Positions 1-37,408 of a stretch of 37,408 nucleotides of DNA are shown one piece after another. Every line of letters starts with the position of its first letter. Positions within the stretch are counted from its first letter, which is position 1. This stretch comes from Acidobacteriota bacterium (GTDB taxonomy: Bacteria; Acidobacteriota; Terriglobia; Bryobacterales; Bryobacteraceae): the NCBI GenBank assembly GCA_021787555.1, contig JAJYLS010000013.1, positions 1 through 37,408 on the forward strand. Direction: 5' to 3'. Both the position numbers and the translations under genes were made by a program. The notes under the pieces were generated by a model. The model ran no database searches. It was not told where the DNA came from and saw nothing but the letters and a program-made list of their open reading frames with translations.

Positions 1-56
1 ACACCATCAACCGGCTGTATTGCAATACTATTTTGGAATCACTCTACTAGCCGGAC

Positions 57-84
57 AAAAAAACCCGGCGGCCTGCCCGCCGGG
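57..84 (-). terminator. Intrinsic terminator of the PEP-CTERM gene
   Basis: A perfect 8-bp GC stem (64-71 with 77-84, loop 72-76) is followed on the minus strand by seven T (57-63). It lies 19 bases past the stop codon of the minus-strand PEP-CTERM gene, so it probably ends that transcript. Confidence 0.85.
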
Positions 85-102
85 AATGGTTCCGATCTGA
101 AA

Positions 103-855
103 TCAGGCTCGATGGACCTTCTTTCGGAAGGCGAATCCCAGGCCGAACAGCAGGCTCCCGAGCAGAGTGACCGAAGCCGGCTCGGGCACGGCGTCGGGAA
201 TCAGCGTACCTGAGGTCGTGTCTGGAACCGTGCCCCAGTCAAACGTAACGTTGCTGATTCCGCTGATGAGGTTCGTGTTATCGGCGTCGGTGAGTTGGAA
301 CGTGACCGGGCCGAACAGGTAATCGTTGTGCTCCGTGTCGCGAAGGCCATCCAGGTGGCCATCGATGCTGGAGTTGACGATGCCGGCCGGCTTCCATGAA
401 CCGTTGCCGGCTGCTGCCAGATATGCGCTGCTCACGGTCCAGTCGTAAGGCGACGACAGAGTCGTCGAATCCGGGTAATCCTCAAAGGCCGAAACGCTGT
501 GGCAGTCATTGACCTTGTTGGTGCTGGTGGTGCAATCGATGAATCCGCCCGCAACGCCCGCGGTGTTGGCTCCGTTCATTGTAGTCGTGGTGGGGGTTAC
601 GTTTCCCAAACTCAGTGAGTTGGTGCCGCCCACCGTAAAGCTGATGCCATCCAGGACGGTGCCGATATTGATCACAGTCGAGCTGTTCGTCAAGCTCAGA
701 TCGATCGTTGACGAGTTGACGATATGGAAAACGGCGGTCGCCGATACCGAGTTCCCGCCGCTGGTCGTCGTCCCGCTCGTGAACGTCCAATCCGCCCATG
801 CCGGCAGCCCGCTCAACAAGATCAGCCCCATCCATGTCATGGCGCGTAGTTTCAT
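103..855 (-). CDS. PEP-CTERM sorting domain exported protein
   Basis: A 250-residue exported protein. The N-terminus has a signal peptide (MKLRAMTW followed by a hydrophobic run ending in PAWA). The middle is Ser/Thr/Asn-rich and beta-like with no recognised enzymatic motif. The C-terminus is a standard PEP-CTERM tag: VPEPAS, a hydrophobic helix, then a basic tail (RKKVHRA). In known systems this tag is recognised by an exosortase that cleaves it and moves the protein to the surface or matrix. The ATG at 855 was chosen over upstream starts because AGGAGG lies 8 bases before it and the signal peptide follows directly. A sigma-54-like site lies about 50 bases upstream and a terminator downstream, so this is probably a single-gene unit. 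No exosortase is visible in the window. The specific function is unknown. Confidence 0.88.
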   Translation of the reverse strand: MKLRAMTWMGLILLSGLPAWADWTFTSGTTTSGGNSVSATAVFHIVNSSTIDLSLTNSSTVINIGTVLDGISFTVGGTNSLSLGNVTPTTTTMNGANTAGVAGGFIDCTTSTNKVNDCHSVSAFEDYPDSTTLSSPYDWTVSSAYLAAAGNGSWKPAGIVNSSIDGHLDGLRDTEHNDYLFGPVTFQLTDADNTNLISGISNVTFDWGTVPDTTSGTLIPDAVPEPASVTLLGSLLFGLGFAFRKKVHRA

Positions 856-905
856 TTTGCGCTCCTCCCTAGATTTCTTAAGATTCCAGGAGCCCAGCCT
901 TATCC

Positions 906-921
906 AGCACCTTAGGGGCCA
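906..921 (-). promoter_or_regulatory. Candidate sigma-54 promoter of the PEP-CTERM gene
   Basis: On the minus strand the site reads TGGCCCCTAAGGTGCT. It has GG and GC separated by exactly 10 bases, matching 9 of 12 fixed positions of TGGCACG-N4-TTGCW. The predicted start is near 895, about 40 bases before the ATG, which is a sensible distance. PEP-CTERM genes in other bacteria are known to be driven by RpoN with PrsK/PrsR. A 9/12 match in GC-rich DNA can arise by chance. Confidence 0.4.
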
Positions 922-1013
922 CATCTAACTTATTGAAAATGCGTGTGTTGCGGAGGACGAGGTTCTAGAACTTTTCCGAACGATTGGGGAAGATTCCCGA
1001 TGCCGGCAGCGAA

Positions 1014-3260
1014 CTACTGGTCTTGCCCGCTCTTCCAAAGGTTGGGATCCTGCGCCAGGGCGGCGGAAATCGCCCGCTTGCCCAGATTCTGGTCGCCGGT
1101 CTTGAGATATGCCATCCCCAGATGCAACCGCCGGAGGGGGGTGGGAGCCTCGGCCGCTGCTTGCTTGAAGTACGTGAGCGCCATCTGGTAGCTGGCTTTG
1201 TCGTAGTACACCCAACCCAAGGTGTCCTGGACGGCGGGGTCGTCCGGCGCCAGCTCCATGGCCCGTTGGGCGAACTTCAGGGCCTCGTCGGGATCGTCGC
1301 GCGCCAGCAGATAAGCCAGATTGTTCAGTGCGGACACGTTCGAATCGTCTACCTCCAGGACCGTCCGGCAAGCCTTCAGGGCCGCCCCACGATCGCCGGT
1401 CTTGATGTCGATGTCCGCTGCCGTCAACAGGCTGGCAAGGTTTCGCGGTTCCCGCGCAATGGCCGCATTGACCTGCTGCCTGGCCTCATCCAGGCGGTTG
1501 TCGGATATATCCAGTTTCGCGAGCTCGATCCGCGCCGCGATAAAGTTCTGGTCGGTCGCCACGGCGGCTTGGAAAGCCTGGCGTGCGCCGGCACGGTCCC
1601 CGGACGCGATCAGCACCCGCCCCAGGGCAAACTGAAGCCGCGCGGATTTCGGCCGCTGGGCAATCATTTCGCGAATGCTGGCCACGGCTTTGGGCAGTTG
1701 TTTCATCCCCGCGTAGCTGGCGGCCAGAATGGCTATGCCCTGCCGGTTTTCGGGATCCTGCCTGAGGATTTCAACGCCATCGGCCAGCGCGCCTCTGTAG
1801 TCCGGTTGGCCGAGTTTCAAGAGTGCATCCTGGATTAACAATGCCGGGGTCCTGGCGGTGCGCAGGCCCACGTTGATGCCCTCCCGCGCCTCCCCATCCC
1901 TGCCCAGCCCCAGCAGCGCCCAGTTACGAGCCGTCAAAACAGCCAGAGAACTTTCTTGCGCGGCCGGAGTCTGGTTTATCGCGTCCAGCGCGGACTGATA
2001 TTCCCGGGCCAGCAGGAAATTGCGGCACAGCGCCAGGCGCGCCGCCAGATGGCCCGGATCCAGCCCCAAGGCCTGGATCAACTCCTGCCTTTCGTTCAGA
2101 TTGCGGCCCTGGAGATGACGCAGCCGGGCGAACTCGAAGTGCGCCTCGGCGGATGGCTCCAGGCGGACCAGGTGGTCGAGATCGCTCTCCGCCCCCGCCA
2201 AATCGCCGGATGCCAGGCGCAGTTGGCTGCGCTGGAGCAGGGCATCCGTGTCGTTCGGGTTCTTCGCCAGCGCGCTGCCAAGAATTTTTTCCGCCGCCGG
2301 AATCTTGTTCAGCAAAACATAGGCCGTCACCAGCCGGCTGCGGGCGCTGCGGTCCTTCGGATCGAGCTGCGCGAGCCTTTGAAACTCCGCTAACGCTGCC
2401 TCCTGTTTGCCGTGGTGGAACAGGAACAACCCGTAAGCAGCCCGGTAGTTCCGGTCGGGAAGCTGTGCCGCTTGGCGATAGGTCTGTTCCGCCTCCCCCA
2501 GGCGGTTCTGGCTTTCCTGAAGCATCCCCAACGTCAAAAGTGCCAGGCCGTACTTGGGATCCAACTGGAGCGCCCGCTTTAGCTCCGTTTCGGCTTGGCC
2601 GGGCTTGCCGGTCCGCACATAAAAGTCTGCCAGTGCCAGGCGAGCCTGCGGCGATTTGGGCGCTTGGCCCGCAGCCTGCCTCAGCACGGCCTCCGCCCCG
2701 GCGGCATCGTTCCGCGCGAGCTTGAAACGAGCCAGCAGCAAAGCGGAACTGAGGTTGGAAGGGAATTTCTGAATCGCCTCTTCGACCAACTTGGCCGCGT
2801 CTTCCGGCCTTCCCAGCTTCCATTCCGCCACCGCCAGCGTATCCAGGGCTTCGGCGCTCGCGTCCTGACCTCCCACTAAATCCTGTAGCTGCTCCTCCGC
2901 CCTCTCGAGCACCGTCTTATCCGCGCTGGTGGTCATCATTCCGGCCAGCCTAAGCTTGGCGCCGGCGTGCTTGGGATTGAGCTCCAAGGCCTTGTGAAAA
3001 TTGCCCACCGCGGCCCGAAAGTTTCCCGTCTCCAGGCTGGCGAGGCCCATCTGGTAATAGGGTTCCGCATCTTTGGGCATGTTCCGGCTGGCGTTTTCGA
3101 ACTCCAGAATGGCCCTCGCGTAATCCTCCTTGGCCAGGAACGCCTCGCCTCTCTTGAGGAACTTGGCCTCTTTTTGTCTCGGTGGTTGATTGCACGAAAA
3201 TGAGATCGCCGCCAGGCATAAAGCACTGCCGAAAAATACAACACTCCTTCTTGCAGCCAT
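1014..3260 (-). CDS. TPR-repeat lipoprotein (PrsT-like)
   Basis: A 748-residue protein made almost entirely of tetratricopeptide repeats, with many A/G-Y/F-A helical pairs such as ALELNPKHAGAKLRLAG and ALQLDPKYGLALLTLGM. The N-terminus has a short basic start, a hydrophobic stretch and a Cys at residue 23 (ISFSC), consistent with a lipoprotein signal although the lipobox is not ideal. TPR proteins are scaffolds for protein complexes. Long TPR lipoproteins (TIGR02917, PrsT) are a known part of PEP-CTERM/exosortase loci, and the next gene downstream is a PEP-CTERM protein, which fits. There is no exosortase or polysaccharide gene in the window, so the assignment to that family is inference. The ribosome site before the ATG is weak. 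Confidence 0.8.
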   Translation of the reverse strand: MAARRSVVFFGSALCLAAISFSCNQPPRQKEAKFLKRGEAFLAKEDYARAILEFENASRNMPKDAEPYYQMGLASLETGNFRAAVGNFHKALELNPKHAGAKLRLAGMMTTSADKTVLERAEEQLQDLVGGQDASAEALDTLAVAEWKLGRPEDAAKLVEEAIQKFPSNLSSALLLARFKLARNDAAGAEAVLRQAAGQAPKSPQARLALADFYVRTGKPGQAETELKRALQLDPKYGLALLTLGMLQESQNRLGEAEQTYRQAAQLPDRNYRAAYGLFLFHHGKQEAALAEFQRLAQLDPKDRSARSRLVTAYVLLNKIPAAEKILGSALAKNPNDTDALLQRSQLRLASGDLAGAESDLDHLVRLEPSAEAHFEFARLRHLQGRNLNERQELIQALGLDPGHLAARLALCRNFLLAREYQSALDAINQTPAAQESSLAVLTARNWALLGLGRDGEAREGINVGLRTARTPALLIQDALLKLGQPDYRGALADGVEILRQDPENRQGIAILAASYAGMKQLPKAVASIREMIAQRPKSARLQFALGRVLIASGDRAGARQAFQAAVATDQNFIAARIELAKLDISDNRLDEARQQVNAAIAREPRNLASLLTAADIDIKTGDRGAALKACRTVLEVDDSNVSALNNLAYLLARDDPDEALKFAQRAMELAPDDPAVQDTLGWVYYDKASYQMALTYFKQAAAEAPTPLRRLHLGMAYLKTGDQNLGKRAISAALAQDPNLWKSGQDQ

Positions 3261-3399
3261 TTAGCCGGGATAAAGCACTCCGCATTCCAAGCATTTTCGC
3301 GGTGTGTTTGCAAGGCCGGCAGGGCTGCGGTGTCCAATATTTGGGATTCGTTGACAAAACCGGGGATTCTCCGCGTCTGCCGATGCGCGCCGGGGTAGG

Positions 3400-3948
3400 C
3401 TAGCTCGCTCCGCTTTCCACCAGACCCTTGAGCCGCATCCCGTCCCCCGTCAGCTTCTTCTGTGCCAGCGGAGTCACCAGCGGCTCGATCAGCCTCGCGA
3501 ACCAAGGTATGTACCGATATTGCGCTTCGATCTCCAGCCGGCTGCTGCCGCTGCCCAACGGCGTTAGCGTGTAGCTCCGCTGCCCCACGAAACTTCCCGG
3601 AGCGAGCAGCTCTACCACCAGGTGCCGGGGCGGCGTGTACTCCACGCAGGTGTTCTGCACCTGGATCAACTGCCCGGCGTTGTCTTCATCGCGCATCTGC
3701 CAGACCGAAATCGCGCCCACGCCCTGCGGGGCGCCGATGTCCAGGTTCACATCCACCAGCCAGTCTACCCAGCGTTTGAGTTTTTCCGGGTCGATGAGCC
3801 ACGGCCAAACGCGGTCCGGCGGTGCATGGATCACCACTGCTGTCTCGAGGCGGCCCGCGTCCGCGCGCGTTCCCATGGCCCACAGTCCCGCGGCCGCAAC
3901 CAACAGCACCGCCGCCAGCAGCCCTCCGACCCGCAACAGCCATGCCAT
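3400..3948 (-). CDS. Membrane-anchored SRPBCC (START-like) domain protein
   Basis: About 182 residues. An N-terminal hydrophobic segment (residues ~4-25) anchors or exports the protein. The rest matches the SRPBCC ligand-binding fold: VVIHAPPDRVWPWLIDPEKL at the start of the domain, a central beta-sheet, and a C-terminal helix (LIEPLVTPLAQKKLTGDGMRL). Members of the family bind small hydrophobic ligands, but the ligand here cannot be told. The ATG at 3948 is preferred; a TTG at 3957 in the same frame would add three residues. The gene is divergent from the APC permease, with under 90 bases between the starts, most of it filled by a short repeat. Confidence 0.75.
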   Translation of the reverse strand: MAWLLRVGGLLAAVLLVAAAGLWAMGTRADAGRLETAVVIHAPPDRVWPWLIDPEKLKRWVDWLVDVNLDIGAPQGVGAISVWQMRDEDNAGQLIQVQNTCVEYTPPRHLVVELLAPGSFVGQRSYTLTPLGSGSSRLEIEAQYRYIPWFARLIEPLVTPLAQKKLTGDGMRLKGLVESGAS

Positions 3949-3962
3949 CAGTTTCAAACTTA

Positions 3963-4031
3963 TCAGTTTTCAGTGCTCAGTTGTCAGTTCACAGTTAAAC
4001 CACGTACGCTTGTAGCTGCAAACTGAAAACT
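3963..4031. repeat. Heptamer repeat with inverted partner
   Basis: Five consecutive 7-base units of the form TCAGTTN occupy 3963-3997 (TCAGTTT, TCAGTGC, TCAGTTG, TCAGTTC, ACAGTTA). A 10-base piece, AGTTTTCAGT at 3965-3974, is repeated perfectly inverted at 4022-4031, ending two bases before the permease ATG. The repeat fills most of the space between two divergent starts and is AT-richer than its surroundings. Confidence 0.75.
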
Positions 4032-4033
4032 CC

Positions 4034-5362
4034 ATGCCCGAACCCGACCCCGCCGGCCAGCCTCTGGTGCGCGGCTTCGGCTTCCTCGAAGCCGCCGCGC
4101 TGAACATGAGCAACATGGTGGGGGTCGGACCGTTCCTCACCATCCCGCTGATCATCGCCGCTGCCGGCGGGCCCCAGTGCATGCTCGGCTGGCTGCTCGG
4201 CGCCGTGCTCGCGGTCTGCGACGGCCTGGTGTGGAGCGAACTGGCCGCATCCATGCCTGGAACCGGCGGCACCTACCTCTACCTCCGCGAAGCCTTCCGC
4301 GGCACTCGCCTCGGCCTGCTGCTGCCCTTCCTCTTCATCTGGCAGTTCATCTTCAGCGGCCCCCTGGAGATTGCCTCCGGCTACATCGGCTTCGCGCAAT
4401 ACGTCGGCTTCTTCTGGCACGGCATGACCGCTACCGCGACTCACCTGGTCTGCGTCGCGGTGGGCCTCGCCACCATCCTGCTGCTCTATCGCCGCGTAAC
4501 CGCCGTCGGCCGCCTCACCATCGTGCTCTGGGCCGGCATGCTGGCGACAGTGCTCTGGATCATCGCCTCCGGCCTGGCCCATTTTCAACCCGCCAGGGCC
4601 TTCGATTTTCCGCCGCACGCCTTCACCTTTTCGCGCGGTTTCTTCCTCGGCCTCGGATCCTCCATGCTGATCGCCATGTACGATTTCCTGGGCTACTTCG
4701 ATATCTGCTACGTCGGCGGCGAGGTGCGCGACCCGGCGCGCAATATCCCGCGCTCCATCCTGCTCTCCGTCCTGGTCGTCGCGGCCATCTATTTACTGAT
4801 GAACCTGAGTATCATCGCCGTCGTGCCGTGGCGCCAGGCCATGCAATCGAAGTTCATCGCCTCGGAGTTCATCGCCCGGCTTTACGGTCTCCGCGCCGCC
4901 GGCCTCGTCACCATCCTGGTCCTCTGGACCGCCTTCGCTTCGGTCTTCGCCCTCTTGTTCGGCTACAGCCGCATCCCCTACGCCGCCGCTGCCGACGGCA
5001 ACTTCTTCAAGGTCTTTGCCCGCCTGCACCCCGCCGGCCGCTTCCCCCACGTGGCCCTCCTGGTGCTCGGCGGACTCTCGATTCTGGCCAGTTTCGGGGA
5101 CCTCGACGCGGTCATTGCCGCGCTCCTCACTTCGCGCATCCTCGTCCAGTTCCTCGGCCAGATCGCCGCCCTCGACTACCTGCACCGGCGCCGCCCCAAA
5201 CCCAGCTTTCCCTTTCGCATGTGGCTGTATCCCCTTCCCGCCTTCATCGCCGCCGCGGGCTGGATCTACATCTTCTGCACCTCCGGCTGGATCTATGCCG
5301 CTTTCGGTGTGCTGACGCTGCTCTCCGGCGTCTTGGCCTACCGCATCTGGGTGCGCGCCTGA
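4034..5362 (+). CDS. APC-superfamily amino acid/polyamine permease
   Basis: A 442-residue integral membrane protein with about 12 hydrophobic segments. The first segment carries the APC signature (GFGFLEAAALNMSNMVGVGP), like the unwound helix that binds substrate in this family. The loop SMPGTGGTYLYLREAF, typical of amino acid/polyamine antiporters, follows near residue 75-90. The family moves amino acids or polyamines across the inner membrane with protons or by exchange; the substrate cannot be assigned. The ATG at 4034 lies two bases after an inverted repeat and has no clear Shine-Dalgarno. The stop is one base from that of the convergent msrA. Confidence 0.88.
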   Translation: MPEPDPAGQPLVRGFGFLEAAALNMSNMVGVGPFLTIPLIIAAAGGPQCMLGWLLGAVLAVCDGLVWSELAASMPGTGGTYLYLREAFRGTRLGLLLPFLFIWQFIFSGPLEIASGYIGFAQYVGFFWHGMTATATHLVCVAVGLATILLLYRRVTAVGRLTIVLWAGMLATVLWIIASGLAHFQPARAFDFPPHAFTFSRGFFLGLGSSMLIAMYDFLGYFDICYVGGEVRDPARNIPRSILLSVLVVAAIYLLMNLSIIAVVPWRQAMQSKFIASEFIARLYGLRAAGLVTILVLWTAFASVFALLFGYSRIPYAAAADGNFFKVFARLHPAGRFPHVALLVLGGLSILASFGDLDAVIAALLTSRILVQFLGQIAALDYLHRRRPKPSFPFRMWLYPLPAFIAAAGWIYIFCTSGWIYAAFGVLTLLSGVLAYRIWVRA

Positions 5363-5363
5363 C

Positions 5364-5900
5364 TCACCGCTTTCGCTTTCCTCCGAACTTCTCCCGGAAC
5401 TTCTCCACCTTCGGCGCCACCACGTACGCGCAGTACGGCTGCCGCGGATTATTCCGGAAATATTCCTGGTGATAATCCTCGGCCCGGTAGAACGTGGCCG
5501 CCGGCCGTACCTCCGTCACGATCGGCCGTCCGTAGCCGCCCTCCGCATCCAACTCGCGGATCGCTTCCTCGGCCGTCCGCCGCTGCTCCTCGCTGTGGTA
5601 GAAGATCGCCGAGCGGTACTGCGACCCGGCGTCGTTGCCCTGGCGGTCCCGCGATGTCGGATCGTGAATCGCGAAGAACACTTCCAGAATTTCCCGGTAG
5701 CTCGTCACCGCCGGATCAAAAGTGATCTGCGCCACTTCGACGTGCCCGGTCGTGCCCGTGCACACCTCGCGGTACGACGGGTTCTCCACATGCCCTCCCA
5801 TGTAACCGGAAACGACCGAGGTTACCCCCGCCATCTCCTGGTACACGGCCTCCAGACACCAGAAGCATCCGCCGCCCAGGGTCGCTATTTCACTGCCCAT
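5364..5900 (-). CDS. msrA: Peptide methionine (S)-S-oxide reductase MsrA
   Basis: A 178-residue enzyme that reduces methionine-S-sulfoxide in proteins, repairing oxidative damage. The catalytic motif GCFWC lies at residues 11-15 with Cys12 as the nucleophile. The family blocks SGYMGG, YREVCTGTTGHVEV and SQYRSAIFY are present, and the length is normal. The ATG lies 4 bases after the stop of the SIMPL gene, with GGAG nearly touching it, so it is probably translated by coupling to that upstream gene. Confidence 0.96.
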   Translation of the reverse strand: MGSEIATLGGGCFWCLEAVYQEMAGVTSVVSGYMGGHVENPSYREVCTGTTGHVEVAQITFDPAVTSYREILEVFFAIHDPTSRDRQGNDAGSQYRSAIFYHSEEQRRTAEEAIRELDAEGGYGRPIVTEVRPAATFYRAEDYHQEYFRNNPRQPYCAYVVAPKVEKFREKFGGKRKR

Positions 5901-5904
5901 TCTC

Positions 5905-6570
5905 CTATTGTGTCAGGGCCAAGGTCACCGTGACGGTAGCGCTCACCGCAACCGTGCCGGTCTCGATCGGCGTCGGGCTGGCCGCGCCGGCCAGCCCTAT
6001 CACCGGGATCACCGACCCGCCCTGCTGCGCCGAAACCACCGCTCCCGTCTTGGATCCCAAACCGGAGGCGATGGCTGCTGCGCGCGCGCGCGCCTGCGCC
6101 GCCGCCTGGCTCAGCGCCTGCTCCATCGTGGGCTCGGGATTCTGCAAGCCGAAGTTGAGGCTGCTGACATGGTTCGCGCCTGCCCCATTGGCGGCATCGA
6201 TCAGCCTGCCGATCCGCGACAGGTCGTACAACGTGACTTGCACCGTATTGCTGGCCATGTAGCCGGTAATCTGCGCCGGCTGCTTGTTGTTGTACTGCGG
6301 CGAAACCGAATATCCGATGGTCTGCACCTTTCCGTTATTGCCCAGCACGGAAGTGAGGGCCGACAACATGGCCGTGGTTTGCGAGGCGTTCTGCGAACCC
6401 GCCTCCTGCGCCGTGGCGCCTTGCGTCACCACCCCGACGGTCAACTGTGCCTGGTCCGGGTTGACGTTGATCGTAGCGCTGCCGGAAGCCTGCACGGTGC
6501 CGGGCGTCTGGCCCTGCGCCACCAGCACGGCAATCGGCAGAAGAAGACATAGAACAAGAATTCGGGCCAT
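5905..6570 (-). CDS. Exported SIMPL domain (DUF541) protein
   Basis: A 221-residue protein with a clear signal peptide (residues 1 to ~20, ending VAQGQ). The mature part matches the SIMPL/DUF541 fold: VQASGSATINVNPDQAQLTVGV near the start, a central SPQYNN region, and a C-terminal VSATVTVTLAL strand. Known relatives are periplasmic proteins such as E. coli YggE, linked to oxidative stress tolerance, with biochemistry unclear. Co-transcription with msrA fits an envelope oxidative-repair role, but that is inference. The Shine-Dalgarno lies in the loop of a possible hairpin. Confidence 0.88.
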   Translation of the reverse strand: MARILVLCLLLPIAVLVAQGQTPGTVQASGSATINVNPDQAQLTVGVVTQGATAQEAGSQNASQTTAMLSALTSVLGNNGKVQTIGYSVSPQYNNKQPAQITGYMASNTVQVTLYDLSRIGRLIDAANGAGANHVSSLNFGLQNPEPTMEQALSQAAAQARARAAAIASGLGSKTGAVVSAQQGGSVIPVIGLAGAASPTPIETGTVAVSATVTVTLALTQ

Positions 6571-6571
6571 A

Positions 6572-6596
6572 ACTTACAACACCTCTTTCTGTAAGT
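6572..6596 (-). promoter_or_regulatory. Leader hairpin holding the ribosome site of the SIMPL gene
   Basis: ACTTACA and its inverted copy TGTAAGT (6572-6578 and 6590-6596) flank an 11-base loop that contains AGAGGTG, the only Shine-Dalgarno for the ATG at 6570. The element could also be an operator in DNA form. Confidence 0.45.
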
Positions 6597-6661
6597 GTAC
6601 TCGCCGAGGCATTGCAAGCCAATGGCCAATAATGCACACCGAATGGCTGTATCATGAGTAG

Positions 6662-7882
6662 ATGACCAGCGCCCTTCCCGGTGTGGAGAACTCTCTCCAG
6701 GCGATTGCCGACATCGAGCGGCAATACGTCTTACAGAATTATGCCCGCTATCCGCTGGCCCTCGTGCGCGGTAAGGGCTGCTATGTGTATGATTTGGAGG
6801 GCAAGCGCTACCTCGATTTCCTGTCCGGCATCGGGGTCAACGCGCTGGGACACGCCCATCCGCGAATTCTGAAAACCATCCGCCAGCAGGCGGCGTTGCT
6901 CATCCACTGCTCGAATCTTTACTACCACCAATATCAAGGTCCGCTGGCCGGGCGGCTGGTGGAGATGAGCGGCCTCGCGCGCGCGTTTTTCGCCAACACC
7001 GGAACGGAGGCCGTCGAAGGCGCGCTCAAGATGGCGCATTCCCACGGGCGGTCCGTCAGCCCGGACAAATACGAGCTCATCGCTCTCGAAAACTCCTTCC
7101 ATGGCCGCACCATGGGAGCGCTTTCCGTGACCGGCCAGGCCAAGTACCGCGAGGATTTCGAGCCGCTGATTCCGGGCGTGAAATTCGTTCCAGCCAATAA
7201 CCTCGCGGCCCTCGAAGCGGCCTTCAGCGACTGTACCGCCGGCATCCTGCTCGAGATCATCCAGGGCGAAGGCGGCATCTATCCCCTGGCGCACGAATTC
7301 GTGGCCAAGGCGCGCGAACTGTCCGACCGCCACAACGCGCTCCTCATTGCCGACGAGACGCAATGCGGCGTGGGCCGCCCGGGCACTTACTTCGCCTACC
7401 AGCGCGCCACGCCGGTAGTAATGCCGGACGTCGCCGTGGCGGCCAAGCCGGTCGCCTGCGGCATTCCGCTCGGCTTCATCCTGGCCAACGAGAAGGCTGC
7501 GGCCGCCATCAAGCCGGGCATGCATGGCACCACCTTCGGCGGCGGTCCGCTGGCCTGCCGCGTGGCTCTTGAATTCCTGGAAATCCTGGACGGCCTGCTG
7601 CCGGCCATCGAGCGCGTGGGAGGATATTTCCACGCCCGCCTGAACGAACTGGCGCGCCATTACCCGTTCGTCAAGGAAGTGCGTGGCTTCGGCCTGATGC
7701 TGGGCGTGGAACTGACCGTCCCCGGCAAGCAGTTTGTCATGGACGCCATGGCCGAAGGCCTCCTGATCAACTGCACGCACGAGGCGGTGCTGCGCTTCCT
7801 CCCGCCCTACATCGTGACCGAAAAGGAAGTGGACCAATGTATCCGGATTTTGGGCAAGCTGTTCGCGAAAGTAGAGACATGA
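6662..7882 (+). CDS. argD: Acetylornithine aminotransferase family (class III, PLP)
   Basis: A 406-residue PLP-dependent class III aminotransferase. Visible landmarks are FLSGIGVNALGHAHP (residues 53-67), the phosphate-binding ANTGTEAVEGALKMA (111-125), SFHGRTMGALSVTG (145-158), the cofactor Asp in LLIADETQCGVGR (D231) and the Schiff-base Lys262 in AAKPVACGIPLG. The best family match is acetylornithine/succinyldiaminopimelate aminotransferase of arginine and lysine synthesis, but no other arginine genes are nearby, so another omega-amino acid substrate is possible. The stop overlaps the start of a small membrane protein (ATGA). Confidence 0.85.
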   Translation: MTSALPGVENSLQAIADIERQYVLQNYARYPLALVRGKGCYVYDLEGKRYLDFLSGIGVNALGHAHPRILKTIRQQAALLIHCSNLYYHQYQGPLAGRLVEMSGLARAFFANTGTEAVEGALKMAHSHGRSVSPDKYELIALENSFHGRTMGALSVTGQAKYREDFEPLIPGVKFVPANNLAALEAAFSDCTAGILLEIIQGEGGIYPLAHEFVAKARELSDRHNALLIADETQCGVGRPGTYFAYQRATPVVMPDVAVAAKPVACGIPLGFILANEKAAAAIKPGMHGTTFGGGPLACRVALEFLEILDGLLPAIERVGGYFHARLNELARHYPFVKEVRGFGLMLGVELTVPGKQFVMDAMAEGLLINCTHEAVLRFLPPYIVTEKEVDQCIRILGKLFAKVET

Positions 7883-8061
7883 AAGCCCTAAACACCATCC
7901 TCATGCTCCTGATCTGCCTGGTCGTGGCCGGGTTGTCTGGGCTCCGTCTCGTCCAGAGGTCCCGCGGCCATTTCACAGGCTACGGCCCAACGGCGGACCT
8001 TCCCGAGAGCTGGCGGCGCTGGATTTTCGGCGAGAAGAGCCCGCGGCCACGCCCGCGCTGA
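7879..8061 (+). CDS. Small single-pass membrane protein, coupled to argD
   Basis: A 60-residue protein. One hydrophobic helix (residues ~5-22, TILMLLICLVVAGLSGL) is followed by a basic, soluble tail with a Trp-rich patch (ESWRRWIF) and a KSPRPRPR end. The ATG overlaps the argD stop by 4 bases, so translation is likely coupled. The family is not recognised and no function is assigned. Confidence 0.6.
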   Translation: MKALNTILMLLICLVVAGLSGLRLVQRSRGHFTGYGPTADLPESWRRWIFGEKSPRPRPR

Positions 8062-8090
8062 CCTGCCAACCGCCCAACCGCCGCCGACCC

Positions 8091-8119
8091 TTGTCATCCA
8101 CGATAACGTGGTGTTAAAC
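8091..8119 (+). promoter_or_regulatory. Sigma-70-like promoter with embedded operator palindrome
   Basis: TTGTCA (8091-8096) fits the -35 box and TTAAAC (8114-8119) is a poor -10 box at exactly 17 bases. The spacer holds the perfect inverted repeat CCACG-ATAA-CGTGG (8098-8111), a classic place for a repressor to bind. It would drive the small secreted protein at 8136. Confidence 0.4.
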
Positions 8120-8135
8120 TCCGATTGGAGATTTT

Positions 8136-8459
8136 ATGCTCAAGAACCTCATCATCGCTTATGCAATCCTGGCGCTCGGCTTGGCCAGCGCCGCCACCTA
8201 CAAGGTCCAGATCTTCCAGCCCTCCGTCGTCCAGGGCAACCAGTTGCAAGCAGGGGAGTACAAGCTCAGCGTCCAGAACGACAAAGTCACCATTACCGGC
8301 CAGAAGCAGTCCATCGAAGTCCCGGTCAAGGTGGAAACCTCCGACAGGAAGTTCGATATGACCGTCGTCCGCTACTCGACGGATAACGGCAAAAACACGA
8401 TTTTGGAGATCCATCTGGGCGGCACCAAAACTCGCCTCGTCTTCGGCCCCCAATCGTAA
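8136..8459 (+). CDS. Small secreted beta-rich protein, 'AGEYKL' family, copy 1
   Basis: A 107-residue protein with a signal peptide (residues 1-19, ending ASA). The mature part is short beta strands with QAGEYKLSVQNDKVTI in the middle and LEIHLGGTKTRLVF at the end. Both blocks recur in the 116-residue protein at 22618-22968, so the two are paralogs. GGAG lies 5 bases before the ATG. No enzymatic residues are evident; it is probably a periplasmic or surface protein. No function is assigned. Confidence 0.8.
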   Translation: MLKNLIIAYAILALGLASAATYKVQIFQPSVVQGNQLQAGEYKLSVQNDKVTITGQKQSIEVPVKVETSDRKFDMTVVRYSTDNGKNTILEIHLGGTKTRLVFGPQS

Positions 8460-8527
8460 GATTTTTACCAGTTTGCCATAGGGCGGGAGCAGCAAACACA
8501 ACGTCTCGCCCGCCCCGCCTCCTCGTG

Positions 8528-8543
8528 CGGCACTTTACTTGCA
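8528..8543 (+). promoter_or_regulatory. Candidate sigma-54 promoter of the acetate-permease-like gene
   Basis: CGGCACTTTACTTGCA matches 10 of 12 fixed positions of the sigma-54 consensus with the correct 10-base GG-GC spacing. The predicted start is near 8554, giving a leader of about 82 bases before the ATG at 8636. No activator-binding site was identified. Confidence 0.45.
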
Positions 8544-8558
8544 ACTTAATTGCATGAC

Positions 8559-8621
8559 CCGGCACTGTGTTCCGCCTGCTTCGCCACGGCAAACGGGGCC
8601 GAGTGTGTAGGAAAGTGCCGG
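8559..8621 (+). promoter_or_regulatory. Leader inverted repeat before the acetate-permease-like gene
   Basis: CCGGCACT (8559-8566) and AGTGCCGG (8614-8621) form an inverted pair that would close a leader stem just 4 bases before the GAGGAG ribosome site. The same arms, extended to 10 bases, enclose the start of the barrel protein at 33411. Confidence 0.4.
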
Positions 8622-8635
8622 TTCGAGGAGAGAAT

Positions 8636-9328
8636 ATGGCACTTTACGATACATCGATCAACGAGCCACAGCCTCGAGTATTCCTACAGCCCATAGCGGC
8701 GCCCTCCATCTTGGGGCTCTACGGGTTGGCGGGAGCGACCTTCATGGTGGCGGCACAGATGACCCACTGGTTCGGGTCCACGGCCACCACGGTACTATTA
8801 GTTCCTTTTGCGGCGTTTTTCGGCGGCCTGGCGCAGTTCCTCGCCGGCATGTGGGCCTATCGTGCCCGCGACGGCGTGGCGACCGCGATCCACGGAATGT
8901 GGGGCGGCTTCTGGATGGCCTTCGGCATTCTGGCGGTAGTCTTCTACGCCGGCAAGGTTCCCATGCCGGCGGGGCCTCTGTTCCCCGAACTCGGGTACTG
9001 GTTCATTGTGCTGGCCGCGATCACCTTGGTCTGCATGGCGGCCGCGGGAGCGGAGAACAAGGCGCTGGTGATCACGCTGGCCTTTCTGGGCTCCGGCTCG
9101 GTGGTCAACGCCATCGCGCTGCTGGCGGGCAACGGAGACCTCATCATGGCCGCCGGCTACCTGTTCATTATCAGCGCGGTCTGCGCCTGGTATACGGCTA
9201 GCGCGCTCATGCTTCAGGAGGCCTTCGGGCGCGAGGTCTGGTTGCTGGGCCGCACCAGCCGGGCGCAGCAGATGCCGCGCGTCACCGTCGGTATCGGGGA
9301 GCCGGGAGTGATCCGCGGGCAGGCATAG
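8636..9328 (+). CDS. Acetate uptake (GPR1/FUN34/YaaH, SatP-like) transporter
   Basis: A 230-residue membrane protein with about six hydrophobic helices. The start APSILGLYGLAGATFMVAA matches the family signature region (NPAPLGL in E. coli SatP) in a diverged form. GGLAQFLAGMWAYRARDGVATA and FGSFW-like segments (GGFWMAFGI) follow in the usual order. Known members carry acetate or succinate with protons across the inner membrane. The ATG at 8636 is chosen because GAGGAG precedes it; an in-frame ATG further upstream lacks a ribosome site and adds a basic, non-conserved tail. The C-terminal ~35 residues are soluble and longer than usual. Confidence 0.85.
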   Translation: MALYDTSINEPQPRVFLQPIAAPSILGLYGLAGATFMVAAQMTHWFGSTATTVLLVPFAAFFGGLAQFLAGMWAYRARDGVATAIHGMWGGFWMAFGILAVVFYAGKVPMPAGPLFPELGYWFIVLAAITLVCMAAAGAENKALVITLAFLGSGSVVNAIALLAGNGDLIMAAGYLFIISAVCAWYTASALMLQEAFGREVWLLGRTSRAQQMPRVTVGIGEPGVIRGQA

Positions 9329-9339
9329 CCCCCGCCCGT

Positions 9340-9993
9340 TCACTTCGGTTCTCTGAACTCGCCGGCCAGGCTGGTGAACGCGTCCCGAAGCTGCGCTACG
9401 TCCAAAGGCCGCTCCCGTAGCACGGCTTCCAACTCGCGCGCCAGCCAGCCGGCGTGGGCATAACCGAGCAGTCCGGCGGTGCCGGCCCATTGGTGGAGGG
9501 TCCGCGAGGCCGCTTCGGCGTCGAATTCGTCGAGATCCTCCAGCCAGTGCGCCACGCACCCGTCCACCTCTGCGGCGAACCGCGCGCGTAGGGGCTGGAA
9601 ATCGACCTCGCCGGCATGGCGGGCCTCGCCGCTCCCCAGATACCCGCGAATCTGCGGGATAAGGTCCTCCACCCGCTTTGCCATGTAGCCGTCGCAACCC
9701 GCGGCCAGCGCCTTCCCCTCGCCCTCCGGCGTGGCGGAAGCCGTCACCGCCACGACCAGGATATCCCGCGTGGCGGCGTCCTGCTTCAAGCGGCGCGCCA
9801 GTTCCAGGCCGTCCATGCCGGGGAGCTGCACATCGGTGAGCACCAGCCGCGGCTGGAAGCCGTGCAAAATCTCCAGCCCTTCTTCCGCGCTGGCGGCCGT
9901 CCGCACCTCGTAGCCTTCCCGGGAGAGCAGCACCTGCGAGACCTTGAGGCTCACCGGGGTGTCGTCGACGATCAGGATGCGCTCACCCGCCAT
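9340..9993 (-). CDS. Receiver-HPt two-domain signalling protein
   Basis: 217 residues. The receiver (1-~120) has the acidic pair D10-D11, the phospho-acceptor D54 in VLTDVQLPGMDG, and K105, although the usual KP is KR here. The second half (~130-217) is an HPt-type helical bundle, with the likely phospho-His in LHQWAGTAGLLGY (about residue 167). Such proteins relay phosphate within a multistep phosphorelay. No partner hybrid kinase lies alongside. The gene converges on the acetate-permease-like gene with an 11-base gap. Confidence 0.85.
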   Translation of the reverse strand: MAGERILIVDDTPVSLKVSQVLLSREGYEVRTAASAEEGLEILHGFQPRLVLTDVQLPGMDGLELARRLKQDAATRDILVVAVTASATPEGEGKALAAGCDGYMAKRVEDLIPQIRGYLGSGEARHAGEVDFQPLRARFAAEVDGCVAHWLEDLDEFDAEAASRTLHQWAGTAGLLGYAHAGWLARELEAVLRERPLDVAQLRDAFTSLAGEFREPK

Positions 9994-10054
9994 GGCCGTA
10001 TTCTATAGCGTCGAGCTGTAGTTGAAAACCCGGTTCGCGGGTCTTAGTAAATAG

Positions 10055-11071
10055 ATGCGCGCCACCTTGATCGCTTTTGTCCTGCTTTCGGCCTATCCGA
10101 GCCGGTCGGCGGATCGAATCCAGATTATCTCGGGCGTCACCTCGATCGCTCCCGGCCCGGATGGAACGCTGTATGCGTTGGGCCGAGGCCTCATCAGCCC
10201 CACGCCGGGAGCCTACCTGGCGGCTCCTCCCGCATCCCACAATTTTCTGGAGCGCTTCGATCCTGCCACCGGCCACCTGCTCTACGCGACCTATCTGAAC
10301 TTCTCCCCGTCTGGAATCTCCATCGATCGCACGGGAGCGGCATACCTCATCGGAACCCCGAATGACGCACAGTTCGCGATCACTCCCGGAGCCTACGACC
10401 GCCAGATTCAAGGGGGCGAGGAGCTTGTAGTCGCCAAGCTGAATCCGGCAGCCACGGCGATGCAATATGCTACTATTCTCGGCGGCTCCGGGATTGCTTG
10501 GTTCTCCGCGATCAGCGGCATTGCCTTCGGGCCGGACGGTGCAGCTTACGTGACCGGTACGACGTGCGCGAAAGATTTCCCGGTCACGCCCGACGCATTC
10601 CAGGCGGTTCGCAGTTCAGGCGGCGACGAAGGCTGCAATGCGTTCTTCTCCGCGCTCAGTCCGGATGGCTCCCAGCTCGCCTATTCGACGTACCTGAGCG
10701 GCTCAAAGGACTCCTACGGAGAAGCCATCGCGTTCGGTGCCGATGGAAGAATCCATCTCGGCGGCTCGGCCACCTCCGCCGATTTTCCCACTACACCCGG
10801 CGCTTTCGCTTTGCCCAACTCCCCGGGTTCCGGCGTGTTCCTTGGCGCCGCCGCCACCCTCGCCTGGTATTCCGGCGGAATCCATCCCGTCGAGATTCGC
10901 GAATCCACGCCAACCGGCAACACCGTCGCCCGGTTCGATCAGACCAGCGGCCTCCTCGACGTCACCCCGTCCGCCACCACAACCTACCGCCTGGTCGGCT
11001 ACGCCGCCGGTGAATGGATCGACCTGGCATCCGCGACCCTCGCGGTTTCCACCACCGGCTGCTGCCCCTGA
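10055..11071 (+). CDS. Secreted SBBP-repeat beta-propeller protein
   Basis: A 338-residue protein with a signal peptide (residues 1-19). At least four SBBP-type repeats are visible, each ending in G-T/G-S..D/A..T/P-T-P-G/D-A-F/Y, for example GPDGAAYVTGTTCAKDFPVTP and GADGRIHLGGSATSADFPTTP. The last 70 residues look like a small beta domain. This repeat is common in large exported acidobacterial proteins; here it is short for the type. Function unknown. Its TGA abuts the convergent gene's TGA, making the palindrome TGATCA. Confidence 0.78.
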   Translation: MRATLIAFVLLSAYPSRSADRIQIISGVTSIAPGPDGTLYALGRGLISPTPGAYLAAPPASHNFLERFDPATGHLLYATYLNFSPSGISIDRTGAAYLIGTPNDAQFAITPGAYDRQIQGGEELVVAKLNPAATAMQYATILGGSGIAWFSAISGIAFGPDGAAYVTGTTCAKDFPVTPDAFQAVRSSGGDEGCNAFFSALSPDGSQLAYSTYLSGSKDSYGEAIAFGADGRIHLGGSATSADFPTTPGAFALPNSPGSGVFLGAAATLAWYSGGIHPVEIRESTPTGNTVARFDQTSGLLDVTPSATTTYRLVGYAAGEWIDLASATLAVSTTGCCP

Positions 11072-11551
11072 TCAATCCTCGAACAGCCGCCCCTGCTCTT
11101 TCACCGCCACCTTGGGCTTGCGCTTCCGCAGTGGGCTCCGCACCACGCCCAGTACCTCGACCGACCGCAGCGACCCACGCGGCACGAAAATCCGTTGCGT
11201 GTTGCTGAACGGATCGGGCGGGATGATCGTGAACCCACGGTACTCCACTTGTAGTAGATTATTGGGAAGGATGCCTTCGATCACCTCACCATCGCGGAAC
11301 TCCAGGCTGACCCAGAGCCCCTCCATCTTGGGGCGGGTCTGAAAGACATGGCGCTCCTCTGCTTTCGCATCGAATTCGCGGACAAAAGCGACCGATTTAA
11401 TCTCGGCGTACGGCACCACCGTCACCTGCCCCTCCGCCGAAAGCACTTCCACCCCTTCCGGCCGCAGAAACGCAACCGGATTTATGTAGCCGGCGAGCGG
11501 CTGCCGTTCATACCGGTGGACGATCGCTTTTTTGGTGGTCGAGGCCGGCAA
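11072..11551 (-). CDS. Conserved-looking hypothetical beta protein
   Basis: 159 residues, no signal peptide or membrane helix. The sequence is beta-rich (VTVVPYAEIKSVAFVREF, LWVSLEFRDGEVIEGI) and ends in a basic then acidic tail (PLRKRKPKVAVKEQGRLFED). I do not recognise a named family. The start is TTG at 11551, preceded by GAGGT at 5 bases; no in-frame ATG exists upstream before a stop. The gene is divergent from the recombinase gene and its stop directly abuts that of the SBBP gene. Confidence 0.65.
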   Translation of the reverse strand: MPASTTKKAIVHRYERQPLAGYINPVAFLRPEGVEVLSAEGQVTVVPYAEIKSVAFVREFDAKAEERHVFQTRPKMEGLWVSLEFRDGEVIEGILPNNLLQVEYRGFTIIPPDPFSNTQRIFVPRGSLRSVEVLGVVRSPLRKRKPKVAVKEQGRLFED

Positions 11552-11614
11552 AACTTACCTCATTTTCCGGTTGTATGTTTCAAACATTTCGGCGCTTATT
11601 GTATCATTGGCACG

Positions 11615-12520
11615 ATGCCCGAAGCGCTCGCGGCAAATCCGGCGGGGATGGCCCCCCAAATGGCGGCGTTCCTCAATTTCTGCCGCATCGAAAAGGGCCT
11701 CTCGGGCAACTCGATTTCCGCCTATTCCTCTGATCTGGAAAGGTTTACCGCGTTCTTCGAGGGCCGGATTCCGCTTACCCCGGAAGACCTCCGTCATTAT
11801 CTCGATCATTTATACCAATCCGGATTGGGCAACCGGTCGGTGGCGCGGCACCTCACCACTCTCCGGAACTTCTACCGTTTCCTGCTGCGCGAAGGGCTGG
11901 CGGAAAGCGATCCGACCGAGTACCTGGCCGCCCCACGGCAGTGGCAAACCATTCCTAAGTTTTTGAATTTAGAGCAGATCGATAAAATCATCGCGGTTCC
12001 CGATACGGCCCGGCCCACCGGCTTGCGGGACCGCGCCATGCTCGAACTGCTGTATGCCACCGGGCTGCGGGTTTCGGAACTTTGCCGCCTGGGCCTGGCG
12101 GACCTCGACCGGAGTTACGGCGTGGTGCGCACCACCGGCAAGGGCAACAAGCAGCGGCTGGTGCCGGTCGGAAAGGAGGCGCTGGCCGCGGTCGAGCAAT
12201 ATCTGGCCGCGGGGCGCGCGGCGCTGCTCAACGGACGGGCCAGTCGATACCTGTTCATTACCGCCCGTGGCGGCTGCATGACGCGCCAGGCATTTTGGAA
12301 GCTGCTCGCCGGGTACGGCCGCAAGGCCGGGATTTTCCACGGGTTGACGCCGCATGTGGTGCGGCACAGTTTCGCGACTCATTTACTGGAGGGAGGGGCG
12401 GACCTGCGCAGTGTGCAAGTCATGCTGGGGCACGCCGATATCTCGACCACCCAGATTTATACCCATGTCATGCGGTCGAGGCTGATGGACACGGTTCGGA
12501 AACACCACCCCCGGGCCTGA
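11615..12520 (+). CDS. xerD: Tyrosine recombinase XerC/XerD type
   Basis: A 301-residue site-specific recombinase. The N-terminal SAM-like domain (residues ~15-100) is followed by the catalytic domain with the complete set R152 (TGLRVSELC), K176 (TGKGNKQR), H247-x-x-R250 (HVVRHSFATHLLEGG), H273 (LGHADISTTQIYTHV) and Tyr282. The length is that of chromosomal XerC/XerD, which resolve chromosome dimers at dif; XerD is the better guess from the sequence but XerC cannot be excluded. No dif site or prophage is visible nearby, which argues against a mobile-element integrase. The ATG at 11615 gives the family length; in-frame sequence upstream is not conserved. Confidence 0.88.
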   Translation: MPEALAANPAGMAPQMAAFLNFCRIEKGLSGNSISAYSSDLERFTAFFEGRIPLTPEDLRHYLDHLYQSGLGNRSVARHLTTLRNFYRFLLREGLAESDPTEYLAAPRQWQTIPKFLNLEQIDKIIAVPDTARPTGLRDRAMLELLYATGLRVSELCRLGLADLDRSYGVVRTTGKGNKQRLVPVGKEALAAVEQYLAAGRAALLNGRASRYLFITARGGCMTRQAFWKLLAGYGRKAGIFHGLTPHVVRHSFATHLLEGGADLRSVQVMLGHADISTTQIYTHVMRSRLMDTVRKHHPRA

Positions 12521-12534
12521 GCCCGTTGGGCTCA
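12518..12534 (+). other. Hairpin over the recombinase stop codon
   Basis: TGAGCCC-GTT-GGGCTCA is a perfect 7-bp stem with a 3-base loop that begins with the TGA stop. There is no T run, so it is not a standard terminator; it may act on mRNA stability between this gene and the next. Confidence 0.5.
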
Positions 12535-12560
12535 GACAATTTGGAGTCGAAGCGCACGCG

Positions 12561-13892
12561 ATGAGCGACTACATTTACATGCTGGAAAGCCACCTCAGTC
12601 CGGACCAGAACTGGGTGGTGGACGAAGTGCAAGCTGCCGCCGCGCAAGCCAATGTGAATATCTTCCTGGCTGGGGGCGCGATGCGGGACATGCTCGCGGG
12701 CTTTCGCATCCGCGATCTGGATTTCGTGGTCGAAGGCAATGCCCTGAAGCTCGCCAATGCGGTCGCCGGGCATGCCGGCGCCAAGACTGTCTCCATCGAC
12801 GAAAACCGGAAGGCGGCCGAACTCGTTTTTCAAAACGGGGCCACCGTGCAGATCGCCATGTCGCGCCAGGAAAAGTATGCGCGCAGCGGTGCCAAACCGC
12901 AGGTCAGCGCGGCCACCATCCAGGAAGACCTGCGCGGCCGCGATTTCACCTGCAACGCCATTGCGCTGTCGCTCAACCGGGCGTCGCGCGGGCTGCTGCT
13001 CGATCCCATGAACGGGCTGGCGGACATCGACCGCCGCGAGCTGCGCTCCGTCAGTGCCTACGGTTTTTACGACGATCCCTCGCGCCTGCTGCGGCTGGTG
13101 CGGTTCCGCATACGCCTGGGGTTCACCATCGAGGAGCGCACCGCCATGCAGGTGGCCAACGCGCGCGAAGCGGAAGTGCAGAAGCTGGTCCCGCCGCGCG
13201 CGCTGGGCGAAGAGCTCAAACGCATCGGCGCCGAGGACAGCCCGTGCGAGGTCCTGAAGGCGCTGGAAGCAGCCGGGCTGCTGGCGCTTTTCTCGCCCGC
13301 GCTGGTGGGACCGAAGGCCAATTGGGCCGGCCTGGCGCGCTTCGAGAAGCTCAGCCATCTGCTGCCGGACGATCCGCGCACGCGCGCCGCGCGCCTGGGG
13401 CCGTTCCTCTACGCGCTCGCGGAGAAACTGGCGCCCAAAGAGAAGCAGGCGCTGATCAAGGCCACCGATCTTCTCAAGGCCGAAGTGGACCAGTGGCAGA
13501 AACTGGAGGCGCGTGCCAAAAAGCTGGAGACGGCGCTGCGCTCGGCGCGCATCAAAAAAGCCTCGCAGGTGTATGCGATCGTTTCCACGGCGGCGCCGGA
13601 CGACGTGCTCTTCGTGATGTATCACTCCGCTCTCAAGCCGGTGCAGGAGCGGCTGCGCAACTACTTCCAGAAATATCTGCCGGCGGTGCTCGAGATCACG
13701 CCCGAAGAATGGGGCCAGATCGAGGGCAAGCCGGGCACGCCGCGCTACGAGAAAGCCCGCGACGCGCTGCTGGCCGACCGCCTCGACCGCCGCCCGCGCA
13801 AAGCCGAGCCGGCCGGCGAGGCCGCCCCACCGCAGCCCGGTCCGGGCAGCCCCCCCCTTTCCGAGCCCATCCTGGCGCGACGGAGGACGTGA
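12561..13892 (+). CDS. tRNA nucleotidyltransferase / poly(A) polymerase family
   Basis: 443 residues of the class II nucleotidyltransferase family. The head domain has FLAGGAMRDMLAG (GG at 38-39) and the metal-binding pair RDLDFVVEG (D52, D54). Then come RGRDFTCNAIAL and DPSRLLRLVRFRIRLGF, which are the family's base-recognition and neck motifs. Members add CCA to tRNA 3' ends or add poly(A); some bacteria split these roles between two genes, and this sequence alone does not say which. The last ~40 residues are Pro/Arg-rich and outside the core. The ATG follows the recombinase stop by 40 bases. Confidence 0.9.
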   Translation: MSDYIYMLESHLSPDQNWVVDEVQAAAAQANVNIFLAGGAMRDMLAGFRIRDLDFVVEGNALKLANAVAGHAGAKTVSIDENRKAAELVFQNGATVQIAMSRQEKYARSGAKPQVSAATIQEDLRGRDFTCNAIALSLNRASRGLLLDPMNGLADIDRRELRSVSAYGFYDDPSRLLRLVRFRIRLGFTIEERTAMQVANAREAEVQKLVPPRALGEELKRIGAEDSPCEVLKALEAAGLLALFSPALVGPKANWAGLARFEKLSHLLPDDPRTRAARLGPFLYALAEKLAPKEKQALIKATDLLKAEVDQWQKLEARAKKLETALRSARIKKASQVYAIVSTAAPDDVLFVMYHSALKPVQERLRNYFQKYLPAVLEITPEEWGQIEGKPGTPRYEKARDALLADRLDRRPRKAEPAGEAAPPQPGPGSPPLSEPILARRRT

Positions 13893-13905
13893 GTTCCTCT
13901 TGCCC

Positions 13906-13944
13906 AAAAAAGCCGTGGAGCAGTCCTCCGGGCTGCTCCACGGC
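13906..13944 (-). terminator. Strong intrinsic terminator for the 84-residue gene
   Basis: A perfect 12-bp stem (13912-13923 with 13933-13944, 9-base loop) is followed on the minus strand by six T (13906-13911). It starts 6 bases past the stop of the minus-strand gene at 13950. Confidence 0.85.
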
Positions 13945-13949
13945 GGCAA

Positions 13950-14204
13950 TCACACGCGGTCGTTCAGAATGTTAGTTTCGCGTCCAACTGAACTTTGCGC
14001 GGGCTTGGCCGAGGATGCATCGGCCAGTGGGCCACCCGCGGCTGGGTCAGCACCGGATTCCTCGATAGCCGCGAATTGCGCCAAGCGGTCCAGGTAGCGT
14101 TGGCAGGCCGCATCTTCGGCGTCCGTGAGCGGCCGGCCGAGTAGCTCCTGCAAGTCTCTCTGGAGCGTCAGCCGGCAAACGATGCGCTCAGTGTCGAACA
14201 TCAT
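13950..14204 (-). CDS. Small hypothetical protein
   Basis: 84 residues. The first 50 are probably helical and charged (LQRDLQELLGRPLTDAEDAACQ), the rest is Ala/Ser-rich and likely disordered. The family is not recognised. Support comes from the strong terminator just after the stop and a perfect palindrome about 28 bases before the start. Two ATGs lie in tandem (14204 and 14201); either may be used. Confidence 0.5.
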   Translation of the reverse strand: MMFDTERIVCRLTLQRDLQELLGRPLTDAEDAACQRYLDRLAQFAAIEESGADPAAGGPLADASSAKPAQSSVGRETNILNDRV

Positions 14205-14231
14205 CCCGCACTTCCGTTCGGGCTTCCGATC

Positions 14232-14248
14232 GCCTCCACAGTGGAGGC
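14232..14248. promoter_or_regulatory. Operator-like perfect palindrome
   Basis: GCCTCCAC-A-GTGGAGGC has two 8-base arms with one central base. It lies 28 bases before the start of the minus-strand 84-residue gene and fits a repressor dimer site, or a short hairpin in its leader. The rest of 14205-14397 shows no gene that I can support. Confidence 0.5.
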
Positions 14249-14397
14249 ACTCACTTTCAGTTATTTTAGATGCGTGCTTAAATGCACGTGGGTGGCCAGA
14301 TCGGTACGTGCAGAGACATTATCGCCAAAAGAAGGTCCGCGGCCTGGGCTGTACGATATGGATCAGCGTCATCGATTGGGTGTCCCTTTTGGTTCAA

Positions 14398-15378
14398 CTA
14401 CGGACGCCGCTTGAGCGTAGGCCGCTCGTCCTGATCCGCGCGCTCGTCGCCGTCCCCCCGCTCCGCGGGGCGCCGCAGCGTCGGCCCGGTCTGGGGCGGC
14501 TCGGCCGTGCGCCGCTCGTGCATCGCGGCCAGGCGCCGCCGGACGTCGCCGAATTCCGAGGTCGAGACGATGTACATCGGCTGCTGCCTGAGTAACTGTT
14601 CGATGGTCTGCTGCGTGGCTTTGATCCGGTTGGACATGTTCGGGTGAGAGCGGAAGATCTCCGAAAAGGTATCCGGCTGCTTCCTTTCCAGGGCCGCCAT
14701 CCTTTCGAAGAAGTCCACAAAGGCAGTCGGATCGTAGCCGGCCTTGTACACGTACTGCACGGCGAGCAAATCCGCCTCCTCCTCGAACCCGCGCGAGAAC
14801 TTCAGGAACGCCACCGGAATGGCCAGGCCCACGCCCTGCCGGATGGCGAAGCCCGGCCACCCGCCCATAAAGATCAGCGGAAGGCTGGCCCAGTTCGCGA
14901 GTTGGCCCCGCGACGCCTGGCGGGTGCCGTGGCGCGCCGCCACATGGGCGAGCTCATGGGCAATCGGCCCGGCGAGCTCCGCCTCGGTTTCGGCCTTTAA
15001 TATCAGCCCCGTGTTGACGAACAGAAAGCCGCCGGGCAGCGCGAAGGCATTCACCTGGGGACTGTCGATCAGCTTCGCAATCACGGGGACCTTAACGTCG
15101 GAGTTACGCGCGATTTTCTGCGCCATGCGGTTCACATACTCGGCGGCGATGGGATCGTCCACCAGTTTGGCCTCGCGGTCGACTTCCTGGGCCAATTGTT
15201 TGCCCAGGGCGATTTCCTTCTCCAGCGAATAGAAGTTGACGCCCGACCCGACATCCCGCTCGCCGATCTTTTCCGGGTCCTTCTTGGGATCCTTGGATTG
15301 CGCGAATGCGGGTGGAAACAGAAGCGTGGCAATCGTGGCGGCGATTACGAAATGAAGGATGAAATGGGTCCGTTTCAT
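14398..15378 (-). CDS. M48-family zinc metalloprotease, exported
   Basis: A 326-residue peptidase with a signal peptide (residues 1-26, ending AFA). The zinc motif HELAH is at 141-145 within the conserved block IAHELAHVAARHGTRQASRG, and a downstream Glu-rich motif (RGFEEEADLLAVQYVYKAGYDP) provides the third ligand. NAFALPGGFLFVNTGLI is also typical. Homologs such as BepA act in periplasmic quality control of outer-membrane proteins. The C-terminal ~40 residues are Arg/Glu/Pro-rich and outside the domain. The ATG at 15378 is preceded by AGGGAG; longer readings add non-conserved residues. It is the last gene of the minus-strand run. Confidence 0.9.
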   Translation of the reverse strand: MKRTHFILHFVIAATIATLLFPPAFAQSKDPKKDPEKIGERDVGSGVNFYSLEKEIALGKQLAQEVDREAKLVDDPIAAEYVNRMAQKIARNSDVKVPVIAKLIDSPQVNAFALPGGFLFVNTGLILKAETEAELAGPIAHELAHVAARHGTRQASRGQLANWASLPLIFMGGWPGFAIRQGVGLAIPVAFLKFSRGFEEEADLLAVQYVYKAGYDPTAFVDFFERMAALERKQPDTFSEIFRSHPNMSNRIKATQQTIEQLLRQQPMYIVSTSEFGDVRRRLAAMHERRTAEPPQTGPTLRRPAERGDGDERADQDERPTLKRRP

Positions 15379-15454
15379 AATCCCAGCTCCCTCTGGCTGT
15401 GACACTCGGTGGGGAGCACGTTGCAGGCCGCAAACCGGGGCGGGGAAATGGAAC

Positions 15455-15826
15455 TCAGGCAGTGGCGGCTTGCGGGTCAGCCGCCGCACGTTCCTGGCAA
15501 CGAATGCAGCAGTCTGCCCAGGGAAGGGCTTGCAGGCGTTTCGGAGAAATCGGATTGCCGCATTCGGCGCAGATGCCGAAATCTCCGTTGGCCAGCCGGG
15601 CGAGAGCCGCGTCGATCCGGCCGAGTATCTCGTGATCCAGTCTTTTCACCTCTATCGAGATGTACCGGTCGTGCTGCACGGGCGCTTCATCGTCCGGCGA
15701 CAGGCGCCCGCCGGCGGCCAACTCCGTGCGCCCGGCGGCCGCGTTCCGCAGCAGGTCCGCCTTCTTCGCCAGGAGCAGGCACCGGTAATCCTCCAGCCCC
15801 ATGCTCGCGATGCGCGGCTTCTTCAT
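15455..15826 (-). CDS. DksA/TraR C4 zinc-finger protein
   Basis: 123 residues. The C-terminus has the C4 zinc finger CAECGNPISPKRLQALPWA-D-CCIRC (C86, C89, C107, C110), with the usual conserved PxRLxALPxA core. The N-terminal half is coiled, as in DksA, and ends in LARLANGDFGICAECG. DksA/TraR proteins bind RNA polymerase through the secondary channel and modulate promoters during stress or starvation. The coiled-coil tip motif of DksA is not obvious, so it is safer called DksA/TraR-like than DksA. It lies between the ATPase and the protease. Confidence 0.88.
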   Translation of the reverse strand: MKKPRIASMGLEDYRCLLLAKKADLLRNAAAGRTELAAGGRLSPDDEAPVQHDRYISIEVKRLDHEILGRIDAALARLANGDFGICAECGNPISPKRLQALPWADCCIRCQERAAADPQAATA

Positions 15827-15867
15827 GCGACCCCGAATGCCAGCACGTTCCGCGCCATTTGAGCGCG

Positions 15868-18177
15868 TCAGGCGGCCGGCTGAGCGTCGATCAGCGCGAG
15901 GTAAGCCTCATCTTCCTGGGCGAAGTGCAGCCGCAGCACGGCGTAAAGGCTATAGAGGATCCGCCGCAGCTCGCGAATGTCCTCCGGTCCGAGGCCTTCC
16001 GCAGGCAGGTCCGCGAGGTTCCGGCCCAGCACCTTGATCATGTGCGCAATCTCGATATGAGCCCGGCTCATGGGCGCCGTGGGATCGTCGCCGCCAATCA
16101 ACTTCGCGACCACCGGGTATACATCGGCATCCTCGGCTTGTTCGTGCGGCAGGATTTTACGTACGAGAAACGCGTGCAGGTCCTCGACCTGGGCACGCGC
16201 CAACGGCGCCGGCAGAAGATCCAGGCGGTCCGCAGTCTCGCGAATGCGCTTGATTCCCGGCAGGAGTTCGCGGTGCTCGTTGCGGCAGCGCTCGCCGAAT
16301 GCCTGGCCGGCGATTTCCGGCGCTGGCTTCGGCTGGCGGCCGCGCAGCGCGCGCAGAGCGTTCAGGATCACCACCACGTCGATGACCTCCTGGAGGAGGG
16401 CGCCGCCCACGGGAGACAGATACCCTGCCGCCGCGCAGGCCATCGCCACCAGCGAGAGGCCCATGCCGGCGAGGATGCTTTCGACGGCAATCGATCGCGA
16501 GCGCCGTGCGATCCGCACCGCTTCCACCAGGCGGTCGAGCCGGTCCACCGCCAGCACGATGTCGGCGGATTCGGAGGAAGCGGTCGCCCCGCGCGCACCC
16601 ATGGCAACGCCGGCGTCGGCCGCCGCCAGCGCGGGCGCGTCGTTGATGCCATCGCCCACCATCACCGTGACCGCCCTCTGGCGCGCCGCCTGCACGGCTT
16701 CCAGTTTTTCCGACGGCGATCTCTCGGCCAGAACCTCATTCACGCCCACGACACCGCCCACCAGTTCCGCTGTTTCCGCGCGATCGCCGGTGAGCATCAC
16801 GATCTGTTCGAAACCCGAGCGGCGCAGCGCACGCAGGGTCAGCGGCGCATCCGGACGTACGGCGTCTTCGAGAATGAGGGCGCCCTCGATCGCCCCCTCC
16901 ACGGCGATGAAAACGGTGGAACACCCTTCCAGGCTGGCGCGGCGCCGCAGGCGGCGCACCGGCGAGGGACATGGCGCGCCATCCAGCAGCCAGTCGCTTC
17001 TCCCCAGCGCGACAGACAAGCCGCCCACGCGTCCTCGAATGCCGCTGCCCAGGTCTTCCACCACGTCCGTTGGAAACCGCGGCTCGATGCCCCTCTCCGC
17101 CGCGGCTTTAAGAATGGGACCCGCCAGTACATGCGGCGATACCTGGTCGAGCGACGCGGCCAGCGCGAGCAGCCCCTCGGCGCTGTAACCGCCGAACGTC
17201 TCGATCTGGGTCACCGCCGGCGATCCCGCCGTCACCGTGCCGGTCTTATCCAGGATGAGGGTCCGCCCCCGGGCCAGCGTTTCCAGGGCGCCGCCGCCTT
17301 TCACGATGATGCCTCTGCGCGCGGCGCGGGAGATGCCCGCCACAATGGCAATGGGCGCCGCCAGGATGAGCGGGCACGGCGTTGCCACCACCAGGACCGC
17401 CAGCGCGCGCACCGGATCGCCGGAAACGATCCAGGCCGCCGCGGCGGCAGCCAGGGTCAATGGCAGAAAGACCATCGCGTACCGGTCGGCAAGCCGCACG
17501 AGGGGAGCTTTCGATCCCTGAGCCTGCCGCACCAGCCGCAGGATCCCGGCGTAGGTGCTGGCTTCCGGCGTGGCCGTCGCTCGCAGGCGGAAAGGTGTGC
17601 CGGCCGCATTCGCCGTTCCGCTCCGTACCGCCTCGCCCGGCCTGCGGGCCACGGGATTGACCTCGCCGGTGAGGGCAGCCTCGTCCAGCACCGCCGCCTC
17701 TCCCACCACCACGCCATCCACCGGAACCACTTCTCCCGGCTTGACCAGAAGGAGATCTCCGAGCTTCACCGTTTCGAGAGGAACGGGCGTAATCGCCCCT
17801 TCCTGGCAAAGGTGCGCAACGCGCGGCGCCCGCCGGAGCAGAGCCGACAACTCCCGCCGGGCCCGTGATTGGGCGAAGGTTTCGAGCGCGCGGCCCCCCG
17901 ACAGCATCAGCGCAATGATGCCGCCCGCCAAATATTCGCCCAGGAGCAGGGCGCCCGCCATGGCCAACAGCGCAATGACATCGACGCCCGCCTTGCCACG
18001 GCGCAGTTGCAGAACGGTGTTATACGTGAGCGGAGCCAGCACGGCCGCCGTCGTGCCCGCCCAGATGATGTTGGCTACGCCGGGCGAGCCGCCCAGCCAT
18101 GCCAGCCCGCCCAGTGCGAGCCCCGCCGCCGTCCAAAGCGGCATCAGCCGGTCGGCCGCCTGAAAGAACCCGGTCAA
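15868..18177 (-). CDS. P1B-5-like metal-transporting ATPase fused to hemerythrin
   Basis: A 769-residue inner-membrane P-type ATPase. The actuator motif TGEVNP is at 170-175, the transport motif TPCP at 266-269, the phosphorylated D310 in DKTGT, MLTGDR at ~461 and MVGDGINDAP at ~506. The TPC motif fits the P1B-5 group, known for Ni/Fe/Co-linked transport. There is no N-terminal heavy-metal domain. Residues ~625-769 form an HHE hemerythrin domain with H635, H678 (HEQAED), H707, H712 and H751 (HFAQEDE), suited to an oxygen- or metal-sensing di-iron site. Such C-terminal fusions are known in P1B-5 enzymes. The usual HP dipeptide of the nucleotide domain reads HV (SPHVLA). The start is TTG at 18177, with GGAG 6 bases before it, overlapping the end of the small upstream gene. 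Confidence 0.92.
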   Translation of the reverse strand: MTGFFQAADRLMPLWTAAGLALGGLAWLGGSPGVANIIWAGTTAAVLAPLTYNTVLQLRRGKAGVDVIALLAMAGALLLGEYLAGGIIALMLSGGRALETFAQSRARRELSALLRRAPRVAHLCQEGAITPVPLETVKLGDLLLVKPGEVVPVDGVVVGEAAVLDEAALTGEVNPVARRPGEAVRSGTANAAGTPFRLRATATPEASTYAGILRLVRQAQGSKAPLVRLADRYAMVFLPLTLAAAAAAWIVSGDPVRALAVLVVATPCPLILAAPIAIVAGISRAARRGIIVKGGGALETLARGRTLILDKTGTVTAGSPAVTQIETFGGYSAEGLLALAASLDQVSPHVLAGPILKAAAERGIEPRFPTDVVEDLGSGIRGRVGGLSVALGRSDWLLDGAPCPSPVRRLRRRASLEGCSTVFIAVEGAIEGALILEDAVRPDAPLTLRALRRSGFEQIVMLTGDRAETAELVGGVVGVNEVLAERSPSEKLEAVQAARQRAVTVMVGDGINDAPALAAADAGVAMGARGATASSESADIVLAVDRLDRLVEAVRIARRSRSIAVESILAGMGLSLVAMACAAAGYLSPVGGALLQEVIDVVVILNALRALRGRQPKPAPEIAGQAFGERCRNEHRELLPGIKRIRETADRLDLLPAPLARAQVEDLHAFLVRKILPHEQAEDADVYPVVAKLIGGDDPTAPMSRAHIEIAHMIKVLGRNLADLPAEGLGPEDIRELRRILYSLYAVLRLHFAQEDEAYLALIDAQPAA

Positions 18178-18180
18178 TGT

Positions 18181-18327
18181 CTACTCCAAAAGTAAGATCG
18201 CGGCATACAGGCCCCAGAAAACCGCCATGGCCGCGGCCGCCACGCCCGCATAGCGCAGCACCCGTACCGTCGGCTTTTCCGGTGGCCCTTCGCTCCGCTT
18301 AATCTCCTCGTTGATACTCTCGAACAT
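18181..18327 (-). CDS. Small membrane protein upstream of the ATPase
   Basis: A 48-residue protein: a charged N-terminus (MFESINEEIKRSEGPPEKP) followed by one hydrophobic helix (VAAAAMAVFWGLYAAILLLE). A GGTGGA ribosome site lies 6 bases before the ATG. The TAG stop is followed after 3 bases by the ATPase TTG, so the two are probably translated together. Such peptides often associate with a membrane transporter as a regulator, but that role is inference. The family is not recognised. Confidence 0.65.
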   Translation of the reverse strand: MFESINEEIKRSEGPPEKPTVRVLRYAGVAAAAMAVFWGLYAAILLLE

Positions 18328-18400
18328 GCACTTCCACCTTTCCAGTCGGTCCATCGCCGTTTACCGGCCGCATCGAGGGCGGCCGCTTTGCTCCAGTGCG

Positions 18401-18910
18401 CTACTCCCCTGCCGCCGTTCTGACCGCTCCCAATCGAACTTCTTCCTGAGCGCCCTTCCTGTGGGTTTGCCGGGCCCGGCTGTGCTGTTCAGCCGCGCGC
18501 TCCCAGGCCAGCGTGACCACCCGGTGCACCTCGCTCCGGTCCAGCGGTTTCGCCAGGACGTCGTACCCGCCCAGGTTCAGGACCTCCGCCCAGAGGCGAT
18601 CGTCGGCCAGCCGCGAGGTCACGATCAACGGCGGCGGGTCGTCCATCCGCGAGGCCGCTTCCAGGATATCTTTCCAGTCGCCATCCGGCAGGTCGCGCTC
18701 GCAGACGATCACGCGCGTGGCAATCCACGGAGTGACTGTCGCGAATTCCAGACATTCCCGCATCCGGCACACCTGCCATGGAAACTGGTCGAAGAACGAG
18801 CCCTGGCCGCATTCTTCTTCGACCGGGCCGACAATCACCAGCGCGGGAATGTGTATCCGAGGATCGTGCCGCAACAGGTACGGCAGGATCGCGGGTTGTT
18901 TAATCTTCAT
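18401..18910 (-). CDS. Receiver-like protein with Glu in place of phospho-Asp
   Basis: 169 residues with the outline of a response-regulator receiver: VIVCERDLPDGDWKDIL, LIVTSR and YDVLAKPLDRSEV (K121). The position that should be the phosphorylated Asp is Glu71 (CERDLPDGDW), which commonly mimics the phosphorylated state, so this may be a permanently 'on' or phosphate-independent receiver. The first acidic pair is also weak. There is no output domain; the last ~30 residues are basic and disordered. It overlaps the upstream DUF302 gene by 4 bases (ATGA), so it is probably co-translated with it. Confidence 0.72.
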   Translation of the reverse strand: MKIKQPAILPYLLRHDPRIHIPALVIVGPVEEECGQGSFFDQFPWQVCRMRECLEFATVTPWIATRVIVCERDLPDGDWKDILEAASRMDDPPPLIVTSRLADDRLWAEVLNLGGYDVLAKPLDRSEVHRVVTLAWERAAEQHSRARQTHRKGAQEEVRLGAVRTAAGE

Positions 18911-19332
18911 CTTGCTCCGTCGGGTTTCGCGCCGGCGTGTCTCTCCGACGCGGATTGCAATGCCAGTTCGATGCGTCCCACCAGCCTGTCCACGGGATCG
19001 GCCGCCCCGGCCGGAAACCGCGCATCCAGCAGGTGAGTGGGGTTCGCGATGGAAACCTCGGTCCGGTCTCCAGCCCCCGAAATCACCACGTGCAGCGGGA
19101 GAAATACCGCCGCCGCGCGGTCGAGCGCGAGGGCCTCGAATACCAACAGGGGATTATCGACCAGCAGAATCCTGCACGGCCGCCGTGAAGGATTCCCGTT
19201 GATCACTTCCGCGGTATCGAATTCCGCGACAATATTCAGGTCCGTGGCAGTGAGCTCACTCCGAATCGTTTTGAGGGCCCGGTCGAACTGGTCTTCGATT
19301 ACGAAGGATTCGAAAGTGGATACGGCTTGCAC
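18907..19332 (-). CDS. DUF302-like protein B
   Basis: 141 residues resembling the DUF302 (TT1751) fold: FDRALKTIRSELTATDLNIVAEF, then RILLVDNPLLVFEALALDRAAAVFLPLHVVI and EVSIANPTHLLDA. The function of the family is not established; members often occur with redox or sulfur genes. There is no signal peptide. The start is GTG at 19332 with GAGGGGG before it. The N-terminus aligns residue for residue with paralog A upstream (15 residues before FDRA in both). Tandem duplication with partial divergence is likely. Confidence 0.72.
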   Translation of the reverse strand: MQAVSTFESFVIEDQFDRALKTIRSELTATDLNIVAEFDTAEVINGNPSRRPCRILLVDNPLLVFEALALDRAAAVFLPLHVVISGAGDRTEVSIANPTHLLDARFPAGAADPVDRLVGRIELALQSASERHAGAKPDGAR

Positions 19333-19387
19333 CGCACTACCCCCTCACGATTGAGCAGGCAAATACAGGGCCGCGCCATTGCGCCGC

Positions 19388-19795
19388 TCAGGCGGCCACC
19401 CCGGCGCGCATTCCCACCGCCTCGATGGCTTGGCCCATTACCATCACCATGCGGCTCAAAACCGGACTGGCTTCGGATTTCCCGACCCCGTGCGGCAGAA
19501 CGTGCAGGACGTGCACATCGGTCTGCGACCCGCGCGACGAAACCACCACGTGCAAGGGGGTCAGCGCCGTGGCCGCGCGGTCCGCTGAAAAACTCTCCGG
19601 GGCCGCAGCGGGGCAGACAAACAGCACCACACAGGGGGCCGTCTGAATCATCAGGGACCGCTGGATCCGGCCGGACATATTCAACTCGCCCGTGATCCTC
19701 AGGTCCGCCCCGGCCAGCGCCCTGCGCACCATTTGCACCGCGCGATCGAATGGCTCCGCGATGGTATACGTAGTGGTCGCACTTTCCAGTGTCAT
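19388..19795 (-). CDS. DUF302-like protein A
   Basis: 135 residues from the ATG at 19795, paralog of the next gene downstream: FDRAVQMVRRALAGADLRITGEL, then LMIQTAPCVVLFVCPAAAPESFSADRAATALTPLHVVVS and DVHVLHVLPH. It keeps the DUF302 outline but has lost part of the central block. The start is supported by alignment to paralog B. A sigma-54-like site lies directly upstream, 13-28 bases before the ATG, which would leave almost no leader. Function unknown. Confidence 0.7.
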   Translation of the reverse strand: MTLESATTTYTIAEPFDRAVQMVRRALAGADLRITGELNMSGRIQRSLMIQTAPCVVLFVCPAAAPESFSADRAATALTPLHVVVSSRGSQTDVHVLHVLPHGVGKSEASPVLSRMVMVMGQAIEAVGMRAGVAA

Positions 19796-19807
19796 CACGA
19801 TCCGCGG

Positions 19808-19823
19808 AGCAAGCCCATTGCCA
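19808..19823 (-). promoter_or_regulatory. Candidate sigma-54 promoter of the DUF302 operon
   Basis: On the minus strand the site reads TGGCAATGGGCTTGCT, matching 10 of 12 fixed positions with correct GG-N10-GC spacing. The gene directly upstream is a sigma-54 activator. The weak point is that the predicted start (about 19797) is only 2 bases before the ATG. Confidence 0.4.
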
Positions 19824-19918
19824 ACGTTCCCAGAACCGCTTCGGAGAAGTTCGACCGTGAGCCGAAATGCGATTTGCCAAGTGCACCGTTCCAAAAGTCC
19901 GGCAACGGATTCCGCTGG

Positions 19919-19982
19919 ACCGCTTCCTTCGGTCGCGGCTCAGGGTGGAGCGCCGTGCAGAGCCGCGACCGAAAGGAGCGGT
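19919..19982. repeat. REP-like long inverted repeat
   Basis: Arms of 22 bases (19919-19940 and 19961-19982) match inverted at 20 of 22 positions around a 20-base loop. The core GGTCGCGGCT / AGCCGCGACC is perfect. It lies between the NtrC-type gene and the DUF302 gene and resembles the interspersed hairpins often seen in acidobacterial genomes; copy number cannot be judged from one window. Confidence 0.65.
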
Positions 19983-20055
19983 CTGGCCTCTGTTGGAAGC
20001 GCTAGCGGTGTCCCTTTTGCGGCAGGTGCCCGTTCGGCGTGTACGCTTTGGTCAG

Positions 20056-21447
20056 CTACGGTTCCGCCGCGGCCGCGGTGGGTTCTTTGTGGAACCCATA
20101 CTTTTCCATGCGATAGATCAGGGTTCGGCGGCTGATGTCGAGGAACGCGGCAGCCTTGGTCTGGTTCCAGTTGAATTTCTTCAGCGCCTTGAGGATCAGC
20201 TCCTTTTCGACGGCTTCCAGGCTGATTCCCTGCGCCGGAAGCTCGAGCTGAATCGAATCCTGGCCGGGCCTCTCCTTGCGCAGAAATTCCGGCAGATCGT
20301 TGAGCGCGATTTCGTCGCCCGCGGCCAGTACCGTCAGGCGCTCGATCACGTTCTCCAGTTCCCGGATATTTCCCGGCCAGCGGTATCCGGCAAAGTAGGG
20401 CAGCAGGCGCGGAGGCAGCTTCAGGTTCGGCATATTGTGCCTCTGCCGCGCCTTCAGAAACAGTTGCTCGACCAACTCGGGGATGTCCTCCATGCGCTCG
20501 CGTAGCGGCGGCAACTCCAGCGGAATCACCGTCAGCCGGTACAGCAGGTCTTCGCGGAAGGCGCCATCCTCCACCAGGGCTTGCAGGTTGCGGTGGGTGG
20601 CCGCAATGATCCGCACATCCACGGTGATCACCTCGGTGGCGCCGACTTTTTCGATCTCGCGATTTTGCAGCAGCCGCAGCAGCTTCACCTGAAGCTCCAT
20701 CGGCATCTCGCCCACCTCGTCCAGGAACAGCGTGCCGCCGTCGGCCGTCTCCACCTTGCCGCGCTTGGGAGCGAAAGCGCCGGTGAAGGAGCCTTTCGAA
20801 TGCCCGAACAGCTCGGACTCCAGCAGGTCGCGCGGGATCGCCCCGCAGTTGATGGTCACAAACGGTTTTCCCTTGCGCCGGCTGTTCTGGTGGATGGCGT
20901 GCGCCAGCAGTTCCTTGCCGGTGCCCGTTTCCCCGCGAATCAGCACCGTGGAATCGCGCTCCGCCACGCGGGCAGCCATCTCCAGCACCTGTAGCAGGTT
21001 CTTGGAATGCCCGATGATGGTCTCGAAGCCGTATTTCCGGTCGAGGCTCAGGCGCAGTTGCTCGACTTCCACCACGAGTTGCTGGTGCTCTACCGCGCGG
21101 CCCACCAGCAGTACCAGTTCTTCGTAATCGATGGGCTTGGTGATGTAGTCGTAGGCGCCGTTCTTCATGGCTTCCACGGCCGTCTGCACGGTGCCGAAGG
21201 CGGTCATCATCAGGACCGCCGTTTGTGGCAAGGACCGGCGGATTTGCCGCAGCAGATCCAGTCCGGAAATGCCCGGCATTTTGAGGTCGGTGATCACCAG
21301 CGCCGGCGCCTCGGTTTCCACCAGCGCCAGCGCCTGCTCGCCGTTGCCGGCCACCAGCACCTCGTAGCCCGCGTCCTGAAGCTGCAACTGCGTCACCCGG
21401 CGCAGGCTTTCGTCATCGTCAACGACTAATATTCTTCGCGCTGCCAT
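20056..21447 (-). CDS. NtrC-family sigma-54-dependent response regulator
   Basis: 463 residues in three parts: a receiver (D54 in VITDLKMPG, K104), an AAA+ domain with Walker A GETGTGKE (172-179), the sigma-54 contact loop GSFTGA (219-224) and Walker B FLDE (241-244), and a C-terminal Fis-type HTH (NWNQTKAAAFLDISRRTLIYR, ~424-445). Once phosphorylated, such proteins open sigma-54 promoters with ATP. It overlaps the kinase gene by 29 bases, so the two form a pair. The likely targets are nearby sigma-54-like sites, but no upstream enhancer was located. Confidence 0.95.
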   Translation of the reverse strand: MAARRILVVDDDESLRRVTQLQLQDAGYEVLVAGNGEQALALVETEAPALVITDLKMPGISGLDLLRQIRRSLPQTAVLMMTAFGTVQTAVEAMKNGAYDYITKPIDYEELVLLVGRAVEHQQLVVEVEQLRLSLDRKYGFETIIGHSKNLLQVLEMAARVAERDSTVLIRGETGTGKELLAHAIHQNSRRKGKPFVTINCGAIPRDLLESELFGHSKGSFTGAFAPKRGKVETADGGTLFLDEVGEMPMELQVKLLRLLQNREIEKVGATEVITVDVRIIAATHRNLQALVEDGAFREDLLYRLTVIPLELPPLRERMEDIPELVEQLFLKARQRHNMPNLKLPPRLLPYFAGYRWPGNIRELENVIERLTVLAAGDEIALNDLPEFLRKERPGQDSIQLELPAQGISLEAVEKELILKALKKFNWNQTKAAAFLDISRRTLIYRMEKYGFHKEPTAAAAEP

Positions 21448-22534
21448 ACGACCTCTCCCGGTTTAGCGGAAGGAGCACCGAAAACGTCATGCCCTTGTCC
21501 GGATTGGCTTCCGCCTTCAAAATACCTCCGTGCTGCTCCACAATCTGGTGGGCCACCGACAGGCCCAGGCCCGTTCCGGCTTCCTTCGTGGTGAAGAAAG
21601 GATCGAAGATCCGGTCGCGGATCTCCGGTCCGATGCCCGAGCCTTGGTCCTTCACCTCCAGTTGCACGCGTCCTTCCCTCCGCCGCGCGGACACGAGAAT
21701 CTCCCCCCCATCCGGTGTCGCCTGGACGGCGTTAAGGATCAGGTTCAGCATCACCTGTTTGAGCAGATCGGGATCGCATTCAATGGCGGCGATTTCGGGC
21801 TCCACCGCGTGGCGCAGAGCCAGCCGTTTTCCACCCAGCGAGTGCCCCGCCAGTTCCACGGTGGATTCGATCAGCCCGGCCACATCGATGCTCCGGAAGC
21901 TGGGCGCGCGCGGGCGCGCAAACGCCAGAAAATGGCTGAGCAACTCATCCAGCCGCCGGCATTCCTTAGAGATGATTTCCAGGCATTCCCCGTCTTTCGA
22001 ATCGAGCCGCAGGTTTTTCCGCAGCAGCCCGGCGGCCCCGGCGATACTGGCTACCGGGTTGCGCACCTCGTGCGCCAGTCCGGCCGAGAGCTGTCCCAAA
22101 GCGAACAGTCGTTCCGCGCGCTTCATCCGCTCGAAATTGTCCTGGAGCTCCCGGTAGACCTCCGTCAGCCGTCGGGTCGTGCGCTCCAGGTCGGCGCGCT
22201 GTTTCCGCCCGCGCTCCGCCAACACGCCGGTCACCGCACCGGCGGCGCAGAACAGCGGGAAATCCCAGAGTTGATTGATCGCGTCGCCCGGCAGGTCCTT
22301 CCAGATGAGCAGGTTGTACGGGAGATTGCAGAGCCCGGCAAACAACCCGGCCGCCAGGCCCCCGCGCCAGCCAAAGCCCAGACCCGCCAGAAAAATCGGC
22401 AGATAGTAAAGCTGCTGAAACGCGTTGTGCCATTGCCGCAGCGGGTGCGGGGTCACATAGTGGAGAACACTGATAGCCAGTATTCCCCCCACCACGGCGG
22501 CAAGGCGGGCACCGAACCTGCTACGCATCCGCAT
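21419..22534 (-). CDS. Membrane sensor histidine kinase (partner of NtrC-type RR)
   Basis: 371 residues from the ATG at 22534. The N-terminus holds about four hydrophobic segments (residues ~12-105) with no large periplasmic loop, then a coiled linker, the H-box LSAGLAHEVRNP (H155), an N-box (NLILNAVQATPDGG), GSGIGPE and GTGLGLSVAHQIVEQHGG. It would phosphorylate the NtrC-type regulator whose gene overlaps its end. The signal is unknown. The ribosome site is weak and M3 (22528) is an alternative start. The gene is divergent from the small secreted protein at 22618. Confidence 0.9.
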   Translation of the reverse strand: MRMRSRFGARLAAVVGGILAISVLHYVTPHPLRQWHNAFQQLYYLPIFLAGLGFGWRGGLAAGLFAGLCNLPYNLLIWKDLPGDAINQLWDFPLFCAAGAVTGVLAERGRKQRADLERTTRRLTEVYRELQDNFERMKRAERLFALGQLSAGLAHEVRNPVASIAGAAGLLRKNLRLDSKDGECLEIISKECRRLDELLSHFLAFARPRAPSFRSIDVAGLIESTVELAGHSLGGKRLALRHAVEPEIAAIECDPDLLKQVMLNLILNAVQATPDGGEILVSARRREGRVQLEVKDQGSGIGPEIRDRIFDPFFTTKEAGTGLGLSVAHQIVEQHGGILKAEANPDKGMTFSVLLPLNRERSYGSAKNISR

Positions 22535-22617
22535 CAGGAGATTTCGAGATCCAGTACTCAGTTTACCCGTCGTGGCATTCCGCGTGCATCTGTGCTGCCG
22601 AACGAGGAGGCATTCAC

Positions 22618-22968
22618 GTGACGATCCGCATGAGATCTTTGGCAATTGTTCTCGCGCTTGGATTCTTCGCCGGCATCGCACTTGCCGACAAAGGGAAGAG
22701 TTACCGCATCACCCTGACCAGCGACTCCCAAATCGGCTCCCAGCAGTTGCCCGCCGGCGACTACAAGCTCACGTTGCAAAACGAGGAGCCCAAGGTGCGC
22801 CTGGCCGATGCGAAGACCGGCGAGGAGCTCAAGGTTACGGGCAACGTCGAGCTCGCGGAAGAAAAGTTCGACAGCACCGAAGTTCATTGCGACCGTGCAG
22901 AAGGCGCGAACCGCATCACTGAGATTCGACTCGGAGGAACCAAGACCAAGGTGGTGTTTCAAAGATAA
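22618..22968 (+). CDS. Small secreted beta-rich protein, 'AGEYKL' family, copy 2
   Basis: 116 residues with a signal peptide (residues 1-~23, ending ALA). It shares LPAGDYKLTLQNEEPKV and ITEIRLGGTKTKVVF with the 107-residue protein at 8136-8459. The start is GTG with GAGGAGG 7 bases before it. The gene is divergent from the kinase operon and is followed by a cytochrome c peroxidase gene. No function is assigned. Confidence 0.78.
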   Translation: MTIRMRSLAIVLALGFFAGIALADKGKSYRITLTSDSQIGSQQLPAGDYKLTLQNEEPKVRLADAKTGEELKVTGNVELAEEKFDSTEVHCDRAEGANRITEIRLGGTKTKVVFQR

Positions 22969-23088
22969 ACCACCACGCAGACCGGCGTTGACACCGGGCC
23001 GGAGACCGCGGCGCGCGTTTCTCCTTTCCCAAAGGCCAGGTAATTCCCGGCCCGGTGCTCGACTTCGCAGTACGGGACGGAGGAGAGA

Positions 23089-24138
23089 ATGAGCACACGG
23101 GAACTCGCAGTCGCTGCCCTCGCGGGGGCGTTAATCGGGGCGGGGTGCAGCGGCACCCCGGGGGGCCGGGCCATTTCCGACCGCACCAGGCTGCAACAGT
23201 TCGCAGCCCTGCCGGCGGTGATGCCTGCCGAGGCCGGGCCGCCGGCGGATGCCATGGTTGCGCTCGGCCGCACGCTGTACTTCGATCCGCGCCTTTCCAA
23301 GAGCCAGACCATCTCCTGCAACTCCTGCCATGCGCTGGATAAGTACGGTGTGGATGGGCAGCCGACCTCCACCGGGTTCCACGCGCAGCACGGCACGCGC
23401 AACTCACCTTCGGTGTATAACGCCGCGGCCCAGTTCGTGCAGTTCTGGGATGGACGTTCTCCCAACGTCGAGGAGCAGGCCAAGGGCCCTATCCTCAACC
23501 CCGTGGAAATGGCCATGGATTCGCCTGAGGCAGTGGTCGTAGTACTGAAGTCCATGCCCGAATATGTCGCGGCCTTCCGGCAGGCTTTCCCGGGCTACCC
23601 CGATCCGGTGACCTTCAATAACGCGGCCCAGGCGATCGGAGCTTTCGAACGCAAACTGGTTACCCCCTCGCGTTGGGACCAGTTTCTGAATCACGAAGAG
23701 TCGGCGTTGTCCCCCGAAGAGAAGGGCGGATTCAACGTGTTTGTCGAGGAGGGCTGCGCCACCTGTCACAGCGGCCGCCTCGTGGGCGGCGAGACCTACC
23801 AGAAGCTGGGAATCGTGAAGCCTTATCCCGATGCGTCCGATCCGGGCCGCTACGATGTGACCAAGAGCGAAGCCGACCGCATGGTTTTCAAGATCCCCTC
23901 CCTGAGAAATGTGGCGATGACAGCGCCCTATTTCCACAACGGCAAGGTTGCCACCTTGCAGCAGGCCGTCGCCGAGATGGCGGAGTTTCAGCTCGGCAAG
24001 AAGCTCTCCGGCGAACGCGTGGATGCCATCATCATCTGGCTGAAGTCGCTGACCGGCGGTCTTCCCGCCGAGTACCTCAAAGCGCCGGAACTCCCAAAGA
24101 GCACCGCCAAAACCCCGAAACCCGCGCCGGAGGTGTAG
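23089..24138 (+). CDS. Di-haem cytochrome c peroxidase (CcpA/MauG family), lipoprotein
   Basis: 349 residues. The N-terminus has a lipobox-like GAGC (C20), so the protein is probably lipid-anchored in the periplasm. Two c-type haem sites are present: CNSCH (77-81) and CATCH (223-227). Conserved family blocks are LYFDPRLSKS, NSPSVYNAA, QFWDGRSPNVEEQAKGPI, and FKIPSLRNVAMTAPYFHNG. Known members reduce hydrogen peroxide with electrons from cytochrome c. The length is normal apart from a Pro/Lys-rich tail. GGAGGAG precedes the ATG. Confidence 0.93.
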   Translation: MSTRELAVAALAGALIGAGCSGTPGGRAISDRTRLQQFAALPAVMPAEAGPPADAMVALGRTLYFDPRLSKSQTISCNSCHALDKYGVDGQPTSTGFHAQHGTRNSPSVYNAAAQFVQFWDGRSPNVEEQAKGPILNPVEMAMDSPEAVVVVLKSMPEYVAAFRQAFPGYPDPVTFNNAAQAIGAFERKLVTPSRWDQFLNHEESALSPEEKGGFNVFVEEGCATCHSGRLVGGETYQKLGIVKPYPDASDPGRYDVTKSEADRMVFKIPSLRNVAMTAPYFHNGKVATLQQAVAEMAEFQLGKKLSGERVDAIIIWLKSLTGGLPAEYLKAPELPKSTAKTPKPAPEV

Positions 24139-24179
24139 GATCCTTCCATTTCAATACTTCGCGTTCGCCGGCGCTCGTG

Positions 24180-24201
24180 TGGTATCATGATCCATATATG
24201 G
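24180..24201 (+). promoter_or_regulatory. Promoter/operator of the toxin-antitoxin pair
   Basis: TGGTATCAT (24180-24188) is a good extended -10 element. It overlaps two adjacent palindromes, ATCATGAT (24184-24191) and CCATATATGG (24192-24201); the latter contains the antitoxin ATG. This suits autoregulation by the RHH protein. No clear -35 box is present. Confidence 0.45.
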
Positions 24202-24446
24202 AGCTAAGCAAGAAAACTACGCTCCTCTTCCCGCCGGATCTTTACCAGGATCTGGAACGGCTCGCGCGCCGACGCCGCACCAGTGTTGGAGAGTTGGTTC
24301 GGGATGCCTGCCGGGCGCAATATGGGATCGCCAGCCGCGAAGCACGGCTAGCGGCGGTCCGCGAAATGGCGAAAATGAATCTGCCGGTCGGCACGCTGGA
24401 AGAGATGGAGCGCGAGTCGGTGCCACCTGTCGAGCCACTGTCTTGA
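24198..24446 (+). CDS. Ribbon-helix-helix antitoxin (VapB/CopG type)
   Basis: 82 residues. The N-terminus has the RHH pattern: a strand (KKTTLLFPPDLYQD) followed by two helices (LERLARRRRTSVGELVRDACR). The C-terminus is charged and would wrap the toxin. The ATG at 24198 lies within a palindrome; an in-frame reading further upstream runs through the preceding gene and is not real. The last 4 bases overlap the toxin start, as expected of a coupled pair. Confidence 0.82.
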   Translation: MELSKKTTLLFPPDLYQDLERLARRRRTSVGELVRDACRAQYGIASREARLAAVREMAKMNLPVGTLEEMERESVPPVEPLS

Positions 24447-24841
24447 TCCTGGTGGATTCCAACATCCTGATGTACGCTGTTGGTGCGCCTCATCCGCAGA
24501 AACAGCCTGCCTTGGATTTTCTGGAGAAAGTGGCGAACGGAGAAATCGATGCAGCCATCGACGCCGAAGCGTTGCAGGAGATTCTTCACCGCTACCGGTC
24601 CCTGAATCGCTGGACAGAAGGACAGCGCGTCTATGTGCTCGCGCGCAGTCTGTTCTCCGACATTCTTCCCATCACCGGCGAACTCCTGGAGCACGCCAAG
24701 GAACTGATGGATGCTTATCCCGCCCTCTCCGCGCGGGATGCCATTCATGCCGCGGTCGTCCGGTTTTATAAGCTCAATTCGATTTGCAGCTTCGACCGCG
24801 ACTTCGACGGGATCAAGGGCTGCGCCAGAATCGTGCCGTGA
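24443..24841 (+). CDS. PIN-domain toxin (VapC type)
   Basis: 132 residues of a PIN-domain ribonuclease. The acidic residues are in place: D5 (ILVDSNILMYA), a middle Glu (E42 or E46), D99 (LSARDAIHAA) and D118 (CSFDRDFD). The start is TTG at 24443, overlapping the antitoxin stop. Known VapC proteins cleave tRNA or rRNA and are neutralised by the antitoxin; here this follows from the family. Confidence 0.88.
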   Translation: MILVDSNILMYAVGAPHPQKQPALDFLEKVANGEIDAAIDAEALQEILHRYRSLNRWTEGQRVYVLARSLFSDILPITGELLEHAKELMDAYPALSARDAIHAAVVRFYKLNSICSFDRDFDGIKGCARIVP

Positions 24842-24849
24842 CGGCGTGC

Positions 24850-26127
24850 TCATCGCCTGCCCGGCGCTTTGGCCTCCTGGTAGCAGAACACCGCCGTCGC
24901 GTCCCGGCGGCGGGCATCGGCGGCGTTCCAGACCAGAATCGACGGGTCGCGCCCCGCGCCCACGCGCACGGCTTCGCTGGCGATCAGATTGTTGCGCGGA
25001 AAACACTGCACCCAGATGGGGCCGCTGTTCTCGCGCGCAAAGTGGATCAGTTCATCGGTTGGCGCGGCCCGCGCGATGAACTGCGCGCGTTTTTTGGTCC
25101 AGAGATAACCCACGTTGGCCGCCAATATCAGCGCCATTGCCGCCGCGGCCAGCCGGCGGCTCCCGAGGGTGCCCCGCGCGCCGCCGGCCAGTAAACCGGC
25201 CAGCGAAAGACCGACCAGGAACGCCAGGCCGGCGCTCGCCAGATACGTCTGGCGGCTGGGGATCTGTGCCGAGTAAGTCAGGAAACTGTAGGGCAGGAGC
25301 GAGATCCCGATCCAAGCCAGCGCGAGCCCTGCGGCGCGGCGGAATTCGCGCAACTGGCCGGAAGCGAAAATCGCCGCCGCGGCCAGCCAGCCCCAGGGCC
25401 ACAGCACCCGCGCGAAGTTGCGCGGCCAGGTGAGCCAGAAGGGCGCATCCAGCGAAAAACTGCCGTCGGAAAAACGGAAGTTCCCGTCCCGCCCGGCGAA
25501 TACCATGGCGGCCAGCAGCGCCGCCAGCAGAGCGTAAGACGAGAGGCGCAGCAATCGGTCCTTCCAGGGCGCGGGCCGGTCGGTGAGCTCGAACAGCGCC
25601 ACCAGCACCACCGCGGATTCCTTCGAAATCAGCGCCAGGGCGAACAGGGGCAAGGCGAACAGGCTCCGCCCGCGAATCCAGCACAGCAGCGCAGCGGTGC
25701 CGAACATGAACATGAGCAGCTCGGAATTGGCCGCAAACCATATGACCGCCTCCTGGTGCCCTTCGGCTACGGCGAAAAATGCCGCCGCCCAAAACGCCGC
25801 GGGCCGCATGGGCGTCCACGCGCGCGCCAGCGCGTACACCAGCCAGACGTTCACGATGTGCAGCGCCAGGCTGGCGGCGTGGTAAGCCGCGGGCGTTAGC
25901 TGGAAGGCGTGCCACAGCAGCCAGATCAGCCAGATGCTCGTCGCCCGCACCCCGTAGACCGTGTGCCACAGCGCGCCTAATGCCGCCGGCGGGCCGTACT
26001 GCCAGGAAAAGCTCAGCAGCGGATAATCGTCTTCAAACAGCGGCAGCGAAAGCGCCGGCGCGTAAGCCAGCAGGCACAGCGCCGCCAGCGCCAGCAGACG
26101 GGGCCACAGGCGGCCCTCTTTCGCCAT
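24850..26127 (-). CDS. GT-C-like multi-pass membrane protein
   Basis: 425 residues with about 10-12 hydrophobic segments. Near the start, APALSLPLFEDDYPLLSF has the acidic pair typical of the first loop in GT-C glycosyltransferases. ALHIVNVWLVYALARAW and AFFAVAEGHQEAVIWFAANSELL match a family common in acidobacteria and annotated as GT39/TMTC-like. The last 70 residues are soluble. The substrate is unknown and the catalytic role is inference. The ATG overlaps the ribE stop by one base (TGATG), so it is translated with the riboflavin genes although unrelated to them. Confidence 0.7.
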   Translation of the reverse strand: MAKEGRLWPRLLALAALCLLAYAPALSLPLFEDDYPLLSFSWQYGPPAALGALWHTVYGVRATSIWLIWLLWHAFQLTPAAYHAASLALHIVNVWLVYALARAWTPMRPAAFWAAAFFAVAEGHQEAVIWFAANSELLMFMFGTAALLCWIRGRSLFALPLFALALISKESAVVLVALFELTDRPAPWKDRLLRLSSYALLAALLAAMVFAGRDGNFRFSDGSFSLDAPFWLTWPRNFARVLWPWGWLAAAAIFASGQLREFRRAAGLALAWIGISLLPYSFLTYSAQIPSRQTYLASAGLAFLVGLSLAGLLAGGARGTLGSRRLAAAAMALILAANVGYLWTKKRAQFIARAAPTDELIHFARENSGPIWVQCFPRNNLIASEAVRVGAGRDPSILVWNAADARRRDATAVFCYQEAKAPGRR

Positions 26128-26756
26128 CAATATCCGTTCTCCCGCAGCTTCTCGACCGTCAGCCCGCCGCCTTTCACATCCAGCTTGCGCAGCAGCTTTT
26201 CGATGTGTTTGGCCAGGATGTCGCATTCCAGGTTCACGCGCGCGCCGGGGCGGTAGCCGGCCAGCGTGGTGTTGCGGTAGGTGTGCGGGATGATGGTCAC
26301 CGCGAGCACGTCGCCTTCGAGCGACGCGATCGTCAAGCTGATGCCGTCGATAGCGATCGAGCCCTTAAAAACCAGGAACGGATCGAGCTCCGCCGGGACT
26401 CGGATCTTCAGCCACCAGTTCTCCTCGCCCAGCGCCTCGAGCGCAAGGAACTCGCCGGTGCCGTCCACGTGCCCCTGCACGATGTGGCCGCTCAGCCGGC
26501 CGGAGGGCGAGAGCGGCCGCTCGAGATTCACTCGCGAGCCTGCCCGCAGCGCGCCCAGGTTGCTGCGGCGCAGCGTTTCCGGCGCGATGTCGGCGTTGAA
26601 TCCGTCGCGTCGAGGCTGGTTCGCAGTGATGCAGACGCCGTTCACCGCGATCCTCCCGTCTCCCACCAGGTCCTCGGTCACAATCGAGCAGCGGATGCGC
26701 AGCCGTGCCCCGGCGGTCTCGACGGTGCCCAGCTCTTCAACGATCCCCGTAAACAC
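26127..26756 (-). CDS. ribE: Riboflavin synthase alpha chain
   Basis: 209 residues starting with the hallmark MFTGIVEELG. Two lumazine-binding repeats are visible; the first has AVNGVCITA and GRLSGHIVQGHVDGTGE, the second has AIDGISLTIAS and NLECDILAKHIEKLL. The enzyme dismutates 6,7-dimethyl-8-ribityllumazine to riboflavin. The start is GTG at 26756, inside the end of ribD (20-base overlap). No ribH or ribBA lies in the window. Confidence 0.95.
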   Translation of the reverse strand: MFTGIVEELGTVETAGARLRIRCSIVTEDLVGDGRIAVNGVCITANQPRRDGFNADIAPETLRRSNLGALRAGSRVNLERPLSPSGRLSGHIVQGHVDGTGEFLALEALGEENWWLKIRVPAELDPFLVFKGSIAIDGISLTIASLEGDVLAVTIIPHTYRNTTLAGYRPGARVNLECDILAKHIEKLLRKLDVKGGGLTVEKLRENGY

Positions 26757-27867
26757 TTGTCCGTGCCTCTCCCGGATCCACGTACCCTTCCACGGCGAAT
26801 TCGTCCGGCGGGATGGGATGAATCGTCACGTGGTGGATGCGAATGGCATCCGACCGGCGCCGCCGGCCGATGCCGCCCGCCAGCGGCAGCGCCTCCAGCC
26901 CGCCCAGGATCTTGGGCGCGTAGTAAAACAGGATGCGGTCCACGCAGCCGCTCTCGAACGCCGTCCAGTTCACTTTGCTGCCGGCTTCGATCATCAGCGA
27001 AAGGTAGCGCTGCTTGCCGAGCCACTCTACGATGCTGCGCAAATCCGTGCGCCCGCCCGGCCCGTCGAACACCAGCACCTCGATGCCGCGCTCCTCGATC
27101 TCCTTGCGGCGCTCGGGCGAGGAGGCCGAAGTCGTGGCCACCACCACGTCCTCCGCCGCGCTGCGGACCAGGTTCGAATCGAGCGGCAGCCGGAGCTGCG
27201 AATCCATCACGATGCGCAGCAACGGCCGGCTGCGCGGCAGGCCGGTGCGGTCGGTGAGGCGGCAATCGTCCGCCAGCACCGTGCCGATACCCGTGAGGAT
27301 GGCGTCGTGATCGTGCCGCAGTTCCTGCACGTGCGCGCGAGCGCGCTCGCTGGTAATCCACCCGCGATTGTCGTCCGGCGCCGAAATCTTGCCGTCCAGC
27401 GTGATGGCCGTTTTCAGCGTGACCAGCGGCCGGCCGGTGCGCATGAAGTGCAGAAACGGCTCGTTGAGCTTCGCCGCTTCGGCGGCAAATGCGGGTGCCA
27501 TCTCGACTTCGATTCCCGCCCGGCGCAGCTTGCGGAAGCCCTCGCCCGCCACCAGCGGATTGGGATCTTCGAGCGGAGCCACCACGCGCGCGATGCCCGC
27601 TTCGATCAGCGCATCCACGCACGGCGGCGTGCGCCCCTGGTGGCAGCACGGCTCCAGGTTGAGGTACAGGGTGGCGCCGCGCGCGCGCTCGCCCGCCTGC
27701 GCCAGTGCGATGATCTCGGCGTGCGCCACGCCCGCATAGGTGTGAAACCCGCGCCCCACCACCTCGCCGTCGTGCGCCAGCACCGCCCCCACCATGGGAT
27801 TCGGCGCCGCCAGCGCGCGCCCCCGGCGTGCCAGGTCCAGGGCTTCGCGCATCAGAGCGTCATTCAT
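26737..27867 (-). CDS. ribD: Bifunctional riboflavin deaminase/reductase RibD
   Basis: 376 residues. The N-terminal deaminase has zinc ligands in HAE (H49) and EPCCHQGRTPPC (C74, C83) and APNPMVGAVL. The C-terminal reductase carries TLKTAITLDGKI, DAILTGIGTVLADD and LMIEAGSKVNW. It performs the second and third steps of riboflavin synthesis. The ATG overlaps the ftsY stop by one base (TAATG). Confidence 0.95.
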   Translation of the reverse strand: MNDALMREALDLARRGRALAAPNPMVGAVLAHDGEVVGRGFHTYAGVAHAEIIALAQAGERARGATLYLNLEPCCHQGRTPPCVDALIEAGIARVVAPLEDPNPLVAGEGFRKLRRAGIEVEMAPAFAAEAAKLNEPFLHFMRTGRPLVTLKTAITLDGKISAPDDNRGWITSERARAHVQELRHDHDAILTGIGTVLADDCRLTDRTGLPRSRPLLRIVMDSQLRLPLDSNLVRSAAEDVVVATTSASSPERRKEIEERGIEVLVFDGPGGRTDLRSIVEWLGKQRYLSLMIEAGSKVNWTAFESGCVDRILFYYAPKILGGLEALPLAGGIGRRRRSDAIRIHHVTIHPIPPDEFAVEGYVDPGEARTSVYGDR

Positions 27868-28814
27868 TATTCAAACAGCGATGCGATGAACTTCTCCGCA
27901 TCGAACGGCAGCAAGTCGTCGATCTTCTCGCCTACGCCCACGTAGCGGATGGGCAGGTTCAGCTCGCGCGCGATGGCCACCACGATGCCGCCCTTGGCCG
28001 TGCCGTCCAGCTTGGCGAGCACGATGCCGGTGACGCCGGAAGTCTCGGTGAACTTGCGCGCCTGCTCCAGGCCGTTCTGCCCGGTGGTCGCGTCCAGCAC
28101 CAGCAGCACCTCGTGCGGCGCATCGGGAATGACTTTCCGGGCGGTGCGGCTCATCTTCTGCAACTCCGCCATCAGGTTTTCCTTGGTTTGCAGCCGCCCG
28201 GCGGTGTCCACGATCACGTAGTCCGCCTTGCGCGCGCGTGCCGCGTTCAGCGAATCGAACAGCACGGCGCTGGGATCGCTGCCCGCCGACTGGCGGATCA
28301 CCGGCGAGCCCGTGCGCTCGCCCCAGATTTCCAACTGCTCGATGGCCGCCGCGCGGAACGTATCCGCCGCGCACAGCAGCACCGAGCGCTCCTCGTTCTT
28401 GAAGCGGTGTGCCAGCTTGCCGATGGTGGTGGTTTTGCCCGAGCCGTTCACGCCCACCACCAGCACCACCGCGGGCGGCTCTTCGACCCGCGCCGGCGCC
28501 CGCTCGCTGGCCGCCAGGATCTCCAGGAGCTGCTCGCGGATGAGCCCCTTGATCTCGCCGGCGTCGTTCAATTGGTGGCGCTCCGCGCTGTCGCGGATGC
28601 GCGTCAGGATTTCCTCCGTGGTCCGCACTCCGAGATCGGCCGAAATGAGCGTATATTCGATGTCGTCCAGTACGTCGGCATCGATTTCCTTGCGCCCGTG
28701 GACCGCGGTGTCGAGGGCGGAGACCAGCCCGCTGCGGGTCTTCTCGACCCCGGCCTTCAGGCGCTCGAGTAGAGATGGCTCCTTCTCCACGGTCCCGAAT
28801 AGCGTTTGGATCAT
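27867..28814 (-). CDS. ftsY: Signal recognition particle receptor FtsY
   Basis: 315 residues, the NG GTPase core without the long acidic N-terminal domain of E. coli FtsY. G1 is [10 protein letters not shown] (121-130), followed by [17 protein letters not shown] and [11 protein letters not shown]. With SRP it targets inner-membrane proteins to the translocon. It heads the ftsY-ribD-ribE-membrane protein run. It is divergent from the kinase gene on the plus strand. Confidence 0.96.
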
Positions 28815-28894
28815 TTTGTTCTTATTCTAGCAGTGCGGTTTTTCTCGCGCGGCTGCCACGGGGCGCTCCGTTAAAAACTTCCCGCTTCCTGCCG

Positions 28895-29638
28895 ATGTGT
28901 AGATTGAAGCCCCAGTTTTGCGCGGAGCCGCCATGCGGCACCTGGGACGGCCAGCGCGTGCACATCTTCCTCGGCCGTGACCTGACCGAGCATTGGAAAG
29001 CCGAAGAGCAGGCCGTCCTGCTGCGCGAGAAGACCGCGCTGCTCAAGGAGATTCACCACCGCGTCAAGAACAACCTCCAGGTGATCTCCAGCCTGCTCAG
29101 CTTGCAGGCCGCCCAACTGGAGCGCGACGAGGACCGCGCGCCCTTCCGCGAAAGCCAGGCGCGCGTGCAGGCCATCGCCCTGCTTCACGAGCGGCTCTAC
29201 AAAGCCCGGGACCTCTCGCGCATCGACTTCGCCGAGTACCTGGCAATCCTGGCCGAGCACGTCCTGACTGCCGGCCGCCGGCCCGGCAGCGAGATCCACC
29301 TGCGCCTTCAGGCCGAGCCCGTATGGCTCAGCCAGGATGCCGCCATGCCCTGTGGGCTCATCGTCAACGAGCTGGTCACCAACTCCTGCAAGTACGCCTT
29401 TCCGGGCGGCCGTTCCGGTGAAGTGTATGTTTCGGTCGGACGCCTGGCGGGCGACCGGCTTCTGCTCCAGGTGGGCGACAACGGCGTCGGCCTCGGCCCT
29501 TCGCTCGATCCCCACAACCCCACCACGCTCGGCTTGCAACTGGTGGACGACATGGTCTCGCAGCTCAAAGGAAACTGGACCGTGGAGTCGTCCGGCGGTA
29601 CCTTATTCCAAATCCTGTTTCCCGCGGAGGCAATCTGA
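28895..29638 (+). CDS. HisKA_2 histidine kinase with PAS remnant
   Basis: About 247 residues. The phosphorylation motif KEIHHRVKNNLQVISSLLSLQA (H54/H55) defines the HisKA_2 group, followed by a HATPase with NELVTNSCKYAFP, GDNGVGL and GLQLVDDMVSQLKG. The first ~40 residues read as the end of a PAS/PAC domain (GQRVHIFLGRDLTEHWKAEE), so the sensor part seems to have been lost or reduced. The ATG at 28895 has no ribosome site; TTG 28904 and GTG 28958 are in-frame alternatives. It is followed after 2 bases by its likely partner regulator. Confidence 0.8.
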   Translation: MCRLKPQFCAEPPCGTWDGQRVHIFLGRDLTEHWKAEEQAVLLREKTALLKEIHHRVKNNLQVISSLLSLQAAQLERDEDRAPFRESQARVQAIALLHERLYKARDLSRIDFAEYLAILAEHVLTAGRRPGSEIHLRLQAEPVWLSQDAAMPCGLIVNELVTNSCKYAFPGGRSGEVYVSVGRLAGDRLLLQVGDNGVGLGPSLDPHNPTTLGLQLVDDMVSQLKGNWTVESSGGTLFQILFPAEAI

Positions 29639-29640
29639 TC

Positions 29641-30906
29641 GTGGCGCGAATCCTGATTCTGGAAGACGAGAAGCTGGTGGCCCGCGATCTGCAAAAAACC
29701 CTGGCCGGCGCCGCTTATGAAACCATGGTGGCCGCCTCTGGAGAAGAGGCCCTCCAGGCCGCGCGCCGCGATCCGCCCGACGTCGCGCTGGTGGATATTC
29801 ACCTCGCCGGAAAGCTGGACGGCATCGAAACCGCACAGGCGCTGCGCGATCAGGTGGACCCGGCCATCGTGTTTCTCACCGCTCACTCCGACGAGCAGAC
29901 GTTGGAGCGGGCCGCTGCCGCCGAGCCCTGCGGCTACCTGGTGAAGCCGTTCGATGCCACCACCCTGCTCACCACGCTGCGCATGGCCGTACACAAAGGC
30001 ATGGCCGAGCGCAGCCGGCGCTCCGAGCGCAGGTGGCAGAGCGCCGTGCTCGACCAGTTGACCGTGGGCCTGGTGCTGGCCGATGCCGCCGGCAAGGTGG
30101 TGATGATCAACTCCTGCGGCCAGGCCCTGACCGGCTGGACCGCGCGCGAGGCGAACGGGCAGGAACTCGTACGTGTTTTGACGCTGCGCGGCGAAAATCA
30201 GGAGTGCCTCACGGGCAAGCTGCTGGACCGCGCTCTGCGCGGCAAGGACAACAGTGCCCGCGCCCGCCGCGCCAGCCTGGTGTCCAGGGCCGGCGCCACC
30301 GCGTGGGTCGAGGTGCGTGTTTCCCGGCTCCTGAATGCGGGTGAAGCCGAGAGCGAAGAGATCGTGGGCGTGACCCTGGTCTTCTGGCCCGCGGGAGTTT
30401 CCGATTTTCAGCCGTCGCGCACCGCGGGCGAAACCGCCGAGCCGGCCGCCGATCCCGTAACCGGTCTTCCCGGCCGCTCGCAAGCCGTGGTGGAGATCCG
30501 CGCCGCGCGCAGCCTGCCTCCCGGCCTCTTCATCGCCCTCTTCATCCTGGACCGCTACGATCTGATTGCCCACAAGTACGGTCCCCGCGTGGCCGACGAG
30601 CTGCTCACCTATTTCGGCACGTTTCTGGCCCAGGAAGTGCCCCACTGCCGCGGCCTGTTCCGCTGGACCGGGCCCTCCTTCGTGGCGCTGTTCGGCCCCG
30701 AGGAATGCCTGCAATCGGCGGTGCGCTCGATCAGCCGTTGCAGCCGCGCCGGCCCGCAGCAGACCTTCGAGCCGAGCGGCACGACCCTGACGCTGGTGGT
30801 CTCTTCCAGCGCGGAGGTGTACCCCATCGACGACCGCCCCGTGGAGATGCTGATCAGCCAGATCGATTCCTGCGTCGCCATGCAAACACGCGGCCGCCCG
30901 TATTAG
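29641..30906 (+). CDS. Receiver-PAS-degenerate GGDEF regulator
   Basis: 421 residues. The receiver (1-~120) has E8-D9, the phospho-acceptor D52 and K102. A PAS domain follows (~134-250; LDQLTVGLVLADAAGKVVMIN). The C-terminal domain starts with DPVTGLPGRS (271-280) like a GGDEF domain, but the active-site loop reads RWTGPSF (341-347) in place of RxGGDEF, so cyclase activity is very unlikely. It could bind a nucleotide or act as a protein-binding output. The start is GTG, 2 bases after the kinase stop. A GC-rich hairpin (30905-30929) spans its stop codon. Confidence 0.85.
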   Translation: MARILILEDEKLVARDLQKTLAGAAYETMVAASGEEALQAARRDPPDVALVDIHLAGKLDGIETAQALRDQVDPAIVFLTAHSDEQTLERAAAAEPCGYLVKPFDATTLLTTLRMAVHKGMAERSRRSERRWQSAVLDQLTVGLVLADAAGKVVMINSCGQALTGWTAREANGQELVRVLTLRGENQECLTGKLLDRALRGKDNSARARRASLVSRAGATAWVEVRVSRLLNAGEAESEEIVGVTLVFWPAGVSDFQPSRTAGETAEPAADPVTGLPGRSQAVVEIRAARSLPPGLFIALFILDRYDLIAHKYGPRVADELLTYFGTFLAQEVPHCRGLFRWTGPSFVALFGPEECLQSAVRSISRCSRAGPQQTFEPSGTTLTLVVSSSAEVYPIDDRPVEMLISQIDSCVAMQTRGRPY

Positions 30907-30943
30907 GGGACCCCAGGACCCTGGCCCCTGATAAGATGTACCT

Positions 30944-31804
30944 GTGGAACCTGAGGTCAACCCGGACGCGCCCGCGGAAGGCGCCGCGGCGGCGCCCGCT
31001 CCGGAGGCGCATCCGGCGTGGTGCAGGGTGCAGCTCGCGCGCCATCCCAAACGGCCGCACGCCGTCGATTACATCCAGGCCCTCTTCACCGACTTCGACG
31101 AGATCCATGGCGACCGCGTCTTCGGCGACGACGCCGCCATTATCGCCGGCATGGCCCGGTTCGAAGGCCGGCCGGTAATGGTCGTGGCCGAGGAGAAAGG
31201 CCGGGACACCAAGCAGCGCCTGCACCGCAACTTCGGTATGCCGAAGCCGGAAGGCTACCGCAAGGCCCTCCGTGCCATGCAGTTGGCCTCCAAGTTCGGC
31301 CGCCCCGTGATTACCTTTCTGGATACCCAGGGTGCTTACCCGGGCATCGACGCCGAGGAGCGCGGTCAGGGCGAGGCCATCGCCCGCAACCTCCGCGAAA
31401 TGGCGCGCCTGGCCGTCCCGGTGATCTGTGTGGTGATCGGCGAAGGCGGCAGCGGCGGCGCGCTCGGCGTGGGTGTGGGCAATACCGTACTGATGCTCGA
31501 AAACGCCATCTACAGCGTGATCTCGCCCGAAAGCTGCTCGACCATCATCTACCGCGACCGCGCCAAGGCCGAACAGGCCGCCGCCGCGCTGCGCCTCACC
31601 GCCGAGGACCTGCTGGCGCTCGGCCTGATCGACACCATCGTGCCGGAACCGCCCGGCGGCGCGCAGGAGGATCCGGCGGCCGCGGCCGAAAATCTCCGCC
31701 AGCACCTCCGCGCCTGCCTGGATCAACTCTCCGCGTTCGGTCCCGACCACCTGGTCGAGCACCGCTACGTCAAGTTCCGCAAGATGGGGAATTTCTTCGC
31801 GTGA
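30944..31804 (+). CDS. accA: Acetyl-CoA carboxylase carboxyltransferase subunit alpha
   Basis: 286 residues. Conserved blocks are [82 protein letters not shown] and [18 protein letters not shown]. Together with AccD it transfers the carboxyl group to acetyl-CoA, the first step of fatty acid synthesis. The start is GTG at 30944; the first ~25 residues are an acidic Ala/Pro-rich extension replacing the usual helical N-terminus. The stop overlaps the next gene by 4 bases (GTGA). Confidence 0.95.
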
Positions 31805-32064
31805 AAGAGACGGTGTGGCTGGGCGTGCTCTTCGGCGCGCTGGTGGTCGGTTACATGGTGTATTCGAGCTTCCGCCCCCAGCCCTTTACCTGCCGCGTGT
31901 GCATGGTGTTCGACGGCCGCCGCGATTGCCGCACCGCTTCCGCCGACACGCGCCAGGACGCGCTGCGCACCGCGGTCACCAACGCCTGCGCCCAGCTCTC
32001 GAGCGGCGTCATCCAATCGAGCCAATGCGAAAACACCCCGCCCGAATCGGTTACGTGGCGGTAG
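31801..32064 (+). CDS. Small Cys-rich membrane-anchored protein, coupled to accA
   Basis: 87 residues from a GTG that overlaps the accA stop. One hydrophobic helix (residues ~5-22) is followed by a domain with five Cys (C31, C34, C43, C63, C76) in the pattern [14 protein letters not shown] and NACAQLSSG. The Cys and Ala spacing suggests a conserved disulfide- or metal-stabilised fold outside the membrane. I do not recognise a named family. Its TAG stop lies in a 20-bp palindrome shared with the convergent gene. Confidence 0.7.
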
Positions 32065-32077
32065 CGCGCGCTACCGC
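32058..32077. repeat. Perfect 20-bp palindrome joining two stop codons
   Basis: GCGGTAGCGC is followed directly by its inverted copy GCGCTACCGC. The plus-strand TAG (32062-32064) and the minus-strand TAG (32071-32073) lie in the two halves. It can form a hairpin in both transcripts but lacks a T run. Confidence 0.8.
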
Positions 32078-32856
32078 TCGAAGGTAACCGTGGCGTCCGC
32101 CGCGAATTTCTTGTACGACCGGAACTCCACTTCGTTGCGGGTGCGCACTTTGCCGGCCACGCGCATTCGCACCTCGGCGTCGAGCGGCAGGAGGTATTGC
32201 CGGCCGCCGACGTCCGCGAAATCGTAATCCACAATCGTGGAGGCGCTCTGGACGGGGAAGCCGGCGGGAACGTCCGCTTCGACCTCGATGCGCACCACGC
32301 GATGGCTGTCGCGGTCGACGTAAACAAACCCGTGCTGCCCAACCACCGCGCGCTCGACCGCCGTATCGTGGTCGCCGTATTCCAGCCGGAAACTGGAGTT
32401 CTCCGGCCGTACGAGAAAACTGTAGACCAGCGCGGGGCGCTTCCGCACCTTGTCCCAGCGCACCCAGTGGAAGGCGGCTTGGGACGCAGGATCGAAGATC
32501 CGCCGCAGCAGCGTGCCGAACTCGCCCTCGGTGATGGCGCCGCCGGCCGATTCGTAGGAGCGGTCCACGGGAACCTTGTTCACCGCAATCAGGCGGTAGT
32601 GCTCCTTCCGCTCGAAGAAGCTGACCTGGAGCAACAGCGTGTCCTTTAGCCGCCATTTCTCTTTCCGCTGACTGTTGAAGTCTTCGTAGCGTTTCACACT
32701 TTCCGCGCAGATAAAATCCGGCAGCGAGGCCGTATAATTCAGCGCCACCGCGCGGGCTTCTTCGATCACGCGGGCCTGCTCCGAGGCCGAAGGCGGCGGG
32801 TTCTGAGCGGCCCAGAGACAGGCAGGCACAAGCAGAAGGCGCCAACGCGGGCTCAT
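32071..32856 (-). CDS. Exported hypothetical protein ('LPDFIC' type)
   Basis: 261 residues with a signal peptide (residues 1-17, ending WAA). The early block ARAVALNYTASLPDFICAES is a hallmark of an exported family frequent in acidobacteria. The rest is beta-rich (YSFLVRPENSSFRLEY, IVDYDFADVGGRQYLLPLDA) and ends in TVTFER. It looks like a periplasmic, perhaps lipoprotein-localisation-like fold, but no function can be claimed. Confidence 0.75.
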   Translation of the reverse strand: MSPRWRLLLVPACLWAAQNPPPSASEQARVIEEARAVALNYTASLPDFICAESVKRYEDFNSQRKEKWRLKDTLLLQVSFFERKEHYRLIAVNKVPVDRSYESAGGAITEGEFGTLLRRIFDPASQAAFHWVRWDKVRKRPALVYSFLVRPENSSFRLEYGDHDTAVERAVVGQHGFVYVDRDSHRVVRIEVEADVPAGFPVQSASTIVDYDFADVGGRQYLLPLDAEVRMRVAGKVRTRNEVEFRSYKKFAADATVTFER

Positions 32857-32909
32857 AAGTCTGTCCTAGCACACTGGCAAGCTCCGCGCTTGTATTTTAG
32901 GAGCCAATT

Positions 32910-33314
32910 ATGCAAGACTACACAGCCCTCAAAGAGGTCATCGGGATTTGCCGGGACGCGGAACAGGGATTCCGCGGGGCGGCGAACGCGGTGAAGACGC
33001 CGGCGCTGCGGACGCTCTTCGAAACCTATTCGGCCGAGCGGGCCAACTTCGCCAATGCGCTCATCCAGGCGGGGAGCAGCCTGGGCCTCCAGGTGGAAGA
33101 TTCACTGGGCATCGAGGGGACTTTCCACGCCGGCTGGATGGCGCTGAAAGGCGCGTTGAGCGGCCACAACGAGCACCAGATCCTGGTCGAGACGGCACGC
33201 GGGGAGGAGATGTCGCTCGAAAGGTATCGCAGCGCACTTTCCATGAACCTGTCGGACCAGATCCGCGCCATGCTTCAGGATCAGTCCGCGCAAATACAGC
33301 AGGCGCGCGATTGA
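32910..33314 (+). CDS. DUF2383/PA2169-family four-helix protein
   Basis: 134 residues, almost all helical: LKEVIGICRDAEQGFRGAA, LRTLFETYSAERANFANALI, then GWMALKGALSGHNEHQIL and ETARGEEMSLERYRSAL. The pattern and length match the PA2169 (DUF2383) family, ferritin-like helical bundles of unknown role, often stress-linked. The Glu/His residues of a di-iron ferritin site are only partly present. A GGAG ribosome site precedes the ATG. Confidence 0.8.
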   Translation: MQDYTALKEVIGICRDAEQGFRGAANAVKTPALRTLFETYSAERANFANALIQAGSSLGLQVEDSLGIEGTFHAGWMALKGALSGHNEHQILVETARGEEMSLERYRSALSMNLSDQIRAMLQDQSAQIQQARD

Positions 33315-33390
33315 ATCGTGAACTTGCGGGACAGCACGGCGCCGCCGGCGCGGGCGGAAGACGAGGTACGGCGAGCGCGTTAACTTTGGC

Positions 33391-33425
33391 GTCCGGCACT
33401 TGCTTACACCATGGAAGTGCCGGAC
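33391..33425 (+). promoter_or_regulatory. Inverted repeat enclosing a start codon
   Basis: GTCCGGCACT (33391-33400) and AGTGCCGGAC (33416-33425) form a perfect 10-bp stem with a 15-base loop containing the ATG at 33411. It could hide the start in mRNA or be an operator in DNA. Confidence 0.55.
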
Positions 33426-34082
33426 AATACCTATGTGGGGATTCCAGCCAGATTTGCCGCGCTCGTGCTGTGTTGTGTCCCACTGGCCGTAGCGCAATCT
33501 TCGGAGCAGTGGGACTTGGGGGCCGACATCGGGTACGGGTGGTATCACAACGGCACGATCTTTTCGCCCGACGGGACGGCCAAGGCGGGGATCCGCAATC
33601 GCTTCGCGGCGGGCATTTTTCTGGGTGACGATTTTTCGAAGTATGTCTCGGCGGAGATCCGCTATCTCTATCACGACGGCCATCCATTTCTCACTTACAA
33701 CGGCGTTACGACGGATATTCAGGGGCAGTCGATGGCGCTGACGTACGACATGCTGTTCCATTTCCAGCCGCGGGAAAGCCGCGTGCGCTGGTATTTACTC
33801 GGCGGCATGGGCGGCAAGGACTACGTGATCGCCGGACCGGAACCTTTTCCGCAGCCCGCGCCGCAGGTTGCCAGCCTCACCACGAACGACGTCTGGAAGG
33901 TGGTCTTCGCGGCCGGCGGGGGAGTGAAGTTCCGCATCCGCGACCATCTCGTGGCGCGCGGTGAATTGCTGAATTACATCACCACTTTTCCCAGGCAGCA
34001 GACCGTGCCCGCTCCGCACAACACAGCCCGCGGAGTGTTCGTGGAGTTCACGCCGATGTTCGGGCTGAGCTACACATTTTAG
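33411..34082 (+). CDS. Outer-membrane beta-barrel-like protein
   Basis: 223 residues with a signal peptide ending near residue 29 (AVAQS). The rest is alternating strands (WDLGADIGYGWYHNGT, SAEIRYLYHDG, WYLLGGMGGKDYVIAG) and the chain ends GLSYTF, the aromatic C-terminal residue expected of barrels inserted by the BAM complex. The ATG lies in a hairpin loop and lacks a ribosome site; a GTG at 33435 would also leave a complete signal peptide. Function unknown. Confidence 0.75.
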   Translation: MEVPDNTYVGIPARFAALVLCCVPLAVAQSSEQWDLGADIGYGWYHNGTIFSPDGTAKAGIRNRFAAGIFLGDDFSKYVSAEIRYLYHDGHPFLTYNGVTTDIQGQSMALTYDMLFHFQPRESRVRWYLLGGMGGKDYVIAGPEPFPQPAPQVASLTTNDVWKVVFAAGGGVKFRIRDHLVARGELLNYITTFPRQQTVPAPHNTARGVFVEFTPMFGLSYTF

Positions 34083-34096
34083 CCGGTGCGCCTCCC

Positions 34097-34121
34097 AAAA
34101 AAGTAAGACAGTTACTTTTTT
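34097..34121. terminator. AT-rich hairpin after the barrel gene
   Basis: AAAAAAGTAA and TTACTTTTTT form a perfect 10-bp stem with loop GACAG, 15 bases past the stop. The T run is part of the stem, so termination efficiency is uncertain; it would work similarly on either strand. Confidence 0.5.
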
Positions 34122-34164
34122 CGCGATAAGATTCGCTGTAAACAAAGGGGGTTATGCGCCGGAG

Positions 34165-34183
34165 AAAGTAAGTTACTTACTTT
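34165..34183. repeat. Palindrome related to the preceding hairpin
   Basis: AAAGTAAGT-T-ACTTACTTT has 9-bp arms around one base. It shares AAAGTAA/TTACTTT with the hairpin at 34097-34121, so the two are probably copies of one element at the edge of the transposon remnant. Confidence 0.55.
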
Positions 34184-34308
34184 TTGACCAGCTCTGGGCT
34201 CAAAATCCCGCCGCCGCGGCCACAAGGAGTTTTCCCTGCTGCTCGACTCCGTCTTTATTATACGGAATTATACGGAGGCGCCACCAAATTTTCGCGTGGA
34301 GTACGGGG

Positions 34309-34923
34309 CGCCGGCGACGGTTCGTTGCCGAGAAAGCATTAGAGATGGGCCGAGGTGGGACCAGCCGTCTATCAAAGCTGACGGGGATGTCCCGCGTAAC
34401 GATTACCAGTGGCCTCAGCGAACTACGCGGTGCCAGGAAACTGCGGGAGGCTGGCGCGGGCAGAGTGCGGGCGCCCGGCGGCGGTCGGAAGAAGGTGGAG
34501 GAAGCGGACCCGGCGCTGCAGCGGAGCCTTCAGGCCATTGTCGAGGAAACGACGGCGGGGGACCCGATGAGCCCTCTGAAGTGGACAAGCAAGTCCACGC
34601 GCACGATCGCCGAAGAATTGGCGCGTGACGGGCATTCTGTAAGCAACGTCACGGTAGCTCGATGCCTGGCCGAGATGGGATACACGCTGCAAGGCAATGT
34701 GAAGACAAGGGAGGGTCCCCAGCATCCCGACCGGGACGCGCAGTTCCGTTACCTGAACCGGCAAGTGAAGTCTTTTCGACACACCGGCGACCCAGTAATT
34801 TGGGTCGGCACAAAGAAGAAGGAACTGGTGGGAGCCTTCAAGAACGAGGGCCGCAGGTGGATGCCGCAAGGGAAGGCGGACGAAGTGTCGGCCTATGACT
34901 CGATAAGCAAGCCACTGGTTTGA
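34309..34923 (+). pseudogene. ISAzo13-family transposase, truncated and mutated
   Basis: About 205 codons with homology starting before the first ATG (34345). The N-terminal HTH (MGRGGTSRLSKLTGMSRVT), the RAPGGGRKK linker, DPMSPLKWTSKSTRTIAEEL, GHSVSNVTVARCLAEMGY and HPDRDAQFRYLN are family blocks. The first catalytic Asp, in V-D-TKKKE of active members, is Gly here (VIWVGTKKKE). The frame then ends soon after AYDS, so the other catalytic residues are missing. It cannot be active. Confidence 0.8.
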
Positions 34924-34995
34924 CCAGTGAGACTTGAAAAGGTTTGACCGTTCCGGGAGTATGATCCCCCTCAAGTGGCTTGATGACCAACTCGA

Positions 34996-35391
34996 TTGGT
35001 CCGTAAGCTCTATCCCAACGATGAAGCCCAACAGAAAGTTTGGATAAAAGCCCATCAAAACAAACTGCTGGACAAAGGCAAAATCGAAAAGCTGGTGGAC
35101 GCGATCGCTTCCCTCCGCTCCCCTAATCCCGAAGTGACCGAAAAGATCCGCACCGAGGCGGATTACTTCCGCCGCAACGCCGAACGCATGCGTTATCCCC
35201 AATACCGCGCGAAACACCTGTTCGTGGGCTCGGGCGTGATCGAGGCTGGCTGCAAGAGCGTCATCGGGTCGCGCCTAAAAAGATCGGGCATGTTCTGGAG
35301 AGTGCGTGGCGCCAATGCCATCCTCGCCCTCCGCTGCCGCCATCTCAACGGCAGGTTTGAGGACTATTGGGCGGGTCGGCGGGCCGCGTGA
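34996..35391 (+). pseudogene. ISKra4-family transposase, C-terminal fragment
   Basis: 131 codons matching the end of ISKra4 transposases: YFRRNAERMRYPQYRAKHL, GSGVIEAGCKSVIGSRLKRSGMFWRV and GANAILALRC. The N-terminal two thirds are absent. The frame opens just after an in-frame TGA (34984-34986) at the junction with the ISAzo13 remnant. It is a fragment of a different element from its neighbour. Confidence 0.8.
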
Positions 35392-35788
35392 CTTTCACTT
35401 CTGTGTCGCGCACCCGTTCTGGTACGTCCAGCGAACGGGCCGTGCGCACCAACAGCGGTACGCCGCCGAGCGCCGTCAGGCACTCTTCACTCGGCTCCTC
35501 TTCGACTACGGACTGATTACGGCCGCGGCGCTGCGAACCTTCCGGACTTGAAGTTACAGTAGAATAGCCCGCCCCTCAAATAGGCCGTGTCGCCGCCCTA
35601 CGGGGAGATTGGCGGCCCTCACTGCAAAGGAATGGTATGTGGCGACTTCCGGACAAGCACCCCAAACTGGACTTGCAGCGTCTACTTCTCCGCAAAACGC
35701 GCAAACCGCCCCGCTGCGCGCTATCGCGCCAGAGGCTTCCGGGCAACGGCCGGGTTCCCCATCTGGGCCGCTACGCGCCATCGCGCAA
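35392..35788. other. No gene recognised; decayed mobile-element flank
   Basis: Nearly 400 bases without a supportable gene. Short open frames exist but none has a ribosome site or family resemblance. An imperfect direct repeat (35711-35730 and 35768-35787, 17 of 20 identical) stands near the fabG stop. It is probably the remaining end of the ISKra4 element plus degraded flank. Confidence 0.5.
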
Positions 35789-36523
35789 TCACATATACAT
35801 GCCGCCGTTGACCGCCAGCACCTGCCCGGTGATGTACCCCGCGTCCTCGCTCGCCAGGAATTTCACCGCGGCGGCGATGTCTTCCGGCTGTCCGATCCGC
35901 CCCATCGGCACCGAAGCCAGGTACTTCGCCCGCACCTCCTCCGGCAGCTTGCGAGTCATGTCCGTCTCGATGTATCCCGGGGCGATGGCGTTCACCGTGA
36001 TGCCGCGCGTGGCCATCTCCTGGGCGATCGATTTCGTCATCCCGATCAAGCCCGCCTTCGATGCCGCGTAGTTCGCCTGCCCGGCGCTGCCCGCCTGTCC
36101 CACCACCGACGAGATGTTGACGATCCTTCCCCAGCGGTTGCGCATCATCAGCGGCAGCACCTGCTGGCAGCACAGGAACGCGCCGGTCAGGTTGAGTTGC
36201 AGCACCAGGTCCCAGTCCGCCTGCTTCATGCGCATCGCCAGGGCGTCGCGCGCGATGCCCGCGTTGTTCACCAGCACGTCGATGCGCGTCTTCTCCGCGA
36301 CGACCTTGGCAATCCCGGCTTTGACGGACTCCGCGGAGGTCACGTCGAAGTTCAGGGTCATGGCCTCGCCGCTCGACGCGCGGATCTCCTCCGCCACTTC
36401 CTCGTTTTTTTCGATTTCCGGCGACGCGACCACGATGTAGAAACCGCTGCGGCACAGCGTCAGCCCGATCGCCCGGCCGATGCCGCGGCTGGCGCCCGTC
36501 ACGAAGGCAACTCGATTGAACAT
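35789..36523 (-). CDS. fabG: 3-oxoacyl-ACP reductase FabG
   Basis: 244 residues of the short-chain dehydrogenase family. The cofactor motif is TGASRGIG (9-16), then VLVNNAG, the catalytic S138/S139, Y152 and K156 (NYAASKAG), N111, and the C-terminal TGQVLAVNGGMYM typical of FabG. It reduces 3-oxoacyl-ACP with NADPH in fatty acid elongation. GGAG lies 5 bases before the ATG at 36523; a longer reading is not conserved. It is divergent from the UbiD gene. Confidence 0.92.
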   Translation of the reverse strand: MFNRVAFVTGASRGIGRAIGLTLCRSGFYIVVASPEIEKNEEVAEEIRASSGEAMTLNFDVTSAESVKAGIAKVVAEKTRIDVLVNNAGIARDALAMRMKQADWDLVLQLNLTGAFLCCQQVLPLMMRNRWGRIVNISSVVGQAGSAGQANYAASKAGLIGMTKSIAQEMATRGITVNAIAPGYIETDMTRKLPEEVRAKYLASVPMGRIGQPEDIAAAVKFLASEDAGYITGQVLAVNGGMYM

Positions 36524-36587
36524 TTTTCTCCTTTGGGGGATGTAGCTGCCCGCAGTGAGCAGCGTATTAAACTCAACATCATAACCT

Positions 36588-37408
36588 ATGGCATATCGCG
36601 ACCTGCGGGAATTCATTCAGGCACTCGAAGAAAAAAAGGAGCTGAAGCGCATCTCCATCGAAGTCGATCCCGTCCTCGAAATCACCGAGTTCGCCGACCG
36701 CGCCGTCAAACAGGGCGGCCCGGCGCTGCTCTTCGAAAAGCCCCGGGGCTACGACATTCCCGTGCTCATCAATGCGTTCGCGTCGATGCGCAAAATGGAA
36801 ATCGCGCTCGATGTGGCCAGCGTGGAAGAGGTCGCCGCGCGCATCGTGGAATTCCTCGAGATGCGCATGCCCGAAGGCCTCATCGGCAAGCTCAAAATGC
36901 TGCCGAAACTGGCCGAAATGGGCGCGTTTTTTCCCAAAACGGTCTCCAAAGGCCCGTGCCAGGAAGTGGTGCGCGGCAGCGGTTTTTCGCTCCTCGATCT
37001 CCCCATCCTCCAGTGTTGGCCCGATGACGGTGGCCGCTTCATCACCCTGCCGCTGGTGTTCTCCCGCAATCCCGACACGGGCAAGCGCAACTGCGGCATG
37101 TACCGCATGCAGGTCTACGACGCGGTCACCGCGGGCATGCACTGGCAGACCCACAAGCAGGGCGCCGAGCATTACCGCCGCATGCAGACCCACGGCAAAC
37201 AGCGCATGGACGTGGCGGTGGCCATCGGCGCCGACCCCGCTACCATGTACTCGGCCATCCTGCCGCTGCCGCCCGATCTCGACGAGATGATGATCGCGGG
37301 CTTCCTGCGCCAGAGCCCCGTCGAGATGGTGAAGTGCCAGACCTGCGATCTGGAAGTACCCGCGCAGGCCGAGATCGTGCTCGAAGGCTACGTGGAATTG
37401 GGCGAACT
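36588..37408 (+). CDS. ubiD: UbiD-family decarboxylase (5' part, cut by window end)
   Basis: The first 273 codons from the ATG at 36588; no stop occurs before the window ends, so the gene continues. Family blocks are DLREFIQALEEKKELKRI at the start, GPALLFEKPRGYDIPVLIN, LPILQCWPDDGGRFITLPLVF, KRNCGMYRMQVYD and MDVAVAIGADPATMYSAI. UbiD enzymes decarboxylate aromatic or related acids with prenylated FMN made by UbiX. In this phylum the menaquinone (futalosine) version is possible, but the substrate cannot be set from this part. Confidence 0.9.
   Translation, partial: MAYRDLREFIQALEEKKELKRISIEVDPVLEITEFADRAVKQGGPALLFEKPRGYDIPVLINAFASMRKMEIALDVASVEEVAARIVEFLEMRMPEGLIGKLKMLPKLAEMGAFFPKTVSKGPCQEVVRGSGFSLLDLPILQCWPDDGGRFITLPLVFSRNPDTGKRNCGMYRMQVYDAVTAGMHWQTHKQGAEHYRRMQTHGKQRMDVAVAIGADPATMYSAILPLPPDLDEMMIAGFLRQSPVEMVKCQTCDLEVPAQAEIVLEGYVELGE

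Follow-up and report, generated by a model that had tools for sequence, protein, structure and literature searches.

This locus raises two questions: what is exported by a heavy-metal pump that ends in a hemerythrin-like domain, and when is such a pump made? The stretch of DNA that we analysed, referred to as the window, comprises 37,408 nucleotides (GCA_021787555.1, contig JAJYLS010000013.1, positions 1 to 37,408) and derives from a member of the Bryobacteraceae, phylum Acidobacteriota. Our results indicate that the pump is a fresh example of an already known pump type and is ordinary for that type. The new part is the sigma-54/DUF302 setting in which its gene is found, and this setting is worth following.

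The pump gene and its class

The pump is encoded by an intact open reading frame of 769 amino acids at positions 15868 to 18177 on the minus strand, starting with TTG. A GGAG sequence is present six bases upstream of the TTG, and the stop codon of the preceding small gene adjoins this GGAG. A plus-strand open frame of 819 amino acids (15409 to 17868), antisense to most of the ATPase gene, was also considered and rejected. Pfam identified an E1-E2_ATPase domain (2e-43, residues 117 to 288), a Hydrolase domain (9.6e-24, residues 305 to 521), and a Hemerythrin domain (PF01814, 4.9e-14, 53.3 bits against a cut-off of 25.3) at residues 631 to 762, corresponding to positions 15892 to 16287 on the minus strand. 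The protein harbors the DKTGT sequence, and the heavy-metal P-type ATPase model of NCBIfam scores 510 bits. In the PDB, both sequence and fold of the pump part match those of copper, zinc, and cadmium P1B pumps. TPC in TM4 together with QExxD in TM6 are the defining motifs of P1B-5 ATPases. In the window protein these are T266-P267-C268 (17374 to 17382, minus strand) and QEVID at residues 596 to 600 (16378 to 16392, minus strand). Both motifs are present in all 34 HHE-bearing proteins that were aligned, with the Q, E, and D of the latter strictly kept. A preliminary description of this DNA had placed a P1B ATPase with a TPC motif and a C-terminal HHE domain at 15868 to 18177 without giving a strand, and the reading frame, the Pfam matches, and the motif positions agree with it.

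Relatives of the pump were searched for in plasmids, in the phylum, and in the family. At an E-value threshold of 1e-100, 64 of 72,556 plasmid records match, all of them with a query coverage of 80% or more and an identity below 60%. One of these is pSymA of Sinorhizobium meliloti 1021, on which a pump at 637583 to 639775 is 49% identical over 95% of the length; the record carries no annotation at that place, and we take the locus to be that of Nia (SMa1163). Within the phylum, 6 of 395 other sampled genomes match at an E value of 1e-130: four with an HHE domain (60 to 62% identity), one without it (L020), and one in which the gene is ended by the contig end (L021). In the family, matches were found in 4 of 236 other genomes, the best (67%) in the genome that holds locus L125. 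The pump gene is thus rare and scattered within the host lineage.

The 34 aligned HHE-bearing proteins comprise 9 from the phylum and family genomes (the window protein being one of them), 17 from plasmid records (taken from the 64 matches), and 8 from genome contigs. The contig sequences came from a generic P-type motif scan, among the matches listed, so that the spread over taxa is under-sampled, and two of the plasmid sequences (L022, which is pSymA, and L168) are both from S. meliloti. Three proteins with a missing front (L037, L122, and L126) were kept; L046, which is not one open frame, and L115, which ends before the HHE domain, were left out. The controls were 24 TPC/SPC-QExxD pumps without an HHE domain and 28 other P1B pumps. 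A tree of these 86 sequences was constructed from 552 columns of the pump core, omitting the HHE domain, by an IQ-TREE quick search with SH-aLRT support only and no bootstrap. The window protein pairs with that of L125 (SH-aLRT 97) and is then joined by seven more sequences of its own phylum (98). The next node contains all of the HHE-bearing proteins along with five that lack the domain, 39 sequences including the pSymA pump (99). The 58 sequences of the TPC/SPC-QExxD clade are separate from the 28 CPC/SPC pumps (100), which include CopA (L129) and ZntA (L130) of Escherichia coli, and placement among the Cu or Zn P1B groups is therefore rejected by the tree. The P1B-5 class proposed earlier for the pump is supported both by this result and by the similarity to the pSymA pump, which the tree groups with it. 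Mapped on the tree, the HHE label corresponds to three changes, explicable by one gain and two losses.

The same description had regarded the HV dipeptide, found in place of HP, as unusual. This does not apply to the pumps with an HHE domain. H349 is kept in all 34, and the following residue is Val in 27, Ile in three, and Leu, Met, Ala, and Thr in one each. The residue after the same His is Pro in 17, Val in 5, Ile in 1, and Thr in 1 of the 24 relatives without the domain, and Pro in 27 of the 28 other P1B pumps. As five pumps with Val have no HHE domain (L116, L038, L040, L043, and L047), Val marks the pump group and not the domain.

The probable ligand set of the HHE domain

H635, H678, H707, H712, and H751 are all found where they had been noted, and the domain had been taken to hold a five-His site that included H712. 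Conservation across the 34 sequences points to another ligand set. Six residues are invariant: H635, H678, H707, E709, H751, and E755. Position 682 is always acidic (Glu in 17, including the window, and Asp in 17). Position 712 is His in only 13, with Arg in 19, Glu in 1, and Leu in 1, and since it varies among the relatives, the fifth His appears dispensable. The canonical hemerythrin site (H-HxxxE-HxxxH-HxxxxD) is rejected on the same grounds; the second His of the HxxxH seen in canonical sensors would fall on position 711, which is Ala in the window and His in 3 of the 34. The six-residue pattern H-HxxxE-H-HxxxE is present in the window as H635, H678, E682, H707, H751, and E755, and in all 34 proteins when the 17 cases of Asp at 682 are included. 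Among further positions, Q754 is found in 33 of the 34 and E679 in 32, the exceptions at 679 being Asp in L121 and Gly in L122, both from the family of the window. At position 756, an acidic residue is found in 31 of the proteins, Leu in both of those from S. meliloti, and Gln in one.

A structural model of the domain built from 17 sequences (mean pLDDT 87.7, pTM 0.81) shows the four-helix bundle anticipated for a di-iron site, with predicted helices at residues 11 to 44, 47 to 84, 91 to 112, and 121 to 154 of the 159-residue piece and one invariant His on each. A di-iron site is probably present in the domain, formed by H635, H678-xxx-E682, H707, and H751-xxx-E755 and thus by one His per helix and two carboxylates. 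In the alignment, E709 and, in most cases, E679 are further conserved acids, and H712 is probably not needed. A full-length model (25 sequences, pLDDT 82.3, pTM 0.69) does not fix the position of the tail relative to the pump, because the linker at residues 615 to 622 has a pLDDT below 50.

The nearest solved relative of the domain by profile is YtfE (E value 4.2e-5), and a Foldseek search with the domain model gave no match at an E value of 0.001. Re-aligned fold matches include the hemerythrin-like chains PF0695, NMB1532, and FBXL5, with Z scores of 11.7 to 13.6, equalled by designed and unrelated bundles; fold scores were thus not used to assign membership. YtfE did not appear among the fold matches listed, to which we attach no weight.

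Fusions of this kind are known in P1B-5 pumps, as had been remarked for this locus, with examples from Acidothermus cellulolyticus and S. meliloti given in PMC9388753. The A. cellulolyticus protein A0LQU2 resembles the window protein in being a P1B-5 ATPase with a C-terminal hemerythrin-like domain, and its motif is written there as H-HxxxE-HxE-HxxxxD; the comparison is by description. Our alignment supports the HxE and suggests that the motif closes with HxxxE and not with HxxxxD. The pattern H-HxxxE-H-HxxxE is the one described for BRUTUS-type domains (PMC12022348). It is likewise shared with FBXL5, whose chains were among the fold matches at a Z score of 11.7. However, FBXL5 and BRUTUS are eukaryotic E3 ligase sensors with no sequence match to the tail, and unrelated helical bundles score equally.

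The gene setting and the kinase/NtrC/DUF302 module

The neighbours of the pump had been judged worth a look, and it is in the gene setting that new information was found. Nine genes of the window run in the same direction on the minus strand. The first encodes a membrane histidine kinase (21419 to 22534; the frame opens at 22681, and the start was placed at a Met by inspection), followed by an NtrC-type response regulator with receiver, sigma-54 activator, and Fis HTH domains identified by domain search (20056 to 21447). Two DUF302-type genes come next. The product of the first, DUF302b (19388 to 19795, start ATG at 19795 by alignment), has no Pfam match itself, and its L125 homologue matches DUF302; that of the second (18907 to 19332) matches DUF302 with 37.5 bits against a cut-off of 23. 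A receiver-like protein (18401 to 18910) scores under the Pfam Response_reg cut-off, its L125 homologue above. A 48-residue membrane protein (MFESINEEIKR..., 18181 to 18327), with homologues at L125, L153, L154, and L158, ends 3 bases before the pump. Immediately downstream of the pump are genes for a DksA/TraR zinc-finger protein (15455 to 15826, 9e-12) and then an M48 peptidase (14398 to 15489, with translation probably beginning at an internal Met around 15378), the latter with module homologues at L154 and L159. No Rfam family matched the window at gathering scores. In ten aligned kinases two His residues are invariant, one where the first membrane stretch ends and the other within a (W)H...Q.LYYLP stretch, and these two residues could bind metal or heme.

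In a comparison of 40 loci with flanks, only L125, from the same family (genome G874), combines these genes with a P1B-5 pump nearby. L125 harbors the kinase (57%), the NtrC-type regulator (73%), both DUF302 proteins, and the receiver-like protein, in a gene order that differs from that of the window. Three further P1B-5 loci from the phylum or family were checked (L121, L111, and L122), and the module is not beside the pump at any of them; more divergent kinase and NtrC genes are present at L121 (36% and 44%) and L111 (32% and 41%). A match to DUF302b was found in 41 of 237 family genomes, the window's own included, and besides G874, 11 of the other 39 were examined, mainly those with the strongest matches. 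All 11 loci have the NtrC gene (64 to 80% identity) and 10 have the kinase, which is incomplete in L157; the remaining locus, L161, begins inside the NtrC gene. Two DUF302 genes are present at eight of them and one at three. The receiver-like protein was found at L154 and L155, the small membrane protein at L153, L154, and L158, and DksA at L160. A different P-type ATPase is present at L152, L154, and L158. The one at L154, the only one of the three on which Pfam was run, has Cation_ATPase_N and _C domains and is thus P2-like. The P1B-5 pump was found at none of the 11. The module therefore exists without the pump and holds it in two genomes, and since the pump is missing at 11 module loci and the module at L121, L111, and L122, the two are not obligate partners. 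We found no description of this kinase/NtrC/DUF302 module in the open-licence literature that we consulted.

A sigma-54 -24/-12-like box, TGGCAATGGGCTTGCT, is present at 19808 to 19823 on the minus strand, 28 bases before the DUF302b ATG. We scanned 250 bases upstream of DUF302b at 13 module loci using a general sigma-54 consensus that was not fitted to these loci. L160 and L161 have no start codon at the aligned place and were dropped before counting (best boxes 25 at -71 and 22 at -58), and L158 was kept with an aligned start other than ATG. In all 11 loci kept, a TGG...TTGC box begins 28 to 45 bases ahead of the start codon, with CTGC in L155 and GTGC in L162. No other box in the 250 bases scores higher at 10 of the loci, with a tie in L159, and in L154 it takes second place. 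The summed best score between -50 and -25 is 272, compared with a mean of 193 and a maximum of 221 for 500 dinucleotide shuffles (none as high), for a distance range picked after looking and related loci with a median upstream identity of 48%. For the window box alone, 0.1% of 2,000 shuffles score as high. All 11 boxes reach a score of 23, the lowest value among them, and 7 reach 25; these scores are reached by 12% and 7%, respectively, of 241 ORF starts of the same stretches, DUF302b starts included. Over the whole window, 48 boxes were counted against a shuffled mean of 38.7, no clear excess. The GC of the window box is only 13 bases from the DUF302b ATG, so that a transcript starting from it would be nearly leaderless. 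Directly before the pump (window, L125, L111, L112, L114, and L121), no box or palindrome recurs at one distance, and the promoter claim is therefore confined to DUF302b. The close relatives L112 and L114 have a box in common at -85/-78 before the pump.

An enhancer-like palindrome, TGCCGCAAAAGGGACA, is found at 20009 to 20024 on the minus strand, with 2 mismatches to TGTCCC-N4-GGGACA. Upstream of the box, this palindrome is present with at most 2 of 12 mismatches in 6 of the 11 loci (window, L152, L153, L156, L157, and L159, with none in L159). The summed mismatches are 29 against a shuffled mean of 47 and a minimum of 38, in a test that is partly circular as the consensus was taken from the same loci. 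Genome-wide, six sites have at most one mismatch, three of them in the window, one of these being the starting site. At up to two mismatches there are 70 matches and 68 control matches, no excess. Eight genome stretches around 12 palindrome sites contained one pair of a site and a sigma-54-like box, with no clear gene behind it. A genome-wide regulon based on the palindrome is not supported by these counts.

Possible function and control of the pump

Nia provides the closest guide to function. The pump shares with Nia the TPC and QExxD motifs, an HV-type dipeptide, and the same HHE residues with the exception of H712 and D756, which are Arg and Leu in Nia. The Nia locus differs in that a P2-type ATPase, a universal stress protein, and ferritin are encoded within 8 kb, with no DUF302/NtrC module. 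For Nia, induction by Fe2+ and Ni2+ has been reported, as has the accumulation of both metals in a mutant of one strain; in S. meliloti CCNWSX0020, deletion of nia left tolerance to Cu, Zn, Cd, Pb, and Ni unaltered (PMC4932525). A review of iron detoxification names Nia as an iron exporter, listed under P1B4 (PMC7762939). By analogy, the metal exported by the window pump is most likely Fe2+ and/or Ni2+, moved out of the cytoplasm.

The explanation toward which we lean is that the protein is a Nia-kind, ATP-driven P1B-5 Fe/Ni exporter whose activity is tuned by its cytoplasmic di-iron HHE tail and which is made from a sigma-54 promoter via the kinase and the NtrC-type regulator. The pump would export labile Fe2+ or Ni2+, arising, for example, when oxygen falls and iron is reduced. 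The HHE site would be filled, oxidised, or reduced according to iron and oxygen, altering pump turnover, and the kinase and regulator would set the amount of pump made. They would turn on the promoter before DUF302b, plausibly under low oxygen or metal stress, and the run from DUF302b through the DUF302 protein, the receiver-like protein, the small membrane protein, and the pump to DksA would be read from it. This run is probably a single transcript, and we likewise infer the iron occupancy, the sensing, and the signal as probable. More tentatively, this raises the possibility of two-layer iron/oxygen control, with the sigma-54 module driving pump synthesis and the di-iron domain setting activity. 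In this view the module would form a stress regulon not described before, in which one position is open to P-type ATPases. That position would be occupied by a P1B-5 pump in two genomes and a P2-type ATPase in three (by Pfam in one of these).

The NmpRSTU system of Myxococcus xanthus resembles this arrangement in that an NtrC-type regulator and kinases act on sigma-54 promoters, and among the targets of its low-oxygen regulon are genes encoding a P-type ATPase, a universal stress protein, and a hemerythrin (PMC11841059). It differs in that cbb3 oxidase genes come after that of the ATPase, NmpU is heme-dependent, and the NmpR binding site is GCGCA-N5-TGCGC, compared to the TGTCCC-N4-GGGACA palindrome of the window module (PMC11841059).

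We also compared the surroundings of HHE-bearing pumps in general, using loci whose flanks add up to 8 kb or more and searching 8 kb on each side. This count favors the HHE set, as the seeds were mostly taken from HHE loci, and as these loci are mostly on plasmids whereas the controls derive chiefly from genome contigs. Universal stress proteins are encoded at 15 of 29 HHE loci (11 of 17 plasmid records, 2 of 6 genome contigs, and 2 of 6 other genomes) and at 3 of 63 other P1B loci. BON, CBS, and ferritin are each found at 4 of the 29 and none of the 63, P2-type ATPases and DksA each at 3 and none, and DUF302 and VIT each at 3 and 1. Of these families, only DUF302 and DksA are present in the window, and the 8 kb on either side of its pump contain no gene for a universal stress protein. 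Individual loci vary: ferritin is immediately downstream of the pump and VIT farther on in Mycolicibacterium (L028), a ferritin-like gene is immediately downstream in L111, NRAMP and ArsR/SmtB are near the pump in L025 and L026, and hemN, pseudoazurin, and TraR/DksA are near it in L170. In tables of a study on Bradyrhizobium in microoxia, positive fold values accompany universal stress, CBS, and DUF302 proteins as well as a phosphoketolase and AdhP (PMC6515984), and the low-oxygen locus lxa of Burkholderia is described as important in anoxic survival (PMC3759415).

Among the other explanations, the one that survives best, which we still consider somewhat unlikely, is that the pump is an ordinary P1B-5 member with an HHE domain that does not regulate it but acts as an iron buffer or chaperone or is a relic, and that it lies next to the module by chance. 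The domain can indeed be lost, as pumps of the same clade lack it (L116, L039, L041, L042, and L051), but a relic would not keep six ligand positions invariant in 34 sequences and one more always Glu or Asp. The rarity of the pump in the family and its absence from the 11 other module loci are compatible with chance adjacency, whereas its presence with the module in two of the five pump-holding family genomes (window and L125) and the codirectional genes with short gaps from promoter to pump argue against it. A considerably less probable explanation gives the tail a role in nitric oxide handling or Fe-S repair, in the manner of YtfE/RIC, with the pump exporting iron freed by nitrosative damage. 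YtfE is the closest solved relative, nosR and nosZ are near the pump in L168, and a ScdA_N-Hemerythrin gene is about 9 kb from the L111 pump. However, H105, a ligand in YtfE, has no conserved counterpart in our alignment, and in the window no NO-related gene adjoins that of the pump. Most improbable is that the protein transports Cu+ or Zn2+ as a P1B-1 or P1B-2 pump and that its helical tail is an unrelated one: the cadmium-family model of NCBIfam is passed (464 bits, cut-off 313.5), but the copper model falls below its cut-off (332 against 397), TPC and QExxD replace CPC, the tree separates the protein from the 28 CPC/SPC pumps, and the Hemerythrin match is well above its own cut-off.

For the Nia-kind exporter that we favor, these results bear on both questions. 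Whether the hemerythrin tail of P1B-5 pumps senses oxygen or redox state, or instead iron, is called unclear in PMC9388753. Conservation in 34 proteins narrows its ligand set to one with HxxxE at the end and no fifth His. The sigma-54 module supplies a concrete promoter, a regulator, and conditions with which the timing of pump synthesis can be studied. Should the module be real, the DUF302 family, itself unexplained, would be linked to a defined two-component system, and if the two-layer control is true, DUF302 proteins would gain a regulatory context.

Sequence elements around the palindrome

A genome search with the pattern of the enhancer-like palindrome, TGNCCCAAANNGGACA, revealed two further near-copies in the window, each with one mismatch, at 14381-14396 (3' of the M48 gene) and at 22092-22107 (within the kinase gene). 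Together with the palindrome itself at 20009-20024, these make up three of the six best sites for TGNCCCAAANNGGACA in the genome. The gap between the NtrC-type regulator gene and DUF302b also contains a strong inverted repeat at 19915-19986, flanked by the palindrome on one side and the sigma-54 box on the other. This is a dispersed repeat, found by genome search at 16 places including its own (25 matches, on both strands). Its presence may be the reason why the window palindrome is located at -229 and not at about -100.

The kinase and other genes of the window

Two His residues in the membrane part of the kinase (21419-22534) are invariant in all 10 of the homologues aligned, which makes them a candidate metal, heme, or redox-signal site, judging from the alignment. 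A Pfam search of the kinase identified no sensor domain. Divergent from the kinase gene is a gene for a di-haem cytochrome c peroxidase of the MauG type (23089-24138), preceded by one for a small protein (22618-22968); a scan upstream of the peroxidase gene for the palindrome and the sigma-54 box gave nothing of note. Elsewhere in the window, a phage-integrase-family (tyrosine recombinase) gene (11348-12520) directly precedes a poly(A)-polymerase-like gene (12561-13892).

Pump types and their neighbors

A second type of pump with TPC and QExxD motifs, harboring HP and without an HHE domain, is present in the class of the window's organism, including its own family (L007-L015, L119, and L120). 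In the tree, these pumps group with L014, L048, and L049 in a clade of their own, and with the TPC motif as the sole criterion they would be mistaken for P1B-5 members. The 48-residue membrane protein encoded at 18181-18327 (MFESINEEIKR...) has homologs in the modules at L125 (two), L153, L154, and L158. A P2-type cation ATPase lies inside the NtrC/DUF302 module in three genomes of the family (L152, L154, and L158; the type was assigned by Pfam on L154 only), and records from Sinorhizobium and Methylobacterium (L022, L024, and L168) have one beside their P1B-5 pump. This distribution, within the module and beside the P1B-5 pump, raises the possibility that both types of pump respond to one common stress.
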